A DNA stretch of 64,000 bases, from positions 4,534,501 to 4,598,500 of the forward strand of contig RHDP01000001.1 in the NCBI GenBank assembly GCA_003725745.1, in the 5' to 3' direction. The notes under the pieces are model-generated. The model saw nothing but the letters and a program-made list of their open reading frames with translations. It was not told where the DNA came from and searched no databases. The stretch comes from Streptomyces sp. I6. Its GTDB lineage: Bacteria; Actinomycetota; Actinomycetes; Streptomycetales; Streptomycetaceae. The position numbers and the translations under genes were made by a program. Below are positions 1-64,000 of the stretch, piece by piece; the stretch's first letter is position 1, and every line of letters begins with the position of its first letter.

Positions 1-40
1 CCGTGGACACGGCCACCGGCGCCCCGGCCGGGCTCCGGGC

Positions 41-80
41 CGACCGCGGGTGACCGCGGGTGACCGCGGGTGACCGCGGG
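41..80. repeat. 10-bp tandem repeat, four copies
   Basis: The unit TGACCGCGGG occurs four times head to tail (the first copy starts with C). It lies about 115 bases upstream of the dipeptidase start. No function is apparent; replication slippage in GC-rich DNA is the simplest explanation. Confidence 0.8.
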
Positions 81-195
81 TCCGGTGGCCCCCGTCCGGC
101 ACTCCGTCCGCCCCCGGGCCGGTGCCCCCGGCCCCGGCCCGTCCCCGACCGGGCGGTCGGCGGGACCGCTCCCGGCGCCGGATAGGCTCGAGGCC

Positions 196-1616
196 ATGAG
201 CGACACCCCGGACGACGCCGTCCGTACGTACATAGCGGAGCACCGCGCGGCCTTCCTCGGCGACCTCGCCGAATGGCTCCGCATCCCGTCCGTCTCCGCG
301 CAGCCGGAGCACGACGAGGACGTACGGCGCAGCGCGCAGTGGCTGGCGGCGAAGCTCCGGGACACCGGCTTCCCGACCGCCGAGGTCTGGGAGGTCCCCC
401 CGGCCGCGCCGGGTGCCGCGCAGGGGCCCCGGCCGTCTTCGCCGAGTGGCCGTCCGGCGACCCGGACGCGCCCACGGTGCTCGTCTACGGCCACCACGAC
501 GTGCAGCCCGCCGCCCGGGAGGACGGCTGGGACACCGACCCCTTCGAGCCGGTGGTGAGGGACGGGCGGATGTACGGCCGAGGCGCCGCCGACGACAAGG
601 GCCAGGTCCTCTTCCACACCCTCGGCGTGCGCGCCCACCTGGCCGCCACCGGCCGCACGAGCCCGGCGGTGAACCTCAAGCTCCTCGTCGAGGGCGAGGA
701 GGAGTCCGGCTCACCGCACTTCCGTGCCCTGGTCGAGCAGCGCCGGGACCGGCTCGCCGCCGATGTCGTGATCGTCTCCGACACGGGCATGTGGTCGGAG
801 ACGACCCCCACCGTGTGCACCGGCATGCGCGGTCTCGCCGACTGCGAGATCACCCTGTACGGACCGGACCAGGACATCCACTCCGGTTCCTTCGGTGGTG
901 CCGTGCCCAACCCGGCCACCGTCGCCGCCCGGATCGTCGCGGCGCTGCACGACGAGAACGAGCGGGTGGCGGTGCCCGGGTTCTACGACGGTGTCCGCGA
1001 GCTGACCGCGACCGAGCGCGAACTCCTCGCCGAGCTGCCGTTCGACGAGTCCGAGTGGCTGCGCGCGGCCAGGTCGTACGGGACGCTCGGCGAGGCGGGC
1101 CACACCACCCTGGAGCGGGTCTGGGCCCGCCCGACCGCCGAGGTCAACGGCATGGGCGGCGGCTACCAGGGGCCGGGAGGCAAGACGATCATTCCGGCCT
1201 CGGCCCGGCTGAAGCTCTCCTTCCGGCTGGTCGCCGGTCAGGACCCGGACCGGGTGGAGGACGCGGTGCGCACCTGGGTCGCGTCCAGGGTGCCCTCGGG
1301 CATCCGCCATGAGATCGCCTTCGGCGCGGCGACCCGGCCCTGCCTGACGCCCCTGGACCATCCCGCCCTGAGGTCGCTCGCCCGGTCGATGAGCCGCGCC
1401 TTCGACGGGCAGAAGGTCCGCTTCACGCGGGAGGGCGGGTCGGGGCCCGCCGCCGACCTCCAGGACGTGCTCGGTGCCGCGGTCCTGTTCCTCGGCGTTT
1501 CCGTACCGTCCGACGGCTGGCACGCGCCCAACGAGAAGGTCGAGCTGGCCCTGCTGCTGAAGGGCGTCGAAACCGCCGCGTACCTGTGGGGCGACCTGCC
1601 CGGCGCCCTCCACTGA
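196..1616 (+). CDS. M20 family dipeptidase (frame break near 396-425)
   Basis: Zinc-dependent cytoplasmic peptidase of the M20 (dipeptidase/CNDP-like) family, expected to cleave dipeptides or remove a terminal residue. The ATG at 196 opens MSDTPDDAVRTYIAEHR, but this frame stops making sense near 410, and the conserved protein continues one frame over from GAPAVFAEWPSG. Visible family motifs are the metal-site HHDVQP, the bridging aspartate in GRGAADDKGQ, and the catalytic pair in EGEEESGS. A late HAPNEK supplies a zinc histidine. Restored length is about 473 residues, normal for the family. The break is equivalent to one missing base, either in the C run 396-401 or near the G/C runs at 423-430. 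Gene and family are secure; the natural substrate is not. Confidence 0.9.
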
Positions 1617-1682
1617 CAGACAGCCGGTCATGCGCAGAGAACCGACCGGGAACCGGCCAATCCGGGGGAGTGGGAAGCACCT

Positions 1683-2628
1683 GTGAGCACCTTCGACCAT
1701 GTCGCCGACGGCCGTCCCATCGGCCTCACCGCACCCAGCGGCATCGACCGCGCCGCGCACCACCGACTCGACGAGGCCTGGCTGGCGGCGGCGTGGAGCC
1801 ACCCGACGACGCGGGTGTTCGTCGTCTCCGGCGGGCAGGTACTGGTCGACGACACCCCCGACGGCCGTACCGAGCTGGTCACGACCCCGGCCTTCGAGGC
1901 ACCCCCACCGAGACCCACCGGTACTTCCTCGGCACCGACGAGGACGGCGTCAGCTACTTCGCGCTGCAGAAGGACTCGCTGCCGGGCCGTATGGACCAGT
2001 CCGCCCGCCCCGCCGGGCTGCGCGAGGCCGGTCTGCTGCTGCCCCCAGAGACGCGGGACTGATGGTCCACGCGGTGGCTCTGGAGAACTGGCAGCGGCTC
2101 CACCGTTTCTGTTCCCGCTGCGGCGAGCGGACCGTCATCGCGGCCGCCGGGCACATCCGCCGCTGCCCGGCCTGCGGCGCCGAGCACTACCCGCGCACGG
2201 ACCCCGCCGTGATCATGCTCGTCACGGACGAGGAGGACCGGGCGCTGCTCGGCCGGCAGGTCCACTGGCCGGAAGGCCGCTTCTCCACGCTCGCGGGCTT
2301 CGTCGAGCCCGGTGAGTCGATCGAGCAGTCGGTGATCCGGGAGGTGTACGAGGAGGCCGGCGTCACGGTCGGCGAGGTCGAGTACGTCGCAAGTCAGCCG
2401 TGGCCCTTCCCTTACAGCCTGATGCTCGGTTTCACGGCCCGCGCCACCTCGTCCGAGGTCTCGGTGGACGGCGAGGAGATCCAGGAGGCCCGCTGGTTCT
2501 CCCGGGAGGACCTGCGGGCGGCCTTCGAGTCGGGGGAAGTCCTCCCTCCGTACGGGATCTCGATCGCCTCCCGGCTGATAGAGCTCTGGTACGGCAAGCC
2601 GCTGCCGAAGCCGGGTCCCCCCGCCTGA
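1683..2628 (+). CDS. nudC: NAD(+)/NADH diphosphatase NudC (two frame breaks)
   Basis: Nudix hydrolase that cleaves NADH to NMNH and AMP and, in NudC enzymes generally, removes NAD caps from RNA. The GTG at 1683 gives MSTFDHVADGRPIGL. The N-terminal domain is followed by a zinc ribbon (FCSRCGE and RRCPACGAEHYPR) and a Nudix box running from GFVEPGESIEQSVIREV into YEEAG. The NudC signature SQPWPFPYSLM follows. Conserved protein moves frame twice, each time as if one C were missing: in the C run at 1902-1906 and in the C run at 2042-2046. Restored length is about 315 residues. The order nudC, mycoredoxin, uvrD2 is also found in mycobacteria, which supports the call. Confidence 0.92.
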
Positions 2629-2894
2629 CGCCGTTCGTGTGCGGCCGGGCCCTCTGAGGCCGCGCCCCGGGCCGAGGCTCCCGCCTGGCGCCCTGGCCGA
2701 GGCTCCCGCCTGAGGCTGCTCGCCCTCGGTCAGCTCCGAGAGTCCGCGTCCTGGGCCAGGCTTCCGTCGGGGGCCCTTCGCCCTCCGTACCCCGGGGCGG
2801 CGCGGGGGTGTGTCCGGCGCAGCGGTTCCGGCACGACGACGCCCCCTCCGGTGTTCTGCGTCCGAGGGGGGCGTGACGGGTGCGGGCCGGTGCG
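2629..2894. other. intergenic region with imperfect repeats
   Basis: Between convergent nudC and the mycoredoxin gene. It holds repeats of GCCGAGGCTCCCGCCTG (two close copies) and the terminator listed separately. No gene is supported on either strand. Confidence 0.6.
2839..2874. terminator. bidirectional hairpin terminator, nudC/mycoredoxin
   Basis: A stem of ACGCCCCCTC against GAGGGGGGCGT encloses a loop of about 15 bases between two convergent genes. There is no clear T tract, as is usual in Streptomyces. It could serve both transcripts. Confidence 0.6.
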
Positions 2895-3152
2895 TCAGAT
2901 CGCGAGGGCCTGCTTCACCTGGGCCAGGCTGGGGTTCGTCATGACGATGTTCTCGCCGCCGTTGGGCGGCACCACGAGGACGGTCGGGACGGTCTGGTTG
3001 CCGTTGTTCGCCTTCTCGACGAACGCGGCCGACTGCGGGTCCTCCTCGATGTTGATCTCGACGTACGAGATCCCCTCGCGGTCCAGCTGGCCCTTCAGCC
3101 GCCGGCAGTAGCCGCACCAGGTGGTGCTGTACATCGTCAGAGTGCCCTGCAT
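2895..3152 (-). CDS. mrx1: mycoredoxin (Mrx1-type glutaredoxin-fold protein)
   Basis: Small thiol-disulfide oxidoreductase that reduces mycothiol mixed disulfides in actinobacteria. The ATG at 3152 follows a GAGAGAG ribosome site and gives 85 residues, the family length. The redox motif CGYC sits near residues 13-16 (TTWCGYCRRL). TVPTVLV carries the cis-proline, and a glutaredoxin-like TNPS lies near the C-terminus. It is divergent from uvrD2. A sequence GGAAT-N18-GTT, the consensus I know for sigma-R promoters, lies 60-90 bases upstream on this strand, fitting membership of the disulfide-stress regulon run by sigR at 37.5 kb. Mycobacterial Mrx1 has the same CGYC motif and the same neighbours. 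Confidence 0.93.
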   Translation of the reverse strand: MQGTLTMYSTTWCGYCRRLKGQLDREGISYVEINIEEDPQSAAFVEKANNGNQTVPTVLVVPPNGGENIVMTNPSLAQVKQALAI

Positions 3153-3214
3153 GTCTCTCTCCCGCTTCTCTGGGCCGGTGGGGGTGGGTGCCCCCACGGG
3201 GTTTCCGGGTGGTG

Positions 3215-3240
3215 AACGTACGCGGCCCCGCCGCCATTCC
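3215..3240 (-). promoter_or_regulatory. sigma-R type promoter for mycoredoxin
   Basis: Read on the minus strand, GGAAT (3236-3240) is followed after exactly 18 bases by GTT (3215-3217). This is the published sigma-R consensus of Streptomyces. The start codon is about 55 bases further on. Confidence 0.75.
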
Positions 3241-3399
3241 CGGTGCGGGGTACCCCGGGTGCGCAGGTACGGCATGCTCCCGTACCGCTGGGGTGCTCCC
3301 GTACCGCCGGTGCCGGTGCCGGTGCCACCGGTACGACCAATCCCCTGCCACTGTGGACAACCGTCCCGGTGATCTCGCGGTACCTGGCAGCATGGCGGG

Positions 3400-5573
3400 G
3401 TGACAGCAGCAACGCACTCCTCTCTCTTCCCTCCGGTCCCCGAGTCCGCGGACGCGGTGCTGGACGGGCTCGACCCCGAGCAGCGGGCGGTCGCGACGGC
3501 CCTGACCGGCCCGGTGTGCGTCCTGGCCGGCGCCGGCACGGGCAAGACACGGGCGATCACTCATCGCATCGCCTACGGAGTGCGGGCCGGGATACTCCAG
3601 CCGGCGAGTGTGCTGGCCGTCACGTTCACCAACCGCGCGGCGGGGGAGATGCGGGGCCGGCTGCGGCAACTCGGCGCGGGGGGTGTGCAGGCCCGGACCT
3701 TCCACTCGGCGGCACTGCGGCAGCTCCAGTACTTCTGGCCGAAAGTCGTCGGCGGGGAGGTGCCGAGGCTGCTGGAGCGCAAGATCCAGCTCGTCGCCGA
3801 GGCGGCCGCTCGCTGCCGTGTCAGGCTCGACCGCAATGAGCTGAGGGACGTGACCAGCGAGATCGAGTGGGCCAAGGTCACCCAGACCGTCCCCGCCGAC
3901 TATCCGGCCGCCGTCGCCAAGTCCCTCAGGGACGCCCCGCGAGACCCCGCGGAGATCGGCCAGATCTATGCGCTGTACGAGCAGCTGAAGCGCGACCGCT
4001 CGATGATCGACTTCGAGGACGTCCTGCTGCTCACGGTCGGCATCCTCCAGGACCGGCACGACATCGCCGACCAGATCCGCCGTCAGTACCAGCACTTCGT
4101 GGTGGACGAGTACCAGGACGTGTCGCCGCTCCAGCAGCGGCTGCTGGAGCTGTGGCTCGGAGACCGGGAGAGCCTGTGCGTCGTCGGGGACGCCAGCCAG
4201 ACGATCTACTCCTTCACCGGAGCCACCCCCGACCATCTGCTGAACTTCCGCACCCGCCACCCCCAGGCGACGGTGGTGAAGCTCGTGCGCGACTACCGGT
4301 CGACCCCGCAGGTGGTCCATCTGGCCAACGGCCTGCTGGGGCAGGCTCGCGGCCGTGCCGCCGAGCACCGGCTGGAGCTGGTCTCGCAGCGCGACCCCGG
4401 CCCCGAGCCGTCCTACACGGAGTACGCGGACGAGCCCGCCGAGGCCGAGGGCACCGCCGGCCGGATCCGCGATCTGATCGCCGCGGGCGTCCCGGCCGGT
4501 GAGATCGCCGTGCTGTTCCGGGTCAACGCCCAGTCCGAGGTCTACGAGCAGGCCCTCGCCGACGCGGGCGTGCCCTACCAGCTGCGCGGAGCGGAGCGGT
4601 TCTTCGAACGCGCCGAAGTCCGGGAGGCCGGCGTCGCCCTCCGGGGAGCGGCCCGCGCCGGGGGGAACGACGCCCTGCTGGACGACGCGGAGGACCTGCC
4701 GTCGCAGGTCCGGGCGGTGCTGTCCACCAAGGGCTGGACCGACGAGCCGCCCGCCGGTTCGGGTGCGGTGCGCGACCGCTGGGAGTCGCTGGCCGCCCTC
4801 GTCCGGCTGGCCGAGGACTTCGCCCGCGGCAGGCCCGGGGCCGGACTCGCCGAGCTGGTCGCCGAGCTCAACGAGCGCGCCGCGGCCCAGCACGCCCCGG
4901 CCGTCCAGGGGGTCACCCTGGCCTCGCTCCACTCGGCCAAGGGACTGGAGTGGGACGCCGTGTTCCTGGTCGGGCTCACCGAGGGGATGATGCCGATCAC
5001 CTATGCCAAGACCGAGGAGCAGGTCGAGGAGGAGTGCCGGCTCCTGTACGTCGGTGTCACCCGCGCCCGGCTCCATCTGTCGCTGTCCTGGGCGCTGTCC
5101 CGCGCACCCGGGGGACGTGCCTCCCGACGCCCCACCCGCTTCCTGAACGGGCTCAGGCCCGGCTCCGCGGCCTCCGGCCCCGAGCGGCCGGCGGTGCCGG
5201 AGGCGTCGAGCGCGGTGACACGGGTCGGCGGAAGCGCCGCGGCCCGGTGCTGTGCCGGGTGTGCGGCAAGACGCTGACCGACGCCGGCGAGATGAAGCTG
5301 ATGCGCTGCGAGGACTGCCCCTCCGACATGGACGAGGCGCTGTACGAGCGGCTGCGTGAGTGGCGCTCCGGGCAGGCCAGGGAGCTGGGCCAGCCGGCGT
5401 ACTGCGTCTTCACCGACAAGACCCTCATGGCGATCGCCGAGGCCGTGCCCGGCAGCGAGCGGGAGCTTGCCGCGATCTCGGGCGTGGGGGGACGCAAGCT
5501 GGACCGTTTCGGCACCGATGTCCTGGCCATCTGTGCAGGCCAGGAGGTCGGGAGTGGCGAGGAGGACGACTGA
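3400..5573 (+). CDS. uvrD2: ATP-dependent DNA helicase UvrD2 (frame break about 5150-5235)
   Basis: Superfamily 1A helicase. The GTG at 3400 gives MTAATHSSLF. The Walker A AGAGTGKT lies at residues 43-50 and the DEYQD box near residue 235; QTIYSF and a late VTRAR complete the helicase motifs. After the frame break a tetracysteine module (CRVCGK ... MRCEDC) and a C-terminal HRDC domain follow. This is the arrangement that defines mycobacterial UvrD2 as distinct from UvrD1. Restored length is about 724 residues. The break corresponds to one missing base; if it were real, the tetracysteine and HRDC parts would be lost. Neighbours mrx1 and whiB7 match the mycobacterial order. Likely role: unwinding in DNA repair. 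Confidence 0.93.
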
Positions 5574-5587
5574 TGAGAACTCGTCGA

Positions 5588-5626
5588 GAAAATAGTTTGC
5601 GCGCGCGCCAGTCGTCCCCATAGGTT
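5588..5626 (+). promoter_or_regulatory. WhiB7-type promoter of the whiB7 leader
   Basis: TTGCGC (5597-5602) and TAGGTT (5621-5626) are separated by 18 bases. Immediately upstream is an A/T island, GAAAATAGT, unusual in this GC-rich DNA. WhiB7 proteins bind an AT-rich stretch just upstream of the -35 of sigma-A promoters, so this fits autoregulation. The start of transcription would be near 5633, giving a leader of about 600 bases. Confidence 0.65.
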
Positions 5627-5738
5627 CTTAACCACGGGAACGGCGGCTTCTCCGAAGCCCTGTTGCCGTGCTGTACTTATCCGAATACGCGTGATCGGCC
5701 CCGGCCGGTCCCCGAGACGCCGAGAGGAGGCGATTCCA

Positions 5739-6071
5739 GTGATCAGCATCAACATCAGCATCATCCGCGCCACCGCCAAAGTGACCGATCGCTCGGTCGT
5801 CTCCGCCTGCTCGCTCGGCCTCTCCGGTTCGGCGTTCATTGGCACTGGTCTGCCCTGCTCCGCGGCTGCCCGTCCGGTCGTCCTCGGCGCTGGTCTGCCC
5901 GTCCGGGAGCGCAATGAGCGACCGACCAGGGCACTGGAAGCAGCAGCAGTGGCGGCAGAGGCCAAGGCCTATGCCCTCGAGGCGGCCGGTGCCGGAACCC
6001 AGAAGCAGACGACGCAGCACCACACGATGTGGGCCTTCCGTGGGCTCGAACCCTGGAGTGATCCAGCCTGA
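5739..6071 (+). CDS. upstream ORF in the whiB7 leader
   Basis: The GTG at 5739 follows an excellent GAGAGGAGG site with 8-base spacing and opens a 110-codon frame, MISINISIIRATAKVTDRS, ending at TGA 6069-6071. The stop lies inside a 9-bp hairpin (6066-6084) and about 25 bases before the intrinsic terminator at 6096. That geometry suggests a sensor ORF for ribosome-mediated attenuation: antibiotic-stalled ribosomes would change leader folding and let transcription reach whiB7. Leader ORFs controlling whiB7 are described in actinobacteria. The peptide has no recognisable domain, and its sequence may matter less than its translation. Confidence 0.6.
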   Translation: MISINISIIRATAKVTDRSVVSACSLGLSGSAFIGTGLPCSAAARPVVLGAGLPVRERNERPTRALEAAAVAAEAKAYALEAAGAGTQKQTTQHHTMWAFRGLEPWSDPA

Positions 6072-6084
6072 TCCAGGATCAGGC
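6066..6084 (+). promoter_or_regulatory. hairpin at the upstream ORF stop codon
   Basis: GCCTGATCC and GGATCAGGC form a perfect inverted repeat around one base; in practice the inner pairs open to make a loop. The stop codon of the leader ORF is within the 5' arm, so a terminating ribosome would mask it. Probably part of the attenuator switch. Confidence 0.55.
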
Positions 6085-6095
6085 CGGCGCCTTCA

Positions 6096-6138
6096 GGGCC
6101 GCGGAACCCCACCAGGGATCCGCGGCCCTTCTGTTTTC
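6096..6138 (+). terminator. intrinsic terminator (attenuator) before whiB7
   Basis: A perfect 10-bp stem, GGGCCGCGGA (6096-6105) with TCCGCGGCCC (6119-6128), and a 13-base loop are followed by TTCTGTTTT. The U-rich tail is rare in this genome and makes this the most textbook terminator in the window. It lies about 105 bases upstream of the whiB7 start and inside its leader, so it should be conditional. Confidence 0.85.
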
Positions 6139-6240
6139 CCGATGAGGAAACAGAGCGAAGGGGCCTCGGGACCAGCAAGACCCGGTACCAACCGAAGCCC
6201 GGTCCACCGACCGGACAGAACAGACGAGGAAGACACCACC

Positions 6241-6609
6241 GTGCAACTCGAAGCGCACGCCCCGTCCGTACCGCCTTCCCAGACGATCCCCCCGCCCGGC
6301 CCCACGGAGGACTCCACCTTGACCCCCCTCACCACGCTCACCGCGCTCGACGACGCCATCGAGAGCCTCGGCGCACCCGTCCCCTGCCGTTCCTACGACC
6401 CGGAGGTCTTCTTCGCCGAGTCGCCGGCGGACGTCGAGTACGCCAAGTCCCTCTGCCGCACCTGCCCGCTGGTCGAGGCCTGCCTCGCCGGTGCCAAGGA
6501 GCGGCGTGAGCCCTGGGGCGTCTGGGGCGGAGAGCTCTTCGTCCAGGGTGTGGTCGTCGCCCGCAAGCGGCCGCGTGGCCGCCCGCGCAAGAACCCGGTA
6601 GCGGCATGA
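6241..6609 (+). CDS. whiB7: WhiB7/WblC redox-sensing transcription factor
   Basis: Iron-sulfur WhiB-family regulator that activates intrinsic antibiotic-resistance genes by binding region 4 of the principal sigma factor. The start GTG 6241 gives 122 residues. Cluster cysteines are C49, C72, C75 and C81 (CRTC plus two single cysteines). The WhiB turn GVWGG is at 93-97, and the C-terminal AT-hook RGRPRK at 112-117 separates WhiB7 from other WhiB proteins. Position next to uvrD2 is the same as in M. tuberculosis. Expression is probably set by the attenuator leader and AT-rich promoter described above. Confidence 0.95.
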   Translation: MQLEAHAPSVPPSQTIPPPGPTEDSTLTPLTTLTALDDAIESLGAPVPCRSYDPEVFFAESPADVEYAKSLCRTCPLVEACLAGAKERREPWGVWGGELFVQGVVVARKRPRGRPRKNPVAA

Positions 6610-6932
6610 GCGCGCATCCGGGAACCGTCGACCGACCCCTTACGCACGATCCCCAGAAGCAGGCCCCGATGACCTCTTCCACCAGCGAGCCGTCCGGTTC
6701 CGCGACCCCGTACGTCACCACCATCGGCGCGAACGCCTCGCGTCAGAACAGGACCCGTGAGATGCAACTCATCCCAGAAGCCCTGGCCCGTGCGCATATG
6801 CACGAGCGCCTGCGCGAAGCGGAAGCGGAGCGCCGGGCCGTGCGCCTGGCGGCCGCTCGGCGGATGCAGCGGCGTGCCGAGCGCGCGTCCCTGCGCGCCC
6901 GCCGCGCGCTGGCCATGGCCGTCATGCAGTAG
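6606..6932 (+). CDS. conserved basic hypothetical protein downstream of whiB7
   Basis: I do not recognise a domain. The frame starts at ATG 6606, overlapping the whiB7 stop (ATGA), and encodes 108 residues. An internal ATG at 6669, giving 87 residues, is an equally plausible start because both have weak ribosome sites. The C-terminal half is one long basic, alanine/arginine-rich predicted helix (RMQRRAERASLRARRALAMA). Tight overlap suggests co-transcription with whiB7. A strong hairpin follows the stop. Confidence 0.6.
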   Translation: MSAHPGTVDRPLTHDPQKQAPMTSSTSEPSGSATPYVTTIGANASRQNRTREMQLIPEALARAHMHERLREAEAERRAVRLAAARRMQRRAERASLRARRALAMAVMQ

Positions 6933-6941
6933 TCCGGCCGT

Positions 6942-6968
6942 CAGGCCTCCGCAGTCGACGGAGGCCTG
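6942..6968 (+). terminator. hairpin after the whiB7 operon
   Basis: CAGGCCTCCG and CGGAGGCCTG form a perfect 10-bp stem with a 7-base loop just downstream of the stop at 6932. Confidence 0.65.
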
Positions 6969-6991
6969 GCCGTCCCCATGCCCGGCGCCTC

Positions 6992-7025
6992 CCGTGGGGG
7001 CCGGTCCTCGGACCGGCCCCCACGG
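6992..7025. terminator. second strong hairpin
   Basis: A perfect 16-bp inverted repeat starts CCGTGGGGGCCGG, with a 2-base centre. It stands just before the small zinc-ribbon gene and probably reinforces termination of the whiB7 transcript. Confidence 0.6.
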
Positions 7026-7066
7026 TGCGTTGTCCCGTCCCGAGCGCCGCCCGGGGTTATCGTCAC

Positions 7067-7267
7067 GTGGTGGACGAACAGACTCATCACCCTGCCCAGC
7101 CGGGTGCCGAGAACGTCGTGTGTTCCCGGTGCGGCGCGGTCGCCGAGGGTACTCCTCCCACCTGGACCTGCTCCGTGGAGAGCGGTCGCCGGCACTACTT
7201 CTGCGAGGAGTGCGCTCGGGCCAACATCAGGTCCATCGAGGGACGGCTCGACTCGTCCTGGTGGTGA
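7067..7267 (+). CDS. small protein with two CxxC pairs (zinc-ribbon-like)
   Basis: About 66 residues from tandem GTG codons at 7067/7070 (MVDEQTHHPAQ or one codon shorter). CSRCG near the N-terminus and CEECA near residue 49 can form a four-cysteine zinc site. TWTCS supplies a further cysteine. Function unknown; small four-cysteine proteins of this kind are common hypotheticals in Streptomyces. It converges on the AarF kinase gene. Confidence 0.65.
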   Translation: MVDEQTHHPAQPGAENVVCSRCGAVAEGTPPTWTCSVESGRRHYFCEECARANIRSIEGRLDSSWW

Positions 7268-7363
7268 CCGGCCCCTCCTGCCGGGCCATCCGGATCCCGG
7301 CCGGACGTTCTCCGCCTGCCGGGGGACTGGCCCGGGCCGCCTCCGGGGACGCGCCGGCGCAGG

Positions 7364-8767
7364 TCAGACCTCCGCCGCAGCGCCGCCGGTCTGGGCCCCG
7401 GCCTCGCTGCCGGTCTCGGCGCCGGCGAGGAAGCCGGGCAGCCAGGTCTCGAGTTCGTCCCGGAGCCGCACGGTCGCGTTCAGCTGGCAGAGCACGCCGA
7501 TGGTGCTCAGTGTCACACGGTGGATCAGCAGATAGGACGGCGGCAGATTGAGCTGCTTGCCCAGCTGGTGTGCGGGGGAACGGGGATCCGCTATCCGAGC
7601 CGCCTGGGTGCGCATCCAGCCGCGGGTGAAGGTGAACCGGTCCGCTTCCGCCGGTTCGATGATCGGCAGCAGATACTCCAGCACCGCGTCCGGGTCGAGG
7701 TCGACCGACTCCTTGACGAAGCCCTCCTCGCTCAGCACCCCGTAGACCGCGTCGGCCTCCCCCGCCAGAGTCATCCGGAGCGAATCGCCGATCGTCCGGG
7801 GAAGTCCGCCGGGCAGCCGGTCCACCGTGCCGAAGTCCAGGACGCCGAGCCGCCACCGGGTCGGATCCCCTTCGCCCTCCTCCGCACCGGCCGGGGAGAG
7901 CAGCCGGAAGTTGCCCGGATGCGGATCGGCGTGCAGCAGCCCCGTCCGGGCGGGGCCGGAGAACAGGAACCTGGCCAGCAACTGGCCCGCACGGTCCCGT
8001 TGTTCCTGGGTGCCGTCGCTGATCACCTCTGCCAGCGGAGTGCCGTCCATCCACTCGGTGACCAGCACCTGGTCGGCCTGGTGGACCACGTCGGGCACCA
8101 CCACATCGGGGTCGCCCGCGAACTCCGCGGCGTGCTCCCGCTGGGCCCGGGCCTCCAGCGCGTAGTCCAGCTCCTCCGACACCCGGTCGTGGAGTTCGGC
8201 GATCAGCGGCTTGACGTCCATTCCCGGGATCAGCGGTCCCAGCAGCCTGGCGAACCGGCTCAACTGGGACAGGTCCGAGAGCAGTGCCTCTCCTGCCCCC
8301 GGATACTGGACCTTCACGGCGACCTCGCGCCCGTCGTGCCAGACCGCTCGGTGGACCTGGCCGATGGACGCGGCCGCCGCGGGCCTGTCGTCGAACTCCA
8401 GGAAGAGTCCGCGCCAGTCCCCGCCCAGCCGCTCCGCCAGCGCCTCGTGGACCGTGCGCGCGGGCATCGGGGGAGCGGCGTCCTGGAGTTTGGTGAGCGC
8501 GGCCCGGTAGGGCCCGGCCACCTCCTCGGGCAGGGCCGACTCGAAGACGGACAGGGCCTGCCCGAATTTCATCGCACCGCCCTTCAGCTCACCGAGCACC
8601 CTGAACAACTGCTCCGCCGTGCGCTGCTGCAACTCGCGCGCCACGAGCTCCGCGGACCTGCCGCCGATCCGCTTGCCCAGGCTCCAGGTGGCGCGGCCGG
8701 CGAAACCCAGTGGCAGAGTGGCCAACTTGGCCGTACGGGTGACCGCCTTCCGGGGAAGATCAGACAT
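7364..8767 (-). CDS. AarF/UbiB (ABC1) family atypical kinase
   Basis: ABC1-family protein with a protein-kinase-like fold; relatives support quinone or lipid metabolism, but the actinobacterial substrate is not known. The start ATG 8767 follows GGAGGGG by three bases. The 467 residues include the KxGQ motif (MKFGQALSVFES), AAASIGQVHRA, the lysine of EVAVKVQYPG, HADPHPGNF and the metal-binding VLDFGTVDRLP. The gene overlaps the stop of the upstream ThiF-like gene by eight bases, so the two are probably translated together. The same family lies next to whiB7-uvrD2 in mycobacteria. Confidence 0.92.
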   Translation of the reverse strand: MSDLPRKAVTRTAKLATLPLGFAGRATWSLGKRIGGRSAELVARELQQRTAEQLFRVLGELKGGAMKFGQALSVFESALPEEVAGPYRAALTKLQDAAPPMPARTVHEALAERLGGDWRGLFLEFDDRPAAAASIGQVHRAVWHDGREVAVKVQYPGAGEALLSDLSQLSRFARLLGPLIPGMDVKPLIAELHDRVSEELDYALEARAQREHAAEFAGDPDVVVPDVVHQADQVLVTEWMDGTPLAEVISDGTQEQRDRAGQLLARFLFSGPARTGLLHADPHPGNFRLLSPAGAEEGEGDPTRWRLGVLDFGTVDRLPGGLPRTIGDSLRMTLAGEADAVYGVLSEEGFVKESVDLDPDAVLEYLLPIIEPAEADRFTFTRGWMRTQAARIADPRSPAHQLGKQLNLPPSYLLIHRVTLSTIGVLCQLNATVRLRDELETWLPGFLAGAETGSEAGAQTGGAAAEV

Positions 8768-9980
8768 GCGCCCCTCCAATTCCCAGCTGCCGTGCCGCGT
8801 CCGCCATCCGGAACTGCTCCGTCGACGCCGCTGCCCCGGCCATTGTGTCGTGCGGTGTCCCCGCCCCGAGGCGCGCTCCCCCGAGTCCGCCCAGCAGCCC
8901 CGCAGGGGCAGTCACGGTGGGCCCGGATCCGCCGCGACCGCCACTCGAGCAGCGGCAGCGACACCTCCCAGCGGGTGCCCGTCCCGGTCGGCAGTTCACC
9001 GTCCAGGAACGACAGGGCGTGCGAGGCCGCCGTGCCGGCGACCGCCGTGGCGAGTCCGAGGTCGCACGGGCCCGGGTTCGTCCCCCGGCGGCGGGGCGTA
9101 CGCCACTGGGCGGCCATCCGCGGCCACGCCGGATCCCGGTCTGCCCGCCCCAGCGCGAGACAGCCGGCGCACGCCGAGCCACCCGGCAGCACCAGCGGGC
9201 CCACCACGCCGGACGCCTCGGCCACGCCCGCATACAGGTGGGGGGTGCCGGTGGCCATCCAGTTCTCGGCCGCCACCGGATCCGGGGCGTACGCGGGGAA
9301 GCCGTCGCGGGGGGCGACGATCACCAGGGAGAGCGGTGGTGGCTCCTGGGGTGCGCCGTCGGTCCGCCGGGCCGTTCGCCGCCCCCTGCCGGGCGCGGAC
9401 CGGAGCACAAGCTGCCGGGCGGAGACGGCCCTGCGTTCCCCGACGGCCTCGGGGGCAGCCCGCCAGGCGCCACGTCCCACGGCTCCACACGCCCCCCGTC
9501 CAGCACGTCGACCCGGCCCACCCCGGAGGCGGAGAGCACGGCGGCGAGTGCCGCACCGACCCGGCCCGCGCCCCGCACCTGTACCCGCATCGCGCCGCGG
9601 GCGGCCAGCCGGGCCGCGCCGCCGCCCGGTTCGGGGTGGACCACCGACAGCGACGCCAGGTCCGGGCGCAGCCGGTCGTACGCTTCCTTCCGTTTCCGCA
9701 GAGCGGAGGCCGCCGGACCCCCGCCCGTCACGTCGTCCACCAGGCCCGCCTCTCCCAGCCGCGCCAGGAGAGCGTCGACATGGCCGTCGGGGAGTCCTAT
9801 CGCCCGGGCCTCCTCACGCAGCCGGGGCAGCCCCCGCGTGCCGTCGATGAGCGACAGCAGGCTGCCGGTCGCCGTGTCCACGGGCCCCATCACCACGGCA
9901 TGCGCCGCCGTCACCCCGAATTGCACATGACGCAGATCCCGCCACGCCTGCCGCAGTGCAGGCTTCACCACCGGATGCAC
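8760..9980 (-). CDS. ThiF/E1-like Rossmann protein (two frame breaks)
   Basis: Rossmann-type protein of the ThiF/MoeB/E1 superfamily; related actinobacterial genes are sometimes annotated as peptide-modification partners, which I cannot test here. The GTG at 9980 (after GGGGG) gives MHPVVKPALRQ; an ATG at 10004 is an alternative. The nucleotide-binding signature VRGAGRVGAALA is followed by VDVLDGGRVEPWD. Cysteine pairs CAGC and CPC resemble the zinc knuckle of E1-like enzymes. Protein continues in a second frame after the G run 9451-9455 (one missing base) and apparently a third near 8880-8900, ending GIGGAHV at the AarF start. The last 40 residues are the least certain. Restored length is about 406. 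Confidence 0.7.
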
Positions 9981-10295
9981 AACAACCCCCGTTCGCCTAA
10001 CCATTCGTGAGCGCTCGGCCCAACTCCGCACGTCTGAGGTTCGTTCAGCGGTCTCGCCGGGCCTCTTCGATGCCTCATCAGGGGAGTCCCGGGCGCCCCA
10101 ACAGGCGAGACCGATTCCGTGCGGCATCAGAATGCCCGCCCCCGCCGGAGCCCGGAAAAAGTTGTCCACAGGTACGGGGTATTAGTCATTCGAATAATGC
10201 GCCGTGCTCCGTGGAGCAGGGCGCGACCGTTCTCCCACCCGGCCCCGAACCGCCCGGGGCGGGACTTCCCCCGCTCCAGCCGGTACCGTCGGGGC

Positions 10296-10892
10296 GTGCC
10301 CGCCGACCGACCGCTCCGCGCCCCGAGCCAGCACCGCAGCACGACCGTCCAGCCGCCCCACCACGCCGCGACGAGCGCGGTCGAGGTCCGGCGCAGCGCC
10401 AGGCGCCGCAGAACGGTCTCCGCGTACCGCGACGGCGACCGGACCGTCGTGCTGATCCCGGCCCGGATGAGTGAGGCGGAGGAGCAGCGCTGGGTGACGG
10501 TGATGCTGGACAAGCTCGCGGCCCAGGAGAGCAAGCGGACACTCGGCGACGAGGAGCTGGCGGGACGCGCCCGCCGGCTCTCCGAGCAGTACCTCGACGG
10601 ACGCGCGCGGCCGGCGTCGGTGCGCTGGGTGACCAACCAGAACACCCGCTGGGGGTCGTGCACTCCGGCGGAGGGCAGCATCCGCCTCTCGCACCGGCTG
10701 AAGGGCATGCCGGAGTACGTCGTGGACTATGTGCTCCTCCACGAGCTGGCCCACCTTCTGGTGCCCGGCCACGGGCCCCGCTTCTGGCGGCTCCTGGAGC
10801 CCTACCCGCGCACCGAGCGCGCCCGGGGCTATCTGGAGGGCGTGGTCGCCGCGGACCGCCTGCCCCACCTTCCCGCCGCCCGGGGCGAGTGA
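10296..10892 (+). CDS. YgjP/SprT-like zinc metallopeptidase (DUF45)
   Basis: DUF45/M48-like protein with a zincin site. The GTG at 10296 gives 198 residues. The motif HELAHLLVPGHGPRFW provides HExxH plus the third histidine and the FW typical of YgjP. NTRWGSC, the other hallmark of the family, lies just before it. The N-terminal third is basic and low complexity. Substrate unknown. It is divergent from the ThiF-AarF pair and precedes the TerD-AIM24 genes. Confidence 0.85.
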   Translation: MPADRPLRAPSQHRSTTVQPPHHAATSAVEVRRSARRRRTVSAYRDGDRTVVLIPARMSEAEEQRWVTVMLDKLAAQESKRTLGDEELAGRARRLSEQYLDGRARPASVRWVTNQNTRWGSCTPAEGSIRLSHRLKGMPEYVVDYVLLHELAHLLVPGHGPRFWRLLEPYPRTERARGYLEGVVAADRLPHLPAARGE

Positions 10893-11003
10893 CGTCCTCC
10901 GATCCTGTACCGAACGCGTCCCGGCTTGGCTCAATGTCACCGCAAGCCGTTAGCCTGGCTCGACGCAATCGCATGTCGTCGGGATGGGGGACGGTCGTTA
11001 CGC

Positions 11004-12590
11004 ATGGCCAGGGAATTCCAACGCGGCCACAAGGCCAAGATCAGTGACCTGACACCGGGGACCGATCTGTACGTGGGCGTGCAGATCTCCGCCCCCGGGC
11101 TGAGCTTCGACATCAGCTGCTTCGGTCTCGACGCCGACGAGCGGCTTTCGGACGACCGCTATTTCGTCTTCTTCAACCAGCCGAAGTCGCCCGAGGAATC
11201 CGTTCAGCTGCTCGGTGCGCAGGCCGGCGACACGGAGTCGTTCCGCGTCACGCTGGACCGCCTTCCAGCGCACATCCACCGGCTGTCGTTCACCGCGACC
11301 ATCGACGGCTCCGGTCACATGTCGCAGATCGGCCCCGGATACATCCGGATCGTCGCGGGCGGCGAGGAGGTCGTCCGCTACGCCTTCACCGGCTCGGAGT
11401 TCTCCACCGAACGCGCCGTGATGCTGGGTGACTTCTACCTCAGGGACGTCTGGCGGTTCGCCGCCGTCGGCCAGGGTTTCGACGGCGGCCTCGACGCGCT
11501 GCTGAAGAACTTCGGCGGCGAGGTGGCCGAGGAGGAGCCCGCTCCGCAGCAGCCGCCGCAGGCCGTCCCCGGGTTCGCCCCGCCGGCCGCTCCCGCCCCG
11601 GCTCCAGCGCCCTCGTTCGGGGTCCCCGCGGGACCTCCGGCACCGCCGGCCGGACCGCCGCAGCCGCCGCCCGGGTTCGGCGCGCCCGCCCCGCAGGTGC
11701 ACGCGGCGCCGACGATCGCCGCCCCGATGAGCCCGCCCGCCGGTACGGTGCCGCCGCAGGCGCCGCCGCCCCCGTACGGACAGCCCCCGCAGCAGGCGCA
11801 GTTCGGACAGGTCCCGGGCCTGCCGACGGGGCAGGTACCCGCGGCGCCGGCCCCCTACGGGCAGCAGCCCGCCCCGCATGGTGTGCCCGGGATGCCGCAG
11901 GGCGTCCCCCAGGGCGTCCCGCAGACCGGCCCGGGCCTCCAGGCGGCGCTCCAGCCGTACAAGGAACTGCCCACCGGCCAGCGGTGGACCCCGCAGAACC
12001 AGCAGCTGATGCGCGTCGACCTGGCCATGGGCGGCACACCCGTGCTCGCCCGCCAGGGCAGCATGGTCATGTACCAGGGCAAGGTCGACTTCGGCTACAA
12101 GGGCGCCGGTTTCTCCGGCCGGCTCGTCGGCAACGCGACGGGCCAGGAGATGCAGCTGATGCGCTGCAGCGGCCGCGGCCAGGTCTTCCTCGCCGAGGAC
12201 GGCGCGCATCTGCATCCCATCGAGCTCCAGGGGGACGCGATCTGCGTCTCCGCGGAGAACGTGCTCGCCTTCGACGAGTCCCTGCAGCACGAGGTCCGCC
12301 GCATCGAGGGACACGGCATACCCGGCGGGGCACTGTTCACGATGCAGTTCCAGGGCACCGGCACGGTCGTCGTCAAGACCCGCGGCGTCCCGGTCGTCCT
12401 CCCGGTCACGCCCACCACGTTCGCCGACTCCAATGCCGTCGTGGCCTGGTCGGCGGCCTCCCAGGTGATCCTCTCCAGCCAGGTGCGGCTGCGCCGCAAC
12501 GCCTACCCGGGCCACAGCGGAGAGACCGTGAACCTCCAGTTCCGGGGAGCCCCCGGCAACTTCGTCGTCGTTCAGCCCTACGAGGTCTGA
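11004..12590 (+). CDS. TerD domain-AIM24 domain fusion protein
   Basis: The ATG at 11004 gives 528 residues in three parts. Residues 1-180 form a TerD-like fold (stress/tellurium-resistance family, Ca-binding in relatives), beginning MAREFQRGHKAKISDLTPG. Residues about 185-330 are a proline/alanine/glutamine-rich linker. Residues about 335-528 are an AIM24 domain (TIGR00266-like beta-sandwich) ending NFVVVQPYEV. Both domains are cytoplasmic in known relatives and there is no signal peptide. Two further AIM24 genes follow at 13- and 19-base spacing, clearly one operon. The biochemical role of bacterial AIM24 proteins is not established. Confidence 0.85.
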   Translation: MAREFQRGHKAKISDLTPGTDLYVGVQISAPGLSFDISCFGLDADERLSDDRYFVFFNQPKSPEESVQLLGAQAGDTESFRVTLDRLPAHIHRLSFTATIDGSGHMSQIGPGYIRIVAGGEEVVRYAFTGSEFSTERAVMLGDFYLRDVWRFAAVGQGFDGGLDALLKNFGGEVAEEEPAPQQPPQAVPGFAPPAAPAPAPAPSFGVPAGPPAPPAGPPQPPPGFGAPAPQVHAAPTIAAPMSPPAGTVPPQAPPPPYGQPPQQAQFGQVPGLPTGQVPAAPAPYGQQPAPHGVPGMPQGVPQGVPQTGPGLQAALQPYKELPTGQRWTPQNQQLMRVDLAMGGTPVLARQGSMVMYQGKVDFGYKGAGFSGRLVGNATGQEMQLMRCSGRGQVFLAEDGAHLHPIELQGDAICVSAENVLAFDESLQHEVRRIEGHGIPGGALFTMQFQGTGTVVVKTRGVPVVLPVTPTTFADSNAVVAWSAASQVILSSQVRLRRNAYPGHSGETVNLQFRGAPGNFVVVQPYEV

Positions 12591-12603
12591 GGGAGCCCGG
12601 AGA

Positions 12604-13284
12604 ATGAACCAGCAACTCGCGGGCTTCGCCCCGATGCCCGTGGTGGCCCGGATGGAGAACCACGGCCGCACGATGCTCAAGGTCGCCATGGCCTCCGGCC
12701 AGGACCTGTTCGCCCGGGCCGGCTCGATGGTCGCCTACGAGGGCTTCATCCAGTACGAGCCGAACCCGCCCGCCGTCCGCCAGATCGCCGGCCAGTGGGT
12801 CACCGGCGAGGGCGCGCCCATCATGAAGTGCTCCGGTGACGGACTGCTGTACCTGGCCGACTACGGCGCCGACGTCGTGGTCGTCAACCTCGACAACGAC
12901 TCTATCTCGGTCAACGGCACCAATCTGCTGGCGTTCGACGCGCATCTGCAGTGGGGCGTCGAGAGGGTCAAGGGCCTCGCCAAGTTCGCGGGCCAGGGGC
13001 TGTGGAACATCACGGTCTCGGGCACCGGCTGGGTCGCCCTCACCTCGCGCGGCACACCGGTCGTCGTGGACTGCGGCCGCGGCGAGGACGAGACCTACGT
13101 CGACCCGGACGCCCTCGTGGCCTGGTCGCCGAATCTGAAGGTGAAGGGCAAGCGCAGCTTCAAGGCATCCTCCCTAATCGGGCGGGGCAGCGGAGAGGCA
13201 TTCCAGATGGCCTTCTCCGGCCAGGGCATCGTCGTCGTACAGCCGAGCGAGGACAGCACCGACCGACTGCGGGTCCGGGGCTGA
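12604..13284 (+). CDS. AIM24 family protein (second)
   Basis: 226 residues from ATG 12604 after GGGAGCCCGGAG. It is a single AIM24 domain with the features shared by the trio: the early GSMVAYEGFIQYE, a central MKCSGDGLLYLADYG and a C-terminal GQGIVVVQPSED. It has no linker or TerD part. It probably assembles with its two neighbours, since AIM24-like beta-sandwiches tend to oligomerise; this is inference. Confidence 0.85.
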   Translation: MNQQLAGFAPMPVVARMENHGRTMLKVAMASGQDLFARAGSMVAYEGFIQYEPNPPAVRQIAGQWVTGEGAPIMKCSGDGLLYLADYGADVVVVNLDNDSISVNGTNLLAFDAHLQWGVERVKGLAKFAGQGLWNITVSGTGWVALTSRGTPVVVDCGRGEDETYVDPDALVAWSPNLKVKGKRSFKASSLIGRGSGEAFQMAFSGQGIVVVQPSEDSTDRLRVRG

Positions 13285-13303
13285 GGGGGAGCGAGAACAC
13301 ATC

Positions 13304-14057
13304 ATGCAGAGCCCGCTTTTCAGCCACACGGAACAGCAGTCCCAGGAGCGCTACGTCGTGCAGAACCCGCAGCTCCTGCGGGTCTCGCTCACCGGGCACG
13401 ACGACGTCCTCGCCCGCAAGGGCGCGATGGTCGCCTACCAGGGACTGATCGACTTCGACGGCGAATACGAGTCGCGGGGCCAGCGCGGCGCCCGGGCGCG
13501 CACCGGCGAGGGCCTCGATCTCATGCGCTGCTCGGGCCAGGGCACGGTCTACTTCGCCAACCTCGCCCAGTACGTCCACGTGGTGGACGTGGACCAGGAG
13601 GGCATCACGGTGGACAGCGCCTATGTGCTGGCCCTGGACTCCACGCTGCACACGGAGGTCATCGCCGTGGACAGCCAGTACGGCATCTCCGGCTCCGGGA
13701 AGTACCAGCTCGACATCACGGGGCGGGGAAGGTCGCCCTGATGACCTCGGGCAGCCGCTGATGATGCAGGTCACCCCGGACAAGTACGTCAACGCGGACG
13801 CCGACGCGATCGTCGCCTGGTCGTCCTCGCTGCGGGTGCAGATGCAGGCGCAGACCCACTCCACCGGGGTCTGGCGGCGCCGGGGCAACACGGGTGAGGG
13901 TTGGGAACTGAGCTTCCTCGGGCAGGGTTTCGCGCTCGTCCAGCCCAGTGAGGTCCTGCCGCCGCAGCACGCCCAGGCGGGTCAGGGCGTGCGGGCCCAG
14001 TTCGGTACCGGCCAGCACGGATCCCGCGGCCAGAACCAGAACAACGCCTGGAGCTGA
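13304..14057 (+). CDS. AIM24 family protein (third; two frame breaks)
   Basis: The ATG at 13304 gives MQSPLFSHTEQQ, then the AIM24 core with GAMVAYQGLIDF and MRCSGQGTVYFAN. At about 13727 and again at about 13751 the frame moves by one missing base (after DITGRG and after LMTSG). The conserved end GQGFALVQPSEVLPP is thereby restored, followed by a Gln/Gly-rich tail ending NQNNAWS. Restored length is about 251 residues. The glutamine/glycine tail is unique to this member. Confidence 0.8.
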
Positions 14058-14457
14058 GCACACGGCGACCGGTCGGGGGAGGTCCGTCGGTCACGGACCG
14101 CCCCCGACCCGCCCGGTGCCGTCCGCGGTCCGCCCTGCCCGCCCGGCCTCGATCACCGGGCCTCGCCCACCTCGCACGGTCACCTGGCCTGATCGCCCGG
14201 TCCTGATCGCCCGGTCCGGTCACCCGGCCCCGGTCACCCGGCCAGACCGGCCCCGATCGGCGGGGCACGGTCTGCCGTACGGACCCCGAGCCGTCCGGGC
14301 CGTGGAGCGGAGGGGACGGACCGGCGCACCGGGCAACATGCCGGCCCACCGGGCCTGGCCCGGACAGCCGCCGAAGCCGGACCGAAGCCGTGTCGGTGCC
14401 GCACCGAAGCCGTACCGGAGCCGGGCCGGTGCCCGGCTCTGGTCGGCACCGGCCCGG
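14058..14457. other. gene-free GC-rich spacer with degenerate repeats
   Basis: 400 bases between convergent AIM24 and Nudix genes. They contain imperfect repeats of CACCCGGCC/CGCCCGGTCC (14155-14250) and of CCGAAGCCG-type units (14370-14425). No open frame resembles a protein. Confidence 0.6.
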
Positions 14458-14982
14458 CTAGAGCCGGGCGCGGGTCCGCTCCAGAAGACGGACCACCGAC
14501 GCGTCGGCGACCTCCGCCACCTCCGTGTAGCCGAACCAGCGCAGGTCGAGTGACTCGTCGCTGATCGCCGGAGCCGCGTCCGGCGCCGCCAGCGCCGCGT
14601 ACTGCACATCCAGGTGCCAGTGGCACGGCGCCGGGATCGCATGCCGGTCCAGTGTCACGGGGCCGCCGGGCAGCAGCGTCAGCCCGGCGATGCCCGACTC
14701 CTCGGTCGCCTCGCGCAGCGCCGCGTCCGCGAGCGCGGCGTCCTCCGGCTCGCAGTGGCCGCCCATCTGCAGCCACCTGCCCAGCTTCCTGTGCAGGGTC
14801 AGCAGCACCCGCTCCCGCGCCGGGTCCACGACCAGGGCGCTGGCCGTGATGTGCCCGGCCCGGCAGGCCTTCCACACGCCGTCGGGACGGTCCGCCAGAT
14901 GGTCCAGGTAGGTCCGGCGCAGCTCCGCCTGCCCGCCGTCGTACTCCTGGAGCACGCGGACGGCGTCGTCGTACAGACTCAC
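14458..14982 (-). CDS. Nudix hydrolase
   Basis: 174 residues from GTG 14982, whose first bases overlap the stop of the upstream zincin-like gene (GTGA), so the two are translationally coupled. The Nudix box begins GGHCEPEDAALADAA and continues REATEESG, with all catalytic glutamates in place. The substrate cannot be read from the sequence; a nucleoside diphosphate derivative is likely. The C-terminus reads WFGYTEVAEVAD, typical of the fold. Confidence 0.88.
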   Translation of the reverse strand: MSLYDDAVRVLQEYDGGQAELRRTYLDHLADRPDGVWKACRAGHITASALVVDPARERVLLTLHRKLGRWLQMGGHCEPEDAALADAALREATEESGIAGLTLLPGGPVTLDRHAIPAPCHWHLDVQYAALAAPDAAPAISDESLDLRWFGYTEVAEVADASVVRLLERTRARL

Positions 14983-16396
14983 TTCTCGGTGTCGTCCCCG
15001 TCCCGGCCCTCTGCCGCGTCGCCGAGCATCTTGTCCAGCTCCGAGAAGTCGAGCTGCTCGCGGTGGACGAAACCGTCCGGGTCGTCGAGATCACTGGCCG
15101 TCGGCAGCATGTCGGGGTGCGCCCAGAGCCCGTCGCGCCCGTCCATGCCGCGTGCGTCGGTGAGCGACGCCCACAGCCTGGACGCGTCCCGCAGCCGGCG
15201 TGGACGCAGCTGGAGGCCGATGAGGGTGGCGAACGTCTGCTCCGCGGGACCGCCCGAGGCGCGGCGGCGGCGAAGCGTCTCGCGCAGGGCGTTCGCCGAG
15301 GTCAGCCTGTTCCTGGCCGCGTCGTGCACCACGGCGTCCACCCACCCCTCGACCAGCGCCAGCGCGGTCTCCAGGCGGGCCAGGGCGGCCTTCTGCTCGG
15401 GGTCTCCTCCGGCTGGAACATGCCCTGCTGGAGCGCCTCCTGCACCTGCTCGGGGTGTGCGGGGTCGAACTGGCCCACCACGTCCTCGAGCTTGGACGTG
15501 TCGACCTTGATCCCGCGGGCGTAGCCCTCGACCGCGCCGAACAGATGCGAGCGCAGCCACGGAACGTGGGCGAAGAGGCGCTGGTGGGCCGCCTCGCGCA
15601 GCGCCAGGTAGAGCCGGATCTCGTCCTTGGGGACGCCCAGGTCCTTGCCGAACGCCTCGATGTTCAGCGGAAGCAGCGCGGCCTTCCCGGCCGGGCCGAG
15701 CGGCAGTCCGATATCCGTCGAGCCGACGACCTCGCCCGCGAGCACGCCGACGGCCTGGCCGATCTGCTGGCCGAACATGGCGCCGCCCATGGAGCGCATC
15801 ATGCCGATCAGCGGACCCGCCACGGCCTGCATCTCCTCGGGCAGTACATCGCCCATGGCGACACCCACGCGCTCGGCGACGGGGTCGACGAGCTGCTGCC
15901 ACGCCGGAAGGGTCGCCTCGACCCACTCGGCGCGGCTCCACGCCACGGCGGTGCCGGCCCCGGACGGCAGGGACGTGGAACCGTCGAGCCACAGGTCGGC
16001 GAGGCGCACGGCCTCCTCTACCGCGGCACGCTCGGCGGGACCGACGCTGGAGTCCTTGGTGCCGTCCTGCGTGCCCTGGGAGACGGTCTGCCGTGCGATC
16101 TGCTTCGCCATGTCCCAGTTCACCGGGCCGCCCTCGTAGCTCAGCATCTGGCCGAGCTGCTGGAAGGCCGCCCCGAGGTCGGTCGGGTTCAGCGAGCCGA
16201 AGATCGCGGCGAACGGATTGTCCCCGCCGCCGGGGCCCTGCCCGCCGCCGGGGAAGCCGAATCCGAAGGGATTGGCCGGGCCGCCCTGGCCGCCGCCGGA
16301 GCCCTGCCCACCTCCGGCGGGGTCCTTCTTCTTGCCCTCGTCGCCGTTCTCCGGCTCCTCCGGCGGAAGGCCGAATCCGAATGGGGTGTCACTCAC
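14979..16396 (-). CDS. zincin-like protein, DUF2342/TIGR03624 type (frame break at 15399-15402)
   Basis: Member of the actinobacterial zincin-like family often named zinc-dependent metalloprotease (Rv3195-like). The GTG at 16396 gives MSDTPFGFGLPPEE, then a Gly/Asn/Pro-rich segment, then the helical core (SMGGAMFGQQIGQAVGVLAGE). The position where zincins carry HExxH reads EAAHQRLFAHVPWL here, so a classic catalytic motif is not visible and activity is doubtful. At the G run 15399-15402 one base is missing; the protein continues PEQKAALARLETAL. Restored length is about 472 residues. It shares the block with PDZ and UPF0182 genes, as in mycobacteria. Confidence 0.82.
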
Positions 16397-16617
16397 GGGT
16401 TTCCTCGGCTCGTAGGGCCACCGGCTTCCCGCCGGCGGCGAATGCCCGACAACACCACCAGCCTAAGCGTCGCCCGGCCGGCGGCGGAGGCGTCGACATG
16501 TGCAGCCGGACATGGGCTGGATGCTCCACCGGCTCACGGCCTGCGGCAGGATGGACGCCACCTCGTACGTACACGACCGTCCGCGCACGTACTGAAGACA
16601 ACCGCTGGAGACGCCCG

Positions 16618-17730
16618 GTGAGTTCCCCAGATCCGCAGGTTCGCGCAACGCGAAACCCCTCGACCCCGGCCATGGGGCGCGGCCCCGTGGTCGCGGTGAC
16701 CGGCGCCGCCTCCGGCGTCGGTGACCTGCTGACCAGGCGCCTCGTCGCGTCGAACGACATCGGCCGGGTCGTCGCGGTCGACGAGCGCCGGGGCGACGTG
16801 CCCGAGGCGCACTGGCACGTCCTGGACGTCCGCGACCCGGCGATCGCCGAGAAGTTCCGCGGAGCCGACGTCGTCGTGCACCTGGCACTCGACCTGGACC
16901 TCGAGACCGACTCCGCGGCACGGAGTGCGTACAACGTGCGCGGTACGCAGACCGTGCTCACCGCCGCCGCGGCCGCGGGCGTCCGCCGGGTCGTGCTGTG
17001 CACCTCGGCGATGGTGTACGGGGCCCTGGCCGACAACGACGTCCCGCTCTCGGAGGACGCGGAGCTGCGCGCCACGGCGGAGGCCACGGCCGTCGGGGAT
17101 CTGCTGGAGATCGAGCGTCTGGGCCGCCGGGCGCCTCGCGCCCACCCCGGACTGAACGTGACCGTCGCCAGGCCCGCCGTGCTGGTCGGCGGTACCGACA
17201 CGGCGCTCACCCGCTACTTCGAGTCGCCGAGGCTGCTCGTCGTCGCGGGATCCCGCCCCACCTGGCAGTTCTGCCATGTCGAGGACCTGGTGAGCGCGCT
17301 GGAGTACGCCGCCCTCGAGAAGGTCGACGGGGAGTTCGCGGTCGGCTGCGACGGCTGGCTGGAACAGGAGGAGGTCGAGGAGCTCAGCGGTATCCGGCGG
17401 ATGGAGCTGCCCTCGGCGGTCGCGCTCGGCGCGGCGGCGCGGCTGCACCGGATCGGCCTCACCCCCTCGCCGGCGGGCGACCTCGCGTACACCATGCATC
17501 CGTGGGTCGTCAGTGTCGGCAGGCTGCACGACGCCGGCTGGCGCCCCCGGTGGACCAATGAGGAGGTGCTGGGCGCGCTGCTCGAGGAGGTCCAGGGCCG
17601 GCACACGGTCGCGGGGCGCCGCCTGGGCCGCAAGGACGCCACCGCGGCGGCGGGCGCGGCGGGCGCGACCGTCGCTCTGCTGGGCACGGCGGCCCTCGTC
17701 CGCCGTGCGCGCAAGCGCCGCGGGCTCTGA
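16618..17730 (+). CDS. NAD-dependent epimerase/SDR family protein with C-terminal membrane anchor
   Basis: 370 residues from GTG 16618 (GGAG eight bases upstream). The N-terminal glycine motif TGAASGVG starts an extended SDR fold; VVVHLALDLD and CTSAMVYG mark strands 4 and 5. The catalytic YxxxK of classic epimerases is not clear: after STSAMVYG-like sequence I find no matching Tyr-Lys, so the enzyme may be atypical. The C-terminus is an alanine/glycine-rich hydrophobic helix followed by RRARKRRGL, a probable membrane anchor. It is divergent from the zincin-like gene. Substrate unknown. Confidence 0.82.
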   Translation: MSSPDPQVRATRNPSTPAMGRGPVVAVTGAASGVGDLLTRRLVASNDIGRVVAVDERRGDVPEAHWHVLDVRDPAIAEKFRGADVVVHLALDLDLETDSAARSAYNVRGTQTVLTAAAAAGVRRVVLCTSAMVYGALADNDVPLSEDAELRATAEATAVGDLLEIERLGRRAPRAHPGLNVTVARPAVLVGGTDTALTRYFESPRLLVVAGSRPTWQFCHVEDLVSALEYAALEKVDGEFAVGCDGWLEQEEVEELSGIRRMELPSAVALGAAARLHRIGLTPSPAGDLAYTMHPWVVSVGRLHDAGWRPRWTNEEVLGALLEEVQGRHTVAGRRLGRKDATAAAGAAGATVALLGTAALVRRARKRRGL

Positions 17731-18078
17731 GACGGGCTCGCGCCGGGGTCCGGGAGCGGCTCCGCGTCGCGGCAGCGCTTCCGGTCCAGGGGCGGCCCTT
17801 CCACCGGGGGTGCTGCTGAGGCCCTGCCTCGGGATCCGTCCCCAGGCCTGGCCCCAGGTCCGTCCCGGGTCCGTCCCCAGATCTGGCCCCAGGTCCGTCC
17901 CGGGGGCTGGGGCTGCCTCGGTTCGCGTTCCCGGTGTGTCTCAGGGGCCCCTTCTCCCGGCCGGGGGACGGATCCGGAGGACAGGTGTCCGCTCCTGTAG
18001 GAGGCTCCAACCTCCTTTGCCGCCGCCCGGTCGAATGCGCTATTCCGGGATGTCGGCGGTGTGCGGCACGATGGCTCC
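17731..18078. other. spacer with short direct repeats
   Basis: 348 bases between the SDR gene and moaE. Between 17840 and 17910 the words GGCCCCAGGTCCGTCCC and CCGGGTCCGTCCCCAG recur. No coding frame is supported; a promoter for moaE is presumably near the end. Confidence 0.55.
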
Positions 18079-18537
18079 ATGGGACGCATTGACGATCACC
18101 CGGGTGAGCAGGCGGCGGAGGACCCGATCCGGCTGCTGGCGATCAGGGACACCCCGCTCTCCGTCGACGAGGTGTTCCGCGCCGTGGGCGATGCGGCGGC
18201 CGGGGGCACGGCGCTGTTCGTGGGCACCGTGCGCAACCACGACGGCGGCGCGGACGTCGAGGCGCTCGGCTACTCCTGCCATCCCACCGCCGAGGCCGAG
18301 ATGCGCCGCATCGCGGAGAAGGTCGCCGCCGAGTACCCGGTCCGGGCCCTGGCCGCCGTCCACCGCGTGGGTGACCTGGAGATCGGGGACCTGGCCGTGG
18401 TCGTCGCCGTCTCGTGCCCGCACCGGGGTGAGGCCTTCGAGGCGTGCCGCAAGCTGATCGACGACCTCAAGCACGAGGTCCCGATCTGGAAGCACCAGCA
18501 GTTCTCCGACGGCACCGAAGAATGGGTCGGCGCGTAG
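18079..18537 (+). CDS. moaE: molybdopterin synthase catalytic subunit MoaE
   Basis: Large subunit of molybdopterin synthase, which adds two sulfurs to precursor Z using thiocarboxylated MoaD. The ATG at 18079 gives 152 residues. Family signatures are FVGTVRNHDGG near the start, HRVGDLEIGD in the centre, and KHEVPIWKHQQF with the catalytic lysines near the end. No moaD or other molybdenum-cofactor gene is adjacent, so the partner is elsewhere. The stop codon lies inside the first copy of a 53-bp tandem repeat. Confidence 0.94.
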   Translation: MGRIDDHPGEQAAEDPIRLLAIRDTPLSVDEVFRAVGDAAAGGTALFVGTVRNHDGGADVEALGYSCHPTAEAEMRRIAEKVAAEYPVRALAAVHRVGDLEIGDLAVVVAVSCPHRGEAFEACRKLIDDLKHEVPIWKHQQFSDGTEEWVGA

Positions 18538-18712
18538 CGCCGTCATGGTGGGGTGGTGGTCGGGTGACGGGTGGGTGGGTCGGCGCGTAGCGCCGTCGTG
18601 GTGGGGTGGTGGTCGGGTGACGGGTGGGTGGGTCGGCGCGTAGCGGTGTCCTGCCGGGGTGGTGGTCGGGTGACGGGTGGGTGGGTCGGCGTGTAGCGCC
18701 GTCGTACGGCGG
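18524..18712. repeat. 53-bp tandem repeat starting in the moaE 3' end
   Basis: Copies begin at 18524, 18577, 18630 and 18683 (the last partial). Each begins GGGTCGGCGCGTAGCG and continues with GGGGTGGTGGTCGGGTGACG. Each full copy duplicates the last codons and stop of moaE and carries a 6-bp hairpin, CGGCGC-GTA-GCGCCG. The third and fourth copies have decayed stems. See findings. Confidence 0.9.
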
Positions 18713-18832
18713 CCCGTGGCCCGATTTGCGTAACCGCCCCCCGGGCACCAGCGTTGAAGCGGCACCCGGTTAATCTGCTGATCGGTCGGCTGCACAGGAA
18801 GTGGTTCCAGCTCGTGGGGTAGGGAGGTCGTG

Positions 18833-19003
18833 ATGGCGGCGCTCGCTTGGTTGCTGATCCCGCTTTTCGCCGTCGTCGGCGCGGCGATATGGGGGAGCTG
18901 GGCATCGAGGAACCGGACCACCGGCGATATCGCGGAACTCGCCGGCTACGCGCGCTTCCGTGACGCCATGGAGAGGTCCCACTCCGGGACGGACGCCGTC
19001 TGA
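18833..19003 (+). CDS. small single-pass membrane protein
   Basis: A 56-residue protein from ATG 18833 with GGGAGG seven bases upstream. The N-terminus MAALAWLLIPLFAVVGAAIW is one transmembrane helix. A short cytoplasmic tail rich in charged residues follows (IAELAGYARFRDAMERS). It sits directly upstream of the PDZ protease gene. Unknown function; the clean ribosome site and amphipathic tail argue that it is real. Confidence 0.7.
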   Translation: MAALAWLLIPLFAVVGAAIWGSWASRNRTTGDIAELAGYARFRDAMERSHSGTDAV

Positions 19004-19147
19004 CGCGACGGGTCGCCGAGGCCCCTCACGGGGACCGCTGCCGCCTCCCGTGGGCGTTCGGTGTGCTCTTGCGTGGCGCTCTGCCCCGGGCCCCGTACGG
19101 ACCGGCCCGACGGGTGCACTGACGGCCCAGTCCCGTACTGTCGTTCC

Positions 19148-20234
19148 ATGCCACGCCGCACAGCGACGATGCTCGCCTCCACCCTGGTCCTCATCGTGCT
19201 GCTCTGCGTGGGTGTGTTCATGACTCCGCCGTACTCGGAGATGACGCCCGGGCCCACGGTGAACACCCTCGGCGACTCCGGTGGCGAGCCGGTCCTCCGG
19301 ATCTCCGGCCGCAAGACCCATCCGACCTCCGGTCACCTGAACATGACGACGGTCCGGGTCACGGGGGCGGACTACAAGATGAACCTGGCGGAGGTCGTGT
19401 ACGGCTGGCTGGCGCATGACAACGTCGTGGTGCCGCACGAGACGCTCTACCCGGACGGCAAGACCGAGGAGCAGTCGAACCAGGAGAACGCGGAGGAGTT
19501 CAGCCAGTCCCAGGAGAGCGCCAAGGTCGCGGCCCTGCGTGAACTGGGCATCCCGGTGAGTTCCCGCGTCGTCGTCTCCTCCGTCCGCAAGGACAGCCCG
19601 GCAGAGGGCGCCCTGCACGCGGGCGATGTGATCAAAGCGGTCGACGGCACGCCGGTGAAACGGCCCGACGACGTCTCCCGGGCCGTGGTCAAGCACAGGC
19701 CGGGTGGCAAGGTCACCTTCACGATCGTCCCGGCGAAGGAGGCGGCAGCGGCGGAGAAGGCCGGCAAGGAGCCGACTGCGTCCCAGGACGTGCAGGTCGG
19801 CACGGTGCGGTCGGAGCAGGCCGACCGGACGATCGTGGGTATCACGGCCGGTACGGACCACACCTTCCCGTTCTCCGTCGACATCAAGCTGGCCGACGTG
19901 GGCGGCCCGAGCGCGGGGCTGATGTTCGCCCTCGGCATCGTCGACAAGCTCAGCCCGACCGACCTCACGGGGGCGAGTTCATCGCCGGTACGGGGACGAT
20001 CGACGACCGGGGCGTGGTCGGCCCCATCGGCGGCATCGAGATGAAGCTGGTCGGTGCGCGGAACGCGGGGCGAAGTACTTCCTGACGCCCAGCGCCAACT
20101 GCGCCGCCGCGGCCTCCGACGTCCCCGACGGCCTCACGCTGGTCAGGGTGAAGACGATCGGCGATGCGACGAAGTCCCTGGAGAAGATCCGCACCGGGAA
20201 GACCGCGGGTCTGCCCGGCTGCTCCGAGGGCTGA
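19148..20234 (+). CDS. PDZ/Lon-type (S16) membrane-anchored serine protease (two frame breaks)
   Basis: YlbL-like protease. The ATG at 19148 gives an N-terminal membrane anchor (TMLASTLVLIVLLCVGVFM), then a PDZ domain (residues about 125-205, SSVRKDSPAEGALHAGDV). A C-terminal Lon-type domain follows, with the nucleophile in GGPSAGLMFALG and the lysine after IGGIEMK. One base is missing in each of the G runs 19969-19973 and 20067-20070; repairing both restores LTGGEFIAGTG and ARNAGAKYF. Restored length is about 362. Orthologues sit next to UPF0182 in mycobacteria (Rv3194c/Rv3193c). It probably degrades or processes envelope proteins. Confidence 0.88.
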
Positions 20235-20324
20235 GGCCCCTCGGGAAGGACGGCACCCGCACTGATGGGCCCGCGGGGGCCGGGCTCCCGCGCGGGCCGT
20301 GAGGGGCGTGCCGATGGGCCGTGA

Positions 20325-20356
20325 GGGGGCGTACCGCGACCGCGGCACGCCCCCCT
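20325..20356. terminator. hairpin between convergent PDZ protease and PPA1309 genes
   Basis: GGGGGCGT pairs with ACGCCCCC around a GC-rich inner stem. A weaker hairpin, GGCCCGCG/CGCGGGCC, lies at 20268-20298. Together they fill the space between two convergent stops. Confidence 0.55.
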
Positions 20357-20402
20357 TCCGCCTTCTCCGCGCCCTCCGCGCCCTCGGCGCTGTTACGCGC
20401 CG

Positions 20403-20939
20403 TTACGCCTCGAAGGTCGCCGAGAGGGCCTCGGCGAGTCCCGGCACCAGGTCGGCTCCGGTGAGCACCTCGGTCGCGCTGTCCTTCTCCCGCAGCCGCA
20501 GCGCCGACTCCCGGGCGCCGTTTCGCAGCACCGCCACGGTCATCCGGACCTCCTGGCGGTCCGGATGCGCGGCCACCCACTCGGCCAGGCCCGCCTCGTC
20601 GAGGCCCTCGGGGACGGAGGTCTCCGCGGACGGCGGCAGCATCAGCCGCTCCACGGTGAGTGCGCACCCCGCCACGGCGTCGGGCCAGGCGATCGTCCCG
20701 AGGAACTCGTCCAGCGGGGTGCCGGAGGGGATCTCGTCCTGCTCGACCGGGGTCAGCGGCGCGGCCGTGCCCCCTTCGTCGGGTTCGTCGAGACCGAGCT
20801 GGGCGGCGAGGCCCGGCTCCTGGGCGCGCAGCTGCGCGGTGTCGACGAGGGCGAAGAGCCGGGCCGGCTGGTCCCAGCCGAGGCCGGACGCGTACTCGTC
20901 GATTTCGAGCACCGCGCGGGTGAGCGGGCTCGCGGCCAT
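20403..20939 (-). CDS. PPA1309-family conserved hypothetical protein
   Basis: About 178 residues from ATG 20939 (MAASPLTRAVLEIDEYASG). The family is conserved in actinobacteria with no known function; it is acidic, soluble and has no motif I can tie to catalysis. The chosen ATG has no clear ribosome site. An upstream ATG at 20967-20969 (MSNVSPGGP) has GGAGG upstream but is out of frame by one base across a C run. The true start may therefore be there and a base may be missing. It is divergent from the UPF0182 gene. Confidence 0.7.
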   Translation of the reverse strand: MAASPLTRAVLEIDEYASGLGWDQPARLFALVDTAQLRAQEPGLAAQLGLDEPDEGGTAAPLTPVEQDEIPSGTPLDEFLGTIAWPDAVAGCALTVERLMLPPSAETSVPEGLDEAGLAEWVAAHPDRQEVRMTVAVLRNGARESALRLREKDSATEVLTGADLVPGLAEALSATFEA

Positions 20940-21133
20940 CGGGGGCCGCCGGGGGAAACGTTGGACATGCTCAATATCCTGCCTCCTCCGGCCCCGGAGT
21001 CGGGAACTAGGTAAAGCTTCAGTAAGTTGCATGAGTGGGCCCTACGATCGCGTGGGCCCGCAGCAGAGGTGCCGGACGCATGGGACGGCACCCGGGACAA
21101 CGCTTACACAACCGCGAACTCGAGGGGCGCACG

Positions 21134-24058
21134 TTGGCTTTCCAGATGCCGGACCGCGGCGGAGGCCCGACCGGGCCACGGATCAGAGTGGGCCGGCCGT
21201 CCCGGCGCGTACGAACGCTGCTGATGACGCTCGGCGTGCTCGCCGTGCTCGCCATGGCCTTTGTCATGTTCGCCGGGTTCTGGACCGACTGGCTCTGGTA
21301 CCGCTCGGTGAAGTACTCGTCGGTGTTCACCACGACCCTCTGGACCAAGATCGGCCTGTTTGCGGTCTTCGGCCTGCTGATGGCCGCATCGGTCGGACTG
21401 AACATCTGGCTGGCGCACCGGCTGAGGCCGCCGCTGAGCGCGATGTCGCTCGAGCAGCAGAGCCTCGACCGGTACCGCATGGGCATCGCCCCGTACAAGA
21501 AGTGGGTGCTCCTCGGGATCACCGCGCTTGTCGGGCTGATCGCCGGAGCGTCCGCCTCCTCCCAGTGGCGCACCTGGCTGACCTGGGTCAACGGCGTGCC
21601 GTTCGGTCAGAAGGACCCCCAGTTCGGGATGGACGTGGCGTTCTACGCGTTCGACCTGCCCTGGTACCGGTTCCTGCTGGGCTTCGGCTTCGCCGCCGCG
21701 GTGCTCTCCCTGATCGCCGCGGTCCTCACCCACTACCTGTACGGCGGGCTGCGGGTCACCAGCCCCGGGGCGCGGGCCACCGCCGCGGCCACCGGCCATC
21801 TGTCGGTGCTGCTCGGGATCTTCGTCGCGCTCAAGGCCGTGGCGTACTGGCTGGACCGGTACGGCCTGGCCGTCAAGTCCAGTGACTTCAAGGCGGCGGG
21901 CAACTGGACGGGCCTGCGGTACGTCGACGCGAACGCCTACCTGCCGGCGAAGACGATCCTGTTCTGCATCGCGGTCATCTGCGCCGTGCTGTTCTTCGCG
22001 ACGCTCTGGCGGCGCACCTGGCAGCTTCCGGTGATCGGCTTCGGGCTGATGGTGCTCTCGGCCATCCTCATCGGCGGCCTCTACCCGGCCATCGTGCAGA
22101 AGTTCCAGGTCCAGCCGAACGAGCAGGCCAAGGAAGCCCCGTACATCAAGAAGAACATCGACGCCACGCGCGAGGCGTACGGCATCGACGCGGCGAAGTC
22201 CGAGAACTACGGCGGCAAGGGCGACCCGACGCGGAAGGCACAGCAGCGCGAGCAGGCCGCCACGGCAGCCAGCTACCGGCTCGTGGACTCGAACATCGTC
22301 TCGCCAGCCTTCCAGCAGCTCCAGCAGGAGCGGAAGTACTACCAGTTCCCCGCGACCCTCGACGTGGACCGGTACACCGGCCCCGACGGGAAGCCGCAGG
22401 ACACGGTCATCGGTCTGCGTGAGCTCAACATCACGGGCATTCCCAAGCGGAACTGGATCAACGACCACTTCACCTACACCCACGGCTTCGGCGCGATCGC
22501 GGCCAAGGGCACCAACACGATCACCAACGAGGACCAGGGCACGGTCGGTGCCCCGGACTTCATCGAGTCCGGCCTGCCCACCAAGGGCCAGCTCGGCACG
22601 TACGAGCAGCGGGTCTACTACGGCGAGAAGACCGAGCAGTACTCGATCGTCGGCGGCCCGCAGAAGGAGCTGGACTACGAGAAGAACGGCGAGGTGACCA
22701 CCAGCTACAAGGGCAAGAGCGGGGTCGACCTCTCCGGTGCCTTCAACCGGGCCGCGTACGCGGTGGCGTTCAGCGAGCCGCAGATCCTCTATTCCGGAGC
22801 GATCGGCGACGGTTCGCGGATCCTCTACAACCGCACCCCCAAGGAGCGCGTCGAGGCGGTGGCCCCCTGGCTCACCATCGACGGCGACGCCTACCCGGCG
22901 GTGGTCGACGGCCGGATCAAGTGGGTCGTCGACGCCTACACCACGACGAACGGATACCCCTACGCGTCGCGCACGACGCTCGGGGACACCACGGCCGACT
23001 CGCTGACCGACAGCCAGCGTGCCGTCGTCGCGCAGCAGAACCAGGTCAACTACATCCGCAACTCGGTGAAGGCGACCGTGGACGCCTACGACGGCACGGT
23101 GGACCTGTACCAGTGGGACACCAAGGACCCGGTCCTGAAGACCTGGATGAAGGCCTTCCCGGACACGGTCAAGCCGAAGGGCGAGATCGCGCCGGATCTG
23201 CTGGCCCACCTCCGGTACCCGCAGGACATGTTCAAGGTCCAGCGCGAGCTGCTCACCCGGTACCACGTGACGGACCCCGACCAGTTCTACACCGGCAGCG
23301 ACGCCTGGCAGGTGCCGAACGACCCGACGCAGAAGGACGGCAGCGCGGTCCCGCCGTACTACCTGAGCCTGAAGATGCCGGGCGAGCAGGAGCAGAAGTT
23401 CTCGCTGACCACGACGTTCACGCCCAGCGGGCGGCCCAACCTGGGTGCGTTCATGGCCGTCGACGCCGATGCCAACAGCAAGGACTACGGCTCGATCAGA
23501 CTGCTGAGGGTGACCTCCACCGTGCAGGGGCCCTCGCAGGTGCAGAGCGAGCTCAACAGTGTGCCGGAGGTCGCGACGTTCGTCCGCGACCTGCGGGGCA
23601 CCGATTCGGAGATCGACTACGGCAATCTGCTCACGGTCCCGCTGGACGGCGGTTTCCTGTACGTCGAGCCGGTGTACGCCCGAGGCGGCGCCGCCAACTA
23701 CCCGCTGCTGAAGAAGGTGGCGGTGTCCTACGGCGGCAAGCCGGTCTTCAAGGACAGCCTCGACGAGGCGCTGAACGCGGTGTTCGGGGTGGAGGGCGAA
23801 GAGCCGCCGGCCACGCCGCAGCCGCCGGCGGAGCCGGGCGACACCACGCCGCAGCCGCCGGCGACGGGCAGCGCGGCGCTGAAGCAGGCCATCGCGGACG
23901 CCCAGAAGGCGTACGAGGCGGGCCAGGAGGCGCTGAAGAAGAACGACTGGACGGCGTACGGCAAGGCCCAGGCGGAGCTGCAGGCGGCGCTGGACCGGGC
24001 GGCGGCGGCACAGTCGCAGGCGGCCCCCGGGGCACCGTCGCGTAAACCCGGAGGCTGA
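21134..24058 (+). CDS. UPF0182 family large membrane protein
   Basis: 974 residues from TTG 21134, six bases after GAGGGG; the next in-frame ATG (MPDRGGG) is an alternative. Seven or so transmembrane helices lie in the first third (e.g. [20 protein letters not shown]). A very large extracytoplasmic domain follows (about residues 345-900). The tail alternates Pro-rich and Ala/Gln-rich sequence ([19 protein letters not shown]). The mycobacterial orthologue is Rv3193c. Biochemical role unknown. It is next to the PDZ protease here and in mycobacteria, which suggests a functional link. Confidence 0.9.
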
Positions 24059-24120
24059 CCGAACGGGTGGTTCACCGGACGGACTCCACTCCGCACCGTG
24101 GTACGGTAGGTACACAACGA

Positions 24121-24194
24121 CGCGGGGTGGAGCAGCTCGGTAGCTCGCTGGGCTCATAACCCAGAGGTCGCAGGTTCAAATCCTGTCCCCGCTA
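24121..24194 (+). tRNA. initiator tRNA-fMet (CAT), copy 1
   Basis: 74 bases form a full cloverleaf with anticodon CAT in GGGCTCATAACCC. Initiator hallmarks are an unpaired first position (C1 opposite U72) and the three G-C pairs GGG:CCC in the anticodon stem. The T arm is GCAGG-TTCAAAT-CCTGT. CCA is not encoded. Identical to the copy at 26685. Confidence 0.95.
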
Positions 24195-24201
24195 CTGAGA
24201 T

Positions 24202-24235
24202 CGAGGGCCCGGATCCATCAGGATCCGGGCCCTCG
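24202..24235 (+). terminator. terminator of tRNA-fMet copy 1
   Basis: A perfect 15-bp stem, CGAGGGCCCGGATCC with its complement, around ATCA. It starts eight bases after the tRNA. Confidence 0.85.
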
Positions 24236-24408
24236 GCGTGTGTGGAGAAAGTTGTTCCCGAATTCTGTCCCGATTCGGGTGGGTTGGGTCCGGCGCCCTG
24301 AAGTGATGCGTGTTTGGCTTGTCTCTCTGTGGGCATGTCGACAAAACGCTGAAGTGACCTCACTGGCTGCGGTATACCAGGTGTACGCGGGTTGCGGGTG
24401 GTGCGACG

Positions 24409-26594
24409 ATGGATTTCATGGGGGACGGGACAACTCTGTTGGAGATGGGGCGGTTTGCGCACGAGCATGCCGTCACCGCCGTGGCGGCGGTGGGTGTGGC
24501 CGATGCGACGGCCGTCGACGCGGTGGACGCCGTGGACTGCGTGGACTGCGTGGACCCGCTCGAGTCGCTGACCCCGGTGGAACCTCTGCCCGTCACCGAC
24601 GCCGAGGCCGAGACCGAGGCCCGGCACCGTCGCGCCGCCGAGGCGGGCGACGTGGCCTCCATGAGCGTCCTCGGGGCGATGCTCCTGCGCCGGGGCGATC
24701 TTGACGGAGCGGAGCCGCATCTGCGCACCGCCACCGCGGAGGGCGACCGCGCCGCCGCGAACAACCTCGGCGTCCTGCTGCACCAGCGCGGTTACGCCGA
24801 CGACGCGGCCGGCTGGTGGCGGATCGCCGCGGTCGCCGGTTCCGCTGCCGCGGCGCACGCGCTCGGCCGGCACTTCCGGGAGCGGGGCGACGAGCCGGCC
24901 GCCGAGTACTGGCTCCGCCAGTCCGCCGAGCAGGGGCACGCCCTCGGCGCCTACGCCCTGGCCGATCTGCTGGAGCACCGCAGCGAGCCCGATGCCGAAC
25001 GCTGGCTGCGCGCGGCCGCCGAGCAGGGCCACCGCGAGGCCGCGTACCGGCTGGCACGTGCCCTCGAGAGGCGTTCGCCGGGCGGGGACCCTCCGGAGGC
25101 CCGCCGTCCCGTCGGGACCGCCCCAGGCAAGGGGTCCCGCAGGCCCGGTGGCAGCGGCGCGGCCGTGGCCGGTGGGGCCGGCGGTGCGGCAGGGCCCGAG
25201 GGCGCGGACGTGCCGAAGCCCGCGGACGCGGCAGGCCGCGATGCTGCGGCCGCCGTCATCCCCGCCCCCCGCAGCGCCGCCGAGCCCTCGGCGCCGGCGG
25301 TGCCCGCGGCGGACGGCCCCGCCGCGTCCCCGGCGTCCCCGGGGTCCGCGGGGTCCGCGGGGTCCGCGGGGTCCGCGGGGTCCGAACGCCGGGACGAGGC
25401 GGAGCAGTGGTACCGGCAGGCGGCCGCCCGCGGGCACCGCCGGGCCGCGCTGCACCTCGGCGGCATTCTGGAGCGCCGGGGCGAGCTGAAGGAGGCCGCG
25501 CGCTGGTACCTCACCGCGGCCAGGGACGGCGAGGCGCGTGCCGCCTGCGCCCTGGGGTTCCTGCTGAAGGACGCCGGCGACGAGGAGGGTGCCGCCGTCT
25601 GGTGGCTGCGGGCCGCCCAGGACGGCGATGGCAACGCCGCCAACGCGCTGGGCGCGCTGCACGCCGCCCGCGGTGAGCACCAGTCCGCCGAGCGCTGGTA
25701 CCGCGCAGCCCTGGACGCGGGTGATGTGAACGGGGCGTACAACCTCGGTCTGCTGTGTGCCGCCCAGGGCCGTACCGGTCAGGCCGAGCAGTGGTATCGC
25801 CGTGCCGCGTACGCCGGGCACCGCGAGGCAGCCAACGCGCTCGCCGTCCTGCTGCTGCAGGCCGGGGACCCGGCCGGCGCCGAGCCCTGGTTCTCCAAGG
25901 CCGCCGAGGCGGGGAGCGTGGACGCCGCCTTCAACCTCGGGATCCTCCACGCGGGCCGGGACGAGGACCGCACGGCGCTGCGCTGGTACGCCCGGGCGGC
26001 GGCGGCAGGGCACACGGAGGCAGCCCTGCAGGTCGGGATGGCCTGTCTGCGCGACGGGGACGAGCATGCGGCCGAGCGGCATCTGCGCTGCGCCGCGGGC
26101 GGCGGAAGCGCCGAGGCGGCGTTCCGTCTCGCGACGGTGCTGGACGCGCGCCAGCCGCCGCCGGGCGCGCCCGCGCTCGGTGAGCCGATGGGCGAGAAGA
26201 CCGAGTGCGAGGAGTGGTACGAGCGGGCCGCGGCGCAGGGGCACCGCCGGGCGCAGGTGCGTGTCGGCATGCTCGCCGCGGCCCGTGGCGATCTCACCGA
26301 AGCCGCCCGCTGGTACCGGGACGCGGCGGAGGCGGGCAGCCGCAACGGCGCCTTCAATCTGGGGCTGCTGCTGGCCCGTGAGGGCAACGAGCGTGAGGCC
26401 GCCCTCTGGTGGGCCCGCGCGGCCCGGGCGGGCCACGGGCGTGCGGCGCTCCGGCTCGCCCTGCTGGCCGCGCGCCGGGGGAGCTGGCGGAGGGCCAGCG
26501 CTGGTGTGCCCGTGCGGTGGAGCTGGGGCCCGCCGAGGTAGCGGACCGGGCGGCCGCGCTCCGCGAGGCGCTGCACCAGGAGCTCACGGCCTGA
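24409..26594 (+). CDS. Sel1/TPR repeat protein (frame break at 26477-26481)
   Basis: About 728 residues from ATG 24409. After a valine/aspartate-rich start (DAVDAVDCVDCVD) come two blocks of Sel1-like helical repeats of roughly 36 residues, each with the pattern A..WYR.AA..G...A...LG (for example EQWYRQAAARGHRRAALHLG). The blocks are separated by a low-complexity Pro/Ala/Ser linker containing GSAGSAGSAGSAGS. Sel1 repeats act as protein-binding scaffolds; partners are unknown. Near the end the G run 26477-26481 lacks one base; repair gives ARRGELAEGQRWCARAVELG and a normal end. The gene lies between two identical tRNA genes. Confidence 0.88.
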
Positions 26595-26684
26595 GGCGGG
26601 TGTCACACCGCTCGGCGGCCCGCTCGCGTGAAGGCATACGGATTTGCTCCGGTCCGCGGGGTGACGTACTGTTGACCAGGTCGA

Positions 26685-26758
26685 CGCGGGGTGGAGCAGC
26701 TCGGTAGCTCGCTGGGCTCATAACCCAGAGGTCGCAGGTTCAAATCCTGTCCCCGCTA
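26685..26758 (+). tRNA. initiator tRNA-fMet (CAT), copy 2
   Basis: Identical over all 74 bases to the gene at 24121. TTGCTC-N17-TACTGT ends about 16 bases upstream and is a credible promoter. With the few flanking bases that also match, the two copies form 81-bp direct repeats (24118-24198 and 26682-26762). Confidence 0.95.
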
Positions 26759-26765
26759 CTGAAGG

Positions 26766-26800
26766 CCGAAGGCCCGGATCCAGTGGATCCGGGCCTTCGG
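26766..26800 (+). terminator. terminator of tRNA-fMet copy 2
   Basis: A perfect 16-bp stem starting CCGAAGGCCCGGATCC, loop AGT. The core GGCCCGGATCC is shared with the terminator of copy 1, so the whole tRNA-terminator unit appears duplicated. Confidence 0.85.
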
Positions 26801-27102
26801 TGCGTCGTGGGCCGTGTCGGCGGTGAGCGCTCCGGAGCGGCCGGACCCCGGTGATGCGCGGGACCCGTCTCCGGCCGCGGACGGCACGGAGCGGGCCGGG
26901 TGGGCGGCACGGCGGACGGCACCGGTGGGCGGCAGGACGAAGGCCGTCGAAGGCCGGCACGCCGTGGACGCCAAGGGTGCTGTCGACGGGAAGGGCGCGT
27001 CGGCGGCAGGCCGGCGGAAGGCCGACAGAAGCCGGGTGAAGGGGACGGCCGGGCCGTCGCGGTCCGCCCGTGAACGGGCGCGGGATCTCGCCCCGCGGGG
27101 AG
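26801..27102. other. spacer without a supported gene
   Basis: About 300 bases between the second tRNA terminator and the Fur gene. An open frame exists on the plus strand (26814-27143), but it lacks a ribosome site, is basic and low complexity, and overlaps the end of the Fur gene. I do not annotate it. Confidence 0.5.
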
Positions 27103-27519
27103 CTAGGCGCTCGCGCAGTTCGGGCAGAGGCCCCGGTAGGTGACCTCGACGTCCGAGATGGTGAAGCCGAAGCGCTCCGAGTCGGGCAGGTCGGTCAGCG
27201 GATTGCCGTTGGGGTGGACGTCCCGGATCGCGCCGCAGCGCCCGCAGACCAGGTGCTGGTGCGGGCGGTGGGCGTTCGGGTCGTATCGCTTGGCGCGGTG
27301 GTCCGTCGCCACTTCCAGGATCTCGCCCAGTGAGACCAGCTCACCCAGGGTGTTGTAGACGGTGGCCCGGGAGATCTCCGGCAGCCGCTCGACCGCGCGG
27401 GCGTGCACCTCGTCGGCGGTCAGATGGACGTGCTCACCGTCGAGGACCTCGGCCACGACGCGCCGCTGGGCGGTCATGCGCCAGCCGCGTCCGCGCAGGC
27501 GTTCCAACAGGTCGCTCAT
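27103..27519 (-). CDS. Fur/PerR-family metalloregulator, divergent from catalase
   Basis: 138 residues from ATG 27519. The N-terminal winged helix contains RATVYNTLGELVSLG (recognition helix). The dimerisation domain has metal ligands H84, H87 and H89 (HRPHQHLV) and two structural-zinc pairs, C92-x2-C95 and C132-x2-C135. Divergent position and the shared palindromic site at 27586-27600 suggest it represses the catalase gene and itself until peroxide oxidises it, as CatR/PerR proteins do. Whether it is CatR, FurA or PerR cannot be decided by eye. Confidence 0.9.
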   Translation of the reverse strand: MSDLLERLRGRGWRMTAQRRVVAEVLDGEHVHLTADEVHARAVERLPEISRATVYNTLGELVSLGEILEVATDHRAKRYDPNAHRPHQHLVCGRCGAIRDVHPNGNPLTDLPDSERFGFTISDVEVTYRGLCPNCASA

Positions 27520-27579
27520 GCGTATCAGCCTAACAGCCGGGGAGCCGGATCCCGAACGGGTGTGAGTTTGGATGGGCAT

Positions 27580-27607
27580 TTGACTTAGACAATGTCTATT
27601 GTAGGAT
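27580..27607 (+). promoter_or_regulatory. catalase promoter with overlapping Fur/PerR-like operator
   Basis: TTGACT and TAGGAT are 16 bases apart. The spacer holds AGAC-AAT-GTCT (27587-27597), within the AT-rich TTAGACAATGTCTATT. A repressor bound there would block RNA polymerase. The start codon is about 65 bases downstream. Confidence 0.7.
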
Positions 27608-27672
27608 CGCAGACATCATTAGCCAAGGGACAGGACTGGCAGGCGATGACGCAGTTTTCGCAGGAGGCGCAC

Positions 27673-29123
27673 ATGTCGCAGGGACCGCTCACCACGGAGG
27701 CCGGCGCTCCGGTCGCGGACAATCAGAACAGCGAGACCGCGGGCGCCGGCGGACCTGTCCTCGTCCAGGACCAGCTGCTGCTCGAGAAGCTCGCGCACTT
27801 CAACCGTGAGCGCATTCCGGAGCGGGTGGTGCACGCCCGCGGCGCCGGCGCCTACGGCACGTTCACGGTGACCGCCGACGTCACCCGCTACACCCGGGCG
27901 GCGTTCCTCTCCGAGGTCGGCAAGCAGACCGAGACGTTCCTGCGCTTCTCCACCGTCGCGGGCAACCTCGGCGCGGCGGACGCGGTGCGCGACCCCCGCG
28001 GTTTCGCGCTGAAGTTCTACACCGAGGAGGGCAACTACGACCTCGTCGGCAACAACACCCCGGTGTTCTTCGTCAGGGACGCCGTCAAGTTCCCCGACTT
28101 CATCCACACGCAGAAGCGCGACCCGTACACGGGCAGCCAGGAGGCGGACAACGTCTGGGACTTCTGGGCCTTTCACCCGAGTCGACCCACCAGGTGACCT
28201 GGCTGTTCGGTGACCGCGGGATCCCGGCCTCGTACCGGCACATGAACGGCTACGGCTCGCACACGTACCAGTGGAACAACGAGGCGGGCGAGGTCTTCTG
28301 GGTCAAGTACCACTTCAAGACCGACCAGGGCATCAGGAACCTCACCCAGGCCGAGGCCAACCGGCTCGCCGGTGAGGACCCGGACAGCCACCAGCGCGAC
28401 CTGCGTGAGGCCATCGAGCGCGGAGACTTCCCGTCGTGGACGGTGCAGGTCCAGATCATGCCCGCGGCGGACGCCGCGACCTACCGGTTCAACCCGTTCG
28501 ACCTGACCAAGGTGTGGCCGCACGAGGACTACCCGCCGATCGAGATCGGCAGGCTGGAGCTCGACCGCAACCCGGAGAACATCTTCGCGGAGGTCGAGCA
28601 GTCCGTCTTCAGCCCCGCGCACTTCGTGCCGGGCATCGGTCCCTCCCCGGACAAGATGCTCCAGGGCCGCCTGTTCGCGTACGGCGACGCCCACCGCTAC
28701 CGCGTCGGAATCAACGCCGACCACCTCCCGGTGAACCGCCCCCACGCCACCGAGGCGCGCACCCACTCCCGTGACGGGCTGCTCTACGACGGCCGACACA
28801 AGGGCGCCAAGAACTACGAACCGAACAGCTTCGGCGGTCCCTTCCAGACCGACCGGCCGCTGTGGCAGCCGGTTCCGGTCTCGGGCGGCACGGGTTGCCA
28901 CGAGGCCCCGTCGCACGCGGAGGACGACGACTTCGTCCAGGCCGGCAACCTCTACCGGCTGATGTCGGAGGAGGAGCGGGGGCGCCTGGTCGAGAACCTG
29001 GCGGGCTTCATCGCCAAGGTCTCCCGGGGCGACATCGCCGAGCGGGCGATCGGCAACTTCCGTCGGGCGGACGGAGACTTCGGCAAGCGGCTGGAGGCCG
29101 CGGTCCAGGCCCTGTGCGGCTGA
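27673..29123 (+). CDS. monofunctional haem catalase (frame break near 28176-28180)
   Basis: Clade-3-sized catalase (about 483 residues restored) converting hydrogen peroxide to water and oxygen. The ATG at 27673 is chosen over 27646 because AGGAGG sits six bases upstream. The catalytic histidine is in [12 protein letters not shown], the asparagine in the VGNNTPVFF region, and the proximal tyrosine in [14 protein letters not shown]. At CACCCGAG one G is missing; repair joins WAFHPE to [13 protein letters not shown]. It is regulated with the divergent Fur protein through the operator between them. Confidence 0.93.
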
Positions 29124-29155
29124 CGAAACCAGCACTGGACCGCTTGCCGTGGCAG

Positions 29156-29192
29156 AGCGGGCCGGACCTCCCCCGGGGAGGTCCGGCCCGCT
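29156..29192. terminator. strong hairpin after catalase
   Basis: An 18-bp inverted repeat beginning AGCGGGCCGGACCTCC lies between the convergent catalase and CBS-domain genes. It can act in both directions. Confidence 0.8.
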
Positions 29193-29205
29193 CGTGTGTC
29201 AGCGG

Positions 29206-29610
29206 TCAGCCCGTGAGCGTCGCCTCGGTCCGGTGCCGGGCGGGTACCCAGCAGCGGATGATGTCGCGTACCGAGACGACGCCGACGGGTCCCTGGGCGT
29301 CGAGCACGATGAGATGGCGGAAATCGCCGTGGGCCATGGCGTCCGCGGCCTCCTCCAGGGTCCAGGTGGGGGCGGCGAAGACGACGTCGTTGGTGGTGTG
29401 GGCGGCGGCGGATTCGAGGTCGGGGTCCTGGCCGGCGCCGAGCGAGACGAGGACGTCCCGCTCGGTGAGTATGCCGAGGCCGCTGGTGTCGGGGTCGAGG
29501 ACGACGGCCGCCCCGACACGCCGTGCGGCCATCAGCCGTGCGGCCTGCCTCAGGGTGTGTGCGGGGCCGATGGTGAGGACCACCGTGCTCATGGCGTCAC
29601 GGACGAGCAT
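29206..29610 (-). CDS. tandem CBS-domain protein
   Basis: 134 residues from ATG 29610, eleven bases after AAGGAGG; the GTG at 29622 overlaps that ribosome site and is less likely. Two CBS motifs fill the protein: MLVRDAMSTVVLTI to ILTERDVLV, and WTLEEAADAMAHGDFRHLIV to VVSVRDIIRC. Such stand-alone pairs bind adenine nucleotides and act as energy sensors. The partner is unknown. It is convergent with catalase. Confidence 0.88.
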   Translation of the reverse strand: MLVRDAMSTVVLTIGPAHTLRQAARLMAARRVGAAVVLDPDTSGLGILTERDVLVSLGAGQDPDLESAAAHTTNDVVFAAPTWTLEEAADAMAHGDFRHLIVLDAQGPVGVVSVRDIIRCWVPARHRTEATLTG

Positions 29611-29781
29611 GGATGGAGCCACCTCCTTGATGAATCCTTCAACGAGAAGGAATTCACAAGTTCACAAATGGGGAGGCTCTCAGAGTCGCAGCGATCGGGC
29701 GGGTCAACAAGAGGGAACGCGGCGCCCAAGGGGGGAGCGCGGGAAGCGAACTGGCCGGTAACCGCCGTGGGCGGCCCGCGC

Positions 29782-30579
29782 TCAGCCCCGGTTGAGGTAC
29801 TCCAGCAGCTCCTCGTGGAGCAGCCCGTTGGAGGCCGCCGCGTTTCCGCTGTGCGGTCCGTGGACCCCGTCGAGGCCGGTGAACGTGCCGCCCGCCTCCT
29901 GCACGACGATCGCGTTGGCCGCCATGTCCCAGAGGGACAGCTCCGGCTCCGCGCAGATGTCCACCGAGCCCTCGGCCACCATCATGTACGGCCAGAAATC
30001 GCCGTACCCGCGGGTCCGCCAGACCGCCCGGCTCAGGTCGAGGAAGCCGCCGAGCCGGCCCCGCTCCTCCCAGCCGTCGAGCGAGGAGTAGGCGAACGAG
30101 GCGTCGGACAGCTTCGCGACCTGGGAGACGTGCAGCCGGGTCGCGGAGGACAGGCTGCGCCCGGTGTACGCGCCCGCACCCTTCGCCGCCCACCAGCGGC
30201 GGCCCAGCGCGGGCGCCGAGACCACGCCCACCACCGGCCGGTAGCCGCCCTCGCCTGCCTCCATCAGGGAGATCAGCGTCGCCCACACGGGAACCCCGCG
30301 GACGTAGTTCTTGGTGCCGTCGATCGGGTCGATGACCCAGCGCCTGGGGCCGGTGCCCTCGAGGCCGTACTCCTCGCCGAGGATCGCGTCGCGCGGCCTG
30401 GCGCGCTGGAGCTGGTGGCGGATCAGCTCCTCGGCCGCCTTGTCGGCCTCGCTCACCGGGGTCATGTCCGGCTTGGTCTCGACCTTGAGGTCGAGCGCCC
30501 TGAACCGGTCCATGGTCGCCGCGTCGGCGGCGTCCGCGAGGACATGGGCGAGACGCAGATCATCGTGGTAGTCGGCCAT
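29782..30579 (-). CDS. hisN: histidinol-phosphatase HisN (inositol monophosphatase family)
   Basis: 265 residues from ATG 30579. Metal-site motifs are [17 protein letters not shown] and the late [10 protein letters not shown]; all residues needed for a Mg-dependent phosphatase are present. In Streptomyces and mycobacteria this branch of the family performs the histidinol phosphate step of histidine synthesis, unlike the HAD-type enzyme of enterobacteria. No other his gene is nearby. An inositol or other sugar-phosphate substrate remains possible. Confidence 0.85.
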
Positions 30580-30746
30580 GCCCGCACTCTATCCCCGGGT
30601 CGTGTCCGGCCCGTCCGGCCCGTCCGGTCGCGCCGAGGCCCGAAGGTGTCCGTCGCTCCGCCGGCACCCTTGACAGTGGGTGTTCGCACGTCAACTCTGA
30701 GCGAAGAGCCGCGGGGTCATGGAGGGCCCCGCCCGGGAGGACCACG

Positions 30747-31373
30747 ATGCCCACAGCGCGCGAAGCCCTGCTGAACGCCGCTCACACCGCACTCGCCGGC
30801 CGGCCCTGGTCCGCCGTCCGCATGGTCGACGTCGCCTCGGCGGCGAGCGTCTCCCGGCAGACGCTCTACAACGAGTTCGGCGGCAAGGACGGCCTCGCCC
30901 GGGCGCTGGTGCGGCGTGAGGCCGACGCCTATCTCTCCGGCGTGGACCGGGTGCTCGCGGAGCCGGCCGCGGCCGCCGAGCAGCTGGTCCGGCTGGCCGA
31001 GTGGACCGTGGCGGAGGCGCGTTCCCGGCCGCTGCTGCGCGCCCTGCTCACCGGCGCGTGGAGCGACCGGCTCCCCGCGCCGAGGCCCGTCGTCCGGACC
31101 GCCGCGGGTCCGGCGGTCCCCGCCCAGCGGCGCGCGGACGCGGGCCACCCCGCCCCCGGAGAGCTGGTGGCGGCGGTACGCGACCGGTCCCTCGCCGCGC
31201 TGGAGCAGGGTGCCGGCCGCCGTGCGGAGGAGGAGACGGCGGAGGCCGGGCGGCGCTGCGAGCTGGCCGTGCGGCTGGCGCTGTCCTGTGTGGTCGCGGG
31301 TCCGCCCGAGGGGGTCGGCCGGCTGGTCCGCACGGCTCTCAGTGGGCCGGGCCGGAGAGCTGCAGGCCGATGA
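30747..31373 (+). CDS. TetR family transcriptional regulator
   Basis: 208 residues from ATG 30747 with GGGAGG upstream. The N-terminal helix-turn-helix has the TetR signature VDVASAASVSRQTLYNEFGGKDGL. The C-terminal ligand domain is generic and alanine-rich. A candidate promoter TTGACA (30670-30675) with a weak -10 lies upstream. It is convergent with the SMR efflux gene and overlaps its 3' end by 35 bases, so it may control that transporter. Confidence 0.88.
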   Translation: MPTAREALLNAAHTALAGRPWSAVRMVDVASAASVSRQTLYNEFGGKDGLARALVRREADAYLSGVDRVLAEPAAAAEQLVRLAEWTVAEARSRPLLRALLTGAWSDRLPAPRPVVRTAAGPAVPAQRRADAGHPAPGELVAAVRDRSLAALEQGAGRRAEEETAEAGRRCELAVRLALSCVVAGPPEGVGRLVRTALSGPGRRAAGR

Positions 31374-31661
31374 CCCCGCGACCACCAGCGTGATCGAGAC
31401 GATCTTCAGCGTCGAGGCGATCTCCCCGAGGAAGACCATTCCGTAGATGGCCGTGCCCGCCGCCCCGATGCCCGTCCACACCGCGTAGGCGGGTCCGACG
31501 TCGAGCTTCCGCAGGGCGAGGGTCAGCAGCCCGAAGCTGCTCACCGCGAACACCGCGAACGCGATGGTCGGCCAGAGCCGGGTGAAGCCGTGGGACAGCT
31601 TCAGGCAGATGGCGAACCCCGTCTCGAGGAATCCGGCGACGACCACGAGTAGCCACGCCAT
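31339..31661 (-). CDS. small multidrug resistance (SMR) transporter (frame break at 31374-31377)
   Basis: Four-helix EmrE/SugE-type proton antiporter of about 107 residues. The ATG at 31661 gives MAWLLVVVAGFLETGFAICLK, with the conserved membrane glutamate in helix 1 (E13). AYAVWTGIGAAGTAI and the helix 4 segment follow. One base is missing in the C run 31374-31377; repair gives LVVAGVIGLQLSGPAH and the usual length. The motif around GMVFLGE fits the SugE/guanidinium side of the family better than EmrE, which is tentative. Confidence 0.87.
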
Positions 31662-31767
31662 GTCAGTGCCTCCCGCGTCCCCGATCCCGCGTACCGCGTA
31701 CCGCGACCGCTTCGTCTCACTTGGTGCGATTATGCACTCACCGCGGTCGCCCGGACAGACAGGCGGG

Positions 31768-32777
31768 TCAGTCGCCCTCGCGTCGCTCCCGGGTCGCCAG
31801 CAGCCGCCTCAGGGAGTACAGCCGCGCCGGATCGGCGTGCCCCCGGGCCGCCCACTCGTCCAGGGCGCAGTCAGGCTCGTCGTGCGAACACGCACGCGGG
31901 CAGTGCTCCGTGCCGGGCTCCAAATCGGGGAAGGCGTGGATGACCCGGGACGGGTCGACGTGGTGCAGCCCGAAGGACCGCACGCCCGGAGTGTCGATCA
32001 CCCAGCCCCCGCGCCCGCCAGCGGCAGGGCCAGCGCGGAGGTGGTGGTGTGCCGGCCGCGGCCCGTGACGGCGTTGACCCGGCCGGTCGTGCGCCGCTTC
32101 CCCTCCGGTACCAGCGCGTTGACCAGTGTGGTCTTCCCAACGCCGGAATGGCCGACGAACGCGGTGATCCGGCCGTCGAGGTGCTCGCGCACCACGTTCG
32201 CCGCCTCGCCCGCGTACAGCTCGTCGCGTGAGGTCACGACGTACGGGATGTCGAGCGCGCCGTACAGGTCCAGCAGCACCGACGCCGGGGCCAGGTCCGA
32301 CTTCGTCAGCACCAGCAGCGGCTCCAGACCGCCGTCGTAGGCCGCGACCAGGCAGCGGTCGATCAGCCGCGGGCGGGGCTCCGGATCGGCGAGGGCCGTC
32401 ACGATCGCCAGCTGGTCGGCGTTGGCGACGACGACCCGCTCGTACGGATCGTCGTCGTCGGCGGTGCGCCGCAGCACGGAGGCGCGCGCCTCGATGCGGA
32501 CGATGCGGGCGAGCGTGTCCTTGCGCCCGGACAGGTCGCCGACCAGACCCACCCGGTCGCCGACCACGGCCGCCTTGCGGCCCAGCTCCCGCGCCTTCAT
32601 CGCCACCACGGTGCGGTCGTCCACGAGGCAGGTGAGACGGCCCCGGTCCACCGTCAGGACCATGCCCTCCGCGGCGTCCTCGTGCTTCGGGCGGATGCTC
32701 GTACGGGGCCGGTTGCCCTTGCGGTTCGGGCGGACCCGGACATCGTCCTCGTCGGTGTGCTTGCCGTAGCGGCGCAT
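31768..32777 (-). CDS. rsgA: ribosome small subunit GTPase RsgA (frame break near 32012-32018)
   Basis: Circularly permuted GTPase that assists late 30S maturation. About 336 residues from ATG 32777. An OB-fold N-domain is followed by the permuted G motifs: G4 LTKSDL, G1 GHSGVGKTTLVN, and G3 IDTPGVRSFG. The C-terminal zinc knuckle is HCPRACSHDEPDC. One base is missing between ALPLAG and GRGGWVIDTPG. It sits 15 bases after aroA and is transcribed with it, the same pairing as in mycobacteria. Confidence 0.92.
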
Positions 32778-32792
32778 CTCGTGCCGCCCCGC

Positions 32793-34132
32793 TCAGTTCC
32801 CGGCGAGCATGTCGGTCCACATCCTCGGGAAGTCGGGCAGGGTCTTGGCGGTCGTCGCGACGTTCTCGACCTCCACGCCCTCGACGGCCAGGCCGACGAG
32901 CGCGCCGGCCGTGGCCATCCGGTGGTCGTCATAGGTGTGGAACACCCCGCCGTGCAGCGGGCGCGGCCGGATGTGCAGACCGTCCTCCGTCTCGGTGACA
33001 TCGCCGCCGAGCTCGTTGATCTCCTTGGTCAGGGCCGCGAGGCGGTCCGTCTCGTGGAGCCGCAGATGCGCCACGCCGCGCAGCGTGGAGGGGGAGTCGG
33101 CCAGGGCGGCCACCGCGGCGATGCCCGGGGTCAGCTCGCCGACCTCGCCCAGGTCGACGTCGATACCGTGGATCCGGCCGGAGCCGGTGAAGGTCAGCCC
33201 GGCCTCGGTCAGCTCGCACGAACCGCCCATTTCGGTGAAGATCTGCCGCAGGGCGTCACCGGGCTGGGTGGTGCGCTCCGGCCAGTCCGGGACGGTCACC
33301 CGGCCGCCGGTGACCAGCGCCGCGGCCAGGAACGGCTGGGCGTTGGAAAGGTCCGGCTCCACGGTCAGGTCCCGGCCAAGCAGCGCACCGCTGCGGACCC
33401 GCCAGACGTCCGGCTCACCGCCGGTCTCCGGCTCGTCGACCTGCGCGCCGACCGCGCGGAGCATGTCGACGGTCATCCGGATGTGCGGCATGGACGGCAG
33501 CCGCGAGCCCCGGTGCCGGACCTCCACCCCCTGGTTGAAGCGGGGGAGGAGAGGAGCAGCGCGGAGACGAACTGGGAGGACGAGGAGGCGTCGATCTCCA
33601 CCTCGCCGCCGTCCAGCGCCCCGCGGCCGTGCACGGTCATCGGGAGCGCCCCGCGGCCGCCGTCGTCGATCCGGGCACCCAGGGCCCGCAGGGCACGGAT
33701 CACCTCGCCGAGTGGACGCTCGTAGGAGCGGGGGTCGCCGTCGAAGCGGACGGGGCCGTCGGCGAGGGCGGCCACCGGCGGCAGGAACCGCATCACCGTG
33801 CCCGCGTTGCCGACGTCCACCGTCGCGGGTCCGTGCAGCCCGGCCGGGATGATCCGCCACGCCTCGCCGGTGTCGGGGCCGCCGGTCGCGGTGGAGCTGG
33901 AGGAGACCTGCTCCTCGATGCCCACGCCCATGGCGCGCAGCGCCTCCGCCATCAGCAGGGTGTCCCGCGACCTCAGAGGGCGGCGCAGCCAGCCGGGCTC
34001 CGCGGCCAGCGCGGCGAGTACCAGCGCGCGGTTGGTGACCGACTTCGATCCGGGAACGGTGACCGTCGCATCGACGGGCCCACTCGCGTGGGGGGCGGGC
34101 CAAAGGGCGGTGTGCACGGGGCTCTCGGTCAT
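32793..34132 (-). CDS. aroA: 3-phosphoshikimate 1-carboxyvinyltransferase AroA (frame break at 33542-33546)
   Basis: EPSP synthase, sixth step of the shikimate pathway. The ATG at 34132 gives [15 protein letters not shown]. The substrate-binding [17 protein letters not shown], the [11 protein letters not shown] loop and the catalytic HETDRLAAL are all present. One base is missing in the G run 33542-33546 (C run on the coding strand); repair joins FVSALLLS to [11 protein letters not shown]. Restored length is about 446. The enzyme is needed for aromatic amino acid synthesis, so a genuine knockout is unlikely. First gene of the aroA-rsgA unit. Confidence 0.94.
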
Positions 34133-34200
34133 GGCCCACACTTTAGTGGCCCCGCGGAGGCCCGGTCGTTCGCCGACCGGTCACACGGCATCCCGACCGG

Positions 34201-34893
34201 TCACAGACCGAGCAGCCAGCGACCGCCCCCGATCAGGGAGCAGAGCGACACGGCATGGAAGAGGAACAGCCACATCGCGGGCGGGACGTGGGTCATCCTC
34301 GCCAGCTGGTCCGCGTCCGAGTCCGGCGCACCCCCATGCCTGCGCTTCACCTGCAGTTCGAAGGCCGGCCGGACGCCGCCGAGCAGCAGGAACCACACGG
34401 CCGCGTAGGCGAACGCCGCCTGCACCTCCGGTTCGGTGAGCCAGGACACCAGCAGGAAGGCGGCGCCCGTGAGGACGACGGTGAGGGCCCCGTACGCGTT
34501 GCGGATCATCACCAGCATCGCGAGCAGCAGCGCGGTGGCGACCCACAGCAGCAGCGTGATGCGGTGCGCGGCGAGCAGCCAGGCACCGCCGAGCCCGAGC
34601 AGCGGCGGGGCGGTGTAGCCCGCGGCCGCCGTGAGGATCATGCCGGGACCGGTCGGTCTGCCGCGGCTCACCGTCAGCCCGCTGGTGTCGGAGTGCAGCC
34701 GGATGCCCTCCAGCCGCCGGCCGGTGACCAGGGCGATCAGGCCGTGCCCGCCCTCGTGGGCGATGGTGATGGCGTTGCGGGACAGCCGCCATATCGCGGA
34801 CGGGGCGACCGCGGCCAGGGCGAGCACGGCCGTGCCTATGACCAGCCAGCGGTCGGGGGCCGGCTGGGTCGCGAAGATCTCGGGTGTGACCAT
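34201..34893 (-). CDS. M50 (site-2 protease-like) membrane metallopeptidase
   Basis: 230 residues from ATG 34893. Six or so hydrophobic segments make it an integral membrane protein. The zinc motif HEGGHGLIALVTG carries HExxH inside a membrane-adjacent helix. The stretch AAAGYTAPPLLGLGGAWLL matches the M50B peptidase subfamily. No PDZ or CBS module is attached. Substrate unknown; candidates would be membrane-bound regulators. Confidence 0.82.
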   Translation of the reverse strand: MVTPEIFATQPAPDRWLVIGTAVLALAAVAPSAIWRLSRNAITIAHEGGHGLIALVTGRRLEGIRLHSDTSGLTVSRGRPTGPGMILTAAAGYTAPPLLGLGGAWLLAAHRITLLLWVATALLLAMLVMIRNAYGALTVVLTGAAFLLVSWLTEPEVQAAFAYAAVWFLLLGGVRPAFELQVKRRHGGAPDSDADQLARMTHVPPAMWLFLFHAVSLCSLIGGGRWLLGL

Positions 34894-35656
34894 GTCCGGG
34901 GTGGCTCCTCGGGGGGTTCGGGGCGGGGCGGTCCGGCGCTCGGATGCGGACGGTATCTGAGACGCCGGCGTGGCAGCGATCGTTCCCGGTGGCAAACGTG
35001 CAGGGCGCCGGGTGAGGGCCGCGGGGCGCTCCGGGCCCCTCCGTGCCGGTGGTGACTCTGCGCCGAGGTGGAGGCACCGGGGAGTGCCGGCAGCCGGCCG
35101 GCGCCGGGTCGGGGCGCGCTCGGGGGCGGGGCGCGCTCAGGGGCGGGGGTCGCGTGGCTGCGCTGGTCGCGCCGGTCACCCGAAGCGCCTTGCCGGGCCC
35201 GGCCGTCCTTCTTCACCGTCGTGCGTCGGGTGCCAGGCGTCGTGCGTCGTGCGTCGGGTCTCGGGCCGTCCGGCGGAGGGGGTGCTCCCCCGTGCGGGCG
35301 GTGCCGCGCCGTGACCGGTCACGTCCGGTAGGGCGTGGGCGGGCACCTGGTCCGGCACGGCGGCCGCGGTACGACCTGCTTGACGGGCACGTCCGGCTGC
35401 CTTCGGATCCGTGGGACGCGGCACACCGCCACCGCGTGCGGCAGCGGTCTGACACTCTTGGATGTGTTCCGGGCCGGGAGACACGGGCTTCGCGGCTGGG
35501 ACACAGGAGTGACGAGGAGACGGCAGGCACATACGCGTACCCCCCGGTGGCCGGCCGCCGGGGCCGATACGCCGTATGCGGCGCCGGCCCGGCGCCGTGC
35601 TTGCGCCCGGTGCCGGCCGAGGCGGCCTTCTCCACCGGGCGGAGGGGTGGTTGCAC
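34894..35656. other. long gene-poor region
   Basis: About 760 bases between the divergent M50 and SRAP genes. Open frames exist on both strands but none resembles a protein or has a good ribosome site. Short repeats occur, GGGGCGCGCTC twice near 35115-35145 and GTGCGTCG units at 35220-35262, plus a perfect 12-bp palindrome GTGACCGGTCAC at 35311-35322. Promoters of both genes should be here; none is convincing. Confidence 0.55.
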
Positions 35657-36472
35657 ATGTGCGGACGGTACGCGGCGAGTCGGCGGCCCGAGGACCTCGC
35701 GGGGCTCTTCCGGGTCGAGAAGTGGGAGCCGTCGGAGGCCCTGGCCCCCGACTGGAACGTGGCCCCCACCAAAGAGGTCCTCGCGGTGCTCGAGCGTCCC
35801 CTGAAGGACGCGGACGACCGCCGTCCGGTTCGTCAGCTGCGGAGACTCAGATGGGGACTCGTCCCGTCCTTCGCCAGGAACCCGGAGGGCGCGGCCCGGA
35901 TGATCAACGCCCGTGCCGAGACCGTCCACGAGAAGCCCTCCTTCCGCCGGCCCTTCCAGGCCCGGCGCTGCATCCTGCCCGCGGACGGGTACTACGAGTG
36001 GGTCACCGGTACCGAGGAGCGGGAGCTGGAGGTGAAGGGGAAGAAGAAGCGGCCCCGCAAGCAGCCGTACTTCGTCACCCCGGCCGACGGCTCCGTCTTC
36101 GCCATGGCCGGGCTGTACGAGTTCTGGCGCGACCCGACCCTGCCGGACGACCACCCCCGGTCCTGGTGGGTGACCTGCTCCGTGATCACGACCGAGGCGG
36201 AGACCGGGCCGCTGGGGGTGGCGCCCGCCGAAGGCCCCCGCTCGCTGTCCGACATCCACCCGCGGATGCCGCTGATGCTCACGGAGGACCGCTGGGACGC
36301 CTGGCTGGACCCGTCCCGCACCGACCCGGACGAGCTGCGCGGGCTGCTGGCGCCGCCGCCCACGGGACTGATGCGCGCCTACCCCGTGGGCACGGCCGTC
36401 TCCAACGTCCGCAACAACGGGCCGGAGCTGGTCGAGGAGCTGGCCGCCCCCGAGGTCGGCACGCTCTTCTGA
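35657..36472 (+). CDS. SRAP (HMCES/YedK) abasic-site DNA-protein crosslink protein
   Basis: SOS response-associated peptidase family protein that shields abasic sites in single-stranded DNA by a thiazolidine crosslink through Cys2. The ATG at 35657 places the catalytic cysteine directly after the initiator (MCGRYAAS), which decides the start. Other conserved residues: WNVAPT, MINARAETV, CILPADGYYEW (catalytic glutamate) and the late IHPRMPLML histidine. Length 271. The same family is near aroA-rsgA in mycobacteria. A run of 34-bp repeats follows the stop. Confidence 0.92.
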   Translation: MCGRYAASRRPEDLAGLFRVEKWEPSEALAPDWNVAPTKEVLAVLERPLKDADDRRPVRQLRRLRWGLVPSFARNPEGAARMINARAETVHEKPSFRRPFQARRCILPADGYYEWVTGTEERELEVKGKKKRPRKQPYFVTPADGSVFAMAGLYEFWRDPTLPDDHPRSWWVTCSVITTEAETGPLGVAPAEGPRSLSDIHPRMPLMLTEDRWDAWLDPSRTDPDELRGLLAPPPTGLMRAYPVGTAVSNVRNNGPELVEELAAPEVGTLF

Positions 36473-36484
36473 CTCCTTCCCCCT

Positions 36485-36580
36485 CGATTCCCGGGCTCTG
36501 GTGTGATGCTGCTTCCCCCGGTTCCCGGGCTCTGGTGTGACGCTGCTTCCCCGATTCCCGGGCCCTGGTGTGACACTGCT
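36485..36580. repeat. 34-bp tandem repeat, three copies
   Basis: The core TTCCCGGGCTCTGGTGTGA recurs at 36488, 36522 and 36556 with a period of exactly 34 bases and few mismatches. It occupies the space between the SRAP stop and the hydrolase start. The element CCCTGGTGTGACAC also appears at the hydrolase stop (37209-37222). Confidence 0.85.
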
Positions 36581-36583
36581 GTC

Positions 36584-37219
36584 GTGACGGAGAGCGAGAT
36601 CGTCGGGACACCCGCCGGGGACGCCCGCATCACCTGGCATCCGGCCCCCGGCCGGGCCCGCGTGGTACTGGCGGTGAGCCATGGCGCGGGCGGCGGTGTC
36701 GGCGCCCGGGACCTGCAGGCCCTGGCGGCCGGGCTGCCCGTCGCCGGGGTCACGGTGGCCCTGGTGGAGCAGCCGTGGCGGGTGGCGGGGAAGAAGATCG
36801 CGCCCGCGCCGAAGACCCTGGACACGGCCTGGCGGGGCCTCTGGCCCGCCCTGGAGGAGAAGGGGCTGCCGATCATCGCGGGCGGGCGCAGCGCCGGGGC
36901 GCGCGTGGCCTGCCGGACCGCCCGGGAGCTGGGGGCGCGTGCCGTCCTCGCGCTGAGCTTCCCGCTGCATCCGCCGGGAAAGCCGGAGAAGTCCCGCGCG
37001 GACGAGCTGCTGGGCGCCGGGGTGCCGGTACTGGTCGTCCAGGGCGGCAACGATCCGTTCGGCAGGCCCGAGGAGTTCCCGGACGGTGCGTACGAGCTGA
37101 TCGCGGTGGACGCGGCCGACCACGGACTCTCGATGCCCAAGCGGGCCGCCCTGACCCAGCAGGAGGCACTGGGGAACGTCGTGGACGGCGTACGGAGGTG
37201 GATCACCGCCCTGGTGTGA
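36584..37219 (+). CDS. alpha/beta hydrolase (KANL3/Tex30-like)
   Basis: 211 residues from GTG 36584; the ribosome site is poor, so the start is tentative. LAVSHGAGGGVGARD provides the oxyanion region, the nucleophile elbow is GGRSAGAR, the acid lies near LVVQGGNDPFG, and the histidine is in AADHGLSMP. The family resembles dienelactone hydrolases, but the substrate is unknown. It lies directly upstream of the sigR promoters on the same strand. Confidence 0.82.
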   Translation: MTESEIVGTPAGDARITWHPAPGRARVVLAVSHGAGGGVGARDLQALAAGLPVAGVTVALVEQPWRVAGKKIAPAPKTLDTAWRGLWPALEEKGLPIIAGGRSAGARVACRTARELGARAVLALSFPLHPPGKPEKSRADELLGAGVPVLVVQGGNDPFGRPEEFPDGAYELIAVDAADHGLSMPKRAALTQQEALGNVVDGVRRWITALV

Positions 37220-37294
37220 CACCGGCGGCGGTTCCCGGCGGCTCCCCGGGTGGTTCCTGCCCGGGAGCGGCCCGGTTCCCTGCCGGACCGCCCG

Positions 37295-37321
37295 GGAATA
37301 GCGGAGGGCGCGCTTTCTGTT
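37295..37321 (+). promoter_or_regulatory. sigma-R autoregulatory promoter (sigRp2-like)
   Basis: GGAAT (37295-37299) is followed by GTT (37319-37321) at 19-base spacing, within the range of sigma-R promoters. A transcript from here would include the ATG at 37365 that gives the long sigma-R isoform. Confidence 0.7.
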
Positions 37322-37529
37322 GTGGAGCACGTCAGCACAGGAGAGTGGAGAGGGAGTCCGTCGCATGGGTTCGACCATCTGCCCGGCCCGGTCGCAGGCC
37401 GCCGACCTGGACTGGACCGTGCTGCCTGCACCGAAGGCGGCGACGACTCGGGCCGCGGACGGAGCGCTTGGTCGTCTATCCTCCGATTCGAGCGGGTCCG
37501 GTCTCGGTCCCGCCACAGCGTTGGAGGAG

Positions 37530-38177
37530 GTGGGTCCGGTCACTGGGACCGACGACGGCCGCACGGAAGAGACCGCCGCCGAGCGCAACGCGCGATTCGA
37601 GCGGGACGCCCTGGGCTACCTCGACCAGATGTACTCGGCCGCGCTGCGCATGACGCGCAATCCGGCCGACGCCGAGGACCTCGTGCAGGAGACGTACGCG
37701 AAGGCCTACGGTTCGTTCCACCAGTTCCGCGAGGGCACGAACCTCAAGGCGTGGATGTACCGCATCCTCACGAACACCTTCATCAACTCGTACCGCAAGA
37801 AGCAGCGCGAACCGCAGCGCAGTGCGGCGGAGGAGATCGAGGACTGGCAGCTCGCCCGCGCCGAGTCGCACATGTCGACCGGTCTGCGCTCGGCCGAGTC
37901 CCAGGCGCTCGACCACCTGCCGGACTCCGACGTCAAGGAAGCCCTGCAGGCGATCCCCGAGGAGTTCCGCATCGCCGTCTATCTCGCCGACGTCGAGGGC
38001 TTTGCGTACAAGGAGATCGCGGACATCATGGGGACACCCATCGGCACGGTGATGTCCCGACTGCACCGCGGCCGCCGCCAGCTGCGCGGCATGCTGGAGG
38101 ACTACGCCCGTGAGCGCGGGCTCGTCCCCGCGGGCGCCGGGGAGTCGACGAACGATCGGAAAGGCGCGGGCTCATGA
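37530..38177 (+). CDS. sigR: ECF sigma factor SigR (sigma-R), with N-terminally extended isoform
   Basis: Thiol-oxidative-stress sigma factor. The body is almost identical to the S. coelicolor sequence I remember: region 2 [20 protein letters not shown] and [12 protein letters not shown], region 4 [20 protein letters not shown]. The short form starts at GTG 37530 ([14 protein letters not shown]), 215 residues. The frame stays open upstream to ATG 37365, preceded by GAGGGAG, which would add exactly 55 residues. This matches the unstable sigma-R-prime described in S. coelicolor. The stop overlaps the rsrA start (ATGA). Confidence 0.95.
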
Positions 38178-38491
38178 GCTGCGGAGAGCCGCACGAGACT
38201 GACTGCGCGGAGGTACTCGACCATCTGTACGAGTTCCTCGACCGTGAGATGCCCGACGCCGACTGCACCAAGTTCGAGGTGCACTTCGAGGAGTGCTCCC
38301 CCTGCCTCGAGAAGTACGGCCTGGAACAGGCGGTGAAGAAGCTCGTCAAGCGCTGCTGCGGCCATGACGACGTGCCCGTGGACCTGCGAGCGAAGGTCAT
38401 GGGCCGGATCGAACTCATCAGGGCCGGCGAGGCCGTGCCCGACCACGATGTGACGGCGGGCCCGGCGGACGTGCCGAGCCCGGCCGAGTAG
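38174..38491 (+). CDS. rsrA: zinc-containing anti-sigma factor RsrA
   Basis: 105 residues, translationally coupled to sigR. This redox-sensing ZAS protein binds sigma-R when reduced and releases it when disulfides form. Key residues are all in place: C3, H7, C11, C31, H37, C41, C44, C61 and C62, with the ZAS signature H37-x3-C41-x2-C44 ([13 protein letters not shown]). Numbering equals that of S. coelicolor RsrA. Together with the sigma-R type promoter at mycoredoxin, the window holds both the controller and a likely target. Confidence 0.96.
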
Positions 38492-38904
38492 CCGGCCCGA
38501 CCGGTCGGCGGACCCAGGGGCGTGACCCCTGGAGCACGCCGGGAGGCCGCGCCTCGGCGCTGTACCCGCCCCGGTGGCGCCCGCCCCCGCCGGGCGTCCG
38601 TCCGCGCACCGAGATCCCGGACGTCACCCACCGGTGGGCCAACGCCCCGCCGCGCGTCCGTACGCGTACCCGCGCACGCTAGATCTCCAGGCCGTCCGGC
38701 ACCTCGGGGTCCGCGCGTCCGTACGCGCACCTGCGCGCGAGCCGCCCGGCGAGGCGCGGACCGTGGCCCTCGGCGCGCGTCCGTACGCACACACACGCGC
38801 GCCTGTCACCCGATGGTGCCAATCGGCCTCAACCGAACGTCCGGACGCGGACAACTCGCTAGCCTGACGCTCTGTTTGGGGGCTGCCGAGGAGGCTGACG
38901 GCGG
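38492..38904. repeat. gene-free region with about 60-bp spaced GCGTCCGTACGCG repeats
   Basis: The word GCGTCCGTACGC(G/A) occurs near 38657, 38721 and 38779, with a degenerate copy GCGTCCGTCCGCG near 38596. Each is followed by an alternating CG/CA tract such as CGTACCCGCGCACGC. Spacing is about 57-64 bases. No gene is supported here. Confidence 0.7.
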
Positions 38905-40322
38905 GTGAGACGCATTCCCGGACCGGCGCGCGCGTACATCCTGTGCGCGGTGGTGGGGCCGGAGCGTGCGCCCTGCCCGCGCTGCGCCCGGGAGTGGACA
39001 CCCCCTGGACCACCGTGGCGCTGCTGGCCGGGCTGCACGCCCTGAGCGAGCTGCCCGGGCGCCGCAGGATCCTCGGGCGGCTGTTCGGCGGGTCCGCTCC
39101 GGTCGGCTCCGGATCCTTCCTCCCCGTCCTGTTCGCCGCCGTGCTGCTGCTGCCGCCCGCCGGGGCCGCGCTGGCCGCGGTGCCGGCGGCCCTGCTCGGA
39201 CACGTGGACCGGAGCCCGGGAGGCGTTCGCCGCGTCTGGCGGGCCGCCCGGACCGCCCTGGCCGCGGCGGCCGCGTCCGGCGCGGCGGCGCTGTGCGGCG
39301 GTCCCGCCGTGCTGGCGGGCCCCGCACTCCCGTACGCCCTGGTCCCGGCCGGTGCCGCGGCGCTGGCGTTCAGCCTGGTGGTGACGGCCCTGGACGGGGG
39401 CATCCTCGCCACCGCCGAGCGGGTGCCGGTACGGAACGCCTGGCGGGGGCTGCTGGCCGGTTCGCTCGGCCCGCACCTCGTCCACGGTCTGGCCGGGCTG
39501 ATGACGGCCGTCCTATGGCGGAGCCCCTACGGCCCGCCGGCCGCGCTCCTCGTACTGCTGCCCGTGTACATCTCGAGCCGGGTCCTCGCGCAGTACCACC
39601 GCGAACAGGGCGCCCACCGGTCCACCATCCGCGCCCTCGTCCAGGCCGTCGACATCAAGGACCGCTACACCCGAGGGCACAGTGAGCGGGTGGGCCGGGC
39701 GAGCGTGCTGATCGCCCGCGAGCTGGGCATGGACGGGGAACGGCTCGAAGTGCTCCGCTTCGCCGGCATCCTCCACGACGTGGGCAAGCTCGGCGTACCC
39801 ACCCGGGTGCTGCGCAAGGACGGCCCGCTGACCCCCGAGGAGCGCCGGGTGATCGAGCTGCACCCCGAGTACGGGCACGAGATCGTCCGGGGCATCGGCT
39901 TCCTCGGCGAGGCCCGGGCCGCGATCCTCCACCACCACGAGCGGCTCGACGGCAGCGGCTACCCCTACGGCCTCGCCGGCCGGCAGATCCCCGAGGTCGC
40001 CCGTGTCGTCGCCGTCGCCGACGCCTTCGACGCCATGACGTCGACCCGCTCCTACCGCAGGGCGCGGCCGGTGCCCACCGCGGTCGAGGAGCTCAAGCGG
40101 TGCGCGGGCACCCAGTTCGATCCGCGGATGGTCCGCGCCCTCGTCCGCGCCCTGGAACGCGACGGCTGGGAGACCGCCGCTACCGCCGCTACCGCCGTCA
40201 CCGCCGTCACCGCCGTCATCGCGGACGAGCCGGCCGTGCCCGCACAGCCGTCCCGGGGACGCCCCGGCGCGCCGGCCCCGCAGGACGCGGCACCGGCCGC
40301 CCGGCACCGGCGGGGCGGATGA
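38905..40322 (+). CDS. HD-GYP-type metal-dependent phosphohydrolase, membrane protein (frame break at 38954-38957)
   Basis: The GTG at 38905 follows GGAGG by about ten bases. One G is missing in the run 38954-38957; repair gives MRRIPGPARAYILCAVVGAG and a 472-residue protein. The N-terminal half has six or so membrane helices. The C-terminal HD domain has the full HD-GYP-like set: H in RGHSERVGR, HD in GILHDVGKLG, HHHERLDGSGYPYGL and VADAFDAMTS. Cyclic-di-GMP hydrolysis is possible but unproven in this subfamily. The tail includes Thr-Ala-Ala/Thr-Ala-Val repeats. Its stop overlaps the next start (ATGA). Confidence 0.88.
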
Positions 40323-41662
40323 AGCCGGCCGCACCGGGCACCGTCACCGCCGTGAACGCGGCCGCCGCCCTGCTCGCCGCGGCCGGGCTCGGGTGGACCG
40401 GGTGGCAGGGGGTCGCCGAACCCGGGGTCGCCCTGGCGTTCGGCCTGATGATCGCGGTGGGCGAACTCGCCCGCCGGGGAGCCCGGCCGGGGGAGCGGGA
40501 GCCCGCCCCTCTCGGCGCCGCGAGCGCGCTCGCCTACGCCCTGCTCGGCGCGAACGCCGGGCAGCCCACCTCGCACGGGATTCCGCAGACCGTGGCCGTC
40601 ACCACGGCCGGCGTCCTCGCCGGCGCCGTCCCGTATGTCGCCCGCGGTAGGGGACCGGCGCTCGACCATGTGACCCGCAGGGTGGTCACGGTCACCTTCG
40701 CCGCGGTCTGCGTCCAGCCCCTCCACGGTCCGGGCGCACCCGCGGAACGGCTCGCCGCCGGCCCCGGCCACGTCCTCGCGCTGCTGCTCGTGCTGGTACT
40801 CACCGCCCTGTGCGACGCCGTCCTCGCCTCCCTGGTGGTGCGGGCGCGCACCCTCCCCCGTGGCGCCGGGCGCACGGCAGGTGCCCCCGTACCCTTCGGG
40901 CCGCTGCTGCGCGACGAGCTGCGCTCGCTGACCGGCGTCGGCTGCGCGGTCTGTGCGACCGGTGCCGCGATGGCGCTCGGCACGGCCGTCGCCGGGCTCT
41001 GGGCGCCGCCGGTGTTCTGCCTGCCGCTGCTGCTCACCCGGTTGTCGCTGCGGAGGTTCGCGGCGGTGCGGACGACGTACCGGCAGACCATCGCCTCACT
41101 CGCACGGGCGACCGAGATCGCCGGCTACACCCCCCACGGGCACGCGCGCAGGGTCGCGGCCCTGAGTGCCCTGGTCGGCCGTGAGATGGGACTCTCCGGC
41201 CCCGATCTGACCGTGCTGGAGTACGCGGCGCTGATGCACGACATCGGCCAGTTGTCGCTGGTGGACCCCGTCCCGGAGGGGGCGACCGCGCTGCTTCCCG
41301 CGCCGGAGCAGCGCAGGATCGCCCTGTTGGGCGGCGCCGTCGTCCGCCAGACCGGGGTTCCGCCGGCCGTCGCGGTAGTCGTCGAGCGGCAGGCCGACCC
41401 GTACCGCGAGCAGCCGCTGCCCGCCCGTATCGTCCGCACCGTCAACGCGTACGACGATCTGACCGGTGACAGTGCGAGGAGCGTACTTTCCGCACTGGAA
41501 CGGCTCCGGCTGGGAACCGCGCACGACTACCAGCCCGAGGTCGTGGAGTCCCTGGCCCGTGTGCTGTCGCGCGGGGTCTCGGGCCCGCTCAGCCCGGGTA
41601 ACCCATGGGTAATGAGCGGGCGTCCGACCGGGCATGGTTGGATGCGAAAGAAGGAGCACTGA
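40319..41662 (+). CDS. degenerate HD-domain membrane protein
   Basis: 447 residues from ATG 40319, overlapping the previous stop. The architecture copies the upstream protein: a hydrophobic N-terminal half, then an HD-like domain with HGHARRVAALSALVGREMG and LMHDIGQLSLVDP. The HHE(R)xDGxGYP segment is replaced by VVVERQADPYREQPLPAR and lacks its histidines, while VNAYDDLTG keeps a DAFDAMT-like end. It is therefore probably catalytically impaired and may regulate its neighbour. The pair follows sigR-rsrA, as I recall in S. coelicolor. Confidence 0.82.
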   Translation: MKPAAPGTVTAVNAAAALLAAAGLGWTGWQGVAEPGVALAFGLMIAVGELARRGARPGEREPAPLGAASALAYALLGANAGQPTSHGIPQTVAVTTAGVLAGAVPYVARGRGPALDHVTRRVVTVTFAAVCVQPLHGPGAPAERLAAGPGHVLALLLVLVLTALCDAVLASLVVRARTLPRGAGRTAGAPVPFGPLLRDELRSLTGVGCAVCATGAAMALGTAVAGLWAPPVFCLPLLLTRLSLRRFAAVRTTYRQTIASLARATEIAGYTPHGHARRVAALSALVGREMGLSGPDLTVLEYAALMHDIGQLSLVDPVPEGATALLPAPEQRRIALLGGAVVRQTGVPPAVAVVVERQADPYREQPLPARIVRTVNAYDDLTGDSARSVLSALERLRLGTAHDYQPEVVESLARVLSRGVSGPLSPGNPWVMSGRPTGHGWMRKKEH

Positions 41663-41732
41663 GAGATATCGGCACACGGTCATTCAGGCGGTGTGCGGGG
41701 GCAATGACCCGAGCGACCGGCAGGCGGGAATC

Positions 41733-42728
41733 GTGAGGATCTTCGGGAAGGTACGGCATCGGCCCTCCGCCTCTTGGCGGCAGGCCACCGACCGCGCGTT
41801 CACGCTGATCGGCGACGGCCGGTACGAGGACGCGGGCGCGCTGCTGACGCGCGCTGCGGACCTGGAGCCCTGGCTCTCGGAGTCGTGGTTCAACCTGGCC
41901 CTCCTGCACAAGTTCCGCCACGACTGGGAGCAGGCCCGCGCCGCGGGCCTGCGGGCCGTCGCCCTCCTGGACAAGGAGACGGGCGCACCCGACTGGTGGA
42001 ACGTGGGGATCGCCGCCACCGCCCTCCAGGACTGGCCGCTGGCCCGGCGCGCCTGGCAGGCCTACGGGCTGAAGGTGCCCGGTGGCCCCAGGGCCGCCGG
42101 GGGCGGGGCGGCCGCGGAGCCCGTCGGGATGGAGCTGGGCAGCGCGGCCGTGCGGCTGTCGCCCGAGGGCGAGGCGGAGGTCGTGTGGGGCCGACGGCTC
42201 GACCCCGCGCGGATGGAGGTGCTGTCGATCCCGCTGCCGTCGTCCGGCAGGCGCTGGGGCGAGGTCGTCCTGCACGACGGTGTTCCGCACGGCGAGCGCA
42301 CCACCACCGCGGGGCACAGCTTCCCGGTCTTCGACGAGATCGAGCTCTGGGCGCCCTCGCCCGTGCCGACCTGGGTGGTGCTGCTGGAGGCCGCGACCGA
42401 GGAGGACCGGGACGCGCTGGAACAGCTCGCCGCCGACGCCGGGTTCGCGGCCGAGGACTGGTCCTCGTCGGTGCGGCTGCTGTGCCGGGCCTGTTCCGAG
42501 GGCGTGATGCCGAGCGCCGAGGGGGAGGGCGAGCATCTGGACCCGCACGACCACAGCGAGCCCGGTCATCCGGGCCCGCTGGGCCACCGCACGGCCGGTG
42601 AGCTGTGGGTGCCGGAGCGGGAGTGCGGGATCGCCGCGCCCGCCGCGCTGGTGCGGGGACTGCTCGACGGCTGGGTGGCCGACAGCCCCGACAGCCGGGA
42701 GTGGCGCGATCTCGAGGAGGTCTGCTGA
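41733..42728 (+). CDS. TPR-containing conserved protein
   Basis: 331 residues from GTG 41733 (GGCGGGA upstream). Two or three TPR-like helices occupy residues about 15-110 (ASWRQATDRAFTLIGDGRYEDAG is the first). They are followed by a beta-rich domain of unknown function with VWGRRLDPARMEVLSIPLPSS and VLHDGVPHGERTT. A histidine/acidic segment (EHLDPHDHSEPGH) precedes a C-terminal WVPERECGIAAP. Conserved in Streptomyces just before the deformylase gene; role unknown. Confidence 0.75.
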   Translation: MRIFGKVRHRPSASWRQATDRAFTLIGDGRYEDAGALLTRAADLEPWLSESWFNLALLHKFRHDWEQARAAGLRAVALLDKETGAPDWWNVGIAATALQDWPLARRAWQAYGLKVPGGPRAAGGGAAAEPVGMELGSAAVRLSPEGEAEVVWGRRLDPARMEVLSIPLPSSGRRWGEVVLHDGVPHGERTTTAGHSFPVFDEIELWAPSPVPTWVVLLEAATEEDRDALEQLAADAGFAAEDWSSSVRLLCRACSEGVMPSAEGEGEHLDPHDHSEPGHPGPLGHRTAGELWVPERECGIAAPAALVRGLLDGWVADSPDSREWRDLEEVC

Positions 42729-42794
42729 CCACCGCCGCAGGGCCGTAGGCTGTACGGGTCATCGAGACGGTTTTGAGGAAGGCTTACGGCGGAA

Positions 42795-43424
42795 ATGGCG
42801 CAGCAGGAGACGGACGAGCAGATCAACGACGGCTTCGCCGTCGACACGGAGGACTGCGAGGAGCGCGAGCGGACCCACCGCGAGCGCGGCAGCGCCCGTC
42901 CCATCACCGTCGTCGGCAACCCGGTGCTCCACCGGGAGTGCCAGGACGTCACCGAGTTCGACGACAAGCTCGCGGCGCTGGTCGACGACATGTTCGCCAG
43001 CCAGCGGGCGGCGGAGGGCGTGGGCCTGGCCGCCAACCAGATCGGCGTGGACCTCAAGGTCTTCGTCTACGACTGCCCGGACGACGAGGGCGTGCGCCAC
43101 GTGGGTGTCGTGTGCAACCCGGTGCTGCAGGAACTGCCGCCGGAGCGCCGGGTCCTCGACGACTCCAACGAGGGCTGCCTGTCGGTCCCGACGGCGTATG
43201 CGTCGCTCGCCCGCCCGGACTACGCCGAGGTGCACGGCCAGGACGCCGAGGGCAAGCCGATCAAGGTGCGCGGTACCGGCTACTTCGCGCGCTGCCTGCA
43301 GCACGAGACGGACCATCTGTACGGCCGGCTCTACATCGACCGGCTGTCGAAGCGGGACCGCAAGGACGCGCTGCGGCAGATGGCCGATGGCACGCCGCGC
43401 TACGAGACGGTGCCCAACGACTGA
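42795..43424 (+). CDS. def: peptide deformylase
   Basis: Removes the N-formyl group from nascent proteins. 209 residues from ATG 42795. The three family motifs are complete: GVGLAANQ (75-82), EGCLS (126-130, metal cysteine) and QHETDH (169-174, metal histidines and catalytic glutamate). An acidic extension of about 30 residues precedes the catalytic core, longer than in the short E. coli enzyme. Streptomyces usually encodes several deformylases, so this one need not be the only copy. It is convergent with nrdB. Confidence 0.95.
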
Positions 43425-43545
43425 CCGGCCTCGACTGCCGACCGGCCTCGACGACCGATCGTGCGGCCGGACCGGGTTCGGGCCGCGGTATCCGAGCGGC
43501 CGGACCCGGGCGGCGCCGGCCCGCCCGCGCGGGACGGCACATGAC

Positions 43546-43591
43546 GCGGGCGGGCGCCCGGACCCATCCGCGGGTCCGGGCGCCCGCCCGC
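43546..43591. terminator. 20-bp perfect hairpin between def and nrdB
   Basis: The arms starting GCGGGCGGGCGCCCGGACCC pair perfectly around ATCCGC. It lies between convergent genes and should stop transcription from both sides. Short direct repeats (CGTCAGAAGTCC-like) follow up to 43720. Confidence 0.85.
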
Positions 43592-43714
43592 CTGCGTCCC
43601 GTGCCGACCTCGGAGGTCCTCCTTTCGGAGCCCTTCTCGGAAGCCGGCGTCACAGGCCCGCCTCAGAGGCCCCCGTCACAGGTCACCGTCACGGGTCTCC
43701 GCCAGAAGTCCCCG

Positions 43715-44721
43715 TCAGAAGTCCTCGTCCAGGTCGACCGTGCCCTCGACGGCGACCTGGTACGCCGACGGCCGGCGCTCGAAGAAGTTCGTCAGCTCCT
43801 GCACGCCCTGCAACTCCATGAAGGAGAAGGGGTTCTGCGAGCCGAACACCGGGGCGAAGCCCAGCCGGGTCAGCCGCTGGTCGGCGACGCACTCCAGGTA
43901 CGCGCGCATCGACTCGGTGTTCATTCCCGGCAGCCCGTCGCCGCACAGGTCGCGGGCGAACTGCAGCTCGGCCTCGACCGCCTCCTTCAGCATGTCCGTG
44001 ACCTGCTGACCGAGTGCGTCGTCGAAGAGCTCGGGCTCCTCCTTGCGGACCGTGTCCACGACCTCGAAGGCGAAGTTCATGTGCATGGTCTCGTCCCGGA
44101 ACACCCAGTTAGTCCCGGTCGCCAGCCCGTGCAGCAGGCCCCGCGAACGGAACCAGTACACATAGGCGAACGCCCCGTAGAAGAACAGGCCCTCGATGCA
44201 GGCCGCGAAGCAGATCAGGTTCAGCAGGAAGCGGCGGCGGTCGGCCCGGGTCTCCAGCCGGTCGATCTTCTCGACCGAGTCCATCCACCGGAAGCAGAAC
44301 CGGGCCTTCTCCCGGATCGACGGGATGTTCTCCACCGCGGCGAAGGCCGCGGCACGGTCGTCCGGGTCGGGCAGATAGGTGTCCAGCAGCGTCAGATAGA
44401 ACTGGACGTGCACGGCCTCCTCGAAGAGCTGCCGCGACAGGTAGAGGCGCGCCTCGGGGAGTTGATGTGCTTGTACAGCGTCAGCACCAGGTTGTTCGCG
44501 ACGATCGAGTCGCCGGTCGCGAAGAACGCGACCAGACGGCCGATCAGGTGCTGCTCTCCCGGGCTGAGCTTGGCGAGGTCGGTGACGTCCGAGTGGAGGT
44601 CGACCTCCTCCACCGTCCAGGTGTTCTTGATGGCGTCCCGGTAGCGGTCGTAGAAGTCCGGGTAGCGCATCGGGCGCAGCGTCAGCTCGAAGCCCGGATC
44701 GAGCAGGTTCTTGTCGTTCAT
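43715..44721 (-). CDS. nrdB: class Ia ribonucleotide reductase beta subunit NrdB (frame break at 44456-44459)
   Basis: Radical-harbouring subunit with a di-iron site. The ATG at 44721 gives MNDKNLLDPGFELTLRP. Carboxylate/histidine ligands are seen in SRQLFEEAVHVQFY and TNWVFRDETMHMNFAFE. The C-terminal peptide VEGTVDLDEDF docks to NrdA. One base is missing in the G run 44456-44459; repair joins YKHINSPE to ARLYLSRQ. Restored length is about 335. It follows nrdA by 57 bases and is transcribed with it under the riboswitch upstream. Confidence 0.94.
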
Positions 44722-44778
44722 AGCAGTCGGCGCGTCGCGCCGTCCTCCAGGGGTGGGGGTGCGGATGGCGGGGCGGAG

Positions 44779-47156
44779 TTACTGGCAGGCCTCGCAGGAC
44801 TCCGGGTTCTCCAGTGAGCAGGCGACGGCCTCGGGGTCGGCGGCCTGCTGGACGGGGACAGCGGCGGCCGGGGCGGCGCCCGAGGCGGCCCGGGCGATCC
44901 GGGTCGCCGGGCGGGACCGCAGGTAGTACGTGGTCTTCAGGCCCTGCTTCCAGGCGTACGCGTACATCGAGGAGAGCTTGCCGATGGTCGGCGTCTCCAT
45001 GAAGAGGTTCAGCGACTGCGACTGGTCCAGGAACGGCGTGCGGGCCGCGGCCATGTCGATCAGGCCGCGCTGCGGGATCTCCCAGGCGGTGCGGTACAGC
45101 TCCCGCACCTCCGACGGGATCCAGTTCAGGCCCTGCACCGAACCGCCGGAGTCGCGCAGCGCCTCCCGGGTCTGCGCGTCCCACACGCCGAGCTTCTTCA
45201 GGTCGTTCACCAGGTAGGAGTTCACCTGGAGGAACTCGCCCGACAGCGTCTCGCGCTTGAAGAGGTTGGAGACCTGGGGCTCGATGCACTCGTACACACC
45301 GGCGATCGACGCGATGGTGGCGGTCGGTGCGATGGCGAGCAGCAGGGAGTTGCGCATGCCGGTGGCGGAGACGCGCTCGCGCAGCGCGGCCCAGCGCTCG
45401 GGCCAGGCGAGCTGCGTGTCGTAGTGGTCGGGATGCAGCACGCCCCGGGCGGTGCGCGTCCGCTCCCAGGCCGGCAGCGGCCCGCTGCGCTCGGCCAGGT
45501 CGCAGGACGCCTCGTAGGCGGACAGCATGATCCGTTCGGCGATGCGGGTGGACAGGGCCTTCGCGGCGGCGGAGTCGAAGGGCAGGCGCAGCGCGAAGAA
45601 GACGTCCTGGAGACCCATCGCGCCGAGGCCCACCGGGCGCCACTTGGCGTTGGAGCGGCCGGCCTGCTCGGTCGGGTAGTAGTTGATGTCGACGACCCGG
45701 TCGAGGAAGGTCACGGCGGTGCGGACGGTGTCGTCCAGCCGCGCCCAGTCGATCACCTCCTCGCCGTCGGCGGCGTCCTGCACGACGAACGCGCCGAGGT
45801 TCACCGAACCGAGGTTGCAGACCGCGGTCTCGCCGTCGTCGGTCACCTCGATGATCTCGGTGCACAGGTTGGAGGAGTGGACGACGGTTCCGGGCTCCGC
45901 GGTCTGGTTGGCCGTGCGGTTGGACGCGTCCTTGAAGGTCATCCAGCCGTTGCCGGTCTGGGCGAGGGTGCGCATCATGCGCCCGTAGAGCTCACGGGCG
46001 GGATGGTGCGGCGGGCGAGCCCCGCGGCCTCCGCCCGGCGGTACGCGGCGTCGAAGTCGTCGCCCCAGAGGTCGACGAGCTCCGGCACGTCGGCGGGGGA
46101 GAACAGCGACCAGTCGGCGTCGGCGTTCACCCGGCGCATGAACTCGTCGGGGATCCAGTGCGCCAGGTTGAGGTTGTGCGTGCGGCGCGCCTCCTCGCCC
46201 GTGTTGTCGCGCAGCTCCAGGAACTCCTCGATGTCCGCGTGCCAGGTCTCCAGGTACACGCACGCCGCGCCCTTGCGCCGGCCGCCCTGGTTGACGGCGG
46301 CCACCGACGAGTCCAGGGTGCGCAGGAACGGCACGATGCCGTTGGAGTGGCCGTTGGTGCCCCGGATGAGCGAACCGCGGGAGCGGATGCGGGAGTACGA
46401 CAGGCCGATGCCGCCGGCGTGCTTCGAGAGCCGTGCCACCTGGTGGTAGCGCTGGTAGATGGAGTCCAGCTCGTCCAGCGGGGAGTCCAGCAGGTAGCAG
46501 GACGACATCTGGGGGTGCCGGGTGCCGGAGTTGAAGAGCGTGGGGGAGGACGGCAGGTAGTCGAGGCGGCTCATCAGCCCGTAGAGGGACGCCACCTCGT
46601 CCAGCGCGCGCGGGGAGTCGTCCTCGGCGAGACCGCAGGCGACGCGCAGCATGAAGTGCTGCGGGGTCTCGATGACCTTGCGGGTGATCGGGTGCCGGAG
46701 CAGATAGCGGCTGTAGAGGGTGCGCAGGCCGAAGTAGCCGAAGCGGTCGTCGGCACCCGGGTCGACCAGCGCGTCGAGGCGCCGGGAGTGCGTCCGGACG
46801 AACGCGGCCGTGCGGTCCGCGATCAGCTGCTCGCGGTGGCCGACGGCGATCGAGCCGGAGAACGCGGACGCGCCCTGGCCGGCTGCCTCGTCCGCGATGG
46901 TGAGGGTGAGCAGTCGTGCCGCGAGCCGGGAGTACGCCGGGTCCTCGGAGATCAGGCCGGCGGCCGCCTCCGTGGCCAGTTCGCGCAGTTCGGCCTCGTC
47001 GGATCCCGCGTGACGGCCCCGGAGAGCGGCCGCGGCCACCCGGCCGGGGTCGGCGTCGGGCAGGTCGGCGGTGAGTTCGGTCAGGGTCCGCAGAAGCGCG
47101 GTACCTGGTCCGTCGGCGAGCTGCGCTGAAGCAGGATCGGGCGGCGCGATGGTCAC
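44779..47156 (-). CDS. nrdA: class Ia ribonucleotide reductase alpha subunit NrdA (frame break near 45995-46003)
   Basis: Catalytic subunit reducing ribonucleoside diphosphates. The GTG at 47156 follows AGGGAGAG. Active-site features are PQMSSCYLLDS (first redox cysteine), SSNLCTEI (thiyl cysteine and glutamate), CNLGSVNL (second redox cysteine) and the C-terminal reducing pair in CSLENPESCEACQ. One base is missing near ARRTIPP; repair continues ARELYGRMMRTL. Restored length is about 792 residues. In S. coelicolor this operon is shut off by adenosylcobalamin so that the B12-dependent class II enzyme takes over; the aptamer here implies the same. Confidence 0.95.
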
Positions 47157-47284
47157 GGGGTGCTCTCCCTCGCTCGGCTGGGGGCCGGCGGGGCAGGGGG
47201 CACGGACGCACACCCGGGCAGGGCGGACCGCGTCCACCGGCCTTTTCCGCGAGGCCCGGACGTCTGGGCACCCGGGCCGGACGG

Positions 47285-47413
47285 TCCGGGCGCACCGCCG
47301 GCAGGTTCTCGGACTCACACGGGCGTACGGGTCCTGGTTTCGGACCAGCGCACACCGGTACACCGTTGCGGGACAGTTCCGGATTCCCACCGGATTCCCC
47401 TGCGTCGACAGCG
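47285..47413 (-). ncRNA. cobalamin (AdoCbl) riboswitch upstream of nrdAB
   Basis: On the minus strand the leader contains the conserved B12-aptamer core: GGGGAATCCGGTGGGAATCC, then GGAACTGTCCCGCAACGG, then GTGTGAGTCCGAGAACCTGCC. The last contains the B12 box (47300-47315). The aptamer starts right at the predicted transcription start and is followed by about 130 bases of GC-rich expression platform before the nrdA start. This agrees with the published riboswitch control of Streptomyces nrdABS. Boundaries are approximate. Confidence 0.92.
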
Positions 47414-47419
47414 AGCACG

Positions 47420-47467
47420 AGCATACATGTAGGGGGGTGAGTTGAGGCACCCCCACATCTTGTGTCG
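47420..47467 (-). promoter_or_regulatory. nrdA promoter region with possible NrdR box
   Basis: On the minus strand TATGCT (47425-47420) is a likely -10; the -35 is weak. Further upstream, CACATCTTGTGT (47454-47465, plus strand), with ACA-TCT-TGT symmetry, resembles NrdR boxes that control ribonucleotide reductase genes. The NrdR assignment is tentative. Confidence 0.45.
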
Positions 47468-47624
47468 TGGCCCGCTCAGGGCTTTGGACGTAGGTCGGCG
47501 GGGCGGCGGCCCGGGCACGGGTCTCCCGTCCCGCCCCGTCCGGGCAACGGGTACGCGAGACGGGCCTCCGCCTCTCCCCGGAGGGAGGTGCGGAGGCCCG
47601 TGGGCGGCCGGCCGGACCGGGTGC

Positions 47625-47863
47625 TCAGCAGCAGCGGAACCCCTTGCGGGGGTCGGCCTCCCGTTCGTCCGTGCGGCGGCGTTCGAACGCGCGGCGGGAC
47701 ATCACCTCCGCGTCGGGGTCGTGCGCCCGGGTGTGGGCCACATAGCGGTCGTACACCGACTCGCCCGAGACCTCGCGCACGTACCAGCGGACCCAGCCCA
47801 CCGCGCGCCGTACCCCGCTCACCACCGTCGCACCCGCCGTACCGGCCATACCCGCCACGGTAC

Positions 47864-47867
<4 letters not shown>
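47625..47867 (-). CDS. YbdD/YjiX family small protein, CstA partner
   Basis: 80 residues from GTG 47867, overlapping the cstA stop (GTGA). Family signature: W-Y-V-R-E-V-S-GES-YDRYV in the centre and MSRRAFERRR near the end, finishing in RCC. In E. coli YbdD is needed for pyruvate uptake by CstA. Position and overlap say the same here. It is the last gene of the unit. Confidence 0.9.
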
Positions 47868-50059
<2,192 letters not shown>

Positions 50060-50239
50060 GGTGTGGCTCCCGTCCCCTGTTGATCGCCTGTAACGCGCGA
50101 GCAATCTAGGCGACTGCTTCCTCGGGCGGCACCCCTGTCCGCATCTCGGTACGGCAAAGACTGCGACGGCGCCGTCGGGTGCGGGCCGCTCCGCGACCTG
50201 GTCGGGCCCCCGGAGGGCGGCCCCGGGCTCTGGGGGCCG

Positions 50240-51007
50240 TCAGGAGGACCCGGGGCGCCGGAGCCTGGCCACGAACTTGTAGCGGTCGCCCCGGTAGACC
50301 GAGCGGACCCACTCGACGGGCTCGCCGCCGGCGTCGAGCGAGTGCCGCGAGAGCATCAGCATCGGCAGGCCGACGTCCGTGCCGAGCAGTCCCGCCTCGC
50401 GGGGGGTGGCCAGGGAGGTCTCGATGGTCTCCTCGGCCTCGGCGAGGTGGACGTCGTACACCTCGGCCAGCGCGGTGTAGAGGGAGGTGTACTTCACCAG
50501 GGACCGGCGCAGCGCCGGGAAGCGCTTCGCGGACAGGTGCGTGGTCTCGATCGCCATCGGTTCGCCGCTGGCCAGCCGGAGGCGCTCGATGCGCAGCACC
50601 CGTCCGCCCGGTGCGATGTCCAGCAGTCCGGCGAGCGTGTCGTCGGCCGTCACATAGCCGATGTCCAGCAGTTGCGACGCGGGTTCCAGTCCCTGGGCCA
50701 GCATGTCCTCGGTGTACGAGGTCAGCTGGAGTGCCTGGGAGACCTTGGGCTTGGCGACGAACGTGCCCTTGCCCTGGATGCGCTCCAGCCGTCCCTCGAC
50801 GACCAGTTCCTGGAGCGCCTGGCGCACGGTGGTGCGCGAGGTGTCGAACTCGGCGGCGAGCGTGCGCTCCGGCGGCACGGGCGTGCCGGGGGGCATGGTC
50901 TCCGTCATGTCGAGCAAGTGCCTTTTGAGCCGGTAGTACTTGGGCACGCGTGCGGTCCGGGCCGCCGTCCCGTTCTCCGGCCCGGTGCCGGCCCCGTCCG
51001 TGGCCAT
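50240..51007 (-). CDS. dasR: GntR/HutC-family master regulator DasR
   Basis: 255 residues from ATG 51007. It is very close to the S. coelicolor protein as I remember it: the winged helix has [19 protein letters not shown] and [15 protein letters not shown], and the UTRA ligand domain has [19 protein letters not shown] and [18 protein letters not shown]. DasR represses N-acetylglucosamine, chitin and development-related genes and is released by amino-sugar phosphates. It is divergent from dasA, with two dre-like sites between them. A minus-strand -10 TATAAG lies near 51143-51148. Confidence 0.95.
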
Positions 51008-51164
51008 GGCCTGCCTTCCCGACTCGTGTGGTGCTGCCGTCACCGGCTCCTCCGTTGGTTGCGGCTCACATGGTGGCACGGTCCGGTCACGGGTCGTCGC
51101 CCTCCCTCAGGTGTCGGTCCGGTAACGGACGCGACAGCCCTTCTTATACACCCTTGACACCCTT

Positions 51165-51204
51165 AAAGGTCTAGGCCAAGCTCCCGGTACTGGTCTAAAC
51201 CATT
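51165..51204. promoter_or_regulatory. two DasR operators (dre) between dasR and dasA
   Basis: The site at 51189-51204, ACTGGTCTAAACCATT, matches the dre consensus ACTGGTCTAGACCACT at 14 of 16 positions. A weaker one at 51165-51180, AAAGGTCTAGGCCAAG, keeps the GGTCTAG core. They lie in the shared promoter region of dasR and dasABCD, just downstream of TTGACA at 51154-51159. Confidence 0.85.
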
Positions 51205-51298
51205 CAAGGCCATGTCCCGGCCCCACGGGCGGTCTCGGCGTATGACTCCGTATTCCTCGCGGTGGGCGGGGGGGTGCAGCATCCCTGAGGAGGGTGGC

Positions 51299-52576
51299 GT
51301 GAAGCGCAAGCTCATCGCGGCGATCGGCGTCGCGGGCATGATGGCCGGCCTTGCCGCATGCGGTTCCGGCGACAGCGGGGGCGAGGCCGGGGCGGACGTC
51401 GAGGAACTCACCGTCTGGCTGACGGTCGACGCCCAGAACAACTGGCCCGAGCTGGTGAAGGCGGCCGACGACGCGGTCACCGGAAAGCACCCCGGCCTCA
51501 GGATCAGGCACGAGTACTACGGCTGGCCGGACAAGAACGCCAAGCTCGACGCCGTCCTCGCCACCGACAAGGCCCCCGACGTCGTCGAGATGGGCAACAC
51601 CGAGATGCTCGGCTACATGGTCAAGGGCGCCTTCGCCGAGGTCGACCCGAAGCGCTTCGACCGGTCCGACGCCTGGCTCGACGGCCTGCGGGAGTCCGTC
51701 ACCTACGAGGGCCGGACCTACGGCGTCCCCTACTACGCGGGCGGCCGCGTCGGCAACTGGCGCAAGGACGTCGCCGCCGAGGCCGGGGTGAAGACCCCGC
51801 CGAGGACGTACGCGGAACTGACCGCCGCACTGGACGCGATCCAGAAGAAGAAGGGCCCCGCGTTCAGCGCCTGGTACCAGCCGTCGCCGGACTGGTACGC
51901 CGCGATGTCCTTCGTCTACGACGCGGGCGGCGCCATCGCCGAGAAGGAGGGCGGCCGGTGGAAGGCCACCCTCTCCTCGCCCGAGTCCCTCAAGGGCCTG
52001 AACGAGTACAAGAGGGTGCTCGACACCTATATGAAGGCCGACAAGACCAAGGACGAGTCGGACCGCTACCTCGTGTACGGCCAGGGCAACGCCGGCATGA
52101 TCTTCGGCGCGGCCTGGGAGGGCGCGACCGCCGAGGACCCCGAGAACGACAAGACCGGCAAGCTCAAGGGCAACCTCGAGAACTTCGTGATGCCCGGTCC
52201 CTCCGGCGGCAACATGCCCGTGTTCCTGGGCGGTTCGGACCTGGCCATCCCGGTCAAGTCGAAGGCGCAGGACGTCGCCGCCGAGTGGATCAACGCCTTC
52301 ACCGGTGCCCGGGGGCAGCAGGGCCTGCTCGCCAAGGGCAACCTGCCCAACAACAAGACGGACCTGGCGACCCTGAAGGGCGACCCGGCCACGGCCGTGC
52401 CGGCCACGGCCGCCGAGTCCAGCTGGTTCGTCCCGACGGCACCGGGCTGGGGCCAGGTGGAGAAGGCCCGGACCCTGAAGACCATGCTCCAGGAGATCGG
52501 GACCGGGAAGAAGTCGGTCGAGGAGGCCGCGAAGGCGGCCGACGAGGCGATCGACAAGGTCATCAACACCAAGTGA
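51299..52576 (+). CDS. dasA: N,N'-diacetylchitobiose-binding lipoprotein DasA
   Basis: Extracellular solute-binding protein of the chitobiose ABC importer. The GTG at 51299 (GAGGAGG upstream) gives a lipoprotein signal MKRKLIAAIGVAGMMAGLAA with the lipidated cysteine at 21 (LAAC). 425 residues with a family 1 binding fold (VDAQNNWPELVKAADDAV; WYQPSPDWYAAMSFVYDAGG). First gene of dasABCD; ATP hydrolysis is expected from a shared ATPase (MsiK) encoded elsewhere, because none is present here. Confidence 0.94.
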   Translation: MKRKLIAAIGVAGMMAGLAACGSGDSGGEAGADVEELTVWLTVDAQNNWPELVKAADDAVTGKHPGLRIRHEYYGWPDKNAKLDAVLATDKAPDVVEMGNTEMLGYMVKGAFAEVDPKRFDRSDAWLDGLRESVTYEGRTYGVPYYAGGRVGNWRKDVAAEAGVKTPPRTYAELTAALDAIQKKKGPAFSAWYQPSPDWYAAMSFVYDAGGAIAEKEGGRWKATLSSPESLKGLNEYKRVLDTYMKADKTKDESDRYLVYGQGNAGMIFGAAWEGATAEDPENDKTGKLKGNLENFVMPGPSGGNMPVFLGGSDLAIPVKSKAQDVAAEWINAFTGARGQQGLLAKGNLPNNKTDLATLKGDPATAVPATAAESSWFVPTAPGWGQVEKARTLKTMLQEIGTGKKSVEEAAKAADEAIDKVINTK

Positions 52577-52650
52577 CCCTCCGGCAGGGCCCCGTCACCG
52601 ACGGCGGGGCCCTGCTCCCGTACCAGGAGAAGAACGGCTGGGAGCGCCCG

Positions 52651-53700
52651 ATGAGTGCCGCAGACACCACCACCGCCAAGGTGCCGCCGACGCGGCCGCC
52701 GGCACCCCCGGGTGCCGGTGAAGGAGCCGGTCAAGGAGCCGGTGGAGGGGCCGAAGGAACCGGAGGGGCCGGTGAAGCGGGGAGGCCGGCCCGGCAGCGG
52801 CGGCGCGCGGGCGGCGGGGCCGCGCTCCCGTGGGCGCTGCTCGCCCCCTGCCTGCTCGTGCTGCTGCTGGTCCTCGGCTATCCGCTGACCCGGCTGGTGA
52901 CCCTCTCCTTCCAGAAGTTCGGGCAGCCCCAGCTGTGGGGCTTCCAGCAGCCCGAGCCGGTCGGCTTCGCCCACTTCGGCAGAATCCTCGGGGACGGGGA
53001 GTTCTGGGCCGTCGTCGTCCGCACGGTCCTCTTCGCCGGTGGCGCGGTGACCCTCACCATGGTGCTCGGCATGCTGACGGCCCTGCTGCTGCAGCGGGTG
53101 TCCGGCTGGGTGAAGGCGCTGGTCAACATCGCGCTCGTGGCCAGCTGGGGCATGCCCGTCATCGTCGCCACCGCCATCTTCAAGTGGCTGTTCGACACCG
53201 ACTACGGAGTGCTCAACTGGCTGCTGAGCAGGCTCCCCGGTGTCGACATGATCGGGCACAACTGGTTCGCCGGCGGTCCGCAGGGTCTCGCCGTCATCAT
53301 GCTGCTCGTGGTCTGGGGCGCCGTCCCCTTCGTGGCCATCACGCTCAGCGCGGGGCTCACCCAGGTGCCCAGGGAACTCGAGGAGGCCGCCCGGCTCGAC
53401 GGCGCCGGCTCGTGGGGCGTCTTCCGGTACGTCACCCTGCCGGTCCTCAAACCCATCATCGTCATGCTCACGACGCTCTCCGTCATCTGGGACATGGGCG
53501 TCTTCCCGCAGGTCTTCGTGATGCGCAACGGCCACCCCGAGGCCGAGTTCCAGCTGCTGACGACGTACTCGTACGACAAGGCCTTCGTGGTCAACGACTA
53601 CGGCGGCGGCTCGGCGATCGCCCTGGTCACGGTCGTCCTGCTGCTCGGCGTGGTCGCGGTCTACATGCGCCAGATGCTGAAGATCGGAGAGGTCGAGTGA
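52651..53700 (+). CDS. dasB: chitobiose ABC transporter permease DasB
   Basis: 349 residues from ATG 52651. A Pro/Gly/Glu-rich cytoplasmic leader of about 55 residues precedes six membrane helices of the MalF type. The ATPase-docking EAA loop reads ELEEAARLDGAGSWGVFRYV. Its stop overlaps the dasC start (GTGA), so the two permeases are made together. Confidence 0.94.
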   Translation: MSAADTTTAKVPPTRPPAPPGAGEGAGQGAGGGAEGTGGAGEAGRPARQRRRAGGGAALPWALLAPCLLVLLLVLGYPLTRLVTLSFQKFGQPQLWGFQQPEPVGFAHFGRILGDGEFWAVVVRTVLFAGGAVTLTMVLGMLTALLLQRVSGWVKALVNIALVASWGMPVIVATAIFKWLFDTDYGVLNWLLSRLPGVDMIGHNWFAGGPQGLAVIMLLVVWGAVPFVAITLSAGLTQVPRELEEAARLDGAGSWGVFRYVTLPVLKPIIVMLTTLSVIWDMGVFPQVFVMRNGHPEAEFQLLTTYSYDKAFVVNDYGGGSAIALVTVVLLLGVVAVYMRQMLKIGEVE

Positions 53701-54560
53701 GCGCCGTGACCGGGAACGCCGCCCCACGCCGCCGCCGCAGGCCCGGCCGCGGCCGACTCGGCTGGAACCTGCTCGGCCTGCTGGTCTTCGCCACCGCGGG
53801 CTTCCCCGTCTACTGGATGCTCAACACGGCCCTCAAACCCGCGAAGGACGCGATCGACCCCGACCCGCGCTTCTTCCCCCGGACGTTCACCCCGGAGAAC
53901 TTCGCCCGCGCCTTCGAGGTCGCCGACTTCTGGGGCCCGGTCGGCCGCAGCCTCGCCGTCTCGCTGGTCGTGGTGCTCATCGGCATCGTGGTCGGCATGC
54001 TGGCGGCGCTCGCGATCTCCCGCTTCGCCTTCCGCGGCCGCAAGGTCGTGATCGTCGGCATCCTGGCCGTGCAGATGGTCCCGCTGGTCGCGATGATCAT
54101 TCCGGTGTTCCTGCTCCTGAACGACCTCGGCCAGTACGACAGGCTCACCGGTCTGATCATCACGTACCTCACCTTCGTCCTCCCCTTCACGGTGTGGACG
54201 CTGCGCGGGTTCATCGTCAACATCCCCAAGGAGCTGGAGGAGGCGGCCATGGTCGACGGCTGCACCCGCACCGGCGCCTTCGTGCGGGTGGTCCTCCCGC
54301 TGCTCGCCCCGGGCATGGTGGCCACGTCCGTGTACGCCTTCATCCAGGCGTGGAACGAGTACCTGTACGCCCTGATGCTGATGAGCCAGCAGAACCAGAC
54401 AGCCACCGTCTGGCTCGGCAACTTCACCACCAAGCACGGCACCGAGTACGCGCCGATGATGGCCGGCGCCACGATGATGGCCGTCCCGATCGTGATCCTC
54501 TTCCTCCTCGTCCAGCGCAAGATGGCCGCGGGTCTGACGGCCGGCGCAGTGAAGGGATGA
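53697..54560 (+). CDS. dasC: chitobiose ABC transporter permease DasC
   Basis: 287 residues from GTG 53697. MalG-type permease with six helices after an arginine-rich N-terminus ([18 protein letters not shown]). EAA loop ELEEAAMVDGCTRTGAFVRV. Its stop overlaps or abuts the start of the following glycosidase gene, continuing the operon. Confidence 0.94.
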   Translation: MSAVTGNAAPRRRRRPGRGRLGWNLLGLLVFATAGFPVYWMLNTALKPAKDAIDPDPRFFPRTFTPENFARAFEVADFWGPVGRSLAVSLVVVLIGIVVGMLAALAISRFAFRGRKVVIVGILAVQMVPLVAMIIPVFLLLNDLGQYDRLTGLIITYLTFVLPFTVWTLRGFIVNIPKELEEAAMVDGCTRTGAFVRVVLPLLAPGMVATSVYAFIQAWNEYLYALMLMSQQNQTATVWLGNFTTKHGTEYAPMMAGATMMAVPIVILFLLVQRKMAAGLTAGAVKG

Positions 54561-54568
54561 ACCCTCCC

Positions 54569-56080
54569 ATGACGACGCTCGTGGACCGCACCGACTCGCT
54601 CACCCGCGACGCCCTCGCCGTGCTGCAGCCCGGCTTCGTCGGCACCACCGCACCCGACTGGCTGCTGCGCAGGATCGGGGAAGGACTGTCCTCCGTCGGG
54701 CTGTTCGGCCGCAACGTCGCCTCGCCCGGCCAGCTCGCCGACCTCACGGCCCGGTTGCGGGCGGAGCGCGAGGACGTCCTCGTCGCGATCGACGAGGAGG
54801 GCGGCGACGTCACGCGCCTGGAGGTCCGCACCGGCTCCTCCTTCCCCGGCAACTACGCGCTCGGGTCGGTGGACGACGTCGAACTGACCCGGGCGGTGGC
54901 CGCCGAACTCGGCCGCCGGCTGGCCGAGTGCGGGGTCGACCTCAACTGGGCCCCCTCGGCCGACGTCAACTCGAATCCGGACAATCCCGTCATCGGAGTG
55001 CGTTCCTTCGGTGCGGATCCCGCGCTGGTCGCCCGGCATACCGCCGCGTACGTCCGGGGCCTCCAGTCCGCCGGCGTCGCTGCATGTGCCAAGCATTTTC
55101 CGGGACATGGTGACACGGCCGTCGACTCCCACCACGCCCTGCCCCGGATCGATGTGGAGTCGGCCACGTTGCACTCGCGTGAGCTGCAGCCTTTCCGCGC
55201 GGCCGTTTCGGCCGGTTCCAAATCCGTCATGAGCGCGCATATCCTGCTACCCGCGCTCGACCCGGACCGTCCGGCCACCCTGAGCCCGCGGGTCCTCACC
55301 GGACTGCTGCGGCAGGAGCTGGGCTACAGCGGACTGATCGTCACCGACGGCATGGAGATGCAGGCCGTCTCCGCCGTCTACGGCATCGAGCGCGGCAGCG
55401 TCCTCGCGATCGCCGCCGGTGCCGACGCGATCTGCGTCGGCGGCGGCCTGGCCGACGAGGACACCGTGCTGCGGCTGCGCGACGCGCTGGTCGCCGCGGT
55501 GCGCCGGGGCGAGCTGCCCGAGGAGCGACTGGCCGACGCGGCGGCGCGGGTGCGCGCGCTCGCGGACTGGACCAGGGGGGCCAGGGGGGCGGCATCGGAG
55601 CCGGGCGCGGCTTCACAGGAGGGGACCGCGCCCGGCACCGAGATCGGTCTGGCGGCCGCCCGGCGGGCCGTGCGCGTCACGGTGGGGGAGTGCCGCCGTG
55701 AGCCGCTGACGACCGCGCCGTACGTCGCCGCCTTCACCCCGGTGGCGAACATCGCCGTCGGTGGCGAGACCCCGTGGGGAGTCGCGGCGGAACTGGCCCG
55801 CATCCTCCCGGGTACGGAGACCGGAACCTACGCGGACGCCGCCGTCGACGACGTCCTCCTGGCGGCCGGTGGCCGCCGCATCGTGGCCGTCGTGCGCGAC
55901 GCCCACCGCCACCCGTGGATGTCGCGGTCCCTGGACGCCCTCGTGGCGGCCCGCCCGGACACGATCGTCGTGGAGATGGGCCTCAACGCCGCCCCGCCGA
56001 GGGGAGCCCTCCATGTGGCCACCTACGGCGCGGCCCGGGTCTGCGGGATCGCGGCGGCGGAGGCCGTGACCGGGGCCTGA
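54569..56080 (+). CDS. dasD: GH3 family beta-N-acetylglucosaminidase DasD
   Basis: 503 residues from ATG 54569 (MTTLVDRTDSLTRDALAV); the ATG at 54557 overlapping the dasC stop is possible but lacks ribosome-site spacing. GH3 motifs: IDEEGGDVTRL, KHFPGHGDTAVDSHHALP (the His-containing loop of NagZ-type enzymes) and LIVTDGMEMQAV with the nucleophile aspartate. No signal peptide, so it should split imported chitobiose in the cytoplasm. Last gene of dasABCD; a strong hairpin follows at 56249. Confidence 0.92.
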   Translation: MTTLVDRTDSLTRDALAVLQPGFVGTTAPDWLLRRIGEGLSSVGLFGRNVASPGQLADLTARLRAEREDVLVAIDEEGGDVTRLEVRTGSSFPGNYALGSVDDVELTRAVAAELGRRLAECGVDLNWAPSADVNSNPDNPVIGVRSFGADPALVARHTAAYVRGLQSAGVAACAKHFPGHGDTAVDSHHALPRIDVESATLHSRELQPFRAAVSAGSKSVMSAHILLPALDPDRPATLSPRVLTGLLRQELGYSGLIVTDGMEMQAVSAVYGIERGSVLAIAAGADAICVGGGLADEDTVLRLRDALVAAVRRGELPEERLADAAARVRALADWTRGARGAASEPGAASQEGTAPGTEIGLAAARRAVRVTVGECRREPLTTAPYVAAFTPVANIAVGGETPWGVAAELARILPGTETGTYADAAVDDVLLAAGGRRIVAVVRDAHRHPWMSRSLDALVAARPDTIVVEMGLNAAPPRGALHVATYGAARVCGIAAAEAVTGA

Positions 56081-56248
56081 GGGGCGAGCGGTACGCGCGC
56101 CCCCGGTGGCACCGGCGGCGTCCCGGCGGACGGGTCCGGCGGCGCACCGCCGCCCCGCCCGGCCGCAGGCGCCGAGGGCCCCGCACCGGCGACCGGGACG
56201 CCGGAGGAGGACGGCCGCACACCGGCCGTCGAGCCCGGTCGCGAAGGC

Positions 56249-56291
56249 GGCGATACCGGTCCGCCGGCTCTACGGGCGGACCGGTATCGCC
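56249..56291. terminator. 17-bp perfect hairpin downstream of dasD
   Basis: GGCGATACCGGTCCGCC (56249-56265) and its complement (56275-56291) enclose a 9-base loop. Likely end of the das operon and perhaps also of nagB transcripts. Confidence 0.8.
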
Positions 56292-56362
56292 GTGCGTGGG
56301 TGCGTGGGTGCGTGGGTGCGTGGGTGCGTGGGTGCGCGGGCGTGCGGGCGTGCGGGCGTGCG
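56291..56362. repeat. 8-bp tandem repeat GTGCGTGG and GTGCGGGC variants
   Basis: Five to six copies of GTGCGTGG run from 56292, then grade into GTGCGGGC copies. It begins at the base where the terminator stem ends. Slippage-prone tract with no coding role apparent. Confidence 0.8.
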
Positions 56363-56653
56363 CGGCGACCGCGGGGGCGGTGGCCGGCCGGCCGCGCCGG
56401 GCGTGCCCGCCCCGGCCGCCGGTGGGGCCGGGGCGGGGGCCGGCCGTGGCCCCTGGTCGCCGCTGGGCGGTGTGTCCCGGCGGGTCCGGTTCTCGCCGGG
56501 CCGGACGGGCCGGGTACGGGTGCCGGGTGGCTGCGTGTGTGCGTGATCGCGGCCGTGATCGCGTGCGTCGTACGGGCCGCGTAGCCGGCGCTCGGCGGGG
56601 GTGGCCCCGGGGCGCCGTTCCGTGGCGCGGCCGGGGCCGGGCGGTGGCGCGCC

Positions 56654-57439
56654 CTACAGGGCCTGCCAGGCCGGCTTGTGCGCGTACGCGTGGCGGAAGT
56701 AGCCCGCCAGCTTCAGCTTCGAGGCCGCCGCCTCGTCGACCACGACCGTCGCATGCGGATGCAGTTGCAGCGCCGAGGCGGGGCAGACCGCCGCGACGGG
56801 GCCTTCCACGGTCGCCGCGACCGCCTCCGCCTTTCCCTCGCCGGTGGCCAGCAGCACCAGGTGCCGGGCCTCCAGGATCGTCCCGATCCCCTGGGTGACG
56901 ACGTGGTGCGGCACCTGCTCGATGTCGCCGTCGAAGAAGCGGGCGTTGTCCGTGCGGGTCTGCTCGGTCAGCGTCTTGATCCTCGTGCGTGAGGCGAGCG
57001 ACGAGCACGGTTCGTTGAACCCGATGTGCCCGTCCGTGCCGATCCCCAGCAGTTGCAGGTCGACACCGCCCGCCGCCGCCAGGGCCGCCTCGTACGCCTC
57101 GCAGGCGGCGCGGACGTCGTCCGCGGAGCCGTCCGGGCCGATGAACGCGTCCGGGCTCAGCCCGAGTGGCTCCACGACCTCGCGCAGCACCACCGAGCGG
57201 TACGACTCGGGGTGCCCGGCGGGCAGGCCCACGTACTCGTCGAGCTGCGCGATCCGGGCCCGGGAGACGTCCGCCGCCCCCGTCCGGACCCGCGCTGCCA
57301 GGGCCTCGTAGACGGGCAGCGGCGTCGACCCCGTGGCCACCCCGAGCAGTGCGTCGGGCTTGCGGTGGAGCAGGTCAGCGATGCCCTGCGCGACGAGCTC
57401 CCCGCCCGCCCCGGCGTCCTGGACGATGACAACTTCCAC
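56654..57439 (-). CDS. nagB: glucosamine-6-phosphate deaminase NagB
   Basis: Converts glucosamine-6-phosphate to fructose-6-phosphate and ammonia. 261 residues from GTG 57439 (MEVVIVQDAGAGGEL), chosen over ATG 57469, which has no ribosome site. Motifs: GVATGSTPLPVYEAL, QLDEYVGLP and the catalytic LLGIGTDGHIGFNEP. A dre-like operator lies 30-45 bases upstream of the chosen start. It completes the pathway: DasABC import, DasD cleavage, then deamination. Confidence 0.95.
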   Translation of the reverse strand: MEVVIVQDAGAGGELVAQGIADLLHRKPDALLGVATGSTPLPVYEALAARVRTGAADVSRARIAQLDEYVGLPAGHPESYRSVVLREVVEPLGLSPDAFIGPDGSADDVRAACEAYEAALAAAGGVDLQLLGIGTDGHIGFNEPCSSLASRTRIKTLTEQTRTDNARFFDGDIEQVPHHVVTQGIGTILEARHLVLLATGEGKAEAVAATVEGPVAAVCPASALQLHPHATVVVDEAAASKLKLAGYFRHAYAHKPAWQAL

Positions 57440-57468
57440 TCTGGGCCTGCCGATCGCTTGAAAGGTCA

Positions 57469-57484
57469 TGTGGTATAGACCAAT
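57469..57484. promoter_or_regulatory. dre-like DasR operator before nagB
   Basis: TGTGGTATAGACCAAT shares the GGT-N-TAGACCA core with the dre consensus (about 12 of 16). It sits where a promoter-proximal operator of nagB is expected. Confidence 0.75.
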
Positions 57485-58406
57485 CTAGCAGAGTGGGGTG
57501 GCGTCCCGGTGAATCCCGGTCGGCGGAGGCATGGCCCGTGGCCGACCGGCCCCGGCCCCGTGCGGGGGATGCGTCATGCCGGTCAGGGCGTACGGGGGCA
57601 CCGCGGGCGGCCGGTCCGGATCCCGGCCGGGATCCGGAGAACGGCGTTCGGCCCTGCGCCGAACCCCGCTCATCCCCGCCGCCCCCCGCTGATCCCCCTG
57701 ATCCTCGCTGATCCCCGCCGAGCCCGGCCTGGGCCATGCCGGGAATCCACGGCGAAAACCCTTTGGGCGGATCCGCGTGGTCGCCGCAGCGGCCGCCGGG
57801 TCCAGGCCCGGACCGATGCCGCCGAGCGCACGCGGTGCGGATGGCGACCCGGCGCGTCCCGGCGGGCGCGGGTGCGGCGAGGCCGTTCCGCGGCCCCGCT
57901 GCGGCCGGCGGGCTCGACCGGTCGCCCGGCGGCGGCGCCGTGCTCCCCTGCCTCGTGCGAGGGCCGGAACCGAGAGTCGAGGAGGACCCCGGCGGGCTCC
58001 GCAGCGCCCATCGAAGGGACGGCGGAGCGGGTCCTGCCGAACACCGGAGTGCCCGGCATCCTCCCGGCCCCCGAAAGACCCGCGGGCCGCGGCGCCGGGA
58101 CGGGACCCTCAACCCGTCCGGCACCGCAGCCCGGAGTTGCCCGGCCGGCGGGTGTGCGGTCCCGGTCGGCCGTGTGGAGGCCCTCGGCGCAGTCAGGGCA
58201 GAGAGCGCCGGGTCCTCGGTCCACCCTCCTGTGCGGGGAAGGTGGAGGTCTTCTGCTGTCCGCCGTCCGGGACGTGTCCCGGCGCGGCGATGCCATTCTG
58301 GGCTAGACCATTCCGTGCTGTCCATCCGTACGCACGCACTGTCCGGGCCCATCCTCCCCTACGGAGGCCCGTCCCGTCAGGTTCTCGCCAAAGGTACGCT
58401 CACAGC
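57485..58406. other. long spacer without a supported gene
   Basis: About 920 bases between divergent nagB and the sensor kinase. Open frames occur in all directions but read as Arg/Pro/Gly-rich composition artefacts; none has a ribosome site with recognisable protein. Between 57665 and 57725 the word GCTGATCCCC recurs. A dre-like site at 58297 is the only clear signal. Confidence 0.5.
58297..58312. promoter_or_regulatory. candidate dre site upstream of the sensor kinase gene
   Basis: TCTGGGCTAGACCATT matches the dre consensus at 13 of 16 positions, including the CTAGACCA half. It is about 95 bases upstream of the kinase start. Not known to me as a DasR target, so treat as a prediction. Confidence 0.5.
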
Positions 58407-59882
58407 GTGCCCTCCATGAACGACCTCGTACGCCAGCACACCGCTCTGAGCGAGTCCGACCTCGAGTGGCTGCACCTGCTGGTCTCGGAGTGGCAGCTGC
58501 TCTCCGACCTCTCCTTCGCGGACCTCGTCCTGTGGGTTCCCACCCTCGACGGCACACGTTACGTCTCGGTGGCCCAGATGCGGCCGAACACCGGCCCGAC
58601 CTCCTACCAGGACGACATGGTCGGGCATCTGGTCCCCCGCGGCCGCCGCCCGCTGCTGGACGCCGCGCTCGACGAGGGCCGCATCGTGCGCGAGGGAGAC
58701 CCCGAGTGGCGCGAGGAAGTGCCGGTACGGGTCGAGTCCATCCCCGTACGGCGCGACGGCCGGGTCCTCGGGGTGATCGCGCGCAACACCAACCTGCTCA
58801 CCGTGCGCACCCCCAGTCGGCTCGAGCTGACCTATCTGCAGTCCGCGTCCGACCTCGCCCAGATGATCGCCGCCGGCGCCTTCCCGTTCCCCGGGCAGCA
58901 GGTCGACATGGACGCCTCGCCGCGCGCCGGTGATGGGCTGATCCGTCTCGACGCCGACGGCGTCGTCCAGTACGCGTCCCCGAACGCGCTGTCCGCGTAC
59001 CACCGGCTCGGTCTCGCCGCCGACCTGGTCGGGCAGCACCTGGGCCAGATCACCGCCGAACTGGCGCCGTCCCGGGGGCCGGTCGACGAGGCCCTGGTCA
59101 AGCTCGCCAGCGGATACGCACCCCGGGAGACCGAAGTCGAGGGCAACGGCGGCGTCATCCAGCTCCGCGCCATCCCGCTGAAGCCCAAGGGCGCCCGGAT
59201 CGGCTCCCTCGTGCTGCTCCGCGACGTCACGGAACTCCGGCGCCGCGAGCGCGAGTTGATCACCAAGGACGCCACCATCCGGGAGATCCACCACCGGGTG
59301 AAGAACAACCTCCAGACGGTCGCGGCCCTGCTGCGCCTCCAGGCCCGGAGGATGGACTCCGTGCGCGGCCGGGAGGCCCTCAACGAGGCGGTCCGGCGGG
59401 TCGGGTCCATCGCCATCGTCCATGAGACGCTGTCCCAGAACCTGGACGAGCGGGTCGAGTTCGACGAGATCGCGGACCGGGTCCTCGCCATGGTGGCGGA
59501 GATCTCCCCCGGCAAGGTGGACTGCCGGCGCAGCGGCCGCTGCGGAATCCTCGACGCCGAGGTCGCCACGCCGCTCTCCATGGTCCTCACCGAGGTCCTG
59601 CAGAACGCGCTGGAGCACGCCTTCGCGCCGGGGGAGCACGGCACCGTCGAGGTGTCGGCGGTGCGCAGCGGCCCCCGATCCGCCGAGCGGCTGCTGATAA
59701 CCGTGCAGGACGACGGCCGGGGGCTGCCCGAGGGCTTCGACCCGAAGACGGCGGGAAACCTGGGACTCCAGATCATCAGGACGCTGGTGGAGGGGGAGCT
59801 GGGCGGCACCTTCGACATGAAGCCGGCCGCCGGGCGGGGGACTCGGGCGGTCCTGGACATTCCCGTCCGGAGCCAGAAGTAG
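58407..59882 (+). CDS. pdtaS: cytosolic sensor histidine kinase, PdtaS-like
   Basis: 491 residues from GTG 58407; ATG 58416 is nearly as good, and no clear ribosome site precedes either. Order: GAF-like domain (1-160), PAS domain (about 172-285), then an HWE/HisKA_2 kinase with the phospho-acceptor in IREIHHRVKNNLQTV, N-box LQNALEHAF, and ATP lids DDGRGLP and GNLGLQI. No membrane segment. The mycobacterial orthologue PdtaS (next to whiB1, as here) phosphorylates an ANTAR antiterminator. The partner regulator is not in the window. Confidence 0.9.
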   Translation: MPSMNDLVRQHTALSESDLEWLHLLVSEWQLLSDLSFADLVLWVPTLDGTRYVSVAQMRPNTGPTSYQDDMVGHLVPRGRRPLLDAALDEGRIVREGDPEWREEVPVRVESIPVRRDGRVLGVIARNTNLLTVRTPSRLELTYLQSASDLAQMIAAGAFPFPGQQVDMDASPRAGDGLIRLDADGVVQYASPNALSAYHRLGLAADLVGQHLGQITAELAPSRGPVDEALVKLASGYAPRETEVEGNGGVIQLRAIPLKPKGARIGSLVLLRDVTELRRRERELITKDATIREIHHRVKNNLQTVAALLRLQARRMDSVRGREALNEAVRRVGSIAIVHETLSQNLDERVEFDEIADRVLAMVAEISPGKVDCRRSGRCGILDAEVATPLSMVLTEVLQNALEHAFAPGEHGTVEVSAVRSGPRSAERLLITVQDDGRGLPEGFDPKTAGNLGLQIIRTLVEGELGGTFDMKPAAGRGTRAVLDIPVRSQK

Positions 59883-60190
59883 CCCCGGGAACCGTGGCGG
59901 AGCAGGTCCGGGCCTTTCGCCCGCCTTTCGCCACGCGGATCCCGCCGGAGTGGTTCCGGGCGGCACGCGCGGGGCGGCGCCTCCGGTTTCGTGCGGCGGA
60001 TGCGGGAGGGTTCCCCGTGCGGCCGGTGCGGGATCGGGGCGCTTGTCCGGGGTGCACGACAGCGAGCCCCGGACCGGTGGAGACGGTCCGGGGCTCGAAA
60101 GCTGCGGGATACTGCTGCGCGCTGCGGCTCGGGGGCGGTGAGTGCGTACTCGCCGTACGCGCCGCCGGGCTCAGGCTGTTGGCAGGGGGC
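59883..60190. other. spacer between convergent sensor kinase and whiB1
   Basis: About 310 bases holding the hairpin at 60063 and no supported gene. Confidence 0.55.
60063..60097. terminator. 14-bp perfect hairpin, kinase/whiB1
   Basis: CGAGCCCCGGACCG and its complement around GTGGAGA. Placed between convergent genes; probably bidirectional. Confidence 0.8.
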
Positions 60191-60448
60191 TCAGGCGCTG
60201 GCGTTGCGCGCCCGGTTGCGGGCGGCGCGGCGCTTCATCGCGCGGCGCTCGTCCTCGCTGAGGCCACCCCAGACGCCGGAGTCCTGGCCGGACTCGAGCG
60301 CCCACTGCAGGCACTGCTCCATGACGGGGCAGCGACGGCAGACGGCCTTGGCTTCCTCGATCTGCAGCAGCGCAGGACCGGTGTTGCCGATGGGGAAGAA
60401 CAGCTCGGGGTCTTCCTCGCGGCAAACGGCGTTGTGACGCCAGTCCAT
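60191..60448 (-). CDS. whiB1: WhiB1/WblE iron-sulfur transcription factor
   Basis: 85 residues from ATG 60448 (GAGAGG upstream), the size of WhiB1. Cluster cysteines C9, C37, C40 and C46; WhiB turn GVWGG at 58-62; basic C-terminus RRAMKRRAARNRARN. WhiB1 orthologues are nitric-oxide-sensitive partners of the principal sigma factor and are essential in mycobacteria. In Streptomyces the gene is called wblE. The neighbour pdtaS is conserved with it. Confidence 0.95.
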   Translation of the reverse strand: MDWRHNAVCREEDPELFFPIGNTGPALLQIEEAKAVCRRCPVMEQCLQWALESGQDSGVWGGLSEDERRAMKRRAARNRARNASA

Positions 60449-60762
60449 GGCTGCTACCTCTCTTGGTATGACGTGCAAGTGCTTGTGAATGTGAACGCTT
60501 TCACGAATCCCCCGCAAGGGAAGGGCCTGCATCCAGATGAACTGGTTGCGGTCCTGGTTGAGGAGGGGTTCTGGCTCTCAGCGGAGGCCGGTCCTGCGGG
60601 CCGTCCCGAGCGCCACGTAGAGATTCGCAAACCTCGGCGGCGGATACAACCCCTTCCGGAAAGTTTTTTTTGATTCCTCGGTGTCGACTAGGTCACAGCC
60701 GTACTTCCATGGGGTGGATCCGCGCCTAAACGTTCGAGTGGAAGGACTTTTGCCTCTTCCGC
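60449..60762. other. whiB1 upstream region
   Basis: About 310 bases between the divergent-facing ends of whiB1 and the lipid kinase gene (both on the minus strand). It contains a GTGAA-CGCT-TTCAC palindrome at 60491-60504, a run of eight T at 60664-60671 and unusually A/T-rich sequence for this genome. The whiB1 promoter must be here. A short open frame at 60578-60766 is not convincing. Confidence 0.55.
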
Positions 60763-61731
60763 TCACACAATCACACGCAGTGCACGGCGTACGCCTGTGA
60801 ACGTCACGCTGCTGCGCAGTCCGAGGTGGTCACCGTCCATCTGGAAGGGCAGTGAGACCTTCGAATGCAAGGTGAAGTCCGTGAGATCGTGAAAAGAGGC
60901 CACATGCCTGCCGCGCGGCCCGCGGTCCGGGGTCGAGGTGAGCAGCTGGGTCGCGTAGCGGGCCAGCGCGGGGGTCGACAGCCGGCTCAGCCCGAGCACG
61001 TCCAGGGCGCTGTCGAAGGACGCCGCCGGGGTCGCGTACACCGGGCGGTTCCCCAGGTAGGTCCAGGGGGAGGTGTTGCAGACGATGGACAGCACCAGCT
61101 CGCGCACGGGGTCCGCCCCGGGGCGTTCCAGGGTGATCGCGCCGCTGCGGCGGTGCGGGTCCGCGAGGAACTGCCGCGCCGCCTGGCGTATGTAGAGGGA
61201 GTGCGTCGAGATCCGGCCGCGCTCCCGCTGCTGCTCGACCCTGCCGACGACTCCGGCGTCGAAGCCGAATCCGGCGCAGAACGTGAACCAGCGCGGCGGA
61301 ACGCCCTCGTCCGGTGTGTCCGGCGTACCGGCCGCTATGCCGAGCCCCACCGTGCGGCCGCTCCCCGTCTCCAGGGCGTCCAGGATGGCGCCGGTGGCCT
61401 CCACGGCGTCGTTCGGCAGCCCCAGGGCGCGGGCGAAGACGTTCGTGGAGCCGCCGGGGACGACCGCGAGCCGCGGCAGCGCGTCGGGGTCCGGGCCGGC
61501 GTGCAGCAGCCCGTTCACGACCTCGTTGACCGTGCCGTCGCCGCCCAGTGCCACGACCATGTCGATGTCGTCGGAGTCGGCGGCCCGCCGGCCGAGGTCG
61601 CGCGCGTGGCCGCGGTACTCGGTGGTGACGGCCTCCAGCTTCATCTCGCTCGCGAGTGCGTGGATCAGGACGTCGCGGGTGCGGGCACTGGTGGTGGTTG
61701 CCGCCGGATTGACCACGAGGAGTGCACGCAT
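60763..61731 (-). CDS. diacylglycerol kinase-family lipid kinase
   Basis: 322 residues from ATG 61731. The catalytic-domain motifs are VVALGGDGTVNEVVNGLLH and VVPGGSTNVFARALGLP, followed by FCAGFGFDAGVV; the fold is complete. Relatives phosphorylate diacylglycerol, sphingosine-like lipids or YegS-type substrates, so the lipid acceptor is open. It is followed by whiB1 about 315 bases later. Confidence 0.88.
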   Translation of the reverse strand: MRALLVVNPAATTTSARTRDVLIHALASEMKLEAVTTEYRGHARDLGRRAADSDDIDMVVALGGDGTVNEVVNGLLHAGPDPDALPRLAVVPGGSTNVFARALGLPNDAVEATGAILDALETGSGRTVGLGIAAGTPDTPDEGVPPRWFTFCAGFGFDAGVVGRVEQQRERGRISTHSLYIRQAARQFLADPHRRSGAITLERPGADPVRELVLSIVCNTSPWTYLGNRPVYATPAASFDSALDVLGLSRLSTPALARYATQLLTSTPDRGPRGRHVASFHDLTDFTLHSKVSLPFQMDGDHLGLRSSVTFTGVRRALRVIV

Positions 61732-61836
61732 GGCCGCCAGGGTACCTACCGCGGGGTACACGGCCCAGTCCGGGGCGTGCGCCCCCGGCGCGGTACGCCC
61801 TCCGGGCCGGGCCGGGCGCGGGGCTACCCTGCAGGG

Positions 61837-62274
61837 GTGAGCAGTGCAGAGCAGACCCCCGAGACCGTGCCCGGCGCCCCCGTGAGGCGACGGCACGGCA
61901 GGCTGACCGCGGCGGCCGCCCTGTGCGGGTTCCAGGCCCTGGCGCTGTTCGCCGGTGGCCTCTACCTGCTGGTCTCGGGCCTGACCGGTGACCCGGACAG
62001 CACGTCGCAGGCCGAGACGGGCGGGGTGACGCTGATCGCGCTGGGCCTCATCCCGCTGCTCGCCGCACGCGGGCTGCTGCTGGGGCGCGGCTGGAGCCGC
62101 GGCCCCGCGATCATCACCCAGATCATGGCGCTGCCGGTGGCCTGGACCCTGCTCCGCGCGTCGGGCGCGCTGATCCCCGCGGGCATTCTGCTGGCCGTCG
62201 TGGCCGTCACCGCGCTGGTGCTGCTGCTCGACCCGCGGACCGCGCAGGCGCTGGGCATCCGCGGCCGCGCGTAG
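61837..62274 (+). CDS. small four-helix integral membrane protein
   Basis: 145 residues from GTG 61837. No ribosome site is present, but TACCCT ends about six bases before the GTG, the layout of a leaderless transcript. After a short basic N-terminus there are four hydrophobic helices (e.g. LCGFQALALFAGGLYLLVSG). Unknown function; conserved position next to the kinase and sigma factor genes in actinobacteria is my recollection. Confidence 0.75.
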   Translation: MSSAEQTPETVPGAPVRRRHGRLTAAAALCGFQALALFAGGLYLLVSGLTGDPDSTSQAETGGVTLIALGLIPLLAARGLLLGRGWSRGPAIITQIMALPVAWTLLRASGALIPAGILLAVVAVTALVLLLDPRTAQALGIRGRA

Positions 62275-62326
62275 TCTCCGGCGGCCGGGGAAGGCGTGGG
62301 AACAGCCGTCCGGAACCGCCGGAGGG

Positions 62327-63346
62327 TCACTCCTCGACCAGGAGCTTCTCGCGGAGTTGTGCCAGCGTGCGTGCCAGGAGGCGGGAGACGTGCATCTGGG
62401 AGATCCCGACCTCCTGGGCGATCTGCGACTGCGTCATGTTGCCGAAGAAGCGGAGAAGGAGAATCCGCTTCTCCCGGGGCGGCAGATCCTCCAGCAGCGG
62501 CTTCAGCGACTCGCGGTACTCGACACCCTCCAGCGCCTCGTCCTCGGCGCCCAGGGTGTCCGCGACCGCCGGGGACTCGTCGTCGGTGTCGGGCACGTCC
62601 AGCGAGAGCGTCGAGTACGCGTTGGCGGACTCCAGGCCCTCCAGGACCTCCTCCTCGGAGATGCCGAGACGCTCGGCCAGTTCGTGGACCGTGGGGGAGC
62701 GGCCGTGCTGCTGGGACAGCTCCGCGGTCGCCGTGGTCAGCGCGAGCCGCAGCTCCTGCAGCCGCCGGGGGACCCGCACCGCCCAGCCCTTGTCGCGGAA
62801 GTGCCGCTTGATCTCCCCGACGACCGTCGGCGTCGCGTAGGTCGAGAACTCGACGCCCCGGTCGGGGTCGAACCGGTCCACGGACTTGATCAGCCCGATC
62901 GTCGCGACCTGGGTGAGGTCGTCGAGCGGCTCGCCGCGGTTGCGGAATCGGCGGGCCAGGTGCTCCACCAGGGGCAGATGCATCCGCACCAGCTGGTTCC
63001 GGAGTTCGGCACGCTCGGGGGAGCCCTCCGGAAGTCCGCGCAGCGCGATGAACATCGCACGCGCCTCGCTCCGGTCGTTCGGAGCGTGGTGCCCGTGTTC
63101 CCTGAGGTGGTGCTCGTGGTCGCTCATGGCCGCCCTCTGCCAGTGCCTCGCCCGGGAGGTACCCCCAGCCTGCTTCTGCTCCGCCGCGGCCGGGAGGCCG
63201 TCACGCTCGTCCACCGGGTGCGGCCTGGCCTGCTGCTCCGGGATGCCCGCCGGCCCGCCGGCCGGCTCCGCCGGGGCCGTGGGCCCGCCGTTCCGCGTTC
63301 CGGAAATCCGCTCCTCGTCGCGCACCGGACCGTCCCCGTCTCTCAC
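62327..63346 (-). CDS. sigH: SigB/SigF-family sigma factor SigH
   Basis: General/osmotic stress sigma factor of the group 3 (SigB-like) class. The GTG at 63346 overlaps the ushX stop (GTGA) and gives 339 residues, about 37 kDa; an internal ATG at 63127 (MSDHEHHLREHGHH) would give 266. Regions 2 to 4 are complete: FSTYATPTVVGEIKRHFRDK, RSPTVHELAERLGISEEEV, and MTQSQIAQEVGISQMHVSRL. The frame is also open through ushX to 63871, enough for a protein above 50 kDa. In S. coelicolor, SigH forms of 52, 51 and 37 kDa are reported, which fits. Confidence 0.9.
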   Translation of the reverse strand: MRDGDGPVRDEERISGTRNGGPTAPAEPAGGPAGIPEQQARPHPVDERDGLPAAAEQKQAGGTSRARHWQRAAMSDHEHHLREHGHHAPNDRSEARAMFIALRGLPEGSPERAELRNQLVRMHLPLVEHLARRFRNRGEPLDDLTQVATIGLIKSVDRFDPDRGVEFSTYATPTVVGEIKRHFRDKGWAVRVPRRLQELRLALTTATAELSQQHGRSPTVHELAERLGISEEEVLEGLESANAYSTLSLDVPDTDDESPAVADTLGAEDEALEGVEYRESLKPLLEDLPPREKRILLLRFFGNMTQSQIAQEVGISQMHVSRLLARTLAQLREKLLVEE

Positions 63347-63756
63347 GCCGGCCCGGGTCCCGCGCCGCGCTGCTTGTACAGGCTGATGGAGACCGTACGG
63401 TCCTCCGCCACGGAGGAGTCGACCTTGCCCGCCAGTGCCGAGAGCACCGTCCAGGCGAAGGTGTCGCGCTCCGGGGCGCGGCCGTCGGTCGTCGGGGCCG
63501 AGACCGTGACCTCCAGGGAGTCGTCGACGAGCCGGAAGACGCAGCTGAGGACGGATCCGGGGACGGCCTGCTGCAGCAAGATCGCACATGCCTCGTCGAC
63601 CGCGATGCGCAGGTCCTCGATCTCGTCGAGGGTGAAGTCCAAGCGCGCCGCGAGGCCGGCCGTGGCCGTACGCAGCACGGACAGGTAGGCACCCGCAGCG
63701 GGCAGCCGGACTTCCACGAAGTCCTGGGTCCCGGGCTCGCCTGCGATGTCGGACAC
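63343..63756 (-). CDS. ushX: RsbW-like anti-sigma factor UshX (PrsH)
   Basis: 137 residues from GTG 63756, five bases after GGAGG. GHKL-type serine kinase fold: the N-box is DLRIAVDEACAILLQQA, and the C-terminal part has DTFAWTVLSALAG and TVSISLYKQ. It should hold SigH inactive and be countered by an anti-anti-sigma factor such as BldG, encoded elsewhere. Coupled to sigH by the GTGA overlap. Confidence 0.9.
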   Translation of the reverse strand: MSDIAGEPGTQDFVEVRLPAAGAYLSVLRTATAGLAARLDFTLDEIEDLRIAVDEACAILLQQAVPGSVLSCVFRLVDDSLEVTVSAPTTDGRAPERDTFAWTVLSALAGKVDSSVAEDRTVSISLYKQRGAGPGPA

Positions 63757-64000
63757 CCTCACCTCCAAGGTGGCACAAGGTCGATCGAGGCCCCGGGAGG
63801 GCGTCCCGGAGCCGAGTGCTGCGCGTCGGTGCGCAGCCAGTACCTGGACTGGCGACGCTATCGCGATCCATGGTGCCGTGTCGCCGGGACCCCTACCCGG
63901 CGCTGTCACTCATGGTAAGCCCATGGGTACGCACAGTGGCTAGTGCTCTGCGGCCCTCAAATGCGAGAAGTCGGCGGAGCTTTGACGTACCCGGACGTCA

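Follow-up and report, generated by a model that had tools for sequence, protein, structure and literature searches.

Comparative anatomy of a predicted translation-controlled attenuator in the whiB7 leader of Streptomyces

Here we present a base-level anatomy of the leader of whiB7 (wblC) in Streptomyces sp. I6, in which transcription is very probably attenuated under the control of ribosomes translating the leader's own ORF, hereafter the uORF. Analysis of the window, the whole 64,000-nt stretch studied, together with related loci, shows the parts of such a switch, mutually exclusive pairings with their conservation, an open frame whose peptide is weakly selected, and a cluster of alanine codons. 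Within the 650 bases 5' of the gene, this Streptomyces whiB7/wblC locus carries a promoter, a Shine-Dalgarno sequence (SD), the uORF, a stop-codon hairpin and a terminator, in that order. The leader arrangement is real, was rightly interpreted in an earlier sequence-only reading of this DNA, and is already known in kind. What is added here, with no claim that it is unpublished, is the base-level anatomy, the evidence on selection, the alanine cluster and a set of unexplained conserved RNA blocks.

For attenuation of wblC/whiB7 through its uORF, the primary report is that of Lee, Lee and Roe (2022; doi 10.1111/mmi.14834), reportedly on Streptomyces coelicolor. Citing accounts state that translation of the wblC uORF favours formation of a Rho-independent terminator, and that under drugs or amino-acid starvation it is an antiterminator that is favoured (PMC11550727), and place WblC under ribosome-mediated attenuation (PMC12421871, PMC7157823). 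Other papers describe leaders of this kind as typical of actinobacterial whiB7 genes, their antiterminator drawing on sequence of both the uORF and the terminator (PMC10727445), and mycobacterial whiB7 leaders as having a uORF with an SD, a 3' terminator, and read-through on ribosome stalling (PMC4128351, PMC13236596, PMC13393426). According to a 2025 paper, drug-induced stalling inside the whiB7 uORF is still untested (PMC12121999).

The whiB7 gene, its promoter and its neighbours

The gene and the 5' part of its leader consist of the following features.

5588..5626, + strand: WblC-type promoter, with GAAAAT at 5588-5593, -35 element TTGCGC at 5597-5602, an 18-nt spacer and -10 element TAGGTT at 5621-5626
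5645..5659, + strand: hairpin GGCUUC-UCC-GAAGCC near the expected RNA 5' end, from a fold of 5633-6106
5725..5730, + strand: SD AGGAGG of the uORF, 8 nt ahead of GTG 5739
5739..6071, + strand: uORF, with GTG start, 110 sense codons and TGA stop at 6069-6071
6241..6609, + strand: whiB7/wblC, with GTG start, from a Pfam match and relatives

The Wbl gene at 6241-6609 is identified as WhiB7 from its sequence, in line with the name that the sequence-only reading had given to the gene 3' of the terminator. Its product matches the Pfam Whib domain at E 1.7e-14 and, weakly, the AT hook (15.4 bits, under the cut-off of 17.4), with no NCBIfam match at E<=1, and the best 80 named relatives listed are all (80/80) Streptomyces loci. 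The C-terminal RGRPRK, which we take to be a mark of WhiB7, and the leader itself are further grounds for the identification.

Several neighbouring features were also recorded. A 108-aa ORF at 6606-6932, whose ATG overlaps the whiB7 stop (ATGA) and which has no Pfam or NCBIfam match at E<=1, is possibly coupled to whiB7 translation. A second WhiB-like gene lies on the - strand of the window at 60203-60427; it aligns with WhiB7 over 70 residues at 43% identity (E 1.5e-9). One genome of the same genus, G116, has a best WhiB7 match of just 8.5e-10, the sole such case among 121 genus genomes; whiB7 is absent there or lies within an assembly gap. At 3400-5576, a UvrD2-like helicase and its HRDC end are in different frames, a break unique to the window among the 55 loci with both motifs readable (189/244 were unreadable), and an assembly error is possible because the genome scored 87% complete.

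The promoter reads GAAAAT-AGT-TTGCGC-N18-TAGGTT. The TTGCGC-N18-TAGGTT pattern already noticed in the sequence was thus recovered at 5597-5626, where it is preceded by a conserved GAAAAT box. The WblC site is given as GAAAWY three bases 5' of the -35 element (PMC7157823), and a predicted site of this form lies 3 nt ahead of the -35 in the window. In the 7 Mb genome the combined promoter pattern occurs three times, once at the window site, and the backward control gave 0 occurrences. A simple consensus scan reported 0 promoters, so it missed this one. The promoter pattern is conserved in 195 distinct Streptomyces upstream regions, where every column of AAAATAGTTTGC, of CCATAG and of the SD region 5715-5733 shows at least 95% conservation. 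The RNA would start near 5633, and the 5' UTR is about 106 nt with the SD within it. The SD region itself reads AGACGCCGAGAGGAGGCG, and a small CGCC/GGCG hairpin could form around the SD.

Terminator, stop-codon hairpin and antiterminator

Downstream, the leader carries two features near the uORF stop and three segments of a predicted antiterminator.

6036..6043, + strand: antiterminator arm a, UUCCGUGG, uORF codons 100-102, predicted to pair with 6099-6106
6051..6058, + strand: antiterminator arm b, CCCUGGAG, uORF codons 105-107, predicted to pair with 6091-6098
6066..6084, + strand: stop-codon hairpin, 6066-6073/6077-6084, with UGA in the 5' arm, from covariation
6091..6106, + strand: common partner of both arms, CUUCAGGGCCGCGGAA, whose 3' part is the terminator 5' arm
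6095..6137, + strand: intrinsic terminator, 6095-6105/6119-6129, inner pairs 6107-6109/6115-6117, U tract 6129-6137

A Rho-independent terminator is present between the uORF and whiB7. It had been described as a perfect 10-bp stem with a real U tract; the 10 bp, GGGCCGCGGA/TCCGCGGCCC, are there, but the U tract, UUCUGUUUU, is interrupted. With its closing A-U pair the stem has 11 bp, and three more inner bp follow past an A/A mismatch. Folding of the terminator segment 6088-6150 gave z -4.1 (2/200 shuffles equally good) and of 6060-6150 z -5.0 (0/200). A terminator-like hairpin scoring above 35 was found in all 248 Streptomycetaceae loci (225 distinct regions). The simple consensus scan missed the window terminator, its one hit being another site on the - strand. 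As had been proposed, the uORF stop is inside a hairpin, with TGA 6069-6071 in the 5' arm of 6066-6073/6077-6084. The interval from terminator to whiB7 start is 103 nt; a stretch of the GAAGGGGCCTCGGG...CCCGGTACC type at about 6155-6190 is common in relatives, as judged by eye and uncounted.

The RNA ahead of the terminator 3' arm, 6036-6108, folds to an antiterminator of -40.5 kcal/mol, in which UUCCGUGG (6036-6043) pairs with CCGCGGAA (6099-6106) and CCCUGGAG (6051-6058) with CUUCAGGG (6091-6098), both helices lying outside the stop hairpin 6066-6073:6077-6084. In this model, one side of the antiterminator is made of codons of the uORF itself, and folding and comparison agree that the antiterminator shares sequence with both the uORF and the terminator. 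A ribosome mask to 6044 leaves the arm b helix alone (-30.7 kcal/mol), and masks to 6054 and 6060 remove both helices (-24.1 and -21.3 kcal/mol). The whole leader folded from 5633, as the sequence-only reading had recommended, behaved like the short segment in respect of antiterminator and terminator, the antiterminator being formed without a mask over the ORF end and lost with one. Once the terminator 3' arm is present, the terminator forms in all 11 masks shown, and at equilibrium it wins even with the antiterminator arms free, so that the switch must be kinetic. The suggestion that ribosome stalling prevents terminator formation is supported by this exclusive and conserved antiterminator, and for whiB7/wblC that model has already been published.

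Comparison with other leaders, of Streptomyces and beyond, found the parts and pairings conserved in Streptomycetaceae and outside it. In alignment A1 (150 thinned Streptomycetaceae leaders, of 151 left after thinning), 98.1% of cells are paired under the proposed structure, against 33-51% when the structure is slid. Cells changed on both sides number 43, against 8.5 in shuffles (0/500 had as many); 42 of the 43 fall in the stop hairpin, one in arm a and none in arm b. At least eight continuous pairs are kept by arm b in 137/150 leaders and by arm a in 129/150. When 193 distinct Streptomycetaceae leaders were folded in truncated form, the terminator 5' arm paired with uORF RNA above shuffles in every one (193/193), with a mean pairing of 0.96 against 0.38 and a value of at least 0.7 in 189. 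This count used a 15-nt arm; an 11-nt arm, which cut off arm a, reached at least 0.7 in 110/193, against 58/193 in shuffles. If the mask is extended to 14 nt beyond the stop, the short RNA ahead of the terminator 5' arm still pairs with that arm, at a mean of 0.48. Full-length folds show the terminator in 191/193 Streptomycetaceae leaders and 52/61 from other families.

In those other families, pairing of the terminator 5' arm exceeds shuffles in 60/61 leaders (0.71 against 0.36). Arm b occurs there with different sequences and matching partners, GCCTGGAG:CTCCAGGC, GCTTGGAG:CTCCGAGC and CCTTTGAG:CTCAAAGG, and is above shuffles in 49/61 but not in 12/61; the stop hairpin, as CCGGTCT:AGACCGG and others, is likewise above shuffles in 49/61 and not in 12/61. 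Loci taken singly are mostly not significant, the observed pairing being reached by 0/100 shuffles in 10/249 and by at most 5/100 in 55/249. A covariance model built from A1 found one strong site in the genome (4.5e-48), the next hits being the same terminator on the other strand (1.8e-6) and a site elsewhere (0.04). It matched 49 of 60 genomes of the class at E<=0.1, and among the 40/45 best hits outside the genus that were compared with listed whiB7 coordinates, 39 lie directly upstream of the gene, the one in G491 being the exception.

Frame, peptide and codons of the uORF

The 110-codon leader ORF with a good ribosome site, as first read from the sequence, was confirmed: AGGAGG, GTG 5739 and 110 codons make up a 5' leader ORF of predicted translation. 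By the rule of a stop 15-44 nt 5' of the terminator and an SD-like site ahead of the start, a long open uORF was found in 244/244 Streptomycetaceae loci (235 distinct uORFs), with 88-124 codons (median 108) in 204 Streptomyces loci and 98-181 codons (median 116) in 40 loci of other genera of the family. Outside the family, a good terminator was present in 68 of the 86 loci fetched, and 61 of those 68 also had a candidate uORF with an SD ahead of it and its end 15-34 nt 5' of the terminator. Duplicate rows (L031, L113, L114, L115, L119) were removed and loci with a terminator score below 33 or 35 left out; loci L256-L335 partly overlap the remaining ones, collapsing having been limited to identical sequences.

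Across 195 distinct Streptomyces uORFs, the uORF frame has no stops and the other forward frames have 3.5 and 2.5 stops per sequence. One antisense frame has just 0.01, and since it too is nearly stop-free, openness alone is no proof of translation. An overlapping gene was rejected as well, for no other frame on either strand falls below the uORF frame in pN/pS (0.85 vs 0.91-1.04). At this pN/pS the uORF shows almost no codon-position signal, with diversity of 0.208/0.231/0.217 by codon position; whiB7 of the same loci is coding-like, with pN/pS 0.25 and 0.076/0.048/0.208. Within the uORF, pN/pS is 0.92 for codons 2-96 and 0.33 for codons 97-110, with values of 0.64 at codons 68-85 and 0.68 at codons 41-56. 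The frame is thus maintained, and most of its peptide is hardly selected.

The conserved end bears on a different reading, in which the uORF encodes an arrest-peptide sensor, with stalling or dwelling of the nascent C-terminus at a fixed position, like that of erm-type leaders. We regard this as improbable. It would account for the low pN/pS of codons 97-110, conserved as peptide, and for a Pro-Pro among the last five residues of 33/61 uORFs from other families, but the C-terminus is MWAFRG[LP]EPWSDPA in Streptomycetaceae and often AWSPPV in other families, which differ in peptide yet keep the pairings. RNA pairing alone could explain the conservation of codons 97-110, because the same codons form both arms and the stop hairpin. 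The peptide may still help to keep the ribosome at the stop codon.

Apart from its end, the uORF contains stretches conserved as nucleotides, a further hairpin and a cluster of alanine codons.

5777..5796, + strand: conserved nucleotide block 1, from conservation
5840..5858, + strand: conserved nucleotide block 2, GGCACCGGTCTG type, from conservation
5909..5933, + strand: conserved nucleotide block 3, GAGCGACCGA...GGCA, from conservation
5930..5993, + strand: P-mid hairpin, 5930-5937 pairing with 5986-5993, from covariation
5931..5996, + strand: alanine-codon cluster, codons 65-86, 12 Ala/22 in the window
5966..5978, + strand: conserved nucleotide block 4, from conservation

Six uORF stretches pass the conservation threshold, two being the antiterminator region and the other four blocks 1-4, which gave 0, 3, 0 and 0 hits in 68 loci of other families. 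Two similar segments had been noted within the sensor ORF, and both copies of CTGGTCTGCCC are real (5845-5855 and 5890-5900, in the same codon register), but their conservation does not suggest a repeated sensor, as the first lies in the Streptomyces-conserved block 5840-5858 and the second in no block. P-mid is supported by covariation: at one of its pairs, 188 of the 210 sequences placed (of 235 distinct uORFs) have A-U, 15 G-C and 7 another combination, with about three gains or losses of G-C along the whiB7 tree, and 0/300 permutations reach the observed pairing. Candidate helices 18-21:60-62, 17-19:106-108 and 35-37:83-85 (in codons) were rejected, 27/300, 137/300 and 61/300 permutations reaching the observed value; a helix of codons 76-78:97-100 (6/300) is suggestive only. 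In this permutation test, two pair tables were one or more bases out of register. A putative local hairpin at codons 15-21 has a mean predicted pair probability of 0.47 (71 sequences).

Conserved blocks and a covarying hairpin would also fit a metabolite-binding riboswitch, or a protein-bound leader, in which translation of the uORF is incidental. That reading is very improbable indeed: the window region 4500-7500 matched no Rfam 15 family at its curated score (the best match, Guanidine-I on the other strand, reached 21.8 bits against a cut-off of 63), and the long uORF is preceded by an SD in 244/244 family loci.

The one clear feature of codon composition, absent from the earlier reading, is the alanine-rich stretch of codons 65-86. 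In the 195 distinct Streptomyces uORFs it holds a median of 10 Ala in 21 codons (range 7-13), with at least 9 in 174/195; four other 22-codon stretches have medians of 1, 1, 3 and 1 and reach 9 in 0/195. Among 234 distinct Streptomycetaceae uORF peptides, the best 22-residue stretch has at least 10 Ala in 156, compared with 1/90 stretches, 110 residues long, taken from ORFs of the window, and beats residue-shuffled versions in 220; it ends a median of 25 codons 5' of the stop. Outside Streptomycetaceae the signal is weak (at least 10/22 in 9/61; median 6 vs 5 in shuffles). Of the Ala codons within 65-86, 35% are GCA, a codon with a relative use of 5% in ORFs of the window; these GCA codons may be conserved for RNA reasons instead. 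Rare codons are 9.3% in the window's ORFs, 24.9% on average in uORFs and 11.6% in whiB7. Strongly conserved uORF codons number 39, of which 12 are rare in the window's ORFs, five within codons 101-109 and seven elsewhere: CGA61 (192/195), GCA65 (182/195), AAA14, GAT17, GGT37, TAT78 and GGT84. No TTA codon occurs in 244 uORFs.

A codon cluster for a single amino acid is a trait of trp/ilv-type attenuators, and the alanine cluster could be the main sensor, the drug response being a by-product of any stalling. We think such an amino-acid attenuator unlikely. Retention of the cluster in Streptomycetaceae and its GCA excess speak for this reading, but the regulated gene is a drug-resistance regulator and no alanine enzyme, only 9/61 uORFs outside the family reach 10 Ala in 22 residues, and the GCA codons may be RNA-driven. 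Poulton et al. (2024) reportedly concerns whiB7 and alanine starvation in mycobacteria, and is reported to relate the expression of whiB7 to the amino-acid composition of its uORF. A connection between mycobacterial whiB7 and alanine starvation is also stated elsewhere (PMC10727445), a further point for this alternative, and aspC is named as a WhiB7-driven alanine enzyme in M. tuberculosis (PMC13236596).

Proposed mechanism and its relation to known systems

Under the attenuator model that we favour, RNA would initiate near 5633 at the WblC-activated promoter, and a ribosome would load at 5739 and trail the polymerase. A ribosome keeping pace would cover codons 100-110 during terminator synthesis, melt the stop hairpin and hide both arms; the terminator would then fold and the RNA end near 6137. 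If instead the ribosome stalled or slowed short of about codon 95, or were missing, UUCCGUGG and CCCUGGAG would be free as CUUCAGGGCCGCGGAA emerges and would pair with it around the stop hairpin, so that the terminator 5' arm would be taken and the polymerase would enter whiB7. Once transcribed, whiB7 would boost its own promoter. Since the arms are codons 100-107 (with about 12 nt assumed to be covered ahead of the A site), a stall anywhere up to about codon 95 would leave them free, which fits the earlier idea that codons at several positions could report stalling. A shortage of charged alanine tRNA should likewise trip the switch, because a ribosome waiting at the Ala/GCA-rich codons 65-86 would leave both arms free. 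We infer the kinetics of the switch, its indifference to the place of drug stalling, and the sensing of alanine in Streptomyces sp. I6. The leader is probably a reporter of ribosome delay of any kind, and may also sense alanine shortage in particular.

A more speculative extension, which we offer tentatively, is a two-input sensor in which a timer of ribosome progress is combined with the alanine cluster as the strongest nutritional inducer of intrinsic resistance in Streptomycetaceae, and P-mid and blocks 1-4 pace ribosome and polymerase. If the uORF acts as a timer, its length would set the smallest slowdown that flips the switch, so that any delaying drug would be reported without a stall site. 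A toy race model serves as an illustration and not as evidence: slowing the ribosome to 80% speed raised read-through from a baseline of 36% to 86% with 108 codons, but left it at its 30% baseline with 15 codons.

The closest known system is the wblC/whiB7 attenuator of S. coelicolor, which as described shares the gene, the genus, the uORF, the Rho-independent terminator and the antiterminator, and shows the induction on disturbed uORF translation that is predicted here; no difference from it was established, the likeness being one of description and not of base pairs. Those citing accounts, as far as they were available, make no mention of the alanine cluster, the peptide-selection result or the conserved blocks. 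Mycobacterial whiB7 leaders likewise have a uORF with an SD and a 3' terminator, and are described with read-through on stalling and a link to alanine starvation, but differ in leader sequence: two putative mycobacterium-like loci (L147 and L152, the genus being a guess) have uORFs of 53 and 65 codons and arms GTCCGTGG:CCACGGAC. In the ARE-ABCF attenuators are5sc and tiaA of S. coelicolor, a leader-ORF ribosome decides between terminator and antiterminator, as is proposed for whiB7, but their uORFs, MLV and a 9-residue peptide, act through start-codon stalls (PMC12421871), compared with about 108 codons for the whiB7 uORF. Attenuators of the trp/ilv type, such as ilvB1 of M. tuberculosis (PMC13236596), share the exclusive terminator and antiterminator and the run of codons for one amino acid; whiB7, in contrast, is no biosynthetic enzyme, and its uORF is much longer.

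This locus acts as the master switch for intrinsic ribosome-drug resistance in actinomycetes, and its leader element is found across the class by the covariance RNA model. The attenuator as read here predicts that there would be no single drug-stall site, that any delay before about codon 95 would elicit a response, that sensitivity would vary with the length of the ORF, and that alanine shortage would elicit a special response.
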